Assembly (NCBI GenBank): GCA_018222985.1
Contig: JAAEZG010000004.1
Location: forward strand, 171,453 to 235,452
Direction of reading: 5' to 3'
DNA from: Gammaproteobacteria bacterium
GTDB lineage: Bacteria > Pseudomonadota > Gammaproteobacteria > Enterobacterales > Alteromonadaceae
DNA: 64,000 bases
Positions 1 through 64,000 of this stretch are shown here, piece after piece. Made by a program: the position numbers and the translations under genes. The notes under the pieces were generated by a model. The model saw only the letters and a program-made list of their open reading frames with translations. It made no database searches and had not been told where the DNA came from. The first letter of the stretch is position 1. Each line of letters opens with the position of its first letter.

Positions 1-254
1 AGTACTCACGCGACATCTCCTCTCATTCTTCCGACGTGGCTTGGGCCACGAATACACCGAAGTGCGAGCCTGAAGAACAACGAGGTGAGCAGAAAAAGGA
101 ACAGCATTTCTTATGAAAATCGCTTTCCCCACTAACCCTTTGTTGTTATGTATCAATAATTATTGTTGTTTATTGTGTTAGCAGTTAATGCACATTCAAA
201 ATACCATTTTCTGGTGAAAAAGAAACCGGCAATTCGAATAAATTTTACATTTGC

Positions 255-284
255 GTATAAAAAAAGGGCCACGACTGTGGCCCT
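255..284 (-). terminator. Rho-independent terminator of the lexA/sulA-like operon
   Basis: Perfect stem AGGGCCAC-gact-GTGGCCCT (265-284), followed on the minus strand by a T-run (plus-strand A-run 258-265); lies just downstream of the ORF ending at 309. Confidence 0.8.
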
Positions 285-308
285 AATAGACAACCTTCAC
301 TTGCAGGA

Positions 309-728
309 TTAGTGGAGTGGGGTGGGTGAAGGTAAATCATTCAGTACAAAACTGTGAGTTTGGCTAACTTTACTGGCCATTTTTAAGCGTTGCTGCATAC
401 GTGGTGAGAGCTCGCCCAACCAACTAAGTACAATGCTGCTGGTGCCGGCAAGTAATGCTTGCTCGGTTGCCCATTCGCGCTCGTCTTGGTTGCGGCCGTG
501 CACCCAACGAATACGCGTGCGGCTAATGCCAGCTGCAACAAGTTGCTCAATCATTTCGCGGCGCGCGCCAATCACAGTAATCCATTGGTGGGTGCGCAAA
601 GACAGCGCTTGTATACGAGGCAACAAGCTTTCAATGTGCTGGCAATTTGACTCCAAGGCCGGTGTTGCAGACCAAACGTCAAAACCAAGGTCGTTTATTA
701 CATTAGAAAATTCGTTTCTCATAACCAT
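309..728 (-). CDS. sulA: SulA-like SOS cell-division inhibitor
   Basis: 139 aa, RecA-like/SulA-type composition ([29 protein letters not shown]...), immediately downstream of and overlapping lexA on the same strand. Confidence 0.6.
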
Positions 729-1339
729 GCTCCATTACGAATAACACCCACCGCGAGACCTTCAATAGTGAAATACTGATGATTTAAATCGACCTGAATG
801 GGCGCGAATTCTTCGTTTTCTGGGTGTAATAAAATGATATTGCCGCGACGCTCGAAACGCTTAACGGTAACGTCGTCTTCAACGCGTGCAACAACAATTT
901 GACCATTGCGTGCTTCGTGGGTTTTATGCACCGCTAACAGGTCGCCATCTAAAATACCGATGTCTTTCATGCTCATGCCGTTAACGCGAAGCAGGAAGTC
1001 GGCATGCGGTTTAAATAAGTTTTGATCAACCTGATAATGACTTTCGATATGCTCTTGCGCCAAAATAGGCTCACCGGCTGCAACTTGACCAATCAGTGGA
1101 AGCCCCTCGGGAACTTCTTCTTGCTCTACGCCAACTAAGCGAATACCGCGCGACATGCCCGGCATCATTTCGATGACGCCTTTTTTGGCCAGTGCCTTGA
1201 GGTGCTCTTCGGCAGCGTTAGCTGACTTGAACCCTAACCGTTGAGCAATTTCTGCACGCGTTGGTGGCATACCGGTGGCGTCGATATTGTCTTTAATCAA
1301 GGTTAAAATTTGCTGCTGTCTTGGCGTTAATGGTCGCAT
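719..1339 (-). CDS. lexA: LexA SOS repressor / S24 autoprotease
   Basis: [59 protein letters not shown] cleavage region; [14 protein letters not shown] Ser and [13 protein letters not shown] Lys motifs. Confidence 0.97.
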
Positions 1340-1347
1340 AACGATAC

Positions 1348-1363
1348 CTGTTTATCTATACAG
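1348..1363. promoter_or_regulatory. LexA box 1 (CTGTTTATCTATACAG)
   Basis: Perfect CTGT-N8-ACAG, 9 bp upstream of the lexA start codon. Confidence 0.88.
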
Positions 1364-1368
1364 TAATA

Positions 1369-1384
1369 CTGTGAGTATATACAG
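1369..1384. promoter_or_regulatory. LexA box 2 (CTGTGAGTATATACAG)
   Basis: Perfect CTGT-N8-ACAG, 21 bp centre-to-centre from box 1. Confidence 0.9.
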
Positions 1385-1485
1385 GTGTTTTGGTTTCGCA
1401 ACTTTTTTGTGCAACTTTTTTTCAATCAGACAATTTTTTACAACAGTGGTATGCTTTATACGTTTGTAATTAGTGGGGATATTAC

Positions 1486-3948
1486 ATGAGTCTGAAAGGC
1501 TTTTGGCGCGCTTGCATGTACTGGCCAGTACGCTGGTTAACGCGCTATGAGGTGATTCTCGATGACACGGCACAGCAAGTGGTTGGCGAGAAACACGTGG
1601 TATATGTGATGCGCTCAACATCAACCACCGACCTGTTGGTGGCACAACGCGCGTTGCAAAGTGCGGGGCTTCCCGATCCAACCGAAGATCTAATGATTAA
1701 CGGTGAGCAATTGTCGCGCGTCATGTACTTAGATCAAACCGATCACGGTAGCGCTCAGCAGGCCATTACTGACTTTGAGCGACTTATTGCGACCCATCAA
1801 AAAGACAGCAAGCTGAATATTCAGGTGATGCCTATCGGTTTATTTTGGGGGCGTTCGCCAGGCCAAGAGCCACGCCAAGGGCACACCATGGTTGCCGATG
1901 TGGATAACCCAGGTCATTGGCGTAAATTTTGGTTGGTGATGTTTTCTGGGCGGCACGTGCTGGTTCGTGGTAGCCGGCCGGTGGCGCTACAAGAAATGGC
2001 GTCACAGCGCGGCAGCACACAGCGCTTAGCACATAAACTTGCACGCGTAGCGCGCGTACACTTTGTGCGCATGCGTCACGCTGTGGCTGGCCCTAAAATG
2101 ACCGAACGTCAAGTGGTCATTCAAGATTTATTAGACACCCCAGCGCTCAAGCAAGCTATTTCCGACGAAGCGCGAAGCAAAAAAATTACCCAACAACAAG
2201 CGCGCAAAACTGCTGAGAAATATCTGCACGAAATAGCTGCTAGTTACAGCGACACGCTAGTTCGTTTGCTTGACCGGTTTATGACTTGGTGTTGGAGCCG
2301 AATTTATAACGGTATTCATGTCGACGGCGGTGATCGCATTCGCGCATTGGCCGAAGCTGGGCACGAAATTATTTATGTGCCCTGCCATCGCTCGCACATG
2401 GACTACCTGCTGTTAAGCTATGTTATTTATAAAGAAGGCTTGGTTCCACCGCACATTGCTGCGGGCGTGAATCTCAATTTTTTCCCAGCTGGGCCAATTT
2501 TCCGTCGCGGCGGTGCTTTTTTCATTCGCCGTAGTTTCCGTGGCAATAAGCTGTACTCAACGGTATTTCGTGAGTATTTAAACCGCTTGTTCCAAAAAGG
2601 CTACCCGGTGGAGTACTTCACCGAAGGCGGTCGTAGCCGCACGGGCCGCTTGCTTCCTCCTAAAACCGGCATGGTGGCTATGACCGTGCAGGGTATGTTA
2701 CGCGGCCAACAACGCCCAATGTCCATTGTGCCGGTGTACTTGGGCTATGAGCATGTGATGGAAGTCGGCACTTATTTAAAAGAGCTCAAGGGCAAGTCTA
2801 AACAAAAAGAATCGGTGTGGCAGGTGCTAAGTAGCCTGCGCCATTTGCGCAATTTTGGGCAAGGCTATGTTAGTTTCGGCGAGCCGATTAACTTAGGTGA
2901 AGCACTTGAGCAACTGCAGCCGAATTGGCGTGATGCGATTACCACAGGTGCTGAAGAGCCCGAGCGGCCGAAATGGTTAACCCCAACGGTGAATTTATTA
3001 GCCGACCAAATTATGTGTCGAATTAATAATTCTGCTGCGTTGAATAGCATTAACTTGTCGGCGCTTATAGTGCTCAGCTCAGAGCATCATGCGGTAACGC
3101 GTGAAGAACTTATCAGCCAGTTAAATTTGTACACCCGCATTTTGCGTGAGGTGCCGTACAGCAAAGATGCTTACGTACCTGAACACGATGGCGCCACCTT
3201 GTGGAAGCTAGCTAAGAAGCACGACAAATTTACCGTGGAAGCGGACGGTATTGGTGAAATGATTCGTCTTGATGGCACCACGGCCATTGCCATGACCTAT
3301 TACCGCAACAACATTATGCATATGGTGATCGTACCGGCATTGCTGGCTGCTTTTGCGATGGGGCATAAGCGTTTTACTGCCGAGCAAGCGGTGAATTTGC
3401 TGACCAATTTGCACCCGTTGTTAGCTGCAGAGTTGTTTATTAGCCACAGTAAGGCCGACATGGCGTTGTGGGTTCAAGCGCTGCTGGAGCAATATGTTCA
3501 ATGCGAGTTGTTAACGCAGGTAGATGCCGACACCTATACCGTGGCGAAACGTGATTCAGCCAGTTATTCGCAGCTAGTGTTGCTGGCTCGAAGCGCGAGC
3601 GAAACAGTACAACGTTATGCCATCGTGCTTGAGTTGCTGCAGCAAGCGCAGCCAATTTCGCGCTCGAACCTTGAGCAGTACTCAGTGCAACTTGCTGAGC
3701 GCCTTAGCGCCATTCACGGTGTTAATGCGCCAGAGTTTTTCGACAAGAAAGTATTGAGTACGCTTATTGGCACGCTGAAAAGCGAAGGCTATTTCACGGT
3801 GGAAGAGTCGGGCGCAATGGTGGCCGATGATCGGGTTGCCAACTTTAGTGATGGCGTCGATTTATTGTTGGAGCCGGCTGTGTTGCAGACCATTCGTCAG
3901 TCAGTTCAACAGCTGGTTCAACGCGAAGACAACGCCAACTTAAGTTAA
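1486..3948 (+). CDS. plsB: Glycerol-3-phosphate 1-O-acyltransferase
   Basis: 820 aa; acyltransferase motifs VPCHRSHMDYLLL, FFIRRSF, YFTEGGRSRTGRLLPPKTGM, SIVPVYLGYEHVME. Confidence 0.96.
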   Translation: MSLKGFWRACMYWPVRWLTRYEVILDDTAQQVVGEKHVVYVMRSTSTTDLLVAQRALQSAGLPDPTEDLMINGEQLSRVMYLDQTDHGSAQQAITDFERLIATHQKDSKLNIQVMPIGLFWGRSPGQEPRQGHTMVADVDNPGHWRKFWLVMFSGRHVLVRGSRPVALQEMASQRGSTQRLAHKLARVARVHFVRMRHAVAGPKMTERQVVIQDLLDTPALKQAISDEARSKKITQQQARKTAEKYLHEIAASYSDTLVRLLDRFMTWCWSRIYNGIHVDGGDRIRALAEAGHEIIYVPCHRSHMDYLLLSYVIYKEGLVPPHIAAGVNLNFFPAGPIFRRGGAFFIRRSFRGNKLYSTVFREYLNRLFQKGYPVEYFTEGGRSRTGRLLPPKTGMVAMTVQGMLRGQQRPMSIVPVYLGYEHVMEVGTYLKELKGKSKQKESVWQVLSSLRHLRNFGQGYVSFGEPINLGEALEQLQPNWRDAITTGAEEPERPKWLTPTVNLLADQIMCRINNSAALNSINLSALIVLSSEHHAVTREELISQLNLYTRILREVPYSKDAYVPEHDGATLWKLAKKHDKFTVEADGIGEMIRLDGTTAIAMTYYRNNIMHMVIVPALLAAFAMGHKRFTAEQAVNLLTNLHPLLAAELFISHSKADMALWVQALLEQYVQCELLTQVDADTYTVAKRDSASYSQLVLLARSASETVQRYAIVLELLQQAQPISRSNLEQYSVQLAERLSAIHGVNAPEFFDKKVLSTLIGTLKSEGYFTVEESGAMVADDRVANFSDGVDLLLEPAVLQTIRQSVQQLVQREDNANLS

Positions 3949-3960
3949 AACCAACTTACG

Positions 3961-4824
3961 TTAGAACCAATAATGCGCAGCAACAGCGAGGGCCAATACC
4001 CAGCCCACGTTGTTGTTGTGCAAAAATGCTTGAAAACAACGTTGTGGCTCACGGTACCAAATAAGATGGTGTTGCCATACGAACATACCAGCAATAACGG
4101 CTAACCCAAGCCAATATACCCAATCAAACAGCAGCGTATAGCCTAACCAAGCCAACAAGGCGAGGGTGACTATTTGCAACAAGGCAATGGCGAATTTGTC
4201 ATGTCCCGCAAATAAGATAGCGGTTGATTTCACGCCTATTTTTATGTCATCGGCGCGATCGGCCATGGCATATTCAGTGTCATAAGCCACGGTCCAGGCA
4301 ATATTGGCCGCAAATAAAATCCACGCCACCAGAGGTAAGCCTTGATCAAGTGCCGTAAATGGCATGAGCACACCGAAGCTAAATGCCACCCCGAGCACAA
4401 CTTGGGGTAACTGCGTAAAACGTTTGCAAAACGGGTATAAGGTAGCAACCGCTGCCGCGGCAATGCTCAATAGAATAGTGGCCTGATTAAACTGCAGCAC
4501 AATAATCAGAGCAATCAGCAGCAATACCCCAAACAGTGCTAACGCATGCCAGGGCTTCAGTTCACCGGTTGCGAGCGGGCGTAGTTTGGTGCGGCTAACA
4601 TGGCCATCAATATGGCGGTCGGCATAGTCATTAATGACACACCCTGCTGAGCGCATGACAAATACCCCCAGCATAAATAACACTAAGGTGCGTAGCGGCG
4701 GATTACCGTTGCCAGCAATGAGCAAGGCCACCAAGGTAGGCCAGCCAAGCAACAAGCTGCCAATGGGCCGGTCTGCACGCATTAAACGCCAACAGGCGCT
4801 AATAAACTGTCCAATGTTATTCAT
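3961..4824 (-). CDS. ubiA: 4-hydroxybenzoate octaprenyltransferase
   Basis: Prenyltransferase motif NDYADRHIDGHVSRTKLRPLATGEL; multiple TM segments; likely start is the internal Met (MNNIGQFI) at 4824 rather than 4878. Confidence 0.94.
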   Translation of the reverse strand: MNNIGQFISACWRLMRADRPIGSLLLGWPTLVALLIAGNGNPPLRTLVLFMLGVFVMRSAGCVINDYADRHIDGHVSRTKLRPLATGELKPWHALALFGVLLLIALIIVLQFNQATILLSIAAAAVATLYPFCKRFTQLPQVVLGVAFSFGVLMPFTALDQGLPLVAWILFAANIAWTVAYDTEYAMADRADDIKIGVKSTAILFAGHDKFAIALLQIVTLALLAWLGYTLLFDWVYWLGLAVIAGMFVWQHHLIWYREPQRCFQAFLHNNNVGWVLALAVAAHYWF

Positions 4825-5452
4825 GGGTGTTGTCCTGCATAAGTGTGGCGGCAATTTGCGCTGGAATCGACTCGCCAATAAATACCTCAGCCACGAGTAC
4901 CCGTTGGCCGGCGGCGGTAAAGCAACTGCGGCGGCCCCAAAGCGACTGTGCTGGGTAACCTAAGCACTGGTGCAGTTCACCAATACGCGATTGCGCCGCA
5001 AACTTAGACACCTCAATGCGCGAGCGTTGTAAGTCGGGCTGGGCAAATAAATGCGCGCCAAGTGGTTTGTCCCCAAGCTGGCCAAGTTTTAATGCGGCTT
5101 CGTCAAGGGCGCTTTGCGGAAACACACTGCGTGCAAACACCCAAGGTTTGCCGTCGCAGCATAAAATAACCTCGCGAATAGTCGCGTTGGCTTGCTCATT
5201 ATTTTGGCTTTCATGTTCGCTCAGCCATTTGGCCTCGTCTGGACGAATCATGCCTGGGCGCTGACCGAGCACTTCAACCGAAAAATTTAGGCAATGCCGC
5301 TTTAGTTTTGCGGTAAGTGAGTCGGGGTCTAGCAACCATTGTGCGAGCAGTACATTTGTTGGCAAGTTGGGCTCAAGCGCTGGCTGCCAGTTCGCCTGCT
5401 GGCCTTGGCTGACAATAGGGAAGTCGAGTTGTTGTAACTTCAAAAAACGCAT
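4817..5452 (-). CDS. ubiC: Chorismate pyruvate-lyase
   Basis: UbiC family; MIRPDEAKWLSEHES, VREVILCCDGKPWVFARSVFP; upstream of and overlapping ubiA. Confidence 0.9.
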   Translation of the reverse strand: MRFLKLQQLDFPIVSQGQQANWQPALEPNLPTNVLLAQWLLDPDSLTAKLKRHCLNFSVEVLGQRPGMIRPDEAKWLSEHESQNNEQANATIREVILCCDGKPWVFARSVFPQSALDEAALKLGQLGDKPLGAHLFAQPDLQRSRIEVSKFAAQSRIGELHQCLGYPAQSLWGRRSCFTAAGQRVLVAEVFIGESIPAQIAATLMQDNTHE

Positions 5453-5455
5453 GTA

Positions 5456-6304
5456 TTACTGACGACCATACTGGGTTAAAAACCGAATAGCTGCGCCAAT
5501 AACCAAGCCGGAAACAAGCCCAGCCGTGTGCGCTGTGTTGGCAATATTCACCCACAACAGCCCGGTATACCCCAATACCAACCATGCCAACATGAAAATA
5601 ATCAGGCCGTTAGGCAAAAATAGCGGGTGACGAGGGTTCTTCCAACCAACGATTGCGGCGATACCAAATAGGCCATACACCACACCGGAAAGCCCGCCAA
5701 AATAAGGGCCACTTTCAATAAATTGCGAGGTATTGGAAGCGATTGCGCACACCGCGAAGGCCAGCACCAGCCATTTGGTACCGTAATAGCGTTCAAAGCG
5801 CCCGCCTAAATACCACCACCAAAACACGTTAAACAAAATGTGTAGCACACTAAAATGCAATAACGCTGGGCTGACAAATCGCCATGGCTGAGCCCAGGGT
5901 AAGCTTTCGAAGTTATTCGGATTAAATAATAAAGCGCTTAGAATGCCCTCAGCCATTGGTGTCATCAGACCAAGAAATACCAACACCACAGCCACTGTAT
6001 AGGCCGCCGTGAACCAACCTGCTTGGCGCAACATAATGGTCAGTATGGAAGGTGGGTTGGTATTTGCTTGCTGCGGTTGAGCCGCTTGTGAGTCAGCAGG
6101 CTCAACGGCTTGATTGGCAATATCTGGGTTGTCTTTAAAGGTTTGAATAAGTGCCTTTGCGTGGGCGTGGTAGCTTGACACGGTTAACCACAATTCAAGC
6201 TGATTACCCTGTTCGCTAACGGTTACTGGCACGCCGTTTTGCTGTAGGTAACGATACAGGTTCGCCATCATGTCAGCATCACGGGTGGTCAGTAATTTTT
6301 GCAT
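5456..6304 (-). CDS. glpG: Rhomboid family intramembrane serine protease
   Basis: Rhomboid motifs: HFSVLHILFNVFWWWYLGGRFE, GGLSGVVYGLFG (catalytic Ser), NTAHTAGLVSG (catalytic His); N-terminal cytoplasmic domain. Confidence 0.93.
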   Translation of the reverse strand: MQKLLTTRDADMMANLYRYLQQNGVPVTVSEQGNQLELWLTVSSYHAHAKALIQTFKDNPDIANQAVEPADSQAAQPQQANTNPPSILTIMLRQAGWFTAAYTVAVVLVFLGLMTPMAEGILSALLFNPNNFESLPWAQPWRFVSPALLHFSVLHILFNVFWWWYLGGRFERYYGTKWLVLAFAVCAIASNTSQFIESGPYFGGLSGVVYGLFGIAAIVGWKNPRHPLFLPNGLIIFMLAWLVLGYTGLLWVNIANTAHTAGLVSGLVIGAAIRFLTQYGRQ

Positions 6305-6628
6305 TTAGCTGCGCTCCACGGCCTCTGGAAACTGTTGTGCCCAAGCGGTCATGCCGCCGTCTAAGCTACTGGTCTGTTCAACGCCTTGGTTAACCAAGTA
6401 TTGCGCAGCACCTTGGCTACTATTGCCGTGATAGCAAACGACCACCACCGGGTGGTCGTCATCAAGCCCATTCAGGAAATCTTGTAAATTGGCATCGGTT
6501 AAGCGCTGTGAACCGGGTATGTGCGCCGCAGCAAACGAGCGTTCGTCGCGAATATCGACAAATCGCGTATTTCCTTGCTGCCACATTTGGTGAGCAGTGG
6601 TCACATTAATTCGTTTAAATTCTGCCAT
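6305..6628 (-). CDS. glpE: Thiosulfate sulfurtransferase (rhodanese)
   Basis: Single rhodanese domain, active-site loop VVVCYHGNSSQGAAQYL; adjacent to glpG. Confidence 0.92.
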   Translation of the reverse strand: MAEFKRINVTTAHQMWQQGNTRFVDIRDERSFAAAHIPGSQRLTDANLQDFLNGLDDDHPVVVVCYHGNSSQGAAQYLVNQGVEQTSSLDGGMTAWAQQFPEAVERS

Positions 6629-6660
6629 GGTTACTTCCTAATTTCCTGTATTGGCGCGGA

Positions 6661-7686
6661 TTAACTCCAGTCTAAAACGACTTTGCCTGATTGACCAGAG
6701 GTCATAATGTCAAAGCCTTCTTGGAAGTCATCAACGGACATGCTGTGGGTCAAAATGGGTGATAAGTCTAAGCCTGATTGCAGCAAGCTTGCCATTTTGT
6801 ACCAGGTTTCAAACATTTCGCGCCCATAAATGCCTTTTATGGTGAGACCTTTGAAAATCACTTGGTTCCAGTCAATGGCAACGCTTTGCGGTGGAATACC
6901 AAGCATGGCAATTTTGCCGCCGTGATTCATGGTTTCTAGCATTTGCGCAAACGCCGAAGGCACACCTGACATTTCCAGACCCACGTCGAAGCCTTCTTTC
7001 ATGCCAAGCTCGTTCATCACGTCTTTCAGGTTTTCCTTGCTGACATCAACAGCGCGCGTGGCACCCATTTTTTTCGCTAAATCAAGGCGGTATTCGTTCA
7101 CGTCGGTAATGACCACGTGGCGCGCACCAACGTGGCGAGCTACCGCTGCGGCCATAATACCAATAGGGCCTGCGCCGGTAATCAACACGTCTTCGCCCAC
7201 TAAATCGAAGGCTAAAGCGGTATGTACAGCGTTACCAAACGGGTCAAAAATAGCGGCTAAATCATCGCTAATGTCGTCTGGTAATTTGAATGCGTTTTCC
7301 GCTGGAATAACGAGGTATTCAGCGAATGCGCCCGGGCGGTTAACGCCCACACCAACCGTGTTACGGCACAAGTGACGGCGCCCAGCGCGGCAGTTACGGC
7401 AATGGCCGCAAGTAATGTGGCCTTCACCAGATACGCGGTCGCCAGTACTAAAACCGCGTACGCCTTCGCCCATGGCTTCAACCACACCGACATATTCGTG
7501 ACCGACCACCATAGGTACCGGAATGGTTTTTTGCGACCATTCGTCCCATTTGTAAATGTGTACGTCGGTACCACAAATAGCGGTTTTCTTTATGCGAATG
7601 AGCAAGTCGTTGTAACCGTACTTTGGTTTTTCAACGTCAGTCATCCAAATGCCCGGCTGCGCATGTAATTTGGCTAAAGCTTTCAT
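6661..7686 (-). CDS. tdh: L-threonine 3-dehydrogenase
   Basis: Zn-dependent [37 protein letters not shown]; paired with kbl. Confidence 0.97.
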
Positions 7687-7709
7687 CGTTTTTACCTTCA
7701 GTAACGGTG

Positions 7710-8903
7710 TTAAATAATGCCCAAGTCTTTACCAATACGGGTAAAGGCGTCAATGGCACGATCAAGTTGTTCACGCGTATGGGCGGCTGACATTTGGGTG
7801 CGAATACGCGCTTTGCCACGCGGCACCACAGGGAATGAGAAACCGACAACGTAAATGCCTTCTTTTAGCATGCGCTCTGCCATTTCTGATGCCAATTTAG
7901 CATCACCAATCATCACTGGAATAATGGCGTGATCAGCGCCGCTGAGGGTAAAGCCTGCCGCGGTCATTTGGGTACGGAAGTAATTGGCGTTGTCCCAAAG
8001 TTTTGCGCGCAGCTCGTGACCATTTTCAAGCATTTCAAGCACGCGAATAGACGCTTGTACAATGGCTGGAGCAACTGAGTTAGAGAACAAATATGGGCGC
8101 GAGCGCTGACGTAACCAGTCAATGACGCATTTTTTGCCTGAGGTATAACCGCCTGACGCGCCACCTAATGCCTTACCTAAAGTACCGGTAATAATATCGA
8201 CACGGCCCAGCACGTTACAGTACTCGTGCGTACCTTTACCGTTTTCACCCAAGAAACCGGTGGCGTGACAGTCGTCCATCATCACTAGCGCGCCATACTC
8301 GTCAGCAAGGTCGCAAATGCCATTTAAGTTGGCAATAACACCATCCATTGAGAATACGCCGTCGGTCGCAATGAGAATATTACGTGCGCCGTCCGCTTTG
8401 GCTTGTTTAAGCTGAGCTTCTAGGTCGGCCATGTCGTTATTTTTGTAACGATACCGCTTAGATTTGCTTAAGCGAATGCCGTCAATAATCGACGCATGGT
8501 TTAGCTCGTCACTGATAATAGCGTCTTCAGGGCCCATTAAGGTTTCGAATAGACCGCCGTTGGCATCGAAGCACGAAGAATACAAAATCGTGTCTTCGGT
8601 ACCTAAAAACGCGCTGAGCTTGGCTTCGAGCGTTTTGTGAATGTTTTGCGTGCCACAAATAAAACGCACGGAAGCCGTACCAAAACCGTGCTCATCAAGG
8701 CCTTTTTTGGCGGCTTGAATGAGCTCTGCGTTGTTGGCTAAACCTAAATAGTTGTTGGCACAGAAGTTAAGAACCGACTCACCATTGCCGACTTCAATTT
8801 CAGCGTCTTGGTCGCCTAAAATAATCCGTTCTTTTTTGTATAAGCCTTCTGCTTGCAGCTCGTCTAGCTGGGTTTCAAGCTGTTGATAAAAATCTTGCTT
8901 CAT
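7710..8903 (-). CDS. kbl: Glycine C-acetyltransferase (2-amino-3-ketobutyrate CoA ligase)
   Basis: Alpha-oxoamine synthase; [29 protein letters not shown] (PLP Lys). Confidence 0.97.
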
Positions 8904-9001
8904 GTAATTCTCCGTGCGTTGACGTTACGGGTGAACCATAATGTTATTGATTACCCCATAGTTTACCTGATCAGCAGGGGGCTTGGCATCCTCATTTATA
9001 A

Positions 9002-9510
<509 letters not shown>

Positions 9511-9520
<10 letters not shown>

Positions 9521-10836
9521 ACGTCAACAAATACCCACGCCAATAATAGCGGGCAAACTAAGCGTAAGTGCCAGAATAACAACCGATAGCGAAGCTGATC
9601 ACGTGCCAGTTCCCGAATTCGGTTGCTACGTTGCCACAACCAGCCCATGACTAAGAAATAAAACAACCCTGACAGTGGTAACTGAAATTGCGTGACATAG
9701 GTCACAACCCAGTTAAATAAGGGGTCAAAGAACAACACCAAGCCAATACCGATAGCGCTAATGAGGGCGGCAATGATCACCGCAGCTTGGCGGCGGTTCA
9801 CGGCGTGGGTTTCAATGGCGTAAGCAATGGGGACTTCCGCAGTGGCAATGGTAGAGGTTAGGGCTGCAATACTTAGCAAGGCAAAGAATGCGAAACCTAA
9901 CCAAGCGCCCGCCGCGCCTAAACGCTCAAATAAGTCGGGTAAAACTTGAAAAATTAGCCGACCTTCACCAATAAGTTGCTCGCCCTCGGTAACGGACAAA
10001 CCTTGCGCCATGGCTACATACAAGGCGGGAATGATCAGTAAGCCGGCTAAAAACGCCACGAAGGTGTCGAGCGCCGCAACGCTCCACGTTAACCGCCCTA
10101 AGCGTGTTCCTTTCGGTAAATAGCTGCCATAAATCATCATGCCGCCAAGGCCAATAGAGAGCGAAAAGAACGCCTGGCCCATGGCTGAAACTAATAAGTC
10201 AGCACTCAACATGGCGTTAAAGTCGGGTACTAAATAGGCACGAAATCCATCTGCCGCGCCTGGTAAGCTGGCGATGTATAGAATAAGGCCAAGCAATAAA
10301 ACCACCAGCAGCGGCATGAGCCGGCGCGACCAGCGTTCAATACCATTTTGTACGCCTTTGATGACAATACCGAAGGTGAGCACGACAAACACCAATAGCA
10401 ACAGAATGTCACGTAGCTTAGAACTGGTGTGGGTCCATTCGGCCAAGCTGCTGAAGCCAATGGCTCCAAGCAAAAAGGTTAAGCCCTCAGCCACCATCCA
10501 TGCGGCAACCAAATGGTAGAAGCTGAGCATGAGAATAGCGCCAATTACATTCAAATAGCCCATGGTTTTACCACTGGCTGCAGTTACTGGTGACTTGGTT
10601 TGGCTTAGCTGAGTAAGGGCAGCGACAGGGTTGGCTTGCGCTGCGTGGCCGAGGCTTAATTCGGTATACAAGGCCGGCACCGCAAGAATGACAACAACGG
10701 CCAAATAAACCAGCAAAAATGCAGCACCGCCGTGGTTTGCGGCTTGGCTAGGAAAGCCCCAAATATTACCCAACCCGATAGCTGATCCGGCAGCGGCAAG
10801 AATAAATCCAATTCTGGTGTGAAAGCTATCGCGCAT
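9511..10836 (-). CDS. Neurotransmitter:sodium symporter (NSS/SNF) family transporter
   Basis: N-terminal RIGFILAAAGSAIGLGNIWGFPSQAANHGGAAFLLVY is the NSS signature; about 11-12 TM helices. Confidence 0.93.
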
Positions 10837-11007
10837 AAAATAACCAATTATGTGTTTAAATTTAGGCAGAAATTAGCCGTTAAAAGCAGGCATTCTAGCC
10901 TGTATAACATCCTTTAGACTACCATTTTTGCCTATTTCAAGTTAGAATCGCGCCCACATTTACTTTTCGATAAATTTGCTCAAACCAGACCCGCAGGAGT
11001 CCGCCAC

Positions 11008-12609
11008 ATGACTGATCTGGATCTCGGCCGTTACGGCATCACAGACGTCACTGAAGTTGTCCATAATCCATCGTATGAACAATTATTTGAAGAAGAAACA
11101 CGTGCTGATTTACAAGGCTTTGAAAAAGGCGTTGTTACCGATTTAGGCGCCGTTGCTGTTGATACAGGTATCTTTACTGGTCGCTCGCCAAAAGATAAAT
11201 ATATCGTACGCGACGACGTAACTAAAGACACGTTGTGGTGGGCAGATCAAGGCAAAAATGACAATAAAGCCATATCTCCGGAAATTTGGGCCGACTTAAA
11301 AGACACCGTGACCACACAATTATCAGGCAAACGTTTGTTTGTGGTAGATACCTATTGTGGCGCAAACGAAGACACGCGTTTGGCGGTTCGCTTTATCACT
11401 GAAGTTGCGTGGCAAGCGCATTTCGTGAAAAACATGTTTATTCGTCCGTCAGCAGAAGAGCTGGAAAACTTTACACCTGATTTCGTGGTTATGAACGGTG
11501 CAAAATGCATCAACCACAAATGGCAAGAACACGGATTAAACTCTGAGAACTTTGTTGCCTTTAACCTGACCGAGCGTATTCAACTTATTGGCGGAACCTG
11601 GTACGGCGGTGAGATGAAAAAGGGTATGTTTTCCATCATGAACTACTACTTGCCGCTGCAAGGCATTGCGTCAATGCATTGCTCTGCCAACGTTGGTAAA
11701 GACGGTGATGTGGCAATTTTCTTCGGATTGTCAGGTACCGGTAAAACGACGTTATCAACCGACCCGAAACGCGAGTTAATTGGTGACGACGAACACGGTT
11801 GGGACGACGACGGTGTGTTCAATTTTGAAGGTGGCTGTTACGCCAAAACCATTAACCTGTCAGCGGAAGCTGAGCCGGATATCTACAACGCCATTCGTCG
11901 CGATGCGTTGTTAGAAAACGTTACGGTCAATGACCAAGGTGTGGTTGATTTCAACGACGGCTCGAAAACCGAGAACACGCGCGTTTCATACCCGATTTAC
12001 CATATCGACAATATCGTCAAACCAGTGTCTAAAGCCGGCCATGCGAAGAAAGTTATTTTCTTAACTGCAGACGCATTTGGTGTGTTGCCACCGGTGTCGA
12101 AATTAACCAAAGAACAAACTGAGTACTACTTCTTGTCAGGCTTTACTGCCAAGTTAGCCGGTACCGAGCGTGGCATTACTGAGCCAACGCCTACCTTCTC
12201 AAGCTGTTTTGGTGCCGCGTTCTTAACCTTGCACCCTACTCAGTATGCAGAAGTACTCGTGAAGCGCATGGAAGCTGCAGGTGCGGAAGCCTACTTGGTG
12301 AATACTGGTTGGAACGGCACTGGCAAGCGTATTTCAATTCAAGCAACCCGCGCTATTATTGACTCAATTTTAGACGGTAGCATTGAAGGTGCAGAATTTG
12401 TGCAGTTGCCATATTTCAACCTTGCTATGCCAACGGCGTTAGCAGGTGTTGAAGAGCAACACATTTTAGACCCACGCAACACCTATGCAGACCAAGGTGA
12501 CTGGGACGTGAAAGCGCAAGACCTAGCCAACCGTTTTGTGGCGAACTTTGAGAAGTTCACCGATAACAACGAAGGTAAAGCTTTAGTTGCAGCTGGCCCA
12601 CAGCTGTAA
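11008..12609 (+). CDS. pckA: Phosphoenolpyruvate carboxykinase (ATP)
   Basis: [28 protein letters not shown] kinase motif; full-length 533 aa. Confidence 0.97.
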
Positions 12610-12625
12610 AATAAAAGCCTTTGCG

Positions 12626-14356
12626 TTAATGATAATCAAACCGCAGCTGCGCAAGTGGCTGCGGTTTTGCGTATAAAAAGCCCTGCAATAAATCGCAATC
12701 GGAATCACGTAGTAGTTGGGCCTGCATCGGGTCTTCCACCCCTTCGGCAACCACGGTCAGATCGAGCTGGTGTGCTAACGCAATAATACCGGCCAAAATG
12801 GCATTGTCGCGCTTACTGTTGGCAATTTCACGCACGAAACTACGATCAATTTTTATTTTATGCACTGGCAAGAAGCGCAAGTAAGCCAAACTTGAATAGC
12901 CAGTACCGAAGTCATCAAGCGATACTTTAATGCCCATACTATCCAATGTGTGAATGGTATCGATTGCGCGCTCCTCGTCTGCCATCAGCACACTTTCAGT
13001 AATTTCTAATTCAAGGTGGGCAGGCTCAACGCCGGTTTTTTGCATAATTTCACGTACCGTTTGCAAAAAGTTGGGCTGAACAAATTGCACCGGCGAAATG
13101 TTCACAGCCACAGAAATAGATTCGCTACGTTGCTTGTTCATTTCAATAATATCATGACAGGCTTGCTCGAGTACCCAGTTCCCCATGGCGACAATTTGCC
13201 CTGACTCTTCAGCCAGTGGAATAAACTCAGCAGGCGACACCATGCCGCGTGTGGGGTGATGCCAGCGAATAAGGCTCTCGACGGCGCACACGGTTTGTGA
13301 ACCGGCACACAATATCGGTTGGTAATGAAGTTCCAGTTGCTGCTTTTCTAACGCGTCGTGAAGCTCTTGACGCAACAGTAACTTGGCACTGAGTTGCTTG
13401 GATATGTCTTGGGAGAACCAGTGGGCAGTATTACGACCATTAAGCTTAGCCTGATACATCGCCATGTCACCATGTTGAATTAAGGTGCTTGCCTCTGGAA
13501 CGACGGCTAATTTTCGTGAGGGTTCATAGGCGGCAATACCAATGCTTGAGGTAATGCTTAATGCATGCTGGCCCACAGTAAAGGGCTGCTTAAATATACC
13601 TTGCAGGCGCAGCAAAATACGCTGTGCTTCTTCGGCGTTGGCAACTTCCGGCACCAGTAAGGCAAATTCATCGGCGGCCAAACGGGCCAGCGTGTCGCCT
13701 GGGTCAAGTAATTCATTAATGCGTTCGGCAATTTGCTTCAGTAGTTCGTCACCACCGGCTAAGCCAAGCGCGTCATTCACCGCCTTGAATTTATCGATAT
13801 CGATATAATAAAGCACCAGCATTTGCTGCTGCCGCTGCGCCAGCAACAAGTCATGTTCAACACGTTCTTCAAAGAAGTCGCGGTTCAAGCAGCCTGTTAG
13901 GGCGTCGTGGGTTTGGCGGTAAGTGAGTTGGTCTTCAACCGATTTTTTATCGGTAATATCAAGTAATACCCCAATAAAATGTGACACGTCGCCATTGGCT
14001 TCGCGCACCGGTGAAATATGCACTTCATTCCAATAACTAGTGCCGTCTTTACGGTAATTGAGTACCGTTGTTTTTAATTCCAGTTGGTGTTCAAGCGCAT
14101 GAATAATTTCTTGTACAACAGCTTGATCAGAATGACCGCCCTGTAAAAAATGCAAACTTTGGCCCAGTACTTCTTCGGCCGTGTAACCGGTGGTTTTGTA
14201 AAACGATTGATTAGCGTAAACCAGTGGGCGCCCAGGCGCGCGCGCATCAATAATGACAATGCTATTAATGCTTGACTCTACCGCACGCTCCAGCAAGAAA
14301 GCTTTTTCATGCTCAATGGGGCTTAAGGCGATGACGTTATGTGGTTTAACTTCCAT
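12626..14356 (-). CDS. PAS (LOV-like, cysteine-less)-degenerate GGDEF-EAL protein, probable c-di-GMP phosphodiesterase
   Basis: PAS/PAC with GQSLHFLQGG and NYRKDGTSYWNEV; GGDEF site is AADEF; EAL catalytic residues retained (ESLIRW, AVNIS, ITES, LDDFGTGYSSL, KIDR, AEGVE, LQGFLYAKP). Confidence 0.9.
   Translation of the reverse strand: MEVKPHNVIALSPIEHEKAFLLERAVESSINSIVIIDARAPGRPLVYANQSFYKTTGYTAEEVLGQSLHFLQGGHSDQAVVQEIIHALEHQLELKTTVLNYRKDGTSYWNEVHISPVREANGDVSHFIGVLLDITDKKSVEDQLTYRQTHDALTGCLNRDFFEERVEHDLLLAQRQQQMLVLYYIDIDKFKAVNDALGLAGGDELLKQIAERINELLDPGDTLARLAADEFALLVPEVANAEEAQRILLRLQGIFKQPFTVGQHALSITSSIGIAAYEPSRKLAVVPEASTLIQHGDMAMYQAKLNGRNTAHWFSQDISKQLSAKLLLRQELHDALEKQQLELHYQPILCAGSQTVCAVESLIRWHHPTRGMVSPAEFIPLAEESGQIVAMGNWVLEQACHDIIEMNKQRSESISVAVNISPVQFVQPNFLQTVREIMQKTGVEPAHLELEITESVLMADEERAIDTIHTLDSMGIKVSLDDFGTGYSSLAYLRFLPVHKIKIDRSFVREIANSKRDNAILAGIIALAHQLDLTVVAEGVEDPMQAQLLRDSDCDLLQGFLYAKPQPLAQLRFDYH
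12638..12667 (+). terminator. Putative pckA terminator embedded in the 3' end of the convergent EAL gene
   Basis: 10-bp stem AAACCGCAGC / GCTGCGGTTT followed by a short T tract. Confidence 0.5.
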
Positions 14357-14428
14357 GCTACATCTTTACGTTAGTTTACTATGTTTAGTCGAATATACTA
14401 ATGTAAACCTTATGTAACAAGGGGTAAA

Positions 14429-15526
14429 TTATACCTTAGTGTAAGTTTTTCCAAGGCGAGTGCAGTCGCGGCCATCATGTTTGGCTTGATATAGCCCTTC
14501 ATCGGCACGGCGAACAATGGAAATAAGTGTGTCTTGCTCATTGAGTTCTGCTACCCCAACGCTAATTGTTAGGTGCAGATGTTCATCGGTGAATCGGTGT
14601 TTCGCGGTAGCCGTTCGAATTTTTTCAGCTAACTCAACAGCGCCTTCAGCGTCGGTATTTGGCGCAATAATCATAAATTCTTCGCCACCCCAACGGCCTA
14701 AAATGTCTGTGGCACGAATTTTTTCACGTAACAGCTCACTCAGTTCCATGAGCACTTGATCACCAACAAGGTGGCCGTAACTGTCATTCAGTACTTTAAA
14801 GTGATCTGTGTCTAAAATGAGTACGGAAAGCTCTGCATCATGGCGCTGCGCTCGCTGCACCTCATTCTCAAGCATCGCATCAAGGTGCGAACGGTTATGC
14901 AGTTGAGTCAGCCCATCGGTAATGGCTATGCGCTGTAATTCGGCATTGCGCTGTTCTAAAAAGGCATAGGCTTCAGCACGCGATTTTTCATAATGGCGGG
15001 CAATGGTTAACACCGCAAATAACGCACAGGTAATATTAAAAAACGCCGGTAGATTAATCGCATAGCTAGGCCAAGCGTTGGCCGACCAAACTATATAACC
15101 AATGGTTAACAGCAAAAATGGGACGGTAACTTGCAGGCCGCGGCGTATACCGAGTAAGAAAAACGCGATGGTCGGTACCATGCTTAACCAAATAAACGCG
15201 TAATTACGCCCTTGGGTTAACGCAACATAAATAACCATAAACACAATAATTGTGCCGGTTAGCCAGTTAGCACTGCGCTCTAAATCGAGGTTGCGACGAA
15301 GGTCGGTTTGAATGACTAAAATAACGGAAAAAACCGCAAGGTTGGCGACGGCGACGGTGTAATAACCGAACAAGGTAAGGTTCAGAATGACAAAAATGCC
15401 GGAATACAGTTGTAATATAAGCAGCAAGCTTTGCATTAAACGAATACGCCAATAGCGCGGATCTTGTCGATCAAACGGGTGGTGAATAACCCACCACCCT
15501 TTGTTAAGCAAAGCTTGCCAACTCAT
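14429..15526 (-). CDS. Membrane-anchored GGDEF diguanylate cyclase
   Basis: About 5-6 N-terminal TM helices, then GGDEF with intact GRWGGEEF and I-site RATD; DTDHFKVLNDSYGHLVGD. Confidence 0.92.
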   Translation of the reverse strand: MSWQALLNKGWWVIHHPFDRQDPRYWRIRLMQSLLLILQLYSGIFVILNLTLFGYYTVAVANLAVFSVILVIQTDLRRNLDLERSANWLTGTIIVFMVIYVALTQGRNYAFIWLSMVPTIAFFLLGIRRGLQVTVPFLLLTIGYIVWSANAWPSYAINLPAFFNITCALFAVLTIARHYEKSRAEAYAFLEQRNAELQRIAITDGLTQLHNRSHLDAMLENEVQRAQRHDAELSVLILDTDHFKVLNDSYGHLVGDQVLMELSELLREKIRATDILGRWGGEEFMIIAPNTDAEGAVELAEKIRTATAKHRFTDEHLHLTISVGVAELNEQDTLISIVRRADEGLYQAKHDGRDCTRLGKTYTKV

Positions 15527-15545
15527 ACATTAATTACCGTTATTA

Positions 15546-17558
15546 TTATTTTAAGTTCTCGGCATGCGGTAGCTCGTGAGCGGGCGCTTCTTTGTTGCCT
15601 TCAACTAAGAAATGCTGCATCCAACGCATTAATCGCATGGAATAATCTAGTTGGGCAGCAACACGGCGGTTACCATGCCCCTCGCCCGGGTAAAGCACTA
15701 AACGCACAGGTACATTACCATGAGTTTTCAAATAGCGGTATAGCTCCATAGACTGGCTAGGGTGCACCCGCGTATCTTCTTTACCGTGCATAATAAGAAT
15801 GGGCGTGCGTGCTTTTTCTGCATGGTAAATCGGGCTGCGTTCTAAATACCACTGCCATTTTTCCCATGGATAGCTGCGCGCATGCACGGCGTGCATTTCT
15901 TTGGCAATGTCGGTAGTACCAAACTTAGAAATATTGTCACTAATACCAACAAACATCACGCTCGCGGCAAAATGTTCCGTTAAGGCAGTGGCTGCCCAAG
16001 CTGAGGCGAAACCGCCATATGAACCGCCGGTAATACCTACCTTTGCGCTGTCGACCAAGCCAATATCAACAAGGTGTTTCTTGGCGTCAACCAGGTCATC
16101 AAACTCTTTGCCGGCGTAGTCATTTTGGCCTAGCTTCGAGAACTCAACGCCACGGCCAGTACTGCCACGGTAGTTCGGGAAGAATAGGGCATAACCTTGC
16201 TGCGCCGCGTATTTTACGGGGCTACCGTAGCGGTCTAGCCAGCCATTGCTGTAATGCGACTCAGGGCCACCGTGTACTACCATCATTAGTGGGTAGCGTT
16301 GGCCTTCTTGATAGTCGGTTGGGTAAACCACAATACCTTCAAGGGTGAGGCCGTCGCGTGCTTTGTAACGCATGGTTTCTTGGCGCGGCATAGTAATGTC
16401 AGCTAACCAAGGGTTCGATTCAGTCACGCGCGTAATACGGTCGCCACTAATGCGGAACAGCTCGGTAGGGTGCTCGGCGCTGTGGGCACGAACCAAGACG
16501 TCGTTTTTGCCTGCTGCAACTTCAATATCTACCGCCACTAATTTGCTCGGTTCCATAATCACGCGGCTTTCAAACCACTGCATGGTTAACGCCTGTACTT
16601 CGCTTTGCGTACCGCGGTGGCCAAGCCAAATTAACTCGTCGTTACGGCGCCAGGCAATGTCTTGTACGTGGCCTAAATAATCAGGCAATACTTCTTTGCG
16701 CTCATTGTTTTTGTTGGTGTCATATACGTACAAGCGGCCGTCAGCAGGGTCGTTGTAATCCGCTGCACCAATCACTGCTAAATAACGACCATCCGGTGAA
16801 AATTCAGCTTTGCCGAGTTTACCAACCGACTCAAACGCTGAAACTTGCTTACCATTCAGGTCCAGTAATTGGTATTGGCTACTCATGTAGTTGTCATCAA
16901 CTAAAGCCGTTGGCGCAACGCGCACTAAAAGTTGCTCATGATCAGGGCGGAATGCAACGGATAATACCTGCGTGTCGGTGGTAATTTTTACAGCGCCCGC
17001 ATCAACGTTTTGGGTGTCATAAAGCCATAAATGGGTGAATTCGAGTTGCTCTTCGTAAACCTCGGCCTTAAAGCCTTTTTTGGCCAGCTTAGACTTGGTT
17101 TCATCGGCTTTTTCACGGGCGCGAAAAGCAATATAGCGACCATTGTCGCTAATGGCATAACTACTCATTGACGTGTCGTGGCTCAAAACCAATTGCGCTT
17201 CGCCACCGGTCGTTGCCATTTTATATAAGCTCGTGTGCTTGTCGTCACCGCGCTTGGCTAAAAAGTAAATGGTTTGGCCATTAAAGCTAACAGCGCCTAA
17301 CGACTCTTTGCCGGTGATAAACGGCACGCTTTGATTTGCGCCGTTGGCCACATGCAGCTCAATATATGAACTGCCGTCTTCATCAATATAAGGTGTGCGT
17401 GGCACCACGCGGGTGAATGCGGCCAGTTGGCCATCAGCCGCAAGAGCGGCGCTATTGATCGATTTGACAGTGACTGTTTCGGTTAACGTAATATCGCGTG
17501 CTAACGCTGGGAATGCAGTCACTGCCGCAACTAACAAGATAACTAAGTTGCGTAACAT
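15546..17558 (-). CDS. S9 family prolyl oligopeptidase / acylaminoacyl-peptidase
   Basis: Signal peptide MLRNLVILLVAAVTAFPALA; beta-propeller; catalytic GITGGSYGGFASAWA, HGKEDTRVHPSQS, PGEGHGNRR. Confidence 0.93.
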   Translation of the reverse strand: MLRNLVILLVAAVTAFPALARDITLTETVTVKSINSAALAADGQLAAFTRVVPRTPYIDEDGSSYIELHVANGANQSVPFITGKESLGAVSFNGQTIYFLAKRGDDKHTSLYKMATTGGEAQLVLSHDTSMSSYAISDNGRYIAFRAREKADETKSKLAKKGFKAEVYEEQLEFTHLWLYDTQNVDAGAVKITTDTQVLSVAFRPDHEQLLVRVAPTALVDDNYMSSQYQLLDLNGKQVSAFESVGKLGKAEFSPDGRYLAVIGAADYNDPADGRLYVYDTNKNNERKEVLPDYLGHVQDIAWRRNDELIWLGHRGTQSEVQALTMQWFESRVIMEPSKLVAVDIEVAAGKNDVLVRAHSAEHPTELFRISGDRITRVTESNPWLADITMPRQETMRYKARDGLTLEGIVVYPTDYQEGQRYPLMMVVHGGPESHYSNGWLDRYGSPVKYAAQQGYALFFPNYRGSTGRGVEFSKLGQNDYAGKEFDDLVDAKKHLVDIGLVDSAKVGITGGSYGGFASAWAATALTEHFAASVMFVGISDNISKFGTTDIAKEMHAVHARSYPWEKWQWYLERSPIYHAEKARTPILIMHGKEDTRVHPSQSMELYRYLKTHGNVPVRLVLYPGEGHGNRRVAAQLDYSMRLMRWMQHFLVEGNKEAPAHELPHAENLK

Positions 17559-17660
17559 ACTAGGCTCCTCTTATAAATTTCAGCCAGTTTACCAGTAAAA
17601 TTATTGACTTCCCACGAAATATAGCCAATCTGTTAACAACATTTCAGCAACGAGTAAGCT

Positions 17661-19439
17661 ATGTACGAGCAACTTCTCATCGGTGGCATTTTAATTGGCG
17701 CATTGGTTCTTTTTGTTTGGGACCGCTGGCGCTATGACTTGGTGGGAATGTTCGCTTTGCTGGTTGCTGCGGCACTTGGGTTAGTGCCTGCCCAAGAGGT
17801 ATTTTCTGGGTTTGGCAACGCCGCGGTCATTACCGTGGCTGCAGTGCTCGTTATTAGTCATGCCATGTGGCGTTCGGGGGTGGTCGACGCGCTGGCGTCA
17901 CTAATGAAACGCGCCGGTGACAAGCCTTGGGTACAAATGATTGCGTTAACCAGTGTCACCACCTTTTGCTCAGCGTTTATTAGCAATACCGGCACTATGG
18001 CCATCATGATCCCAGTGGCGTTACAGCTCTCCCGCAGCGGTATTGGTCATGCCTCGCGGGTGCTAATGCCGATGGCGTTTGGCTCGTTATTAGGCGGTAC
18101 GATTACCATGATCGGTACCCCGCCGAATATCATCATTGCCGACATTCGTCATGAAGCGCTTGGCGAAGGCTTTGGTATTTTCGACTTTACTCCAGTGGGC
18201 TTAAGCCTAGCGGCGATTGGTTTGGTTTTTATGTGGCTAACCAGTAAATGGCTGGTACCCAAAACGAAGAGTCGCGACGCCGCAAACTCGCCTTATGACA
18301 TGAGCTCTTATATTACTGAGTTGTGGGTGCCTGAAGCGGCTAGTTATGTTGGCCAAACCTTGTATGAACTCGAGACAAAAATTAAAGAAAACTTTGCGGT
18401 CGTGGCTATCAAGCAAGGAAAGTCGGTCACCACAGCGCCCCCACGTTATTACCGTATAAAAGCCGAAGACGTGTTGATTGTTGAGGCAGACACAGAAACG
18501 CTGCAGCAAATTATTGATGCCACGGGCTTTGAGCTTAATGCCGATGAAGAGCTGGCTGAACGCTTTCTAATTTCTGATGAGGTACAGGTTGTTGAGGGCG
18601 TTGTGGGGCCTGATTCTCGCTTAATCGGGCGTTCGGCAGCAGACTTACGTTTGCGCCATCGCTTTGGGGTGAATGTACTTGCCGTTGCGCGGCAAGGGCA
18701 GCCGGTAAAACCGAATTTAGCCAACATACGCTTCAAACCGGGCGATGTGCTATTGCTGCAGGGCGACGCTGAAATTCTGACTGATGTGTTTCGTCGCTTC
18801 GGTTGCTTCCCATTAGCGCAGCGTAGTATGCGTATTGGTGGTGAAAAGAAACTGTTTACTCCTTTAGCTATTTTTGCCGCGGCCATCTTGGTCAGTGCGC
18901 TTGGTTTGTTATCGGTTCCGGTTGCGTTTACCGCCGCAGCGGGCGCTATGGTGCTGACCAATATTATTCCGCTGCGCGAACTTTATGAGAATGTCGACTG
19001 GCCCATTGTTGTTTTATTGGGTGCCACTATTCCACTTGGCGGTGCCTTAGAGCGCAGCGGCGCTGCCCATACTCTGGCCGAGTGGGCGTTATTAATCAGC
19101 AGTGATGCGCCGGCGGCGGTGGCGTTAACGGTGTTGTTGGTGGTAACGGTTGCATTGTCTAATATTGTTAATAATGCAGCGGCAGCCGTACTTATGGCGC
19201 CTATTGCGCTGAATATGGCTTCTTCGCTTGGAGTTTCTGCGGACGGCTTTTTAATGGCAGTGGCGGTAGGGGCAGCACTACCTTTTATTACCCCAATTGG
19301 GCACCAGTCAAATATTCTGGTTATGGGGCCGGGCGGTTATGCATTTGGCGACTATTGGAAGCTAGGCCTGCCCTTAACGATTGTACTCATTGCAGCAGCT
19401 GTGCCGCTTATTCTTTGGTTTTGGCCGCTAGCCGTGTAG
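17661..19439 (+). CDS. SLC13 family permease with TrkA-C (RCK_C) domains
   Basis: [53 protein letters not shown]; two central TrkA-C-like segments. Confidence 0.9.
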
Positions 19440-20028
19440 CTTCTGCGCCGCGCGCTACAATGCGCAATTGCGCAATGGTTTGCTCGGTTAAACGCTGCTT
19501 TTCTTTATGATCAGCGTCGAGCGCATCGGCGCCGGCGCTAAAAACAATGCGCACAATGGCGTCTGCTTGCAGCTCTGCAAGCTCGCGGGTAAATTTCTGC
19601 TCAGCAACTAAATAATCCACTAACTCAGCGGTAAAATGCTCAACTTCGCGCGTGACGGCCAACCGGAAATCACGTGAATTGCCTGATTTTTCTTGTAGCA
19701 ATAGGCGAAATATCGCGGTGTTATTGCTGACGAATTCCATGAATGTGGTGACGGATGCCCGAATAATTGAGCCACCTTTGGCAATCTGCTGGCGCGATTG
19801 GCGTAGCAACTGGCGTAAGGTTAAACCGCCTTCATCAACCAGAGTTAACCCAAGCTCTTCCATATTTTGGAAGTGGCGATAGAACGACGTTGGCGCAATA
19901 CCGGCTTCGCGCGCTACCTCGCGCAAGCTTAAACTAGCGTAGCCATGCTCGGCGCTCAATTGGTTCATGGCCGCCTGAATAAGGGCTCGACGGGTTTTTT
20001 CTTTTTGGGCAGCGCGAATACCAGCCAT
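19408..20028 (-). CDS. fabR: TetR-family repressor, FabR-like regulator of unsaturated fatty acid genes
   Basis: TetR HTH ([29 protein letters not shown], a FabR/DesT-type helix); divergent from a fatty acid desaturase; FabR-like boxes in the intergenic region. Confidence 0.8.
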
Positions 20029-20073
20029 GTTTTAGCAACTCTTTCTATTCTGTGTGGTCGAACGAATTATGTC

Positions 20074-20091
20074 AGTGAACGCTTGTTCACG
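20074..20091. promoter_or_regulatory. FabR/DesT-like operator (AGTGAACGCTTGTTCACG)
   Basis: Palindrome with arms GTGAAC/GTTCAC; resembles the recalled FabR/DesT consensus AGYGWACA-NN-TGTWCRCT. Confidence 0.65.
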
Positions 20092-20149
20092 CAATTCATC
20101 GTTTTTTACATGAAAGTGCTTGCGCCTAGCGCTGCCCACATGTAAATTG

Positions 20150-20167
20150 AGCGAACACTTGTACTCT
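20150..20167. promoter_or_regulatory. FabR/DesT-like operator (AGCGAACACTTGTACTCT)
   Basis: Near-match to AGCGWACA-NN-TGTWCGCT; 58 bp upstream of the desaturase ATG at 20226. Confidence 0.6.
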
Positions 20168-20225
20168 GAACTGCATTGGATACAAAAGTGTCAGATTATT
20201 TATTTAGCAATTTGAGTTGATTTAT

Positions 20226-21392
20226 ATGTCCTTACGCGAAAGCTCAGCAGCCGCTGAAAAACCCCCAATTATTTGGCTAAACACCTTGGTGTTTGCTATT
20301 ACGTTTTCAGTTGCCGCTATTGGTGTGCCTTTGTATGCGTTCACGCACGGCTTTTCTGCCGGCCTGATCACAGCGCTGCTTGGTACGATTGTCTTTGCCG
20401 GTATTTCAATCACCGCGGGCTATCACCGTTTGTGGGCCCACCGCACCTATGACGCCCATTGGTCACTGCGAGTTTTATTCGCCCTCGGCGGCGCATTGGC
20501 GGTACAAAACAGCGCGCTGCATTGGTCGTCTGATCACCGCGAACATCACAAGCACGTTGACGACAACGACAAAGATCCATATTCGGCTAAGCGTGGGTTC
20601 TGGTACTCACATATCGGCTGGATGCTGCGCGAATACCAAGCGTCACGTTACAGCAACTACGATAACGTGAAAGACTTACAAAAAGACCCCGTGGTGATGT
20701 GGCAGCACCGCAACTACTTGCTATTAACCTTGCTCACCACCATTGGCTGGCCGGTAGCTATTGGCTTGATGCTAGGCGACGTATGGGGTGCGGTAATTTT
20801 GGTTGGTTTTGCCCGTTTAGTGATCAATCACCACACCACGTTCTTCATTAATTCGTTGGCGCACATTTGGGGTAAGCAAACTTACACCGACCGCAACACG
20901 GCGCGCGATAACGGTTTTCTGGCTTTATTGACGTTTGGCGAAGGCTATCACAACTACCATCATATATTCTCGGCTGACTATCGTAACGGTATTCGCTGGT
21001 GGCAGTTTGACCCAACGAAATGGTTGATTCGTGGCTGCTCATGGTTAGGTTTAACGCGCAATTTGAAGCGCACTAACGGCTATCAAATTGAAAAAGCACG
21101 CCTTGAAATGCAGTTTAAAAAGGCCACTGAACAAGCTCAAATTTCGTGTGAAACCACATTGGCGAAGTTACATGAAGAGTTTGATGTGCTGGTGGCTAAA
21201 TTGCGCGAATATTATCAAGTACGCAAACAATTACTTGATATAAAAACCAAGGCATTAGCGCAAAATGTTCACGTGCCAACGGTTGCGGAGCTGCATGAAA
21301 AAGCCGAAGCCGTGCGCAACGCGTTTAATCACCATAAACGTGAGTTTTCACAAATGCTGGCGCGCAGCCTGCAAAGGCCCAACGCCGCCTAA
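20226..21392 (+). CDS. Acyl-CoA/acyl-lipid fatty acid desaturase
   Basis: Three His boxes (HRLWAHR, HREHHKHVD, HNYHH); TM segments; about 100-aa C-terminal helical extension; likely ATG at 20226. Confidence 0.92.
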   Translation: MSLRESSAAAEKPPIIWLNTLVFAITFSVAAIGVPLYAFTHGFSAGLITALLGTIVFAGISITAGYHRLWAHRTYDAHWSLRVLFALGGALAVQNSALHWSSDHREHHKHVDDNDKDPYSAKRGFWYSHIGWMLREYQASRYSNYDNVKDLQKDPVVMWQHRNYLLLTLLTTIGWPVAIGLMLGDVWGAVILVGFARLVINHHTTFFINSLAHIWGKQTYTDRNTARDNGFLALLTFGEGYHNYHHIFSADYRNGIRWWQFDPTKWLIRGCSWLGLTRNLKRTNGYQIEKARLEMQFKKATEQAQISCETTLAKLHEEFDVLVAKLREYYQVRKQLLDIKTKALAQNVHVPTVAELHEKAEAVRNAFNHHKREFSQMLARSLQRPNAA

Positions 21393-21430
21393 TGCAATAA
21401 ATGTCTTGGTAGGTGCTAATTAGACACTAC

Positions 21431-21478
21431 TGTATCCATAAGTGTAAATATTACGCTATAATGGATACAGTTTTATCC
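21431..21478. promoter_or_regulatory. Putative HipB operator/promoter region
   Basis: Perfect 9-bp inverted repeat TGTATCCAT (21431-21439) / ATGGATACA (21461-21469), third TATCC half-site at 21474, and TATAAT at 21457-21462 between them. Confidence 0.6.
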
Positions 21479-21491
21479 AATTGGTGCTGCC

Positions 21492-21776
21492 ATGAAATAT
21501 CAACTTCTTGCCGAAAAAGACGTACAAATAGCATTAGCTCGTTTTCTGCGTACGCGCCGCGAACAGGAAAAATTGTCTCGCGACAAATTGTCTGAGCGCA
21601 GCACTGTCCCCGCTGCAACCATAAAAAAATTTGAGCTAACTGGGCAAATTTCGTTGCGCCAATTATTACTTCTCTGGCAGACGCTTGATGATCTGAAACG
21701 CATTTACGAATTATCACAGCTTAAAGAAGTTGAGCTCCCTCGTTCAATTGACGAGGTTTTAAATGATGACATTTAA
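21492..21776 (+). CDS. hipB: HipB-like antitoxin, XRE-family HTH
   Basis: 94 aa, HTH (LSRDKLSERSTVPAATIKKFELTGQISLRQLLLLWQTL); overlaps the downstream hipA by 14 bp. Confidence 0.82.
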   Translation: MKYQLLAEKDVQIALARFLRTRREQEKLSRDKLSERSTVPAATIKKFELTGQISLRQLLLLWQTLDDLKRIYELSQLKEVELPRSIDEVLNDDI

Positions 21777-23055
21777 GCCAGTTCAAAAACTCGAGGTTTA
21801 TCGCACATTAACTTCGGGTGATAAAGTTCATGTAGGTTCGTTAGCGCAGAATCGTCAAGGTGTTTACTTTCAATATACCGGCAATTATCTGAAGCATTTC
21901 GCGAATTTGTCACCATTCAACCTTAACTTTGATGCTTCGGTGCAAGCTGCACCTAAAGTTCCTCATTGGGGCATGCATGGCGCTTTTGCAGATGCCTTGC
22001 CCGATGGTTGGGGATTACTGTTGCAAGATCGTATTTTTCGTGCTCACGGAATTTTACCAACAAACCTAACAACCATGGATAGGCTAGCTTTTGTTGGTGA
22101 GTCGGCCTTGGGAGCGCTGTCTTTTGCGCCATCTTCTGAATATATTGAACGGCTAGAACGTGACATTGCGTTTGATGATTTAGGTTTGCATGCACAAGCT
22201 ATTTTTGATGGTCAAACCGAAGAAGTGCTGAATGAGCTTGCTGCAATGGGTAGTTCAGGTGGTGCACGACCCAAAGCCCAAGTGTATTTTGCAGGTGAAG
22301 ACTATAGCCGCTGTTGGACACAGCCAAATGATGCTACCGACGCATGGTTAGTTAAGTTTACATCGGCCAATTTACCGCTAGGGCACGAAGAGGGTATTTG
22401 TGAAGCCGTTTATTTAACACTCGCTGAGCGTGCCGGCCTGAATCCGCCAGAATGGCAACTTCTAAGTGCTCCGGAACGTTCAGGAGCAAAGAAGTGGTTA
22501 GCACTAAAGCGCTTTGATTATATTAAAAACTCAAGTGGAAAGCCGGGCAGACTGCATCTGCACAGCGCCTGTGGCTTATTGGATGCAGACTTTCGCGCAC
22601 CGAGTTTAGATTACATTGATTTAATTAAAGCGACGCGTGTCTTGTGTAAATCGCCAGCTGCGGGTCAATTACAGTTTAAGCGTGCCATGTTTAATTTGCT
22701 GGTATGTAACCATGATGATCACAGTAAAAACTGGGCCTTTTTGCAAGATGATCAAGGCGCGTGGCAGCCAGCCCCATTTTACGACATTACTTTTAGCCCG
22801 AATCCATTTGGTGAACATGCGACAGCTTATGCTGGCTTTGGTAAGCGCCCTTCACTAAAGGCTCTGCAACAGCTAGCTGAAAGTGCAGGGTATTCGCGTT
22901 GGTCCATAGCTCGCGATGTAATTTTTGAAATGATTGAGGTGGTATCTGAATTTCAGCACCTAGCCGCGAGCCATGGGGTGTCAAAGCAAACCACTCAACT
23001 GATCGCCCAGCAAATTGAAGCTGTTTGCAATGATGTTCGAAAGTTGTTGGTGTGA
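21763..23055 (+). CDS. hipA: HipA family Ser/Thr kinase toxin
   Basis: HipA signatures: HGAFADALPDGWG, GSSGGARPKA, WLVKFTSANLPLGHEEGICEAVYLTLAERAG, catalytic NHDDHSKNWAF. Confidence 0.93.
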   Translation: MMTFKPVQKLEVYRTLTSGDKVHVGSLAQNRQGVYFQYTGNYLKHFANLSPFNLNFDASVQAAPKVPHWGMHGAFADALPDGWGLLLQDRIFRAHGILPTNLTTMDRLAFVGESALGALSFAPSSEYIERLERDIAFDDLGLHAQAIFDGQTEEVLNELAAMGSSGGARPKAQVYFAGEDYSRCWTQPNDATDAWLVKFTSANLPLGHEEGICEAVYLTLAERAGLNPPEWQLLSAPERSGAKKWLALKRFDYIKNSSGKPGRLHLHSACGLLDADFRAPSLDYIDLIKATRVLCKSPAAGQLQFKRAMFNLLVCNHDDHSKNWAFLQDDQGAWQPAPFYDITFSPNPFGEHATAYAGFGKRPSLKALQQLAESAGYSRWSIARDVIFEMIEVVSEFQHLAASHGVSKQTTQLIAQQIEAVCNDVRKLLV

Positions 23056-23083
23056 ATTAACTATTGAGCAAGACACAACAACA

Positions 23084-23157
23084 TCGGTAGTTTAGCTTAC
23101 CGAGTTACTATCCCCTTATCTCGGCTGCGCATTAATTTCATATTTAATTAATGCGCA
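23084..23157. repeat. Two consecutive inverted repeats between hipA and tex
   Basis: TCGGTA/TACCGA (23084-23103) and perfect 12-bp arms TGCGCATTAATT/AATTAATGCGCA (23126-23157, 8-nt loop). Confidence 0.7.
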
Positions 23158-23173
23158 ACGTGTAAGTAATTGC

Positions 23174-25576
23174 TTACTTTTTGGCTTTAGCAAAGGCTTC
23201 AGCTAGCGCTGAACCCATGGCTGAGTTCATCGGTGCCTGGCCACCTGAATGACCACGCGCGTTACCACCTGCGTTGCCACCTGAACGGGAACCACCTTGG
23301 CGTGGCCCTTTGGCTTTGCCGCTTTCCGGTTTACTTCCGGCAGCTTTTGCTGGGGCAGCGGTAGGCTCATCGTTTAAGCGCATGGTTAAGCTAATGCGCT
23401 TGCGTGGCACATCCACTTCAAGAACCTTCACTTTCACAATGTCGCCGGCTTTGACAATTTCACGTGGGTCGCTAACAAACTTATCGGCTAGCGCGGAAAC
23501 ATGCACTAAGCCGTCTTGGTGCACGCCAATATCCACAAAAGCACCAAACGCCGCCACATTGCTCACCACGCCTTCAAGCGTCATGCCGGGTTTCAGATCT
23601 TTAATATCGTCGACGCCGTCTTTAAAGCTGGCCGTTTTGAACTCAGGGCGCGGATCGCGACCAGGTTTATCGAGTTCGCGTAAAATGTCTTGCACCGTCG
23701 GTAAACCAAATTTCTCGTCGGTAAAATCGGCGGCGTTTAAGCCACGTAAAAAGCTCGAGTCACCAATAAGTTCAGCCACCTTGCGGCCGTGCTGTGCGGC
23801 CATGCGCTCAACCACGGGGTAGGCTTCTGGGTGAACGGCTGAAGCATCTAGTGGCTGTTCGCCATTCATAATGCGTAAGAAGCCAGCCGCCTGTTCAAAT
23901 GACTTAGGCCCCATGCGAGCCACTTTAAGTAGTTGCTGGCGGGTCGCAAAACGGCCGTTACTGTCACGGTGCGCAACAATATTTTGCGCTAAGGTTTTGC
24001 TTAAACCAGCCACGCGCGCAAGCAAAGCAACCGAAGCGGTGTTTATATCCACGCCAACGGCGTTTACACAGTCTTCCACCACAGCATCAAGGCTCTGCGC
24101 AAGCTGAGCTTGGCTTACGTCATGTTGGTATTGGCCAACACCAATAGACTTTGGTTCAATTTTCACTAACTCGGCCAGCGGGTCTTGCAGGCGGCGAGCA
24201 ATTGAAACGGCGCCGCGCAACGACACATCGAGATCTGGAAATTCCTGTGCTGCAAGCTCTGACGCCGAGTACACCGACGCCCCGGCTTCATTCACAATCA
24301 CCTTGCTGGCTTTAATCTCAGGGTTGGCTTTCAGCATTTCGCCCACGAGCTTGTCGGTTTCGCGCGAGTAGGTGCCGTTGCCAATCGAAATCAATTCAAC
24401 TTTGTGTTGTTTGCACATACCAGCAAGAGTGCGCATGGCCTTGTCGACTTGATTCTGCGGTTGAAATGGAAACACGGTGTTGGTGCCCAGTACTTTACCC
24501 GTGTTATCTACCACCGCCACTTTAATACCGGTACGCACACCAGGGTCAAGGCCCATGGTTACTTTGGCGCCGGCCGGTGCGGCCATGAGTAGATCTTTCA
24601 AGTTATTGGCAAATATTTGAATGGCGTCGGTTTCTGCGCGTTCACGTACAGTACCGAAGAGCTCGGTTTCCATGTGCAGCAAAATTTTAATGCGCCAAGT
24701 CCATTGCACAGTTTGCTGCATCCAAGCGTCAGCCGCGCGGCCTTGGTCTTGCCAGTTTATGTGGGCAGCAATAAGTTGTTCGCCGTAGCTACGTGCTTTG
24801 GGGTCATCTTGTTGCGGGTCGGCATCAAGTTTTAACTGCAAAATACCTTCATTTCGGCCACGGAATAGGGCAAGAGCGCGGTGTGACGGTATTTTCTTAA
24901 CGGCTTCGCTAAACTCAAAATAGTCGCGATATTTTGCGCCTTCGGTTTCTTTTCCGCTTGCGACCACACTAGAAATATTCGCGCTATTCCATAAATAATC
25001 ACGAACTTTCTTCAATAATGCAGCATCTTCGGCGAAACGTTCCATAAGAATAAAACGCGCGCCATCTAACACGGCTTTCTCGTCGGCAAAGCCGGCGTCA
25101 GCGTTAATGTACTTAGCGGCTTCTTGTTCTGGAACCGTATCTAAGTTGCTAAAGAGCGTGTCCGCTAGTGGCTCTAAACCCGCTTCAATGGCAATTTGGC
25201 CTTTGGTGCGGCGCTTCGGCTTATAGGGTAAATATAAGTCTTCAAGCTCGGTTTTTGACTCGGTGGCGGTAATCGCCTGCTCAAGCTCGGCTGTTAATTT
25301 CCCTTGGTCGCGAATACTGGCCAAGATCACCGCGCGGCGGTCTTCAAGCTCGCGTAAGTAGGTTAAACGCTGGGCCAAATTACGTAACTGGGTGTCATCT
25401 AAACCACCGGTCACTTCTTTTCGATAACGGGCAATAAAAGGTACTGTGGCACCGTCGTCCAATAGCGCGATAGCAGCTTTTACTTGCTGCGAACTGACCG
25501 CTAACTCGTTCGCGATTTGCTGAGTAATCGAGCTCATAGCTTCTCTCTTTGGTTCTGGAGTTTCTGTTCGGTTCAA
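23174..25576 (-). CDS. tex: Tex RNA-binding transcriptional accessory protein
   Basis: Tex N-terminal HTH, YqgF-like core ([16 protein letters not shown]), HhH, S1 domain ([31 protein letters not shown]). The true start may be the internal MSSITQQ. Confidence 0.96.
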
Positions 25577-25643
25577 AAAAACGGGCTCAAGTATATCAGG
25601 GCGTTTTACGAATGTGCGCTTTTGTGCGTTAAAAAGCGGTTAG

Positions 25644-26132
25644 CTAAGCTGAAGCCTTGGTCAGTTGGTAACGGATATCGGTTACAAACCAACGTTGAGA
25701 GCCGGTTGGGGTGCTGACAACAAATTCGTCATCAAGCCCCTTACCCAATGCAGCACGCGCCATAGGGGCATCAATGGAAATCACATCAGTGCGTTGATAA
25801 ATCTCGTCGGGCCCAGCAATGGTGAAGGTTTTCTCCAGGCCTTGTTCGTTTTCCACAGTGACGGTTGCGCCAAAAAACACTTTGCCGTCTTGTTGCGGCG
25901 AATAATCAACGATTTTGAGTTGCTCTAAACGCTTGCGCAAAAAGCGAATACGTTTGTCTATTTGCCGTAACTTCTGTTTATTGTATTTGTAATCGGCGTT
26001 TTCACTACGGTCACCTAGGCTGGCTGCCCAAGCGACTTTTTCAGTGGTTTCACGGCGCTCGACACGCCACAAATGGTCAAGCTCCTGCTGTAACTTCAAA
26101 TAGCCCGAGCGACTAATTAAATTGGTTTTCAT
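25644..26132 (-). CDS. greB: Transcription elongation factor GreB
   Basis: GreA/B coiled coil with basic GreB-type patch (DRSENADYKYNKQKLRQIDKRIRFLRKRLE). Confidence 0.93.
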   Translation of the reverse strand: MKTNLISRSGYLKLQQELDHLWRVERRETTEKVAWAASLGDRSENADYKYNKQKLRQIDKRIRFLRKRLEQLKIVDYSPQQDGKVFFGATVTVENEQGLEKTFTIAGPDEIYQRTDVISIDAPMARAALGKGLDDEFVVSTPTGSQRWFVTDIRYQLTKASA

Positions 26133-28762
26133 ACTGCTTTATGCCACTTCTCAAATTGTGGTGATAACTCTTCATAGGGTAAGGGTTTACTCAAGAAATA
26201 GCCTTGAATTTCGTCGCATTCAACACTTTTCAAGAACTCAATGTGCGCTTCAGACTCAACCCCTTCAGCAATAACTTGTATGCCCAAGTTGTGGCCCATG
26301 GAGATCATCGAGCGAACCAATGCCGCACTGTCGGCATCTTCGTGCACATCATTAATAAAGGCGCGGTCTATTTTCAACTGCGAGAAAGGGAAGCGCTTTA
26401 AGTATGCCAACGATGAATAACCGGTACCGAAGTCGTCTATGGCAAAGGTAACACCTGTCGCTTTAAGTGTTTGCATACGTTGCAAGGCTTCATCAGAGTT
26501 ACCGATTAATATGGATTCGGTCACCTCTATTTTTATGGCGTCAGCGCTGACTTTGTTGTCCTTAAGCGTTTGTTCAAAACGCGCAATAAAGTCGTCATGC
26601 ATAAAGGTTAGCGACGACACGTTTACCGCCATCGTTGCTTCAGGCGACACTTTGCGTAATTGGGCAACGCGCGCGCAGGCTTCATTGAGCACAAATAAGT
26701 CGAGCTCAACGATCAGGCCGTTTTGTTCGGCCATTGAAATGAACTCATCCGGAGGCACAATTTTATCGTCATGCTGCCATCGAACGAGCGCCTCCAACCC
26801 CGATAAGCAGGTTTTGCGCAAGCATTGTTGTGGTTGGTAATACACCAAAAACTCATTGTTGCGTAAGCCGTGGCGCATGGCCTGTTCAAGCTTCAAGCGG
26901 CGCTGAACCACTTGATTCATCTCAGGTTTAAATAAGCACAGCTGGTTGCGGCCAAGGCGCTTGGCTTGGTACATGGCGGTGTCGGCATTGCGCTGCAGCA
27001 CCGACACACTGTCGCCATCTTCGGGGAACATGCATACGCCGACGCTAAACGTCACTTCAATGTTACTGCCAGCCAGTTTAATCGGGGCGGCCAGTTCGCG
27101 ACGAATTTCTTCAATTTGACGCACATATTCAGCTAGGCTGCCGTTGGTCAATATCAGCATAAAGTCATCGCCAGCCACCCGAGCAGCTGTATCTGTCGGG
27201 GCAAGGCGGGCAGTCAAGCGCTGGGCTATTTGCTTTAATAGTGTATCCCCAACTTCATGGCCTAAGCTGTCGTTAATGACTTTAAAGTTGTCGATATCAA
27301 AGTAGGCAACGGCAAACTGTTCCTTATCTTCAGTCGCGTGAGCAATACTTTGTTGCAAGCGGTCAGCAAACAAGTTGCGATTCGGTAGCTCCGTTAAGCT
27401 GTCAAAATTAGCTTGGCGTTCAAGCTCTTCTTGGTAGCGTTTGTAGTCGGTAATATCGCGTACTTCCCCAACAAAGTGGGTAACTTTGCCATAGTCGTCT
27501 TCAACCGGGGCTATTGTTAGTTCGTTCCAAAACGGCGAACCGTCTTTACGATAGTTCAATAATACGGCGGTGCCTTGTTCTCCATTTGCTATCGCGCGCC
27601 GTATGCGGGCAAGGTCGCCTTGGTCGGTGTCGTCACCCTGCAGCATTCTGCAGTTTTTACCAATAATTTCTTCGGCGCTGTAGCCAGTAATACGCTCAAA
27701 CGCTGGGTTGACATAAATAGTCGGTTGGTCTGCGGTGTTTTCAGTAATTAAAATGGCGTTTGAGCTAGACTCAATGGCACGGGTACGCATACGCATCGCC
27801 GCTTCGCTGGCAACTAACGCAGAGGTACGTTTCTCAATAAGTTCTTCAAGCCCTTCAAACAAGCGAGCACGGCCTAAACTGAGTGCTAACTGGCGGCCAA
27901 TAGCGGTAAAGGCCTCCAGCATATCGCTCGACCAAATTTGATGATTGCGCTGGCCAATATATAAGTAACCTAACGGCTCGCCATCAAGCACGAGTGGTAC
28001 TTCGGCCGCATATTTTTTGGGAAATTCAGCCTTGCCAAGACGAGCCGCTTCTTTGAAGTTTTTGGGATTCTCGGCATCTTGTAAAACAATCCACAGGCTC
28101 TCAATACCGTTGAACTTAATTAAAGCGCCAAGGGCTTGTTCAACCACTTCGTCAATGGTTTGCGTGGTGGTCATTTGGCTGGCGAAGGCATACAAATTGT
28201 GTAACAACGAGTTTGAACGTGCTAATTCGTCGTGCTTTTCGCGTAGCTCGGTGTTTAAACGAATGCCCTGTTCGTAGGTGGATATTAATAAGTCTAAAAT
28301 TTGCTGGCGCGACGAGGTAATAAAATGTCGCTCGCCATCAAGTAACACTTCAAACCCCAGTTGCATGCGTTCGTGTGAACGTAGCTCATGGTTAATTAAG
28401 AAATACTGAATTCGCGACAGCAAATACTTTTCGCTAAATGGCTTCACAATAAAGTTATCGGCGCCCGAGGTTAAGCCGCGAATAACATCACGAGGGTCTG
28501 CTAACGCCGTGACCAAAATAACCGGAATATCCGCCCACTGTTTTTTCTGTTTAATATTCCGACACAGGGTGTAGCCGTCCATTTCTGGCATGACAATGTC
28601 GCTTAAAACGAGCGTTGGGCGAAATTGCTCCAGTGCCCGTAAAGCCTCTTGGCCATTGCGTGCAAGCGTGACCTTGCAGCCGTTTGACTCTAATAAAAAT
28701 TGAAGCTCGGCTGCCTGCGTCGGACTGTCTTCAACCACAAGTACGTGTGCGTCCATATTCAT
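26129..28762 (-). CDS. Response regulator REC-GAF-PAS(LOV)-degenerate GGDEF-EAL, predicted c-di-GMP phosphodiesterase
   Basis: REC (VVEDSPTQAAE...SDIVMPEMDGYT); GAF-like; LOV motif GKNCRMLQGDDTDQ and NYRKDGSPFWNEL; GGDEF site AGDDF; EAL with all catalytic motifs (LEALVRW, AVNVSS, EVTES, IDDFGTGYSSL, KIDR, AEGVE, IQGYFLSKP). Confidence 0.92.
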   Translation of the reverse strand: MNMDAHVLVVEDSPTQAAELQFLLESNGCKVTLARNGQEALRALEQFRPTLVLSDIVMPEMDGYTLCRNIKQKKQWADIPVILVTALADPRDVIRGLTSGADNFIVKPFSEKYLLSRIQYFLINHELRSHERMQLGFEVLLDGERHFITSSRQQILDLLISTYEQGIRLNTELREKHDELARSNSLLHNLYAFASQMTTTQTIDEVVEQALGALIKFNGIESLWIVLQDAENPKNFKEAARLGKAEFPKKYAAEVPLVLDGEPLGYLYIGQRNHQIWSSDMLEAFTAIGRQLALSLGRARLFEGLEELIEKRTSALVASEAAMRMRTRAIESSSNAILITENTADQPTIYVNPAFERITGYSAEEIIGKNCRMLQGDDTDQGDLARIRRAIANGEQGTAVLLNYRKDGSPFWNELTIAPVEDDYGKVTHFVGEVRDITDYKRYQEELERQANFDSLTELPNRNLFADRLQQSIAHATEDKEQFAVAYFDIDNFKVINDSLGHEVGDTLLKQIAQRLTARLAPTDTAARVAGDDFMLILTNGSLAEYVRQIEEIRRELAAPIKLAGSNIEVTFSVGVCMFPEDGDSVSVLQRNADTAMYQAKRLGRNQLCLFKPEMNQVVQRRLKLEQAMRHGLRNNEFLVYYQPQQCLRKTCLSGLEALVRWQHDDKIVPPDEFISMAEQNGLIVELDLFVLNEACARVAQLRKVSPEATMAVNVSSLTFMHDDFIARFEQTLKDNKVSADAIKIEVTESILIGNSDEALQRMQTLKATGVTFAIDDFGTGYSSLAYLKRFPFSQLKIDRAFINDVHEDADSAALVRSMISMGHNLGIQVIAEGVESEAHIEFLKSVECDEIQGYFLSKPLPYEELSPQFEKWHKAV

Positions 28763-28778
28763 GAAAATTGCCTCGTTC

Positions 28779-29840
28779 CTAAGTCTGCAATTCTTGCTGA
28801 ACTTGTTCAGCTATTTTATTCAGCATAGCGCCTATTTCTGCCGGCGTTAAAACATGGCTAACAGCCCCAGTTTTAATGGCGGCTTCTGGCATTGACGCTA
28901 TGGTTGCGGTGTCAGGTTGCTGCGCTAAGGTTAATGCACCAACTTGGTGCAATAGTTGAATGCCAACGGCTCCGTCTCTTCCCATTCCGGAAAGTTGAAC
29001 ACCAATGGCACCTTGTTGAAAGGTACGCGCAGCACTTTGCAAAGTGATGTCAGCCGATGGGCAAATGGCTTGTTGTGCGGTTCTTTCCGACAAATAAACA
29101 TTTTGGGTTGCCGAGAAAGCCAACTGGAAGCCGTCGGGTGGAATGATCACTTGATTGGGTTTGAGCGATTGGTGATTTGTGGCGACCTGAATCGTCATGT
29201 CTGTGTAGCGTTGCAACCACGGAATAAAGCTATCAGAAAAGCCGGGCGCAATATGCTGAATCAACACAATCGGTAGCGGAAATGGTGTTTGCAAGGCGCT
29301 GAAAATGTCTTTCAGCACACCGGGGCCGCCGGCCGAAGCGGCGATAATAATTACTTGGGGCTGCAAGTTAGCCACTGACGAGCGTAATTGCTCATTCAGC
29401 TCACGTTGAGGTTCCGCCGGCGTACTTGGGCGCCGGCGTCTGCGAATAACTCGCACTTCGCGCATGATTCGTAGCGTGCGAACAAGCTCATCAATTTGGC
29501 TGTCGAAATTCTCAGCGAGCGGGTTTTCTGGTTTTTCTAAAATGGCCAAAGCACCGGCTTCAAGCGCTCGAATGGCCGCTTGGTTACTTGAAACGCTGGT
29601 GCTGGCGCTTAAAATAATGATCGGAATGCCACGAATTTCTAAAATACGCTCGGTGGTTTCAAAGCCATTAATTCCAGGCATGTGCACATCCATGGTAATG
29701 ATATCAACGTGTTCACGTTGCACCATTTCAAGAGCTTGCTCACCACTTTCTGCTTCAAACACACGGTAACCGTGTTGCTGAAATACTTCGCGCAACAACA
29801 GCCTTACCACACGTGAGTCATCCACCACCAAAATATTCAT
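28779..29840 (-). CDS. CheB-type REC-methylesterase (WspF-like)
   Basis: REC (MDVHMPGINGFE), methylesterase motifs ASAGGPGVLKDIF, LIQHIAPGFSDSF, SGMGRDGAVG. Confidence 0.93.
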   Translation of the reverse strand: MNILVVDDSRVVRLLLREVFQQHGYRVFEAESGEQALEMVQREHVDIITMDVHMPGINGFETTERILEIRGIPIIILSASTSVSSNQAAIRALEAGALAILEKPENPLAENFDSQIDELVRTLRIMREVRVIRRRRRPSTPAEPQRELNEQLRSSVANLQPQVIIIAASAGGPGVLKDIFSALQTPFPLPIVLIQHIAPGFSDSFIPWLQRYTDMTIQVATNHQSLKPNQVIIPPDGFQLAFSATQNVYLSERTAQQAICPSADITLQSAARTFQQGAIGVQLSGMGRDGAVGIQLLHQVGALTLAQQPDTATIASMPEAAIKTGAVSHVLTPAEIGAMLNKIAEQVQQELQT

Positions 29841-29849
29841 GGCTATGTC

Positions 29850-31973
29850 CTATATAAGCCGCGCGATGGCATCGAGCAGGCTGTCTTGTTCAAAACTACT
29901 TTTCACTAAGTAGGCGTTTGCACCGGCTTCCAAGCCGCGCGTTTGGTCTTCCGGTGACTGCAACGCAGTCACCAAAATAACCGGCAAAGCAGTCAAACTA
30001 TGGTCGGCGCGTACTTTGCTAGTGAGCACAAAACCGTCCATTTTTGGCATTTCTATATCTGAAACTAACAGATCAAATTCGTTTTGCTTAAGAATATTCC
30101 AAGCTTCGTGGCCATCATTGGCCGTGGTGACGTTGTAGCCGGCGGCTTCAATAATTGATTTTAGTAGGCCGCGTGAAGTAAATGAATCATCGACCACCAA
30201 AATTCGGCCTTGTCGACGAGCCTGTTTATCTCGCGTTGGCACGGCGCTGGCGCCAGGCGACTGAAGACGTGTCATGCGCAGAATATCGTTCGGATTAATA
30301 ATGGGTGTTAAGTGGCCACTACTGTCTTCGGCAGCACCCATAATCAGTTGCACGGTATGCAACGGAGCGCCCAGAGGTTTCACGGTTAACTCTTGATTGC
30401 CAACAAGCTCGTCAACACACAGCGCAATGCTTTCTTGGTGCACGTGAATAACAATAACGTGATAAATAGGCTGCGTTGCTTCCGTACGCGCATACCCCAT
30501 AAAGTCGCGCATAAAAATCAGCGCAAGCTGTTGTTCGCGATAGGTAATGGTGGGGCGGCCTTTCACGCGTGTTATATCGCTGTCCCGCACCCGAATACAT
30601 TCGTCCACACTCAGTGCCGGTAGGGCGTAGGTGTCGTCATCGCAACGCACAACCACAGCTTGGAAGGTCGACATGGACGTAGGTAGGTCAATGACAAACT
30701 GGGTGCCTTGGCCAGGCTTGCTGTTAATTTTTAATTTGCCGCCAATACGCTCCAGAATTTCTTGCGCAATGGTCATGCCTATGCCGCGACCCGATACTTC
30801 GGTGATCATGTCACTGGTGGACACGCCGCTTGTGAACATGAGTAACTGCTTGTCGCGCTCAGTAAGGTGCTTTTTGTCCGCGGATACCGCCCCGTGTTTT
30901 AGCGCAACTTGGTAGAGCTTTTCTATATCGATGCCGCGACCATTGTCGCTAATCATGAGCTCAAATCGGCCGGCCACGGTTGCCTGCAAACGCACATTAA
31001 TCACGCCGCGGTTGACAATGCCGTGGTCAACGGCGTTACGCAACATGTGGGTGACCACCGGGCGCAGCTCGTCAATCATGCGTTTATCTATTTGAATGTC
31101 ATCAACGTAGGTTTCGAATTCAATGGTTTTGTGAGCGTTATCGGCTAAGTCACGCACCATGGCGGCGGTGCCATCAAGCAGCCGTGCAGCCGGTTGCAAT
31201 AGAATTTCTTCCAACTGCTCGTGCATGGTGTCCGTTTCGCGTCGTAACTGCTGCGATAAGTCATTCAGTTCACGATTTTGATCAATCAAACGGTCATGAT
31301 GGTGGCGAAACTGCACTTGGGCCCAGTCGGCATAGCTAAGTAATTCACGTACCAAACTTTGTTGGTGCGAGTTAAATTGTGGCAGCAAGCCGTGCAGCTG
31401 CTGTACGATTGTGTCCGAGCGCTGGTGGCGCTGCATGTCAATGTCACGGGTGCGAATTTGGGAATGCAGTTTACGTTGTAGCGACCCCAGTTGCTGCTGA
31501 ATTTGTTTCACAGCGTTTGAACTATGCAGCAATTCGTCGAGCTGCCGCTGATTGACGCGCACAGTGCCTTTGGCTGACTGTTTAGCCTCATTTACATTGG
31601 TTTGCGTTTGCGGAGTGCTCGTGTGCTCGCTTATCGTGTTGTCCACAATGGCGTTGCAGAGCTGTTGCAGGGCTGAAAATTGCTGTATGGACCAATTAAC
31701 TTTGTCATCGGTCAGCACGTCGGGATTATGGCGCGCATGCGACAGTAGGTTTTCCCACTCGTGGCAGAGTGCTTCATGATCGTGCAGGCCTGCCGCCCGC
31801 GCAGCACCTTTTAAGCTATGCACCTCTCGAAACAATGACTCAACAGAGCCCGTTGTTATCGAGTGACGCAACCACTCGGTGTGAATCTCATCGATAGCCT
31901 GCAGGCGTTCTTTAGCTTCAACAAAGAAACTTTCCTGCAGTTTGCGCCGCAGCGCCTCACGATCAATTGGCAT
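29850..31973 (-). CDS. Hybrid CheA histidine kinase with C-terminal REC (WspE-like)
   Basis: Hpt HSLKGAARAAG; HATPase MLRNAVDHGI, SDNGRGID, EVSGRGIGM; CheW-like domain; REC RILVVDDSFTSRG...SDIEMPKMDGF. Confidence 0.94.
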   Translation of the reverse strand: MPIDREALRRKLQESFFVEAKERLQAIDEIHTEWLRHSITTGSVESLFREVHSLKGAARAAGLHDHEALCHEWENLLSHARHNPDVLTDDKVNWSIQQFSALQQLCNAIVDNTISEHTSTPQTQTNVNEAKQSAKGTVRVNQRQLDELLHSSNAVKQIQQQLGSLQRKLHSQIRTRDIDMQRHQRSDTIVQQLHGLLPQFNSHQQSLVRELLSYADWAQVQFRHHHDRLIDQNRELNDLSQQLRRETDTMHEQLEEILLQPAARLLDGTAAMVRDLADNAHKTIEFETYVDDIQIDKRMIDELRPVVTHMLRNAVDHGIVNRGVINVRLQATVAGRFELMISDNGRGIDIEKLYQVALKHGAVSADKKHLTERDKQLLMFTSGVSTSDMITEVSGRGIGMTIAQEILERIGGKLKINSKPGQGTQFVIDLPTSMSTFQAVVVRCDDDTYALPALSVDECIRVRDSDITRVKGRPTITYREQQLALIFMRDFMGYARTEATQPIYHVIVIHVHQESIALCVDELVGNQELTVKPLGAPLHTVQLIMGAAEDSSGHLTPIINPNDILRMTRLQSPGASAVPTRDKQARRQGRILVVDDSFTSRGLLKSIIEAAGYNVTTANDGHEAWNILKQNEFDLLVSDIEMPKMDGFVLTSKVRADHSLTALPVILVTALQSPEDQTRGLEAGANAYLVKSSFEQDSLLDAIARLI

Positions 31974-31982
31974 AATAATGCT

Positions 31983-33614
31983 CTACAGCTTAAAGCGCGC
32001 AGCTAAGCTCTGCAGCTTTTGGCCCAATTGGTTCAAGCTTTTCGCGGCCTCGTCCACTTGGTGGGCGCCCGAAACGTTATCTTGTGACGCTTGGCGAATG
32101 TTTTCCATGGCTTGAGCAATTTGGTCCATGCCAATATTTTGCTGCTGGCTTGAGGTCACGATTTGCGTAGCAATTTCACTGTTTTCCTCAATTCTGTCGC
32201 CCAGGGTTTGAATGACATCGCCGCTGGTTTGCGCTTGATCATAGCCACTTTCAACGGCCTTCGAGCTCTGCTCTGCAAGCATCACCGCTTTATTCATTGC
32301 GCGCTGTATTTCGCCCAAAATAGAGCGCACCTGCATGGTGGAGTCTTTGGATTGATCGGCGAGCGCTTTCACTTCTTGTGCCACAATGGCAAAGCCCTTA
32401 CCGGCTTCACCCGCTTTGGCTGCTTCAATGCTGGCATTTACCCCAAGTAAATTTGATTTTTCGGCCAATTCACCAACCGACGCGACAATTTCCCCAATGG
32501 CCTGGCTTTGTTCGCCTAAGCGCATAATACTGGAGGCCACGGCCTGCATTTGTTCACGAATTTCCGCCATACTTGCCAGCGTTTCATCTACCGACTGGCG
32601 GCCGTGTTGGGCTTCAGCGCGGGTTTTCTTGGTGCTTTCTAACACCGCTTTCGATTTCTCGCCCGAAACATTGGCCGTTTGTTTCACTTCTTCAATGGTG
32701 GTGGCAATTTCACTAATAGCGGTTGCAGTTTCTTGGGTGCTACTGGCAACCTTGGTGGTCACCGTTAAAATTTCTTCGCTAGAGGTGGCGAGTACGTTAA
32801 TGCCGTCGTTAAGTTCTTCCACTAACTCACGCAAATAGGTACTCATTTCGCCAAAGGCCACCGCTAAGCGGCCAACTTCATCGTTGCGCCCGTTAACTTC
32901 AATGGCTGCGGGTAATTGTCCCTTACTAATATTTTCGGCCACCACGGTTAACTGCGACAGCGGCCGTGCAATGTGACGTGTCAAAATAAACGTAAGCAGT
33001 GCGCCTGCTATGAGCAAAAATACTACTGCGGCCCATAAAAACTGAGTTAGCCCTTGGTACTCGGTGTTCAAAACCGTTTGGGCATTGTTTAGGTTTTGTT
33101 CTACTAAGGCTTCAATTTCGTTCGCTTGCTCGCCAAGGGCTTCATTGAAACCGTTTGTTTGTTTCGCTATGGCCGCTAAGGTGGCGTCACTGGGATCGGC
33201 TTGCAACTCTTTGATGTAACGCTCGTTAATGGCTAACTTGTAAGTTTTGAAGGTCGTCAAAAACGTGCTGGTTGCTGAGCGCACATCTGCGGAAGGCGCA
33301 TTGAGTTGTTGCAACTGACTCACGACAGCTTCTGTGGTGGTGTTGTAGGTGGCTATTTGTGCTAAAACATCGGCGCTTTCGGTAGGGGAGGTTTTCAGTT
33401 GCGCAAGTGCCACTTCATAGCGGCGACTATAAAGTTCAATGTCTTGCACCAACAATATGCGTTGAAAGCGATTAGTGAAATCAGCACTATTGTTTTGGTA
33501 TGACGCCAGCCCCTGGCCAGCTATATATAGCGCACCAATACCTACGCTGATAATCAGCAAAAACGACAACAGCAACTTGGTACCGATGTTTATTCGCGTT
33601 CCTTGATGCGTCAT
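31983..33614 (-). CDS. Methyl-accepting chemotaxis protein (WspA-like)
   Basis: Two TM helices around a helical periplasmic domain, HAMP, signalling tip LLGVNASIEAAKAGEAGKGFAIVAQEVKALADQS. Confidence 0.93.
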   Translation of the reverse strand: MTHQGTRINIGTKLLLSFLLIISVGIGALYIAGQGLASYQNNSADFTNRFQRILLVQDIELYSRRYEVALAQLKTSPTESADVLAQIATYNTTTEAVVSQLQQLNAPSADVRSATSTFLTTFKTYKLAINERYIKELQADPSDATLAAIAKQTNGFNEALGEQANEIEALVEQNLNNAQTVLNTEYQGLTQFLWAAVVFLLIAGALLTFILTRHIARPLSQLTVVAENISKGQLPAAIEVNGRNDEVGRLAVAFGEMSTYLRELVEELNDGINVLATSSEEILTVTTKVASSTQETATAISEIATTIEEVKQTANVSGEKSKAVLESTKKTRAEAQHGRQSVDETLASMAEIREQMQAVASSIMRLGEQSQAIGEIVASVGELAEKSNLLGVNASIEAAKAGEAGKGFAIVAQEVKALADQSKDSTMQVRSILGEIQRAMNKAVMLAEQSSKAVESGYDQAQTSGDVIQTLGDRIEENSEIATQIVTSSQQQNIGMDQIAQAMENIRQASQDNVSGAHQVDEAAKSLNQLGQKLQSLAARFKL

Positions 33615-34156
33615 GATAGTTCTCTCCCCGTTAAATCTCGTAATAAAGCGCCACCATCAAGCACCACATGACGTTGTTTGGTGTCGTCATTTGTTGCATC
33701 TGCAGACGGTAAAAAGCCTTGAATAAATTGTGTGGGTACACCATTGGCGATTGATTCGGCATGGCGTATGTCATTTTTGCGGCGTGTTTGAAAACCGTGA
33801 ATACGATCTACCAAAATGCCAATTTCATGGTGTTGATCATGCAAGATCAGTAAAAAGTTTTTGTCCGATAAGTTGTGTTGTTCTAGCCCAAATAAACGCC
33901 GTAAATCAACCACAGCCACAACCCGACCGCGCACTGCAGTAATACCGCGAATCCAGTCAGGAGCTGTTGGCACCCGTGACCAACGACGCAACGGCACCAC
34001 TTCGCGGACAAATGTTTGGTCAATTGCATAGCGCTCTTGGTCAATTAAAAAGTGCAGTAATGGCACGAGCTCGCTCGGTGACTGACGCTCGGTTTGTTGC
34101 GCAAACTCTTGGTTGCGTTGTTTTAATGTGGTTATTAGCGAAGCATCAATCTGCAT
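33611..34156 (-). CDS. CheW-like scaffold protein
   Basis: CheW fold (FLIDQERYAIDQTFVREVVPLRRWSRVPTAPDWIRGITAVRGRVVAVVDLRRLFGL). Confidence 0.9.
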   Translation of the reverse strand: MQIDASLITTLKQRNQEFAQQTERQSPSELVPLLHFLIDQERYAIDQTFVREVVPLRRWSRVPTAPDWIRGITAVRGRVVAVVDLRRLFGLEQHNLSDKNFLLILHDQHHEIGILVDRIHGFQTRRKNDIRHAESIANGVPTQFIQGFLPSADATNDDTKQRHVVLDGGALLRDLTGRELS

Positions 34157-35636
34157 AGGTTACTCCAGAGTGAATGAGTTGCTCGGCTAGCTTTCGAACA
34201 TGCCCCACGCTTAACTCACCTGTGTCTTCAACTATTTGATTATCGGCTAGTTTTTGTAATAACTTTAAGCAGTGTTGCAGTAATTTTATGGCCGCCGCTG
34301 CGCGGCCCAAATGCTGACAAGCTTGGGCGCCGTAAAAATGCGCAGCTATATTATTGGCATCTAAATAGGCAGCCTTGTGGAGGGTGTCGGCGGCCAGTTG
34401 ATATTGCTGATTGAATAAGTAGTGCTGGCCAAGTAACACCTGCGCTCGCGCATTAAGTGGCTCTATAGAAACGGCTTCTGAAAACCAACTCAATGCGTCA
34501 TCAAGACGATTCTGTTGCTGCATTGATTGAGCGAGCTGCAAACAAATTTTCGCTTTTTCGCCACGACTAAGACGTGGATTTTCTAATTGCTGCTGCAAAT
34601 TAACCGCCTGCGCCAGTGCTGGTTTTGTACTTTCCGCAGCGGTGCGCGCTTTGGGTTGGCGTGACGGGGTGGTTGCGGCCAATGCGGCTTTTGTCGCCGG
34701 GCTTAACGGTCTTATTTTCGGGGTCGCTGGCGCTTTCTCAACACTGCTTTGCTGGGTATTGTGCAATTGCTCGGTTAATGATGTGCGCGGCTTGCCAGCG
34801 ACGCTACGGCCCCACACCGCAAAATTGTCACCGGCCCAGAAGCCTTCATAGCCAGCGCTGGCAGCTAAGCTAGCATCCACAGCACCGAGCAATAGCACAC
34901 CGTCGTCACGCAAGTTACTCACATACATATGAATAATTTTGCAGGCGTCGTCTTGGCTAAAGTACATCAATACATTGCGGCACAAAATTAAATCGAATGG
35001 GGCGTGGCCACGAGGCGGCTTGCATTCAATAAGGTTGAGCGGCTCAAATTGAATGCGATTACGCCATTTTTCAAGCACCACCCAATCGGTTCCCTCAGCG
35101 CTAAAGTATCGCTGCTGAAAGTTGGGCGAGGGGCTACGAAATGATCCCTGCCGGTAACGGCCAGCTTTGGCTTGTTGTAAAAACTCACGGTTCAGGTCGG
35201 TTGCGACAATGTTTAGCGAAAAATTCTGAGGTTTCAGATCATTGAGCAAAAACAGCAAACCGTACGCCTCTTCACCGGTACAGCAGCCAGCGCTCCAGCA
35301 ATCAATTTGTTTTATTTGCTGCTGTTGGCGAGTTTGAATAAGGGTAGGGAAAAAGGTCTTGGCTAACCACTCAGTCGCATTGGGGTCGCGCTGAAAATAG
35401 GTTTCACCCACGGTAAAGGCCGGCACAACTTGCTCACGCATGGTGTCGGTCCATGGCTGCTGAGCAAGTGTTAGCAGCCATTGTTCAACTTCTTCAATGT
35501 GCTGCTGTTGGGCAATCCATTTGAGTTTTCGATAAAGTTCTGCCGGCCGTGACGACACAGCGGTCAGCCCAAATTGCTGTTTCGCTTTGGCCTGTATTTG
35601 TTTTAGTGTGTCGCGGGGAATGCCTGCCTGCTTCAT
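34146..35636 (-). CDS. CheR-type methyltransferase with C-terminal TPR (WspC-like)
   Basis: CWSAGCCTGEEAYGL SAM motif, FDLILCRNVLMYF, C-terminal TPR repeats; likely start MKQAGIP at 35636 overlaps the upstream CheW stop. Confidence 0.93.
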   Translation of the reverse strand: MKQAGIPRDTLKQIQAKAKQQFGLTAVSSRPAELYRKLKWIAQQQHIEEVEQWLLTLAQQPWTDTMREQVVPAFTVGETYFQRDPNATEWLAKTFFPTLIQTRQQQQIKQIDCWSAGCCTGEEAYGLLFLLNDLKPQNFSLNIVATDLNREFLQQAKAGRYRQGSFRSPSPNFQQRYFSAEGTDWVVLEKWRNRIQFEPLNLIECKPPRGHAPFDLILCRNVLMYFSQDDACKIIHMYVSNLRDDGVLLLGAVDASLAASAGYEGFWAGDNFAVWGRSVAGKPRTSLTEQLHNTQQSSVEKAPATPKIRPLSPATKAALAATTPSRQPKARTAAESTKPALAQAVNLQQQLENPRLSRGEKAKICLQLAQSMQQQNRLDDALSWFSEAVSIEPLNARAQVLLGQHYLFNQQYQLAADTLHKAAYLDANNIAAHFYGAQACQHLGRAAAAIKLLQHCLKLLQKLADNQIVEDTGELSVGHVRKLAEQLIHSGVTYAD

Positions 35637-36118
35637 GGCGCTCCCTCCGCTGGTGCCTGCGCGGTGCCGCAATAGTCAGCCAATGCCTGTGCCAAGGCGC
35701 CTTCGTCTGCGGGGCTAAGTAATGCCTCTATATCCATAATCAGCAACAAATGGTCGTGCTTTGACAGTACCCCAGAAAGCAATGGGCTTTTAATACTTTC
35801 ATGGCTACCCTCAACAAACTGCTCGGGCTCTACTTGGCCAATTTCTTCTACAGATGACACCGGAATAAGAAGCTCTCGCGCGGTTGTGCGCAGCCAAATC
35901 ATGGGCGTCCACAAGTCAACTTTCAGTTCCGGCTGATGAAATACATGCGCTAAGTCGATAACCGGTAAAACCTGGCCGTGGATAGATACCACCCCTGCGA
36001 TATTGGCTGGGGCGCCAGGCAGCTGCGTAGGCAGTAGCATGGGTACAACTCGTAAAACGTGATCAAGTGGGACGGCGTACTGTTGCGCAGCAAGATGAAA
36101 AGGCAGCACAGATATCAA
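35633..36118 (-). CDS. CheW-like scaffold protein, first gene of the Wsp-like operon
   Basis: CheW fold (LAAQQYAVPLDHVLRVVPMLLPTQLPGAPANIAGVVSIHGQVLPVIDLAHVF). Confidence 0.9.
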   Translation of the reverse strand: MISVLPFHLAAQQYAVPLDHVLRVVPMLLPTQLPGAPANIAGVVSIHGQVLPVIDLAHVFHQPELKVDLWTPMIWLRTTARELLIPVSSVEEIGQVEPEQFVEGSHESIKSPLLSGVLSKHDHLLLIMDIEALLSPADEGALAQALADYCGTAQAPAEGAP

Positions 36119-36284
36119 AGTATTTCCTTCTAACGAACCTGAGAAGATTCTTATTATTATGCTTATTGACTTAAATAAGCTTAGCTTAAAAGTTACAATT
36201 CACAAGAAAAAACTGGTATCTCACGCTTAAACTAACTACCTTAAAACTATAAACTTTTATAACGCGAGAGCGGGCAGGTGTGTC

Positions 36285-37090
36285 ATGCAGCAGCGAAAAC
36301 AGCTAGACGTAGAACAGCGCAATTGCATCACTGTGCACAGAACCCAAGGTCGGCCTGTGGTTTTTGGTCATGGATTTGGCTGTGATCAGCTAATTTGGTT
36401 GTCGGTTATTGAACAGCTACCTGGAAGTGTGGCACCAATTACCTTTGATTATATGGGCTGCGGTCGCTCTGACGTCAGTGCTTATGACAAAAAAAATACG
36501 GCAGCTTTAACGGCTATGTACAAGACTTAATTGATGTTATTGAAGCGTTAAACCTGGGGGCCATTGATTATGTTGGCCATTCGGTAGGCGGCATGATTGG
36601 TATGTTAGCGGCAATGAAGCGGCCCGATTTATTCAAACAAATCATTGCTATTGGGCCGTCGCCAAAGTATCTGAACGATGCCGAATACGAAGGTGGTTTT
36701 GAGCGTGAAGACATTGCTGATTTGCTATCGATGATGGAGCGCAATCACTTTGAGTGGGCCGGCTACTTAGCACCGATTGTGATGGAAAACAGCCAACGCC
36801 CTGAGCTAGCAGAACAGCTGCGTAAAAGCTTCGCAAATTCAAACCCAGAAATATCGCGCCGGTTCGCAGAAGTACTATTTTTATCAGACAATCGGGCGTA
36901 CCTTCAAAAAGTATCGGTACCCGTTACCATAATGTATTGTGCTGTGGATGTGATTGTTCCGGTTGGCGTTATAGAATATATGGCTGCACAGATACCGCAA
37001 TGTACCCTGGTCGAGTTGAACGCTGCGGGGCATTACCCGCACGTCAGCTCACCGCAAGAAGTAAGTCAGGCAATAATGGCGATTTTATGA
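36285..37090 (+). pseudogene. RsbQ-like alpha/beta hydrolase, split by a frameshift at an A8 tract (36489-36496)
   Basis: ORF1 36285-36530 ends GCGRSDVSAYDKK then goes out of frame; -1 frame from the A-tract reads YGSFNGYVQDLIDVIEALNLGAIDYVGHSVGGMIG..., continuous to 37090. Ser (GHSVGG), Asp and His (AAGHYPHVSSP) motifs present. Confidence 0.85.
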
Positions 37091-38064
37091 TAGAAGCGAA
37101 CACGTGGGTTGAACAAGCCCCCGTTGGGTTACTGGCTATTCATGGTGATAGCCGCATTACCCATGTTAATACTATGCTACTGAAGCTACTTAACTATGAG
37201 CGCGAAGAGCTCATTGGTCAGCCTATTAATCTACTGTTTGCCCGCTCAGGGAAATTATTCTTTTTGACCCATGTGTTTCCATTGCTGCAACACCAAGGCC
37301 TCGTTGAAGAAATGTATTTGCGTTTGCGTGATCGCGATGGCCACGATATTCCCGTGTTAATTAATGCCAGCAAAGTCGAGGACAGCAAAGGAGCCCCGCG
37401 CTTTTTGTTTGCCCTGATGCCAATTCAACGTCGCTTTATTTTCGAAGACCAACTGGTTGAAGCTCGCAAAGAAGCTGAGCAAGCGCTCATGGCGCAGCGT
37501 GAGGCGACTGACGCGCTGCAGTCAGCGCGCGAAGAGCTAGAAGAAAAGCAAGCACAGTTGCTGCGTTTGAACGAGCAGCTGCAGCGCCTGGCCAATACTG
37601 ATGAGCTCACTCAGTTAGCGAACCGCCGTAGCTTTGAAGAGCAGTTGGAATATCAATTGGCTTTGCAAAAACGGCAAAGCGGCCGGGCTGGTCTAATGCT
37701 GCTTGATATTGATCACTTCAAGAAAATTAATGACATGCATGGCCATGGCTGCGGTGACGACGTACTGTGTAAGGTAGGCAAACTTTTACGCGAGCTAATG
37801 CGCGAGGTCGACACAGCGGCGCGCATTGGTGGCGAAGAATTCGCGATCATTCTGCCGGGTGTTGACGAGCAAGGTTTGCAAACCGCCGCTGAGCGAATTC
37901 GTAAAAAAATCGAGGCAACCCGCTGGCGTCATGGCTCTGTCACCATGAGCATTGGGGTAACCATGGTGCGCCCTGACGATGGTCGTGAGGAGGTCATGCA
38001 ACGGGTAGATCGCGCCATGTATCAAGCCAAGCGACAAGGCCGAAACTGTGTTGAAATTGTCTGA
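37087..38064 (+). CDS. PAS-GGDEF diguanylate cyclase coupled to the RsbQ-like hydrolase
   Basis: N-terminal PAS (WVEQAPVGLLAIHGDSRITHVNTMLLKLLNYEREELIGQPINLLF), coiled coil, GGDEF ARIGGEEFAIILP with RxxD (REVD) I-site; start ATG overlaps hydrolase stop (ATGA). Confidence 0.92.
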   Translation: MIEANTWVEQAPVGLLAIHGDSRITHVNTMLLKLLNYEREELIGQPINLLFARSGKLFFLTHVFPLLQHQGLVEEMYLRLRDRDGHDIPVLINASKVEDSKGAPRFLFALMPIQRRFIFEDQLVEARKEAEQALMAQREATDALQSAREELEEKQAQLLRLNEQLQRLANTDELTQLANRRSFEEQLEYQLALQKRQSGRAGLMLLDIDHFKKINDMHGHGCGDDVLCKVGKLLRELMREVDTAARIGGEEFAIILPGVDEQGLQTAAERIRKKIEATRWRHGSVTMSIGVTMVRPDDGREEVMQRVDRAMYQAKRQGRNCVEIV

Positions 38065-38156
38065 CATTTTTCGTTACAAGCCGTTGTTGGCAAACTAAAT
38101 TATTTCGCCCTATAGTGGCATTATGAACCTGATTGAATAAACTGAGCACGTCAACA

Positions 38157-38897
38157 ATGAGCCAAGAAACCTTTAAAATATTAGTGGTAGATGATGATGC
38201 GCGTCTGCGCAGTTTACTTGAGCGCTACTTGCATGAGCAGGGTTTTCATGTGCGCTCGGCGGCCGAAGGTGAACAAATGAATCGCTTGCTCGAGCGAGAA
38301 AACTTTCACTTGATGGTGCTCGATTTAATGCTGCCAGGCGAAGACGGGCTGTCGATTTGCCGTCGTTTGCGCCAACAAAACAATGACATACCTATTGTGA
38401 TGTTAACCGCAAAAGGCGACGAAGTTGACCGTATTATAGGTCTTGAGCTTGGCGCCGACGATTATCTTGCCAAACCCTTTAACCCGCGCGAGTTGCTTGC
38501 ACGAGTGCGCGCCGTGTTGCGGCGTCGCGGGAAAGAAATACCAGGCGCACCAACAGCCGACGATCAAGAAATTACCTTTGGCGAATTTCGCTTAAATTTG
38601 GGTACCCGTGAAATGTACCGCGGCGATGAACCGATGCCGTTAACTAGTGGCGAGTTCGCGGTATTAAAAGCGCTTGTTACGCATCCTCGTCAGCCAATGT
38701 CGCGTGACAAACTCATGAACCAAGCCAGAGGGCGTGATTATAGCGCCTTAGAACGGAGCATTGATGTGCAGGTGTCGCGCTTGCGTCGTATGCTGGAAGC
38801 AGACCCAGCGAATCCACGCTACATACAAACCGTATGGGGGCTTGGCTATGTGTTTGTTCCTGACGGCAAGGGTGCCGACGTAAAAGCGACCAGTTAA
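38157..38897 (+). CDS. ompR: Two-component response regulator OmpR
   Basis: REC + winged helix; [81 protein letters not shown]. Confidence 0.95.
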
Positions 38898-40213
38898 TGC
38901 GACTTTTCCCGCGCTCCGCGTTTGCTCGCACCGTTGCATTGATAGCGGTGCTGCTACTTATTAACCAAGTCGTGTCGTACGTAATGGTTGGTTTGTATGT
39001 GGTGAAACCGAGTATGCAACAGGTAAGTAGTGTTGTGGCGCGGCAAGTGCAGGGTATTTTAGTGCTTGATCAGTGGCTGTCTGAAGTAGACATTGACGCC
39101 GAGCATCAAAAACGCTTAGTGGAACGCTACACCCAAGCCACCGGCGTTCGTGGTATTAGCGTTGACGAAGCGCTAGAGCAAGGGCTTGCAAACACCACAA
39201 CCTATAATTTTTTATCAGCCCAACTATCTGATCTGCTCCAAGCCAATACCGAAGTGCGTATTTCACAAGGTGACGTTTACCGGGTGTGGTTACGTACGGA
39301 AAATTTACCCGGTTACTGGCTGACACTTGAACTGGATAACTTTGATGAAGCGCGATTCTCACCATTACTGTTTTATTTGGTACTCATTGGCGGATTAAGT
39401 GTGCTAGGTGGCATGGTGTTTACCAACTGGCAAAACCGCCCATTGAAAGCACTTGAGGCTGCAGCCAAGCAAATTGGTAGCGGTGAATATCCCGATGCAT
39501 TGCCTGAACGGGGCTCAACCGAGGTGATTGCGGTAACCCGCGCGTTTAACCAAATGAGCCAAGGCGTGAAACAGCTAGAGCAAGACCGTGCATTACTGAT
39601 GGCCGGCATTTCTCATGACTTGCGCACGCCGCTGACGCGCATTCGTCTTGCCACCGAAATGATGCCACCAGCCGAAGATTATTTGGCCGAAGGTATAATT
39701 AGTGACATTGATGATATGAACTCGATTATCGACCAGTTTATCGACTACGTGCGCAGTGACACCTCAGCCGACAACGAACAACAGAACCTAAATTACTTGG
39801 TCGAAGACGTGGTGGCTCATGTGCCGGACTCATGGCACTCAAAAATTGAAGTGATTTATAACGACATGCCCAATGTGCCGGTACGTGAAATTTCGATCAA
39901 ACGGGTGCTATTGAACTTGTTGGAAAACGCCGAGCGTTATGGTCATGAAAAAGTACTCATTGAAACGGGCTATGACGAAACTCGCCAGGTGGCGTGGTTT
40001 AAGGTGTGTGACGATGGCCCTGGCATACCTGCAGCCCAAGTAGAACATTTAATGCAACCGTTTACCCAGGGCGATAAAGCCAGAGCCATGAAAGGTTCAG
40101 GCCTTGGCTTGGCCATTATTAAACGTATTATTGAACGCCACCATGGCCGCGTATTACTCGGCCAAAGTGAGCGCCTCGGCGGGCTGTGCGTTCGTGTTGA
40201 ATTGCCGGTTTAG
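38897..40213 (+). CDS. envZ: Osmosensor histidine kinase EnvZ
   Basis: TM-HAMP-HisKA ([22 protein letters not shown])-HATPase; overlaps ompR stop. Confidence 0.94.
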
Positions 40214-40219
40214 CGCGGC

Positions 40220-41626
40220 TTAGCCGCGTACGCGGTTAATCCCGTTGAGGGCGGCAACGCGGTAAGCTTCCGCCATCGTTGGGTAGTTAAATGTGGTGTT
40301 GACGAAGTACTCAATGGTATTGCCTTCACCTTTTTGTTCCATAATGGCTTGGCCAATGTGAATAATTTCTGCAGCACGCTCACCAAAGCAATGAATGCCG
40401 AGTACTTCATTGGTTTCGCGATGAAACAAAATTTTCAAACTACCCACCGCCATATTTGATATTTGCGCGCGTGCTAAATGCTTAAACTGGGCCCTGCCAA
40501 CTTCATAAGGCACTTTTTGCGCGGTAAGTTCCTCTTCTGTTTTTCCCACCGAGCTTATTTCTGGAATGGTATAAATACCTGTTGGAATGTCACTAATTAA
40601 ACGTTGGCTGCATTCGCCCATCAACATGGCAGTGGCGCATATACGGCCTTGATCGTAGGCCGCACTCGCTAAGCTTGGGTAACCAATAATGTCGCCAACC
40701 GCATAAATTGTGTCGGTTTTGGTTTGGTAGTGCTTATTCACTTCAAGTTGGCCGCGGTGGTTTGGTTTCAAGCCAACGCTTTGCACGTTTAGCCCTTCAA
40801 TGTTGCCAGAACGACCATTGGCAAAGAGCAAACAGTCGGCATCAATGCGCTTGCCTGATTGAGTGTACAAGGTAACGCCGTCGTTGTGCCCTTCAATACG
40901 ATCGTATTCTTCGTTATGGCGAATAACGACGCCGCTATTACGTAAGTGATAGCTCAACGCATCTGAAATTTCGGCATCAAGAAAGCTAAGCAGGCGTTCG
41001 CGGGTGTTAATGAGATCAACCTTGACGCCCAAACCGCGAAAAATACTGGCGTACTCACAACCAATAACACCAGCACCGTAAATAATAATGCTACGGGGTT
41101 CGTGCTTCAGGTCTAAAACTGTATCTGAGTCGTAAATGCGTTCGTGGTTAAAGTCGACATCGCTTGGGTGATAGGGGCGTGAACCTGTGGCGATAACCAC
41201 CTGCTTGGTGGTGATGTATTCAACGGTGCCGTCAGCTTGGGTTATTTTCAACCGGTTGGCATTTTCAAAGGCGGCGCTGCCATGAATAACACTCACGCCA
41301 TTGCGCTCGTAAAAACTGCTGCGCAAGCTAACTTGCTTACGAATGACGCCTTGCGCGTGTTTTAAAATTTCGGCAAAAGTTAAACCACGATGAATACGCT
41401 CGCCCGCGAACAATGGGTTGGCGTTATATTCAATCAAGCGGCTTACCGAATGGCGCAGCGCCTTTGAAGGAATGGTTCCCCAGTGAGTACAGCCGCCGCC
41501 GAGTGAGCTGTGCTTTTCAACCATGGCAACCTTGCGGCCATTTTTTGCGAGTTGCATAGCCGCACCTTCGCCACCGGGGCCACTACCAATCACTACCGCA
41601 TCAAATTGTGCCTCGTCAACACTCAT
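40220..41626 (-). CDS. sthA: Soluble pyridine nucleotide transhydrogenase
   Basis: FAD/NAD disulfide-oxidoreductase fold with [24 protein letters not shown] instead of a CxxxxC redox centre. Confidence 0.95.
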
Positions 41627-41714
41627 GAACCACTCCTTCTTGGTTGTACCCTATGCTTCTTTGCCGTTATAGTAACGGAAACAACTCGTGTTCAGCCAGT
41701 TTAATGGAATCGTC

Positions 41715-42263
41715 ATGGCGCACAAACCTGTTCCCGAAATATTAACGCGTCACATTGTAGCAGCTAGTCGCCTGTTACGTATTGAAGCGGTTGACTTACG
41801 CTTTAGTAACGGCGTTGAACGTCAATTTGAACGTATGGCCAGCAGCGGTCGCGGTGCCGTGATGATCGTCCCGTTCATTGACGACGACACGCTCATGCTT
41901 GTTCGCGAGTATGCAGCAGGCTTACATAATTATCAGTTGGGCTTTCCCAAAGGCTTGATTGACCCAGGCGAAACGCCTGAACAAGCCGCTAACCGCGAAT
42001 TAAAAGAAGAAATTGGCTATGGTGCAAAGCAGCTGGTGCCACTAAAAAGTGTGACCATGGCACCGCAATTTTTCTCGGCCACGATGCATATTTTTATTGC
42101 CCGCGATTTATATCCCGAGTCATTACCTGGCGATGAACCTGAGCCACTTGAGCAGGTGCCTTGGTTAATTAGCAAGGCCGATGCTTTGCTTGAGCAAGAA
42201 GATTTTACTGAAGCCCGAAGTATTGCGGCGCTGTTGATGACATTGCGGGAGTTACAAGCATGA
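41715..42263 (+). CDS. nudE: ADP compounds hydrolase, Nudix
   Basis: Nudix box GLIDPGETPEQAANRELKEEIGYGA; precedes cysQ. Confidence 0.92.
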   Translation: MAHKPVPEILTRHIVAASRLLRIEAVDLRFSNGVERQFERMASSGRGAVMIVPFIDDDTLMLVREYAAGLHNYQLGFPKGLIDPGETPEQAANRELKEEIGYGAKQLVPLKSVTMAPQFFSATMHIFIARDLYPESLPGDEPEPLEQVPWLISKADALLEQEDFTEARSIAALLMTLRELQA

Positions 42264-43105
42264 ACAAGCACATTGCCCCCGAACAGCTCGCCCAATGGTT
42301 GCAAGGGGCTGCCGAAGTGGCGTTGCGCGCCGGCGACTTAATTCTTGAGTTATACGAAGAGCAAGCCTACGAAACCTACGAAAAGGACGACGAGTCACCA
42401 GTGACGAGTGCTGACTTTGCTGCCAACCGGTTAATTGTTGATGGCTTGGCGGCGCTAACACCCGATATTCCGATTTTGTCGGAAGAGGGCTCACATCTGA
42501 GCTTTGAAGAGCGTCAGCAATGGCCCCGGTACTGGATTATTGACCCTATTGACGGCACGCAAGAATTTATTGCTCGCAGTGGCGATTTCGGGGTGATTAT
42601 TGCCTTGGTTGAACACAACCAGCCGGTACTGGGCGTTATTTATTGGCCTGCGGGTGATGTGCTATATACCGCGCAGCGTGGACAAGGTGCATTTCGTCAA
42701 GACGTGCACGGCAAGCAACAAATTCACATTCGGCGCTTGGCCGATCCCGCCCAAGACGTTATCCATCTGGCAATTAGCCGTCGGCAGCCACGTGAACGTG
42801 TGTTGCAGCGCATGACCGCTGAGCGTGAACTTGCATTGTTTCCAGCTGGCAGTTGTTCATTAAAAGCCTGCATGATCGCTGAGGGGCGTGCCGATTGCTT
42901 TTTACGCGTCGGACCTACTGGCGAGTGGGACACCGCTGCTGCTGAAGTGATCGTTGGCGAAGCGGGCGGCTGCATTGTCAGTGAAGATTTTCAGCCGCTA
43001 ACTTATAACCAAGAAGCAAACCTAGGCAACCCGAATTTTATTATTTTGGGCGACCCAGCCGTTGCTTGGAAAAGCGTGTTTACTCATCATCAAAACGATG
43101 ATTAG
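42260..43105 (+). CDS. cysQ: 3'(2'),5'-bisphosphate nucleotidase
   Basis: [60 protein letters not shown]. Confidence 0.95.
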
Positions 43106-43304
43106 CTGGCAAAATATTCACTGTTTCGTGCAATTCAGACCACACCAAAATGGCGTCACCGCGCTCTAATTGAGCGCGTACATCGGCCACTTTTTGCGCT
43201 AGCGATTTTTCTTCATCGCCATAGTCGGTGCCCTCGCGCAGTACAAAAGCTTCAATGAGTTGGGTGAGCGTGTCGGGGTTAACTTGCTGCCAAGGTATTT
43301 CCAT
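43080..43304 (-). CDS. YheU family protein
   Basis: 74 aa; [65 protein letters not shown] is the YheU pattern; adjacent to yheS-like ABC-F gene. Confidence 0.88.
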
Positions 43305-45193
43305 TAGTTTTGTGCCTCTTGTATGGCTTCTTCAGCCTCTAACCACTCAGCTTCGGCTTGCGCTAGTTGAACCTGCGCGTGTGCTTGTTGTTGAAGTAGC
43401 TCGGTCAATTCATCTTTGCGCTGAGCCTCATACAGTGAATTGTCAGCAAGCGCTTCGTTCAACGCGCTCAGCTGTTGTTCAAATTTCTGCATGGCTTGCT
43501 CGGCCTTTTTTACGCGATCTTTCAGTGGCTTGAGCGCTTGGCGGCGCTCAGCTTCTTGGCGTTTTTCAGCTTTGCGATCAGTTTTGCCCGAGCTGCTTTG
43601 GGTGGTCGCGGTTTTTTGCTGTTGCGCATGCTGCTTTAACCAGTCGTGGTAGGCGTCAAGGTCGCCGGCAAAAGGCTCGACGTGTTGATTGGCCACTAAA
43701 TAAAATTCATCCACTGTGGTGCGCAACAAGTGTCGGTCATGCGACACAATAACCATTGCGCCGTCAAAATCTTGTAGTGCATAAACCAGCGCTTCACGCA
43801 TGGTGCTGTCTAAGTGGTTGGTTGGTTCATCAAGCAGCAACATATTAGGCTTTTGATAAACAATAAGCGCCAATACCAAGCGCGCCTTTTCACCCCCCGA
43901 CATGGGGCCCACCCGTGCTGTTGCGGCATCGCCAGAGAAACCAAAGCCACCAATAAAGTCGCGCAGTTGTTGTTCGGTTGCAACAGGGTCTAAGCGCTGC
44001 AAGTGCTGTAGTGGGGTTGCCTGTATATCTAAGGTTTCTAATTGGTGCTGGGCGAAATAGCCAAGGCTAACGCCAGGGTTTAGCGCGACCACGCCGGCTT
44101 GTGCTTTAAGCTCACCGGCAAGTAGCTTCACCAAGGTTGATTTACCTGCGCCATTACGGCCGAGCAGGCCGATACGGCTGCCGGGTACTAAATTGAATTT
44201 AATGTCGCGCAAGATAACCGTATCACCATAACCGGCCTGTACTTTTTCTAAAGTCAGTAATGGATTCGGTAGTTGCGCTGGTGGCTTAAACTGGAAGTTA
44301 AAGCCGCTGGCTGCTCGCAGTGGCGCCGATGCCTGCAACCGTTCAAGCGCTTTTATGCGACTTTGCGCTTGTTTGGCTTTACTTGCTTTATAACGAAAAC
44401 GGTCAATGTAACTCTGTAGATGTTTTCGCTGAGTTTGCTCTTTTTCGAATTGTGCCTGTTGTTGCGCAATGTGCTCGGCCTGTTGGCGCTCGAAGCTGCT
44501 GTAGTTGCCGCTATAACTCGTTGCTGTGCAGTTTTCTATGTGCACAATGTGTTGCACTGTCGCGTCAAGAAAATCACGGTCGTGTGAAATAACCATGAGT
44601 GTACCTGGGTAGCGTTGCAGCCAGTCTTCTAGCCAAAAAATGGCGTCCACATCTAAGTGGTTGGTTGGTTCGTCAAGCAACAATAAGTCGGCGCGAGCAA
44701 TTAGTGCTTGTGCAAGGTTTAGGCGCATACGCCAACCGCCCGAAAAGGCCTTTACCGGATGGTATATTTGCTCTGGCTGGAAACCTAGGCCATCGAGCAA
44801 CGCCGCCGCTCGAGCAGCAGCATCATAACCGCCAATGGTGGCCAGTTTGTCATGCAGCGTACCGATAGCGTGGCCATCATGGTCGGCTTCGGCTTGTGCC
44901 AGCTGCGCCTCAAGTTCACGTAATTCAGTATCGCCATCAAGCACGTAGTCTAGCGCTGAACGCTCAAGCGCTGGGGTTTCTTGTTGAACACTCGCAATAC
45001 GCCAAGCCTTAGGCACTTCGCAGCTGCCTTGCTCAACGCTTAGCTCTTGACGTAACAACGCAAACAGTGACGACTTGCCGGTACCGTTACGGCCAACAAG
45101 GCCCACATGGTGACCAGGGAAAATGGTGATGTCTGCATTTTCCAGCAAGACCTTGCCGCCGCGCATTAACGACATGGCGCGAATGTTTATCAT
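43304..45193 (-). CDS. ABC-F family ATPase (YheS-like)
   Basis: Two ABC domains ([65 protein letters not shown]) and C-terminal coiled coil. Confidence 0.95.
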
Positions 45194-45261
45194 ATGAAGC
45201 CTTAACTTGGTGTTCGACGAAGTTTCTGCGACAATTATACCTGATAGCCACAGAGGTGAAT

Positions 45262-45480
45262 ATGACTCAAACTCGCAAACGTTTTATTGCTGGCGCTGAA
45301 TGCCCAGCTTGCCATGCCCAAGACACGCTCATGTTGACCATTGAGGGCAGTGACGAAAAAGTTAGTTGTGTGCAATGCGGGCATGAATTTTCCGAGCGTG
45401 GTGCGAAAAAACCAGAGCCTGAGGCGGCCAAAACGTCGGTGTCGCAAGAGGGGCTTATTGGCATATTTAAACCCGAGTAA
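45262..45480 (+). CDS. YheV-like zinc-ribbon protein
   Basis: RKRFIAGAECPACHAQDTL...VSCVQCGHEFSE, two CxxC motifs. Confidence 0.88.
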   Translation: MTQTRKRFIAGAECPACHAQDTLMLTIEGSDEKVSCVQCGHEFSERGAKKPEPEAAKTSVSQEGLIGIFKPE

Positions 45481-45583
45481 GGACGTTGCATATGAGCGTT
45501 GCTTATGTGCGTTGCATGGGGGCTGAATAACCGCTACTGTTAGAGCATCTTTTTTGCTTTTAACGTCAATAAGCGAGAGCAGC

Positions 45584-45994
45584 ATGAGTCAAATAGTCTT
45601 CGGCGGTATTTGGGTTATTCTTGTCACTGTTTTTATGCAGTGGTTGATTGCCAGTGGCTCAAAAGCCAAGCAGCCAGGCGCCGTGCCGGGCAAAATTAAT
45701 GAGTCATTAAGTCACAACTCTTTTGTGTTTCGGGCGCACCGTACCTTTCAAAATAGCATTGAAAATGTCCCGTTTTTTCTTGCGGCGGCATTTTTAGCCA
45801 TATTCGTGGGGGTAGACTCACAGTGGTTTGCTATTTCTGTGTGGGCATTTGCGTTTGCTCGCATTATTCACATGCTGCTGTATTACGGCATTGCGACAGA
45901 AAAAAATCCCAGCCCACGTAGTTATTTCTTCATGATCGGCGTTATTGCTAATGCGGTGGTGCTGGTACAGGTCGCCATTGCACTGGTGGCTTAA
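45584..45994 (+). CDS. MAPEG family membrane protein
   Basis: Four TM helices; FRAHRTFQNSIENVPFFLAAAFLAIFVG MAPEG signature; likely start at 45584. Confidence 0.9.
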   Translation: MSQIVFGGIWVILVTVFMQWLIASGSKAKQPGAVPGKINESLSHNSFVFRAHRTFQNSIENVPFFLAAAFLAIFVGVDSQWFAISVWAFAFARIIHMLLYYGIATEKNPSPRSYFFMIGVIANAVVLVQVAIALVA

Positions 45995-46022
45995 AAATTA
46001 ATTGGAAAGTTTAGGATAATCT

Positions 46023-46937
46023 ATGAATCAACGGCAGTATCCAATTGGCACTCCGGGCGAAGCTTGGGGCGCAGAAGAAAAACAACAATGGTTAGCGGCG
46101 CAACAAGTAAAGCGCTCTTATTTTGACGACGTTGTAAGTCAAATCAACCAGTTGCACGAACAATTCGATGTTGAGCAATACGGAGCATTAGAATACCCCA
46201 GCAATACGTTCCCATTGTTTATTGTGAAAACTCGCCATTGGGACAACAGCAAACCAAATGTGTTAGTTACCGGCGGTGTTCACGGCTATGAAACCTCAGG
46301 GGTACATGGTGCCTTAGCGTTTATCAAAGACCACGCGGAGCATTATAGTCAGTGGTTCAACATTATGGTTGCGCCGTGCATTAGTCCGTGGGGTTATGAA
46401 ACCATTAATCGTTGGAACCCGTTCGCGATTGACCCAAACCGTTCATTTAAAGACAACAGCCCTGCTGGCGAAAGCGCAGCAATTATGGACTACCTAACGC
46501 GCCACGAACTGACGTTTTTAATGCATATTGATCTGCACGAAACAACAGATACCGATAACTCAGAATTCCGCCCAGCACTGGCTGCCCGCGACGGTACTTT
46601 CAATGAGAATTGGAATATTCCCGATGGTTTTTACACGGTCGGTAATTCAGAGAAGCCAACCCCAGATTTTCAAAAGGCGATTATCGATTCCGTGCGTAAG
46701 GTCACCCACATTGCACCGCCAGACAATGACGGCAAAATTATTGGTGCGCCCATTGAGCAAGAAGGGGTGATTCATTACGCCGGTAAGCAATTGGGTTTAT
46801 GTATGGGCTTAACCGATGCACCTTATGTGAGCACTACCGAGGTATACCCAGATAGCGACAATGCGTCACCAGAACAATGTATTGCGGCCCAAGTGGCAGC
46901 AGTGAAAGGTGCGTTAGAGTTTCTGCGCACAGTATAA
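46023..46937 (+). CDS. M14-family metallocarboxypeptidase / succinylglutamate desuccinylase-like
   Basis: VLVTGGVHGYETSGVHGALAF (HxxE zinc motif), APCISPWGYETINRWNPFAIDPNRSF, HIDLHETTDTD. Confidence 0.88.
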   Translation: MNQRQYPIGTPGEAWGAEEKQQWLAAQQVKRSYFDDVVSQINQLHEQFDVEQYGALEYPSNTFPLFIVKTRHWDNSKPNVLVTGGVHGYETSGVHGALAFIKDHAEHYSQWFNIMVAPCISPWGYETINRWNPFAIDPNRSFKDNSPAGESAAIMDYLTRHELTFLMHIDLHETTDTDNSEFRPALAARDGTFNENWNIPDGFYTVGNSEKPTPDFQKAIIDSVRKVTHIAPPDNDGKIIGAPIEQEGVIHYAGKQLGLCMGLTDAPYVSTTEVYPDSDNASPEQCIAAQVAAVKGALEFLRTV

Positions 46938-47045
46938 AACCTGTGCTATGGTTATTTTTAGCAAACGGAATGCAGTACTGCTTTAGTGAGCCCAACGCTT
47001 TCGCAGACCGATAACAACCGGGCACAATAACAAGGAAAAAATAAC

Positions 47046-47411
47046 ATGAATTGGTATATTACAGTCCTGAAAAAGTACGCTGTATTTAGTGGTCGAGCGC
47101 GTCGTTCTGAGTATTGGTTCTTCGTATTGTTTAACATCATTGTTAGTTTTGTACTCGGTTTTATTGATGGTTTTGTCGGCTTAGGTGATCCTGCCGCTGG
47201 TGTTGGTTTATTGAGCACCGTGTATGCTTTAGCCGTGCTTATTCCATCCATTGCTGTTGGTGTGCGCCGTTTACATGACACCAACCGCTCAGGCTGGTGG
47301 CTGTTAATTGCGCTGATTCCGCTCATTGGTGCAATTGTGCTTATCGTATTCTTTGTGTTGGATAGCCAGCCAGGTGAAAACCGCTTTGGCCCAAATCCCA
47401 AAGGCATGTAA
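47046..47411 (+). CDS. DUF805 family membrane protein
   Basis: YAVFSGRARRSEYWFFVLFN...RRLHDTNRSGWWLLI...PKGM. Confidence 0.93.
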   Translation: MNWYITVLKKYAVFSGRARRSEYWFFVLFNIIVSFVLGFIDGFVGLGDPAAGVGLLSTVYALAVLIPSIAVGVRRLHDTNRSGWWLLIALIPLIGAIVLIVFFVLDSQPGENRFGPNPKGM

Positions 47412-47821
47412 TGCAACCTAGTATCTCGTTTATTACCTTAACGGTTGAGAATCTAGAACGAGCCGTCGCGTTTTATCGCGACGGCCTCGGCTGGCCTACT
47501 GAAGGTATTGTGGGCGAGAGCTATGAAAATGGCGCGGTGGCTTTTTTTAAGTTGGCCAACAATTTGACCTTTGCATTATGGCCAAAACAAAGTCTTGCCA
47601 ATGAAACTGGCTTGCCGCACGACAACCATGCCCCCACCAATGTGCTGCTTGCCCATAATGTGCCCAGTGAAGCGCAAGTAGAGCAAGTACTGCTAGAAGC
47701 AAAACAAGCTGGCGCAACTTGGGTCAAACCAGCCAAGCGAACTGCTTGGGGCGGCTATGCCGGGTATTTTATGGACCCCGAACAACATTTATGGGAAGTG
47801 GTTTACAACCCGCACTTATGA
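47411..47821 (+). CDS. VOC/glyoxalase family protein
   Basis: ISFITLTVENLERAVAFYRDGLGWPTEGI...GYAGYFMDPEQHLWEVVYNPHL. Confidence 0.93.
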   Translation: MQPSISFITLTVENLERAVAFYRDGLGWPTEGIVGESYENGAVAFFKLANNLTFALWPKQSLANETGLPHDNHAPTNVLLAHNVPSEAQVEQVLLEAKQAGATWVKPAKRTAWGGYAGYFMDPEQHLWEVVYNPHL

Positions 47822-48396
47822 GCCAAAACCATCAAACCATCACTGCACAAACCGCCCGCTGGGTTAACGACGTTATTGTTGCACATAATTTTTGCCCTTT
47901 TGCGCGCCGCGAAGTCGAGCAGCAAACCATTCACTATGCGGTCGCCAACAATGCTGACAGGGCACAGCAGCTGGCGCAGCTACTGCAGCTATGCCAACAG
48001 CTAGATAACACCCCCGACATAGCGACCACCTTGTTTATTATTCCCGAGGGCGTAACCAACTTCGACGACTTTCTTGATCTTGTCGATGTGGCAGAGCGTT
48101 TGTTAGAGCTTGAAGGATACGACGGCACCTACCAGTTAGCGACATTCCATCCAGACTACCAGTTCGCGGATAGCCCCGCAGATGATGCAGCTAATTACAC
48201 CAATAGAGCGCCGTACCCAACCTTGCATATTTTACGTGAAGAAGGGCTAAGCTTAGCTTTAGCAAGTTACAACAAGCCGGAACGCATTCCACAGCGCAAT
48301 ATTGACTACGCACGTTCCAAAGGGGCTGATTATTTTGCTGATTTACTTGAGAGCATTAAAGCTGGCATGAAAACAACCGTGCGCCTGCAAAAATAG
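47818..48396 (+). CDS. DUF1415 family protein
   Basis: TARWVNDVIVAHNFCPFAR...LATFHPDYQFADSPADDAANYTNRAPYPTLHILRE; ATG at 47818 overlaps VOC stop. Confidence 0.9.
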   Translation: MSQNHQTITAQTARWVNDVIVAHNFCPFARREVEQQTIHYAVANNADRAQQLAQLLQLCQQLDNTPDIATTLFIIPEGVTNFDDFLDLVDVAERLLELEGYDGTYQLATFHPDYQFADSPADDAANYTNRAPYPTLHILREEGLSLALASYNKPERIPQRNIDYARSKGADYFADLLESIKAGMKTTVRLQK

Positions 48397-48419
48397 CTCA
48401 AGCTGAAACGTCACATGGA

Positions 48420-49302
48420 TTGCCGCCAAAAGCATTTGTGAATTTGCCAGGCCTGGCTATTGTGCTTGGCGGAACCTTTGCTGCCACGCTGTTGGCATAT
48501 CCGCTACGCGAAGTCGTACGGGTATTCAAAATATTATGGATAGTGCTGCGTAACGAAAAAATGTACGCCCACGATGATCAAAAAGAGTTGGTTGAAGTTG
48601 CGAAACAGCTAGTTCAGGGGCGCATTGCCAACGCTGAAGACCAGATGAACCAGGTGAAGAATCCATTTTTGCGCACCGGTTTACAATTACTCATTGACCA
48701 AACTCCCACGCAAGATATCGCCGAGCTGCTGGAGTGGCGTATTTTAAAAATGAAAATTAAAGAGCGAGCGGAAGCGCAGGTTTATCGCACCATGGCCGCC
48801 TTCGCGCCTGCCTTTGGTATGCTTGGTACCTTGGTCGGGTTAGTGAACATGCTGCACGGCATGGGCGAAAGTAGCATGACCGATATTGGTGTCGACATGG
48901 CGTTCGCTTTGCTGACCACCTTGTATGGTGTGGTGTTAGCGAACATGTTATTCAAACCCATTGCGATTAAATTCGAACGCCGCACTGAACGTCGCGTGCA
49001 ATTGATGAACATGATTCTTGAAGGCATATTACTCGTCGCTCGTGGTCGCAGCCCTGGCAAAATCAATGTTAAGCTGAATGACAAAATTTTATTTGATAGC
49101 GGTGAGGCGGCGTTTAATGACAGTGCCGCCGAGGTGATGGCGCCGATTATCGACTTGCTTGCCAATAACCGCTTGATGATTAGCGTTGAAGGTCATACCG
49201 ACAATATTCCTATTAGTACCGCGCAATTTCCAAGTAACTGGGAACTGTCAGCTGCGCGCGGTGAATCGCCGAGTTAATTTGGTACTGAGCGAACCCGAGT
49301 AA
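48420..49302 (+). pseudogene. Chimeric remnant of motA-motB (MotA lacking N-terminus, fused in frame to a MotB OmpA-like domain, itself internally deleted)
   Basis: FVNLPGLAIVLGGTFAATLLAY...MAAFAPAFGMLGTLVGLVNML (MotA/ExbB), then GKIN|VKLNDKILFDSGEAAF...ISVEGHTDNIPISTAQFPSNWELSAAR (MotB OmpA domain); after SAAR the other frame reads AVNRRVNLVLSEPE*, an OmpA-domain C-terminus. Confidence 0.82.
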
Positions 49303-49407
49303 CATTTACCAAAACCTTGCAGAGCGCTTATTGAGACAAACCTGCGGGCTCTTTACTATGTGCAACGTTAAATCATTGGTTAGCGTTGCAACGTGGGGGA
49401 GCACAGC

Positions 49408-49599
49408 ATGTATAAATTATTATTGGGCTTAATTATCAGCACCATGGTTGTGTTAGTGGCTTGTAGCCCGCAAGAGCAAGAAACTTTTGTGAAGCCCTCA
49501 GCCGCACAACCTAGCATTTCAAAAAGCGCCACTAAGCATCGCGAGGTAAGCCTTTCTCGATCGCACGCACAAGCCGTACAACTTGCTTTTCCACTTTAA
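49408..49599 (+). CDS. Small putative lipoprotein, 3' end antisense to queG
   Basis: MYKLLLGLIISTMVVLVACSPQEQE: signal peptide with LVAC lipobox. Confidence 0.5.
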   Translation: MYKLLLGLIISTMVVLVACSPQEQETFVKPSAAQPSISKSATKHREVSLSRSHAQAVQLAFPL

Positions 49600-50647
49600 C
49601 CGCTTCTGAGCGCTGGCGCTCTAACGCCCAGTCGATATGCTCTTGCACCATAGTGGTGCAGTGATCACGTCGCTGTTCTAAGGCGCGAATAATGTCGGTA
49701 TCTGTTGGCGCGTTGCCCATAGCAACCGCGATATTTCTTAGCCAACAGTCATAGCCAATGCGCCGAATGGGCGAGCCTTCGGTTTGTTTTAAAAAGGTTT
49801 CTTCATCCCACCCCCACAGCTCAAGCAATTCGGGCGCATGCAAATTTGCGCGCGGCGAAAAATCATTTTCGTCGGTAAGTTGAGCATAGCGGTTCCATGG
49901 GCAAATAAGTTGGCAGTCATCACACCCATAAATGCGGTTACCAATAAGCGGGCGTAATGGCTCTGGAATGCTGTCGCGCAGCTCAATGGTTAAGTACGAG
50001 ATACACTTGCGCGCATCAAGCACATAAGGCTCAACAATCGCTTGGGTCGGGCAGATGGTGACACAAGCACTGCAACTACCGCATTTTTCTTCCACGGGCT
50101 TGTCGGTGGGTAGCGGAAGATTAATTAACAGCTCGCCTAAAAAGAACCAAGAGCCACTGCCTTCATCGAGTACGAGCGTGTGTTTGCCGCGCCAACCTAG
50201 TCCAGCTTTTATTGCCAGCGGTTTTTCCATAATAGGGGCTGAGTCAACAAAGGGTCTAAAGTCGAGGTCGCTGCATGCTTCTTGTATACGATCGCCAAGT
50301 TGCTTGAGGCGCTTGCGCATTAACTTGTGGTAGTCACGCCCAAGGGCATAACGGCTAATGTAGCCAAGCCGTGGGTTTTTGAGGGTTTTTGCGAAGCCAG
50401 CTTCTGCGGGTAAATAATTCATTCGCACCGAAATGGCACGCACCGCACCTGGGTGCAGTTGGTCGGGGCGAGTGCGCAAATCGGCATGACGCGCCATCCA
50501 TTCCATGGTGCCGTGCATGCCACGGGCGAGCCATTTCTGCAAATAATCGCGTTCGGCGCTAAGATCAACATCTGTAATGCCAACTTTTTGGAAGCCTAGT
50601 TCAGCGCCCCAACGTTTGATATCTGCAGCAAGTTGGTGATAATCCAT
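49532..50647 (-). CDS. queG: Epoxyqueuosine reductase
   Basis: Two 4Fe-4S motifs (CGSCSACVTICPTQAI, CDDCQLICPWNRYA); likely start MDYHQLAADIKRWG at 50647. Confidence 0.95.
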   Translation of the reverse strand: MDYHQLAADIKRWGAELGFQKVGITDVDLSAERDYLQKWLARGMHGTMEWMARHADLRTRPDQLHPGAVRAISVRMNYLPAEAGFAKTLKNPRLGYISRYALGRDYHKLMRKRLKQLGDRIQEACSDLDFRPFVDSAPIMEKPLAIKAGLGWRGKHTLVLDEGSGSWFFLGELLINLPLPTDKPVEEKCGSCSACVTICPTQAIVEPYVLDARKCISYLTIELRDSIPEPLRPLIGNRIYGCDDCQLICPWNRYAQLTDENDFSPRANLHAPELLELWGWDEETFLKQTEGSPIRRIGYDCWLRNIAVAMGNAPTDTDIIRALEQRRDHCTTMVQEHIDWALERQRSEAVKVEKQVVRLVRAIEKGLPRDA

Positions 50648-50732
50648 AAAAATGCATTTATCCTTAACAAAAGCTGACAAACCAGCGTGACAATTCGCGC
50701 TAACATAGCAAAAAACACCAAGGTCTGCACTG

Positions 50733-52241
50733 ATGAGCGCCGATTACAGCACAATGATTTATACCACTGAGCAAGTTCGCCACGGTGAACGTGCAGCGGC
50801 TGAAGCCTTAGATATAAGCATGGCGCAATTAATGCAACGTGCGGCGCAAGCCTGTTTGCTTGCCATTCAACGGCAACAACCCGCGCCGGCGCGGGTGCTG
50901 GTTTTGTGCGGACCCGGAAACAACGGTGGCGACGGATGGGTTTTAGCTCGCCTTGCCCAGCAACAGGGTTATCAGGTGCAGGTTGCGGCCGCGGTTCCGC
51001 AAAGCCCATTAGCCAAAGACGCCGCGGCAGCTTGGCATGATTTAGGTCAACCATCGCTTACCTTGACCACGCTTGAAGAGCATCATTTTCAAGCGCAGGA
51101 CATTGTGGTGGATGCCTTATTAGGTAGTGGACTTAACCGTGAGCTAGACGGCGACATAATGCGCGCCGTTGAACTCATAAACCAAGCTACCAAGCGCCAT
51201 TCAAACTGGGTGCTCAGCGTTGATGTGCCAACGGGGCTGAACAGTGACACGGGGCAGCCGCAGCCGATGGCCGTTGAAAGCCACCACACTGTCACCATGG
51301 TGGCAGTAAAAGTGGGGTTAGTTACGGGGCTAGCGGCTAATTACTGTGGCGCTATTGAGTTAGCTGACTTAGGTATTGGTGCTGTTTTTTATAAGCAGCG
51401 GCCAAGCCTACGAGTAATTGATAGCCATTGTGCTGAACACCAGTTGCCACCGCGGCTAAAAGCGTCACACAAAGGCAGTTTTGGCCACCTGCTGATCATT
51501 GCTGGCGGCCCAAGTATGAGCGGGGCGGCCGTTCTTGCTGGCCAAGCGGCACTGCGTTGCGGCGCCGGTAAGGTTTCGGTGGCATGTCACCCGCAATCGC
51601 AGTTAGCCATAGCAGTGCAGCAACCCGAACTGATGGTTCACGCGGTGACTGACGATTTGCAACCCTTACTAGCGAAAGCCGACGCGGTAGTGATTGGGCC
51701 CGGGCTGGGGCAAAGTGAGTGGGCCCATCAATTGGTCAGCAGCGTGGCCAAGTGGCACGGCCCCATTGTGTGGGATGCCGACGCACTGAACCGTCTAGCC
51801 GAGTTAACCTTGACCAAGCCAGTTGAGTCTATTTGGTATATGACGCCCCACCCAGGAGAAGCCGCGCGGTTGCTCAAAACCAATAGCTCGGCAGTTAATG
51901 CCGACCGCCTTAATGCACTTACCAAACTTTGTCAGAACTTTCAGGCACAAGTATTACTCAAAGGGGCTGGCACCTTAGTACAAACCAGCTCACAGCGTTG
52001 GGTGTGCCAGCGCGGCAGCCCAGCTTTAGCCAGTGGCGGTAGCGGAGACGTTTTAAGCGGTGTGGTTGGTGCACTGATTGCACAAGGCGTTGCAACAGAC
52101 TCGGTATTACCGCTTGCAGCATGGTTGCACGCTGTTGCTGGAGAGCTTGCGGCACGTGACGGTGAACGTGGTACACTAGCCAGCGATATCGTTTCGGAAC
52201 TACGCGCCTTGGTAAACCCATGGCAAGTGATTGATAAATGA
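50733..52241 (+). CDS. nnr: Bifunctional NAD(P)H-hydrate epimerase / ADP-dependent dehydratase
   Basis: YjeF_N ([18 protein letters not shown]) + carbohydrate kinase-like domain ([25 protein letters not shown]). Confidence 0.95.
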
Positions 52242-52732
52242 GTGAAACTTTAATGACAGATGTCACGCGTCATGCCGTTGATGAAGCGGCGTTGCTAAGT
52301 TTAGCGAATGAATTAGCGCAGCAAGTGCAAGCGCAAGAAGCGCAATTGGAACAAAGCGGCCTAACCATTTACTTGTTAGGCGAGTTAGGTGCCGGGAAAA
52401 CCACCTTTAGTCGCGGCTTTATTCAAGCGTTGGGGCACAAAGGGCACGTAAAAAGCCCAACCTATACCTTGGTTGAGACCTATGAGCTAGCACCTTGGTT
52501 TGTGAACCACTTTGATTTATATCGTCTGGCCGACCCAGAAGAACTTGAATTTATGGGTATCCGTGATTACCTTGGAAACCATAGAATAGTATTAGCGGAG
52601 TGGCCGCAGCGTGGCGCGGGATACCTTCCGCAAGCAGATATAATTATAACGATTGATTATGCGGGTTCAGCGCGATCAATCACTTTACATGCGCAAACAG
52701 AACGAGGTCGGGTGTTGCTCGATAAGATGTAA
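52238..52732 (+). CDS. tsaE: tRNA t6A biosynthesis ATPase TsaE
   Basis: [55 protein letters not shown]. Confidence 0.95.
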
Positions 52733-54057
52733 TGCGAAAGCTAACAGCGGGATTATTAAGCTTGGTCGGTGCGTTGGTCTATGTGCTTTCGTTCGCCGCG
52801 CTAGCGAATGACATTAATAATGTACGAGTGTGGCCAGCACCGGACAATACGCGAGTGGTTTTTGACTTAAGTCAGAGCCCCGATTTTAGCTATTTTACGC
52901 TGTACCAAGCACAGCCTTACCGCTTAGTTATTGATTTTAATGCGACCAAACTTGACGTGAATTTGAGTGCGATTGAGAACGAGTCGCTGCTCATTAAAAA
53001 AATTCGCACCAGCACACCAAAAGACAAGCAGTCAACGCGAATTGTCCTTGAGCTCACTGAAAAAATTGATGTAAACGTGTTTCCGTTGGCGGCGAACGAT
53101 CGTTATGGCGAACGTTTGGTGGTCGATTTGCCGGGTCGCTCGTTAGCACGCAGAAATGAACCGTTGCGCGCCGAGCAGCTTGAAGAACGCAAGGTTACCA
53201 TTGCCATTGACGCGGGTCACGGTGGCGATGACCCCGGCTCGATAGGGCCAAGTGGTACCTACGAAAAGCACGTGGTATTAAAAATTGCCAAGGCGTTGGC
53301 GGATATTATCAATCGTGACCCTGCTATGCAGGCTTACCTGATTCGCACGGGCGACTATTACGTTGGTTTGAACGCTCGCCCGCGAAAAGCCGAAGAAATT
53401 AAAGCCGATTTGTTGGTATCTATTCATGCCGATGCCTTTACCAGCCCGCAACCACGAGGGGCCTCGGTGTGGGTACTGTCTAGCCGCCGCGCGAATAACG
53501 AAATGGGTCGCCTACTGGAAGACAAAGAGCGCTTGTCTGACGTATTAGGTGGGGTGGACTTGCGTATTGAAGAAGACGATACCTACGGATATCTCAACAA
53601 AGCGCTGATTGATATGTCGATGGGCCACGCAATGAGCTCTGGTTTCGACATGGCGCGGGAAGTTATTGAAGAGATGAAAAACGTTGCTCGCATGCACAAG
53701 TCGGAGCCGCAACATGCAAGTTTGGCGGTGTTAACTTCAGGCAATGTGCCATCGATGTTGGTTGAAACCGGTTTTATTTCGAACCCACATGAAGAAAAAT
53801 TACTGCAAAGCAATAAGCATCAGCAGCAATTAGCGCGGTCTATTTATCAAGGTATTCGCAATTATTTTCAACGTCGCCCGCCGGATGGGACGTTATTTGC
53901 AACCAATAGAAACAGTACTCATGTGGTGCGCTCTGGTGAGTCGCTTTCAGTGCTTGCAAAGCGTTACAATACCACCATAAAAGCGATTAAAGAGCAGAAT
54001 GACCTCAGCAGCAACGTGCTGTATGTGGGACAGAAGCTACAAATTCCATCGTCCTAA
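52732..54057 (+). CDS. amiB: N-acetylmuramoyl-L-alanine amidase with AMIN and LysM domains
   Basis: AMIN domain; Amidase_3 IDAGHGGDDPGSIGPSGTYEKHVVL; C-terminal LysM HVVRSGESLSVLAKRYNTTIKAIKEQNDL. Confidence 0.94.
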   Translation: MRKLTAGLLSLVGALVYVLSFAALANDINNVRVWPAPDNTRVVFDLSQSPDFSYFTLYQAQPYRLVIDFNATKLDVNLSAIENESLLIKKIRTSTPKDKQSTRIVLELTEKIDVNVFPLAANDRYGERLVVDLPGRSLARRNEPLRAEQLEERKVTIAIDAGHGGDDPGSIGPSGTYEKHVVLKIAKALADIINRDPAMQAYLIRTGDYYVGLNARPRKAEEIKADLLVSIHADAFTSPQPRGASVWVLSSRRANNEMGRLLEDKERLSDVLGGVDLRIEEDDTYGYLNKALIDMSMGHAMSSGFDMAREVIEEMKNVARMHKSEPQHASLAVLTSGNVPSMLVETGFISNPHEEKLLQSNKHQQQLARSIYQGIRNYFQRRPPDGTLFATNRNSTHVVRSGESLSVLAKRYNTTIKAIKEQNDLSSNVLYVGQKLQIPSS

Positions 54058-54072
54058 CGGATAGGTTACTAC

Positions 54073-55785
54073 ATGCCCATTCAGCTACTGCCGATTAGTC
54101 TGGCAAACCAGATAGCGGCCGGCGAAGTGATTGAACGCCCAGCCTCAGTTGTGAAAGAGCTGGTGGAAAACTGCCTAGATGCACAAGCGACTGAAATTAC
54201 GGTCGACATTGAGCAGGGCGGTCGCCGACGTATTCGCGTGCGCGACAACGGCTCGGGCATTCCAAAAGAAGAATTGGCGTTGGCACTAAGTCGGCACGCA
54301 ACCAGCAAAATTAGTTCGCTGGCAGACCTTGAAGCGATTCATAGTTTGGGGTTTCGCGGTGAGGCGCTGGCCAGTATTAGCTCGGTGTCACGTTTAACGC
54401 TTACCGCAAAAACTGAGCAGCAAGAGCAAGCTTGGCAAGCCTGGGTTGAAGGGCGCGACATGCAAGCGGAACTTGCTCCGGCCACTCACCCTGATGGCAC
54501 GACCGTTGACGTACAAGACTTGTTTTTTAACACCCCAGCGCGGCGTAAGTTTTTGCGTACCGATAAAACAGAATTTAGCCACATAGATGAAGTGCTGCGT
54601 CGCATTGCGTTAGCGCGCTTTGATGTGCGTTTTAATTTAGTTCATAACCGTAAACCAGTGCGGCAATATCATGCGGTAACACAGCCTGAAGACTACCTGC
54701 AGCGGGTGGCTCAGGTGTGCGGAAAACCCTTTACCGATGTTGCCGTTGGCGTGGAACAGCAAGCTGGGCCTGTACGCTTGTGGGGCTGGGTAGCGCCGGC
54801 GCATGGGTGTCGACACCAAGCAGATGTACAATATTTTTACGTGAACGGACGAATGATGCGCGACCGCTTGCTCGGGCACGCTGTGCGCCAAGCTTATGGC
54901 GAAACCCTTGGCGATGAGCGAACGCCAACGTTTGTGTTGTATTTGGAATTACCAGCAACCGATGTTGACGTTAACGTGCACCCTGCTAAGCATGAAGTTC
55001 GTTTTCATCAAGCCCGACAAATTCATGACTTCGTGTTGCAGGCCGTGCGTCAAGCGTTGCAGAGCGCAGTTTCGACAGCGAGCGTAACAGCAGCATCTGA
55101 GCAGCCCGAACCAGCAAGTCATGGATACAAGCCAAGCCATGAGGCACTTGCCGCACAAGTGCGCGAATTACAACCGCGCCACAGTTCTATTTTCCCAAGC
55201 CGAGAAGTGCCAGCGCAAGCCGTGACGGCCGTTTCGCAAAGGCCGTTGCCTGAGCAAGCTGCAGGCGTTGCGGCGGTGATTCAGCAGCGGTTCGCGTTGC
55301 TCACACAGCCAAGTTTGAGCCTGCTTGATTTGCAACGTGTGCAGCACCGTTATTTAACGCAGCATATGCAACAGCAATTTAGCGTTGGGCTGGCTGGGCA
55401 ACCGTTATTGGTTCCAGTAAAAATTTCCGAACCGGCGTTGGTCAAACAGCTGACGCAACTTGATGAGAAATTATTAGCGCGCCTAGGTATACGACTAGAA
55501 ATAACAACCGGAAAGGTGCCTTCGGTTACCGTATTACAAGTACCAGCGCCGTTGCGGCAGACTGATATTGTCGCTAGCTTGGCGGACGTTGCGACACACT
55601 TATTACAACACCACAGTGCGGTGGAGTCGCAAGTGCTGCCGTGGTTAGCTAGTCTGGCGGTACAAACCGAGTATTCGACCACACAGGCAGAGCATTGGTG
55701 GCGCTGGTGGCAGGATAACTGCGACGCTAACGCGGCTTGGCTAATACCGATACCGCTGCCGGAATTGCCGGAGGCCTTACGATGA
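54073..55785 (+). CDS. mutL: DNA mismatch repair protein MutL
   Basis: [41 protein letters not shown]. Confidence 0.97.
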
Positions 55786-56750
55786 ACCCGCAGGTAAAAC
55801 AACCTTTTGTGATTTGCTTATATGGGCCAACTGCGGCCGGTAAAACTGGGTTAGCGATTGCGTTGACGCAGCACTTGCCGTGCGACATTATTTCGGTAGA
55901 CTCGGCACTTATTTATCGCGGTATGGATATTGGTACGGCCAAACCGACTGCGACCGAGCAAGCTCAAGCGCCGCATCGCTTGATTGATATTTGCGAGCCC
56001 TCGGAAAGTTATTCTGCCGCCCAATTTGCTGCCGATGCACGCCGCGAAATTGACGCAATTATTGCGCGCGGCCGCATTCCGTTATTAGTCGGCGGCACGA
56101 TGCTCTATTTTAAAGCGCTGCTTGAAGGGATGTCTAAACTGCCTGAAGCCAACCCAGAAATTCGCGCCCAACTGCAACAAGAACTTGAGGTACAAGGCGC
56201 GGCTGCTTTGCACCAGCAACTGCAGCAAGTAGACCCAGTCAGTGCTGAGCGAATTCACCAAAACGACCCTCAGCGCTTGCTACGAGCCCTAGAGGTTTAC
56301 CGAATTAGTGGCAAATCGCTCACTGAATTAACGCAACAACGGCATGGCGCTTTGCCGTATCCAGTTATTCAAATGGCCATAGCGCCAAGTGATCGCAAAG
56401 TACTCCATGAACGTATTTCGTTAAGATTTCGTCAAATGTTGGAACAAGGCTTCTTGGATGAGGTCAAACAACTACGACAACAGTCTGATTTACATCTTGA
56501 TTTACCGGCTTTACGCTGTGTCGGGTACCGTCAAGCATGGCAATACTTAGACGGTGAATTTGACGAGAACGAGCTTGTAGACCGCGGTATTTTTGCCACG
56601 CGGCAGCTAGCCAAGCGGCAGTTAACGTGGTTGCGAAAGTGGCCTGGCGTGCATTGGTTAGAAACCGATGCCGATAATTTAGTGGAGCAAGCACTAGCGA
56701 TTTGTGCCGGTGAGCCACAGTTATTTACTCAAGCTGCTCTTGAAAACTAA
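55782..56750 (+). CDS. miaA: tRNA dimethylallyltransferase
   Basis: [32 protein letters not shown]; start ATG 55782 overlaps mutL stop. Confidence 0.96.
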
Positions 56751-56894
56751 CAGATTCACCCTATATTCAGTAAAGACTAAAATAAAAAATGACACTGTAA
56801 AAAAGCAGTTCTTAAACTATATTAACAAGTGACTAGCATGAGCGGGCGGTAAGTTGTTGCTGGACACAAACAATAACAAAAAAGGATAATAAGT

Positions 56895-57146
56895 ATGGCT
56901 AAGGGGCAAACGTTACAAGACCCGTTTTTGAATGCGCTTCGCCGTGAGCGTGTGCCGGTTTCGATTTATTTGGTAAACGGAATTAAGTTGCAAGGACAAA
57001 TTGAGTCATTTGATCAATTTGTCATTTTATTGAAAAACACAGTGAGTCAAATGGTTTACAAGCATGCCATTTCAACAGTGGTACCCGCGCGTATTCCACA
57101 AAATTATTTGCCAGTAGCTGAAAGCAGCGAAGAGGCGATTGATTAA
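56895..57146 (+). CDS. hfq: RNA chaperone Hfq
   Basis: [66 protein letters not shown]. Confidence 0.98.
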
Positions 57147-57181
57147 TTATATTCACAACAGAATAAAGGAGCAGTGATAGC

Positions 57182-58477
57182 TTGTTTGATAGGTTTGAGA
57201 GTGGTGAACGGGCTATCCTGGTCCACGTTGATTTTCCAGCAGAAATCGATCGTGAAGACCTTTCTGAATTGCAGTTATTAGTATCTTCAGCAGGGGTGGA
57301 AACTCTTGGTGTGGTTACCGCTGCGCGCAGTACCCCAAGTTCAAAATATTTTGTCGGCTCAGGTAAAGCCGAAGAAATCGCCGATCAGGTAAAACTGCTT
57401 GAGGCGAATATCGTTATTTTCAATCATGGTTTAAGCCCCACCCAAGAGCGTAACCTCGAAAAGTTGTGCCAATGCCGAGTGCTTGATCGAACCGGCCTTA
57501 TTCTCGACATATTTGCCCAACGCGCCCGTACCCATGAAGGTAAGTTACAAGTGGAGCTGGCGCAGTTGCGTCATATTTCAACCCGACTGGTACGCGGCTG
57601 GACTCACTTAGAGCGCCAAAAGGGCGGTATTGGTTTGCGTGGTCCGGGTGAAACCCAGCTTGAAACTGACCGCCGTTTAATTCGTGGTCGCATCAAGAAT
57701 ATTCTTGGCCGTTTAGAAAAAGTTCAAAAACAACGTGAACAAGGTCGGCGTGCACGTCAGCGAGCGGAAATACCGACGGTTTCATTAGTGGGGTACACCA
57801 ACGCCGGAAAATCAACACTGTTCAATCGCATGACAGAGTCTGATGTCTATGCGGCCGACCAACTGTTTGCCACGCTAGACCCAACGTTGCGCAAGTTAGA
57901 GTTACCCGACGTAGGGCCAATTATCTTGGCCGACACAGTTGGTTTTATTCGACACTTACCCCATGAATTGGTAGCCGCATTTAAAGCCACGTTGCAAGAA
58001 ACCCAAGAAGCTGATTTGCTGCTGCATGTGATCGACGTTGCTGATGAGCGCCAAGCGGAAAACATCGCTCAAGTACATGACGTGTTGCAAGAAATTGGCG
58101 CCGACGACATACCACAGTTATTGATCTGCAATAAAATAGATAAACTTGCAGACGGTGTTGCGCGTATTGATACCGATGACCAAGGCATGCCGACGCGCGT
58201 ATGGCTGTCAGCACAGTCAGGTATTGGAATTGATTTGTTACAAGATGCGTTAGTAAGACGCTTGCGCCCACAGATGGTTGACGTATGCTTGCGAATTCCG
58301 CCCTCGATGGGCAAATTACGTGGTAAGCTGTATGCCATGAAAAGCGTTACGTCAGAGCAAACCAGTGATGACGGTAAGTTTGCGCTACACGTACGAATGT
58401 CTGCTGTTGACTGGCAGCGTTTGAGTAAGCAAGTCGCCGAAGAGTATGGCGATACTTTGCAAGGCTTTGTAGAATAG
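57182..58477 (+). CDS. hflX: Ribosome-associated GTPase HflX (TTG start)
   Basis: GLRGPGETQLETDRRLI; G-domain SLVGYTNAGKSTLFNRM; between hfq and hflK. Confidence 0.96.
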   Translation: MFDRFESGERAILVHVDFPAEIDREDLSELQLLVSSAGVETLGVVTAARSTPSSKYFVGSGKAEEIADQVKLLEANIVIFNHGLSPTQERNLEKLCQCRVLDRTGLILDIFAQRARTHEGKLQVELAQLRHISTRLVRGWTHLERQKGGIGLRGPGETQLETDRRLIRGRIKNILGRLEKVQKQREQGRRARQRAEIPTVSLVGYTNAGKSTLFNRMTESDVYAADQLFATLDPTLRKLELPDVGPIILADTVGFIRHLPHELVAAFKATLQETQEADLLLHVIDVADERQAENIAQVHDVLQEIGADDIPQLLICNKIDKLADGVARIDTDDQGMPTRVWLSAQSGIGIDLLQDALVRRLRPQMVDVCLRIPPSMGKLRGKLYAMKSVTSEQTSDDGKFALHVRMSAVDWQRLSKQVAEEYGDTLQGFVE

Positions 58478-58531
58478 TTGTAAGCAAAGCGAAAAATAGA
58501 ATTCATAAACTACCCAGAGTTGGAGTAATCA

Positions 58532-59719
58532 ATGGCCTGGAATCAACCGGGAAACGGTAACAACAATGACCGTGATCCATGGAAAAATCAGGGCGGCCGC
58601 GATCAAGGCCCGCCAGATCTCGACGAAGCAATTAAGAACTTGCTTGGCAAGCTTGGGCTTGGTGGTAACAAAGGCAAAGGCGGTGGTAGCAATAAAACTG
58701 GCGGTGGTTTTCCAGCCCGCGGTTTTGGCGTTATTGCCATTATTGCTGTAGCCATCTGGTTTATTGCCGGTTTTTATACGGTAAAAGAAGCTGAGCGTGG
58801 TGTTGTGCTGCGCTTTGGCCAGTATCACAACTTGGTGGAGTCTGGTTTGCATTGGCGCCCATTGTTTGTCGATAGCGTACAAACCGTCGATGTTAGCAAC
58901 GTACAACAGTTTCAGTCAGAAGGCTTTATGCTTACCCAAGACGAAAACGTTGTTCACGTTGAGCTAGACGTGCAGTACCGCATTGTGAACCCGCGCGACT
59001 ATTTGTACGCGGTTGAAAATGCTGACAACAGCTTGGCTCAAGCAACCGACAGTGCGCTGCGTTATGTTGTGGGTCACACCACCATGGACGAAGTGCTGAC
59101 CGTTGGCCGTGAAGCCGTACGCCAGAACACCCTTGAGTTGCTTGAAAATATCATTGCGCCATATCAGCTCGGTATTCAAGTTGTCGATATCAACTTGCTA
59201 CCAGCTCGCCCACCAGAGGCAGTAAAAGACGCATTTGATGATGCTATTGCCGCACAAGAAGATGAGCAACGCTTTATTCGTGAAGCCGAAGCCTATGCGC
59301 GTGAAATTGAGCCGCTAGCCCGTGGTCAGGTGCGTCGTGTGTTACAAGAAGCACAAGCCTACCGTGAGCAAGTGGTGTTAAAAGCACAAGGTGAAGTTGC
59401 TCGATTCAATGAGTTACTGCCGCAGTATAAAGCCGCGCCACAAGTGACTCGTGAGCGTTTATACATTGAAACACTCGAGAAAATTTACAGCAACACTGCC
59501 AAAGTCATGGTAGATGTTGAGGGCAGCAACAACATGATGTATCTGCCGTTAGATAAAATTCTTGAGAAGCAGCGTGCCAGTGAGCAACCTGCGCGAAATG
59601 AAGCATCAAGCACTAATTCGCGCCCAACAGAAAGTGTGCAACCAAGCAGTAGCACCACAACACGCTCTAATAACAGCGGCATTCGCACCAGCGACCGCTT
59701 TAATGATGGCCGGGGGTAA
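58532..59719 (+). CDS. hflK: HflK, FtsH modulator (SPFH)
   Basis: Gly-rich N-terminus MAWNQPGNGNNNDRDPWK; band-7 domain. Confidence 0.96.
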   Translation: MAWNQPGNGNNNDRDPWKNQGGRDQGPPDLDEAIKNLLGKLGLGGNKGKGGGSNKTGGGFPARGFGVIAIIAVAIWFIAGFYTVKEAERGVVLRFGQYHNLVESGLHWRPLFVDSVQTVDVSNVQQFQSEGFMLTQDENVVHVELDVQYRIVNPRDYLYAVENADNSLAQATDSALRYVVGHTTMDEVLTVGREAVRQNTLELLENIIAPYQLGIQVVDINLLPARPPEAVKDAFDDAIAAQEDEQRFIREAEAYAREIEPLARGQVRRVLQEAQAYREQVVLKAQGEVARFNELLPQYKAAPQVTRERLYIETLEKIYSNTAKVMVDVEGSNNMMYLPLDKILEKQRASEQPARNEASSTNSRPTESVQPSSSTTTRSNNSGIRTSDRFNDGRG

Positions 59720-59722
59720 ACG

Positions 59723-60607
59723 ATGAAAAATTTTGTAGCTGTACTTGTAATCGTTGCCGTAGTGTTGGGCTTTTCATCAATTTTTGTGGTGAAAGAAGGC
59801 CAGCGCGCCATTGTCGTGCAATTTGGTAAGGTTCTGCGTGATGCAGAAACGGGCGAACCTGTTGTTTATACGCCAGGTTTGCATTTCAAATTACCTTTTA
59901 TTGAAGACGTTAAACGCCTTGATGCACGGTTTAAAACCTTAGACGGCAACCCAGATCGCTTTGTAACGAGCGAGAAAAAAGACCTGATTGTTGATACGTA
60001 CGTAAAATGGCGTATTTCTGACTTTGCTACTTATTACCTGTCAACCAATGGCGGTAACCAAGCACAAGCGGAAGCCCTTTTAACCCGTCGTGTTAGCAGT
60101 GGATTACGCGCCGAGTTTGGTAGCCGTACCATTAAAGAGATTGTCTCTGGTGAGCGTGATAACCTAATGCGCGAGGCCTTGATTCGTGGCGCTGATAGCG
60201 CTCAAGAACTAGGTATCGAAGTGATTGACGTGCGAGTGATGCAAATTAACTTGCCAACTGAAGTAAGTCAGTCAATCTTCCAGCGTATGCGGGCTGAACG
60301 TCAAGCTGTGGCTATGGAGCACCGCTCTGAAGGTCGCGAGCAGGCAGAGTTCCTGCGTGCTGACGTAGATGCGCGTGTCACCGTTATGTTGGCAGACGCA
60401 GAACGTGAATCACGTGAACTTCGTGGTCAAGGTGACGCAGAAGCTGCAGGCATCTATGCAAACGCCTACAATAAAGACGCTGAGTTCTTCTCGTTTATTC
60501 GTAGCTTGCAAGCTTATGAAAAGAGCTTCGAAGCGGGTAACGACGTCTTGGTGTTAGAGCCGGACAGCGATTTCTTCAAATACTTGAAGCAATCTACAGC
60601 GAATTAA
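59723..60607 (+). CDS. hflC: HflC, FtsH modulator (SPFH)
   Basis: Band-7 domain; downstream of hflK; QRMRAERQAVAMEHRSEGREQAEFLRADVD. Confidence 0.96.
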   Translation: MKNFVAVLVIVAVVLGFSSIFVVKEGQRAIVVQFGKVLRDAETGEPVVYTPGLHFKLPFIEDVKRLDARFKTLDGNPDRFVTSEKKDLIVDTYVKWRISDFATYYLSTNGGNQAQAEALLTRRVSSGLRAEFGSRTIKEIVSGERDNLMREALIRGADSAQELGIEVIDVRVMQINLPTEVSQSIFQRMRAERQAVAMEHRSEGREQAEFLRADVDARVTVMLADAERESRELRGQGDAEAAGIYANAYNKDAEFFSFIRSLQAYEKSFEAGNDVLVLEPDSDFFKYLKQSTAN

Positions 60608-60645
60608 GAGCAAGAGCGATATCAGCTAGTCGATATTGGATATTA

Positions 60646-60676
60646 GAAAAACCCGCGGTTGTTCCGCGGGTTTTTT
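60646..60676 (+). terminator. Rho-independent terminator after hflC
   Basis: AAAAACCCGCGG-ttgtt-CCGCGGGTTTTTT, 9+ bp GC-rich stem with T6. Confidence 0.93.
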
Positions 60677-60692
60677 GTGTTTAAGCTCTAGC

Positions 60693-60734
60693 GAATAACG
60701 AATAACGAATAACGAATAACGAATAACGAGCAAC
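60693..60734. repeat. Heptanucleotide tandem repeat (GAATAAC)x5 plus one degenerate unit
   Basis: Five perfect copies of GAATAAC (60693-60727) then GAGCAAC, 6 bp upstream of the ATG at 60740. Confidence 0.95.
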
Positions 60735-60739
60735 GAACT

Positions 60740-63281
<2,542 letters not shown>

Positions 63282-63370
63282 CCAAACGGACCGTAAAAGC
63301 TAAAAAAAATGCGTTTTACTATTGCATCATCAAAATCGATACAATAGAATGCGCTCCACCTAACCGGGGT

Positions 63371-63446
<76 letters not shown>

Positions 63447-63463
63447 TTTTAAAATCTGGTTTT

Positions 63464-63548
63464 GGAGGGGTTCCCGAGCGGTCAAAGGGATCAGACTGTA
63501 AATCTGACGGCTCAGCCTTCGCAGGTTCGAATCCTGCCCCCTCCACCA
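63464..63548 (+). tRNA. tRNA-Tyr(GTA)
   Basis: ggagggg...cccctccacca, anticodon GTA, long variable arm (class II), encoded CCA. Confidence 0.96.
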
Positions 63549-63614
63549 ATTTTTAGCATGGTCATGCGAATGCGGTGAGTCCAGAATGGTTTGAGGTGGC
63601 CCGATTCAAGGCAT

Positions 63615-63689
<75 letters not shown>

Positions 63690-63704
63690 ATAATCTGTAT
63701 TTGT

Positions 63705-63780
63705 GCTGATATAGCTCAGTTGGTAGAGCGCACCCTTGGTAAGGGTGAGGTCGGCGGTTCAAATCCGCCTATCAGCACCA
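63705..63780 (+). tRNA. tRNA-Thr(GGT)
   Basis: gctgata...tatcagcacca, anticodon loop ttGGTaa. Confidence 0.96.
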
Positions 63781-63864
63781 CGTATCTGGCCAAACTCTCC
63801 CCTTGTCTCGTCTCGCTAAATTCGGCATAATCGCCGGCTAATGATTTTCAATTGTTGGTGTTAA

Positions 63865-64000
<136 letters not shown>

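Follow-up and report, generated by a model that had tools for sequence, protein, structure and literature searches.

The 64,000-nucleotide stretch of DNA analysed here (the window), from a gammaproteobacterium of the family Alteromonadaceae, carries a chemosensory operon ending in a response regulator (RR) with both GGDEF and EAL domains. The locus raises the question of which kind of chemosensory system is encoded and what its array would do to the biofilm signal c-di-GMP. The preliminary description had taken the operon for a Wsp-like system with a displaced MCP gene and inverted logic, whose array lowers c-di-GMP. The seven-gene minus-strand set and order on which it was built were confirmed, each ORF having the position and Pfam domains described:

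35633..36118, minus strand: CheW, first operon gene (Pfam CheW 83.3 bits; TTG start)
34146..35636, minus strand: CheR methyltransferase fused to TPR repeats (Pfam CheR 130 bits and TPR matches)
33611..34156, minus strand: second CheW (Pfam CheW 91.7 bits)
31983..33614, minus strand: MCP with two membrane segments, four-helix periplasmic domain, HAMP and signalling domain (Pfam HAMP, MCPsignal)
29850..31973, minus strand: CheA-REC hybrid kinase (HPt, HATPase, CheW-like and REC; Pfam)
28779..29840, minus strand: CheB methylesterase with REC (Pfam CheB_methylest 173 bits)
26129..28762, minus strand: output regulator (RR), REC-(weak GAF)-LOV-GGDEF-EAL (Pfam, alignments, PDB sequence matches)
25644..26132, minus strand: greB-like gene (ORF; start and RR stop share 4 bp)

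The seven ORFs (26129-36118) are tightly coupled, with junctions that are either overlaps of 4-11 bp or gaps of 9-16 bp. The CheR ORF spans 34146-35672; translation probably begins at position 35636, where an ATG shares the sequence ATGA with the CheW stop codon. The TTG start of the first CheW is also kept in the operon remnants of two sister species (G012 and G019). Because the same genes recur in the same order in many genomes, the arrangement is far beyond chance. Given the 4-bp overlap with the RR stop, the transcript probably includes greB as its eighth gene; greB is present in 26 of 26 genomes of the genus and is ancestral to the locus. The periplasmic domain of the MCP has a four-helix predicted structure (pLDDT 84) and matches the four-helix sensors NarQ, PcaY, Tsr and Tar, NarQ fragments first. 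These matches are weak (best E-value 0.026), so our claim is limited to the four-helix fold and no ligand is proposed.

Several neighbouring genes were also noted. Upstream of the operon and divergent from it lie an alpha/beta-hydrolase ORF (36286-37090, plus strand), which we take to be RsbQ-like, and a PAS-GGDEF gene. The hydrolase ORF is frameshifted, by either a mutation or a sequencing error, and the homologous frame is open in three other genomes (G012, G019 and G024). Two further c-di-GMP genes, one GGDEF-EAL and one GGDEF, adjoin at 12626-15526 (minus strand). The gene at 21763-23055 (plus strand), presumably HipA-like, matches nothing at the syntenic position of G012 and is represented in G019 by a 19-residue C-terminal remnant (L054:7282-7338).

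To place the operon, 84,980 species genomes were scanned with the N-terminal part of the RR and the loci were annotated by BLAST. The order CheW-CheR-CheW-MCP-CheA-CheB-REC(linker)-output recurs in Pseudomonadota, Bacteroidota, Verrucomicrobiota and other phyla. It is slightly altered in some loci, such as one from Chloroflexota, and the outputs vary among kinases, GGDEF and GGDEF-EAL. ACF clusters are known to be associated with CheR-TPR and to end in a REC fused to a histidine kinase, GGDEF, EAL or both (PMC3447774). The window operon has the same features, a CheR-TPR identified by Pfam within the cluster and a multidomain REC-LOV-GGDEF-EAL output. Its assignment to the ACF class rests on a CheA tree, in place of the published class HMMs (MiST). 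In that tree the window CheA groups with those of EAL-output relatives (SH-aLRT 99), apart from the Wsp, Chp and flagellar CheA proteins (100). The protein is unusually diverged and sits on a long branch, and AU tests were therefore run. Uniting it with WspE was rejected (p-AU 0.000457, or about 0.0005), as was uniting it with flagellar CheA (p-AU 0.0017). A flagellar (F-class) CheA is thereby ruled out, and no CheZ was found in the window genome (G000). Judged by gene order and CheA phylogeny, the operon is a member of a widespread, little-studied, multi-phylum ACF family, for which its gene order is ordinary. A search of plasmids with the CheA sequence returned distant matches alone, at 30% identity or less.

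These data bear directly on whether the operon could be a true Wsp system with rearranged genes and a phosphodiesterase in place of WspR. The component list is that of Wsp, with one MCP, two CheWs, a CheR-TPR, a CheA-REC, a CheB and a multidomain RR, and the phosphorelay logic is probably alike. However, Wsp has a defining wspA-F synteny and no outputs other than WspR or WspH (PMC8552884). Its MCP gene comes first and that of the window operon fourth, its output is a REC-GGDEF (WspR) or a hybrid kinase (WspH) rather than a REC-LOV-GGDEF-EAL, and its CheA belongs to a different clade. The gene order of the window operon is distinct and conserved across many phyla. In addition, a true wsp operon (MCP first, REC-GGDEF last; L156 and L157) stands beside an operon of the present type in each of two Pseudomonas genomes. 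A rearranged Wsp is ruled out by the CheA tree and AU test, the gene order and this co-occurrence, leaving descent from Wsp highly improbable. The idea of a displaced MCP and an inverted Wsp logic was thus not upheld, the order being standard for a separate ACF family, while the two analyses that had been called for, a search for the same order in relatives and a class placement of CheA, gave recurrence across several phyla and ACF-family, non-flagellar relatives.

The RR consists of REC (residues 1-122), a linker (123-195), a shortened GAF-like region (196-305), LOV (325-440), GGDEF (446-608) and EAL (620-866). Every catalytic motif residue (EAL, N, E, DD, K, E, Q) is present in the EAL domain, whose PDB sequence matches to MorA and MucR extend over its whole length. 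The A-site of the GGDEF domain reads AGDDF, outside the pattern [GAS]G[DE]EF; in other respects the domain aligns well with solved cyclases. The preliminary description was right about both this degenerate site and the complete EAL site; we find that the RxxD I-site is also gone (APTD). Single variants of each kind, AGDEF in Vibrio cholerae VCA0965 and GGDDF in a Geobacter enzyme, are reported to be active (PMC3974145, PMC8835794), which makes inactivity of AGDDF likely rather than proven. P. aeruginosa PA3258 (GGDDF/EAL) is reported to have no cyclase effect, and our literature search found no AGDDF cyclase. From these residues, loss of cyclase function is likely, and the net function of the RR is likely to be that of a CheA-controlled c-di-GMP phosphodiesterase.

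The two further inputs that had been attributed to the RR, GAF and LOV, fared differently. The GAF_2 match, at 20.1 bits, falls short of the 28.6 that Pfam requires. Of 18 columns invariant in the relatives, 9 are changed, the cysteines of the relatives among them. In an AlphaFold2 model the region forms a small GAF-like sheet, predicted with moderate confidence. Given the sub-threshold score and the loss of half of the invariant columns, a second live input through GAF is doubtful. The LOV domain has the adduct cysteine Cys371 within NCRxLQ and the FMN-contact residues (N370, C371, R372, Q375, R388, N403 and N413), and the best PDB matches of the PAS segment include known LOV proteins. This LOV argument does not use the AlphaFold2 model of residues 1-450, which is of low confidence overall (pTM 0.37) and models LOV poorly. 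The conserved active-site glutamine is replaced by Val434, a point by which the earlier account of a LOV input needs to be qualified. In the LOV domains of the relatives this position is Leu in seven Pseudomonas/Stutzerimonas loci and two others (L190 and L191), and Phe in L049. Some 350 natural glutamine-deficient LOV receptors are known and the glutamine is reported to be dispensable; a LOV-GGDEF-EAL protein of Mesorhizobium loti, which lacks the glutamine, shows blue-light repression as a LOV-GGDEF fragment (PMC9098866). These receptors share with the window RR the reactive cysteine, the replaced glutamine and the LOV-GGDEF-EAL layout. The M. loti protein has Met at the glutamine site and an active cyclase (PMC9098866), whereas the window RR has Val, and its LOV follows a REC within a chemosensory operon. 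Val434 may attenuate the response, but a light input through this LOV is possible on the residues present.

The LOV-GGDEF-EAL output is shared with seven Pseudomonas/Stutzerimonas loci (L057-L063) and some Alteromonadaceae (L190), and so is no peculiarity of the window. These loci have the same operon and the same REC-linker-GAF-LOV-GGDEF-EAL core, with approximately 46-60% identity over the REC-linker-GAF query. They keep GGDEF or SGDEF, the RxxD motif, the PAS domain ahead of LOV, the cysteines of GAF and, as a rule, a REC at the C-terminus, all of which the window RR has lost; most of the C-terminal REC is also missing in L190. The RR was compared with 12 relatives, ten of which, all but L050 and L051, were scored at the A-site and I-site. 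AGDDF is found in the window RR and in none of the 12 relatives, and absence of RxxD in the window RR and in none of those scored, with [GS]GDEF and RxxD kept in 10 of 10; an LGGDEF motif is visible in the alignment of L050 and L051, which lack LOV. The LOV-bearing relatives have the layout REC-GAF-PAS-LOV-GGDEF-EAL(-REC) with an intact cyclase site. Invariant columns are changed in the window RR at 1 of 51 positions in REC, 4 of 48 in LOV, 6 of 57 in GGDEF, 7 of 77 in EAL and 9 of 18 in GAF, and the catalytic residues of REC, LOV and EAL are kept. The low counts for REC and LOV make both of these inputs look constrained. The RR thus looks like a copy trimmed down to c-di-GMP-destroying activity alone. 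From this comparison its predicted phosphodiesterase output was not made by inverting WspR, the cyclase site being intact in the LOV-bearing relatives and degenerated here.

Such an EAL-only-looking output is not unique either: four betaproteobacterial operon relatives (L064, L066, L069 and L133) have a fully degenerate SAD[YC]F together with an intact EAL motif set. A published survey found just two outputs joining REC to both GGDEF and EAL (PMC3447774), and in our literature searches no ACF-class CheR-TPR operon was described with a LOV-bearing output. The LOV-bearing, trimmed output is described here as a variant inside an already known ACF family. Within this family, a relative from a Pseudomonas metagenome-assembled genome was seen to have two tandem MCP genes in the operon (L060:2993-6441).

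The window genome comprises 2.44 Mb (G+C 49%, 94% complete), and statements on the whole genome rest on family searches. Flagellins are present and the single MCP is that of the operon; no other CheW, other MCP or CheZ was found by these searches in the 94% complete genome, in which a second chemosensory system could be missed for that reason. The operon therefore seems, from gene content, to be the sole chemosensory system found in this flagellated genome, with ordinary chemotaxis absent. A PilZ-domain match on contig C14 (G000:C14:53203-57276), approximately 0.6 kb from three tandem flagellin genes, is plausible as a candidate c-di-GMP effector.

Among the 26 genomes of the genus, CheW was found only in the window genome and in G020, where it belongs to an F-class set, apart from remnants in G012 and G019. 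The remnants are at the same locus as the window operon, with flanking proteins that are mostly more than 90% identical. The deletions differ in their breakpoints and extend from the first gene as far as the end of the RR or to just before greB. Recent acquisition by the window species alone is ruled out by these same-locus remnants, and the whole operon was deleted twice in sister species. Across the family, an RR of the window kind occurs in 6 of 397 genomes, in one of which (G215) the regulator is of the histidine-kinase type. In G275 (L191) an orphan RR with the layout REC-GAF-PAS-LOV-GGDEF-EAL-REC remains, the rest of the operon being absent from the 19 kb read. The only che remains in that region are a short CheB-like fragment, and the REC acid pocket there reads VVDS. 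Together these observations indicate that the operon is patchy and has been repeatedly lost.

We propose that the operon encodes a self-contained ACF chemosensory pathway whose CheA controls the EAL phosphodiesterase of the terminal RR and lowers c-di-GMP, a reading to which we give a probability of about 0.66. The single MCP, with its four-helix periplasmic sensor, would form an array with the two CheWs and CheA-REC, and CheR-TPR and CheB would adapt it. CheA would pass phosphate to the REC of the RR and so control the EAL domain, activation being the simplest case, such that kinase-on signalling would bring c-di-GMP down. The REC fused to CheA may serve as a phosphate sink. The degenerate GGDEF domain is probably no cyclase and is perhaps an allosteric GTP-binding module, and LOV may act as a blue-light gate on the enzyme. 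Cells would, as a likely consequence, shift between a sessile and a flagellar state. What survives of the preliminary description is the predicted lowering of c-di-GMP, in so far as the sequences support a non-flagellar operon whose RR should be a net phosphodiesterase in this species, and what falls is its derivation as an inverted Wsp. There is precedent for chemosensory control of a phosphodiesterase in P. aeruginosa, in which CheA controls Pch, a c-di-GMP-lowering EAL enzyme that resembles the window RR in having a degenerate GGDEF and PAS/GAF domains (PMC3861689). Pch is recruited by the CheA of flagellar chemotaxis and lacks a REC (PMC3861689), whereas the window RR has a fused REC and a dedicated array.

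The evidence was also weighed against three other accounts of function. It is unlikely that a LOV-gated phosphodiesterase is the main function, with an array that merely tunes it and light outweighing the MCP signal. The orphan LOV-GGDEF-EAL RR of G275, which has no array in the region read, and the blue-light response of the M. loti fragment (PMC9098866) speak for this account, but REC is conserved as much as LOV in the window RR and Val434 may weaken the response to light. The operon might instead be a decaying relic whose ORFs are open and whose array no longer signals. The long branch of CheA and the deletions in two sister species suggest that the operon may be under relaxed selection. 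Changes are found in 81 of 273 family-invariant columns of CheA, which has also lost approximately 11 residues after the N box, and in 22 of 58 of the second CheW, and G275 keeps its RR without the rest of the operon. Against decay, 7 of 7 ORFs are intact, the motifs for phosphorylation (including the HPt His and the N, G1 and G2 motifs of CheA), methylation and hydrolysis are kept, and REC and LOV of the RR are nearly unchanged, so that we regard a relic as quite unlikely.

Also quite unlikely, in our estimate, is an RR that is bifunctional or a net cyclase, in which AGDDF is active and the array raises c-di-GMP or its sign switches with phosphorylation or light. The activity of the single AGDEF and GGDDF variants, the otherwise good alignment of the domain with solved cyclases and the intact GGDEF of the relatives would permit it. 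However, two A-site substitutions are here combined with loss of the I-site, the window RR being the only family member in the comparison to show either, and the literature on AGDDF and PA3258 described above offers no cyclase of this kind. A CheA-controlled phosphodiesterase is therefore preferred.

The family to which the operon belongs would constitute a second, apparently uncharacterised chemosensory route to c-di-GMP control, distinct from Wsp and present even in Wsp-bearing Pseudomonas. The intact, bifunctional-looking output of the Pseudomonas operons and the trimmed, EAL-only-looking output of the window form a natural pair, suited to the question of how the balance of c-di-GMP synthesis and breakdown depends on REC phosphorylation and LOV. 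More tentatively, the array and its light-gated phosphodiesterase might be the sole array-based control of motility in a flagellated lineage without CheY-type chemotaxis. Chemical and light signals would then merge in one enzyme and steer the choice to swim or settle by way of c-di-GMP rather than CheY and the motor. A genome in which the one array detected has such an output would offer a simple setting for the question whether c-di-GMP can replace CheY.
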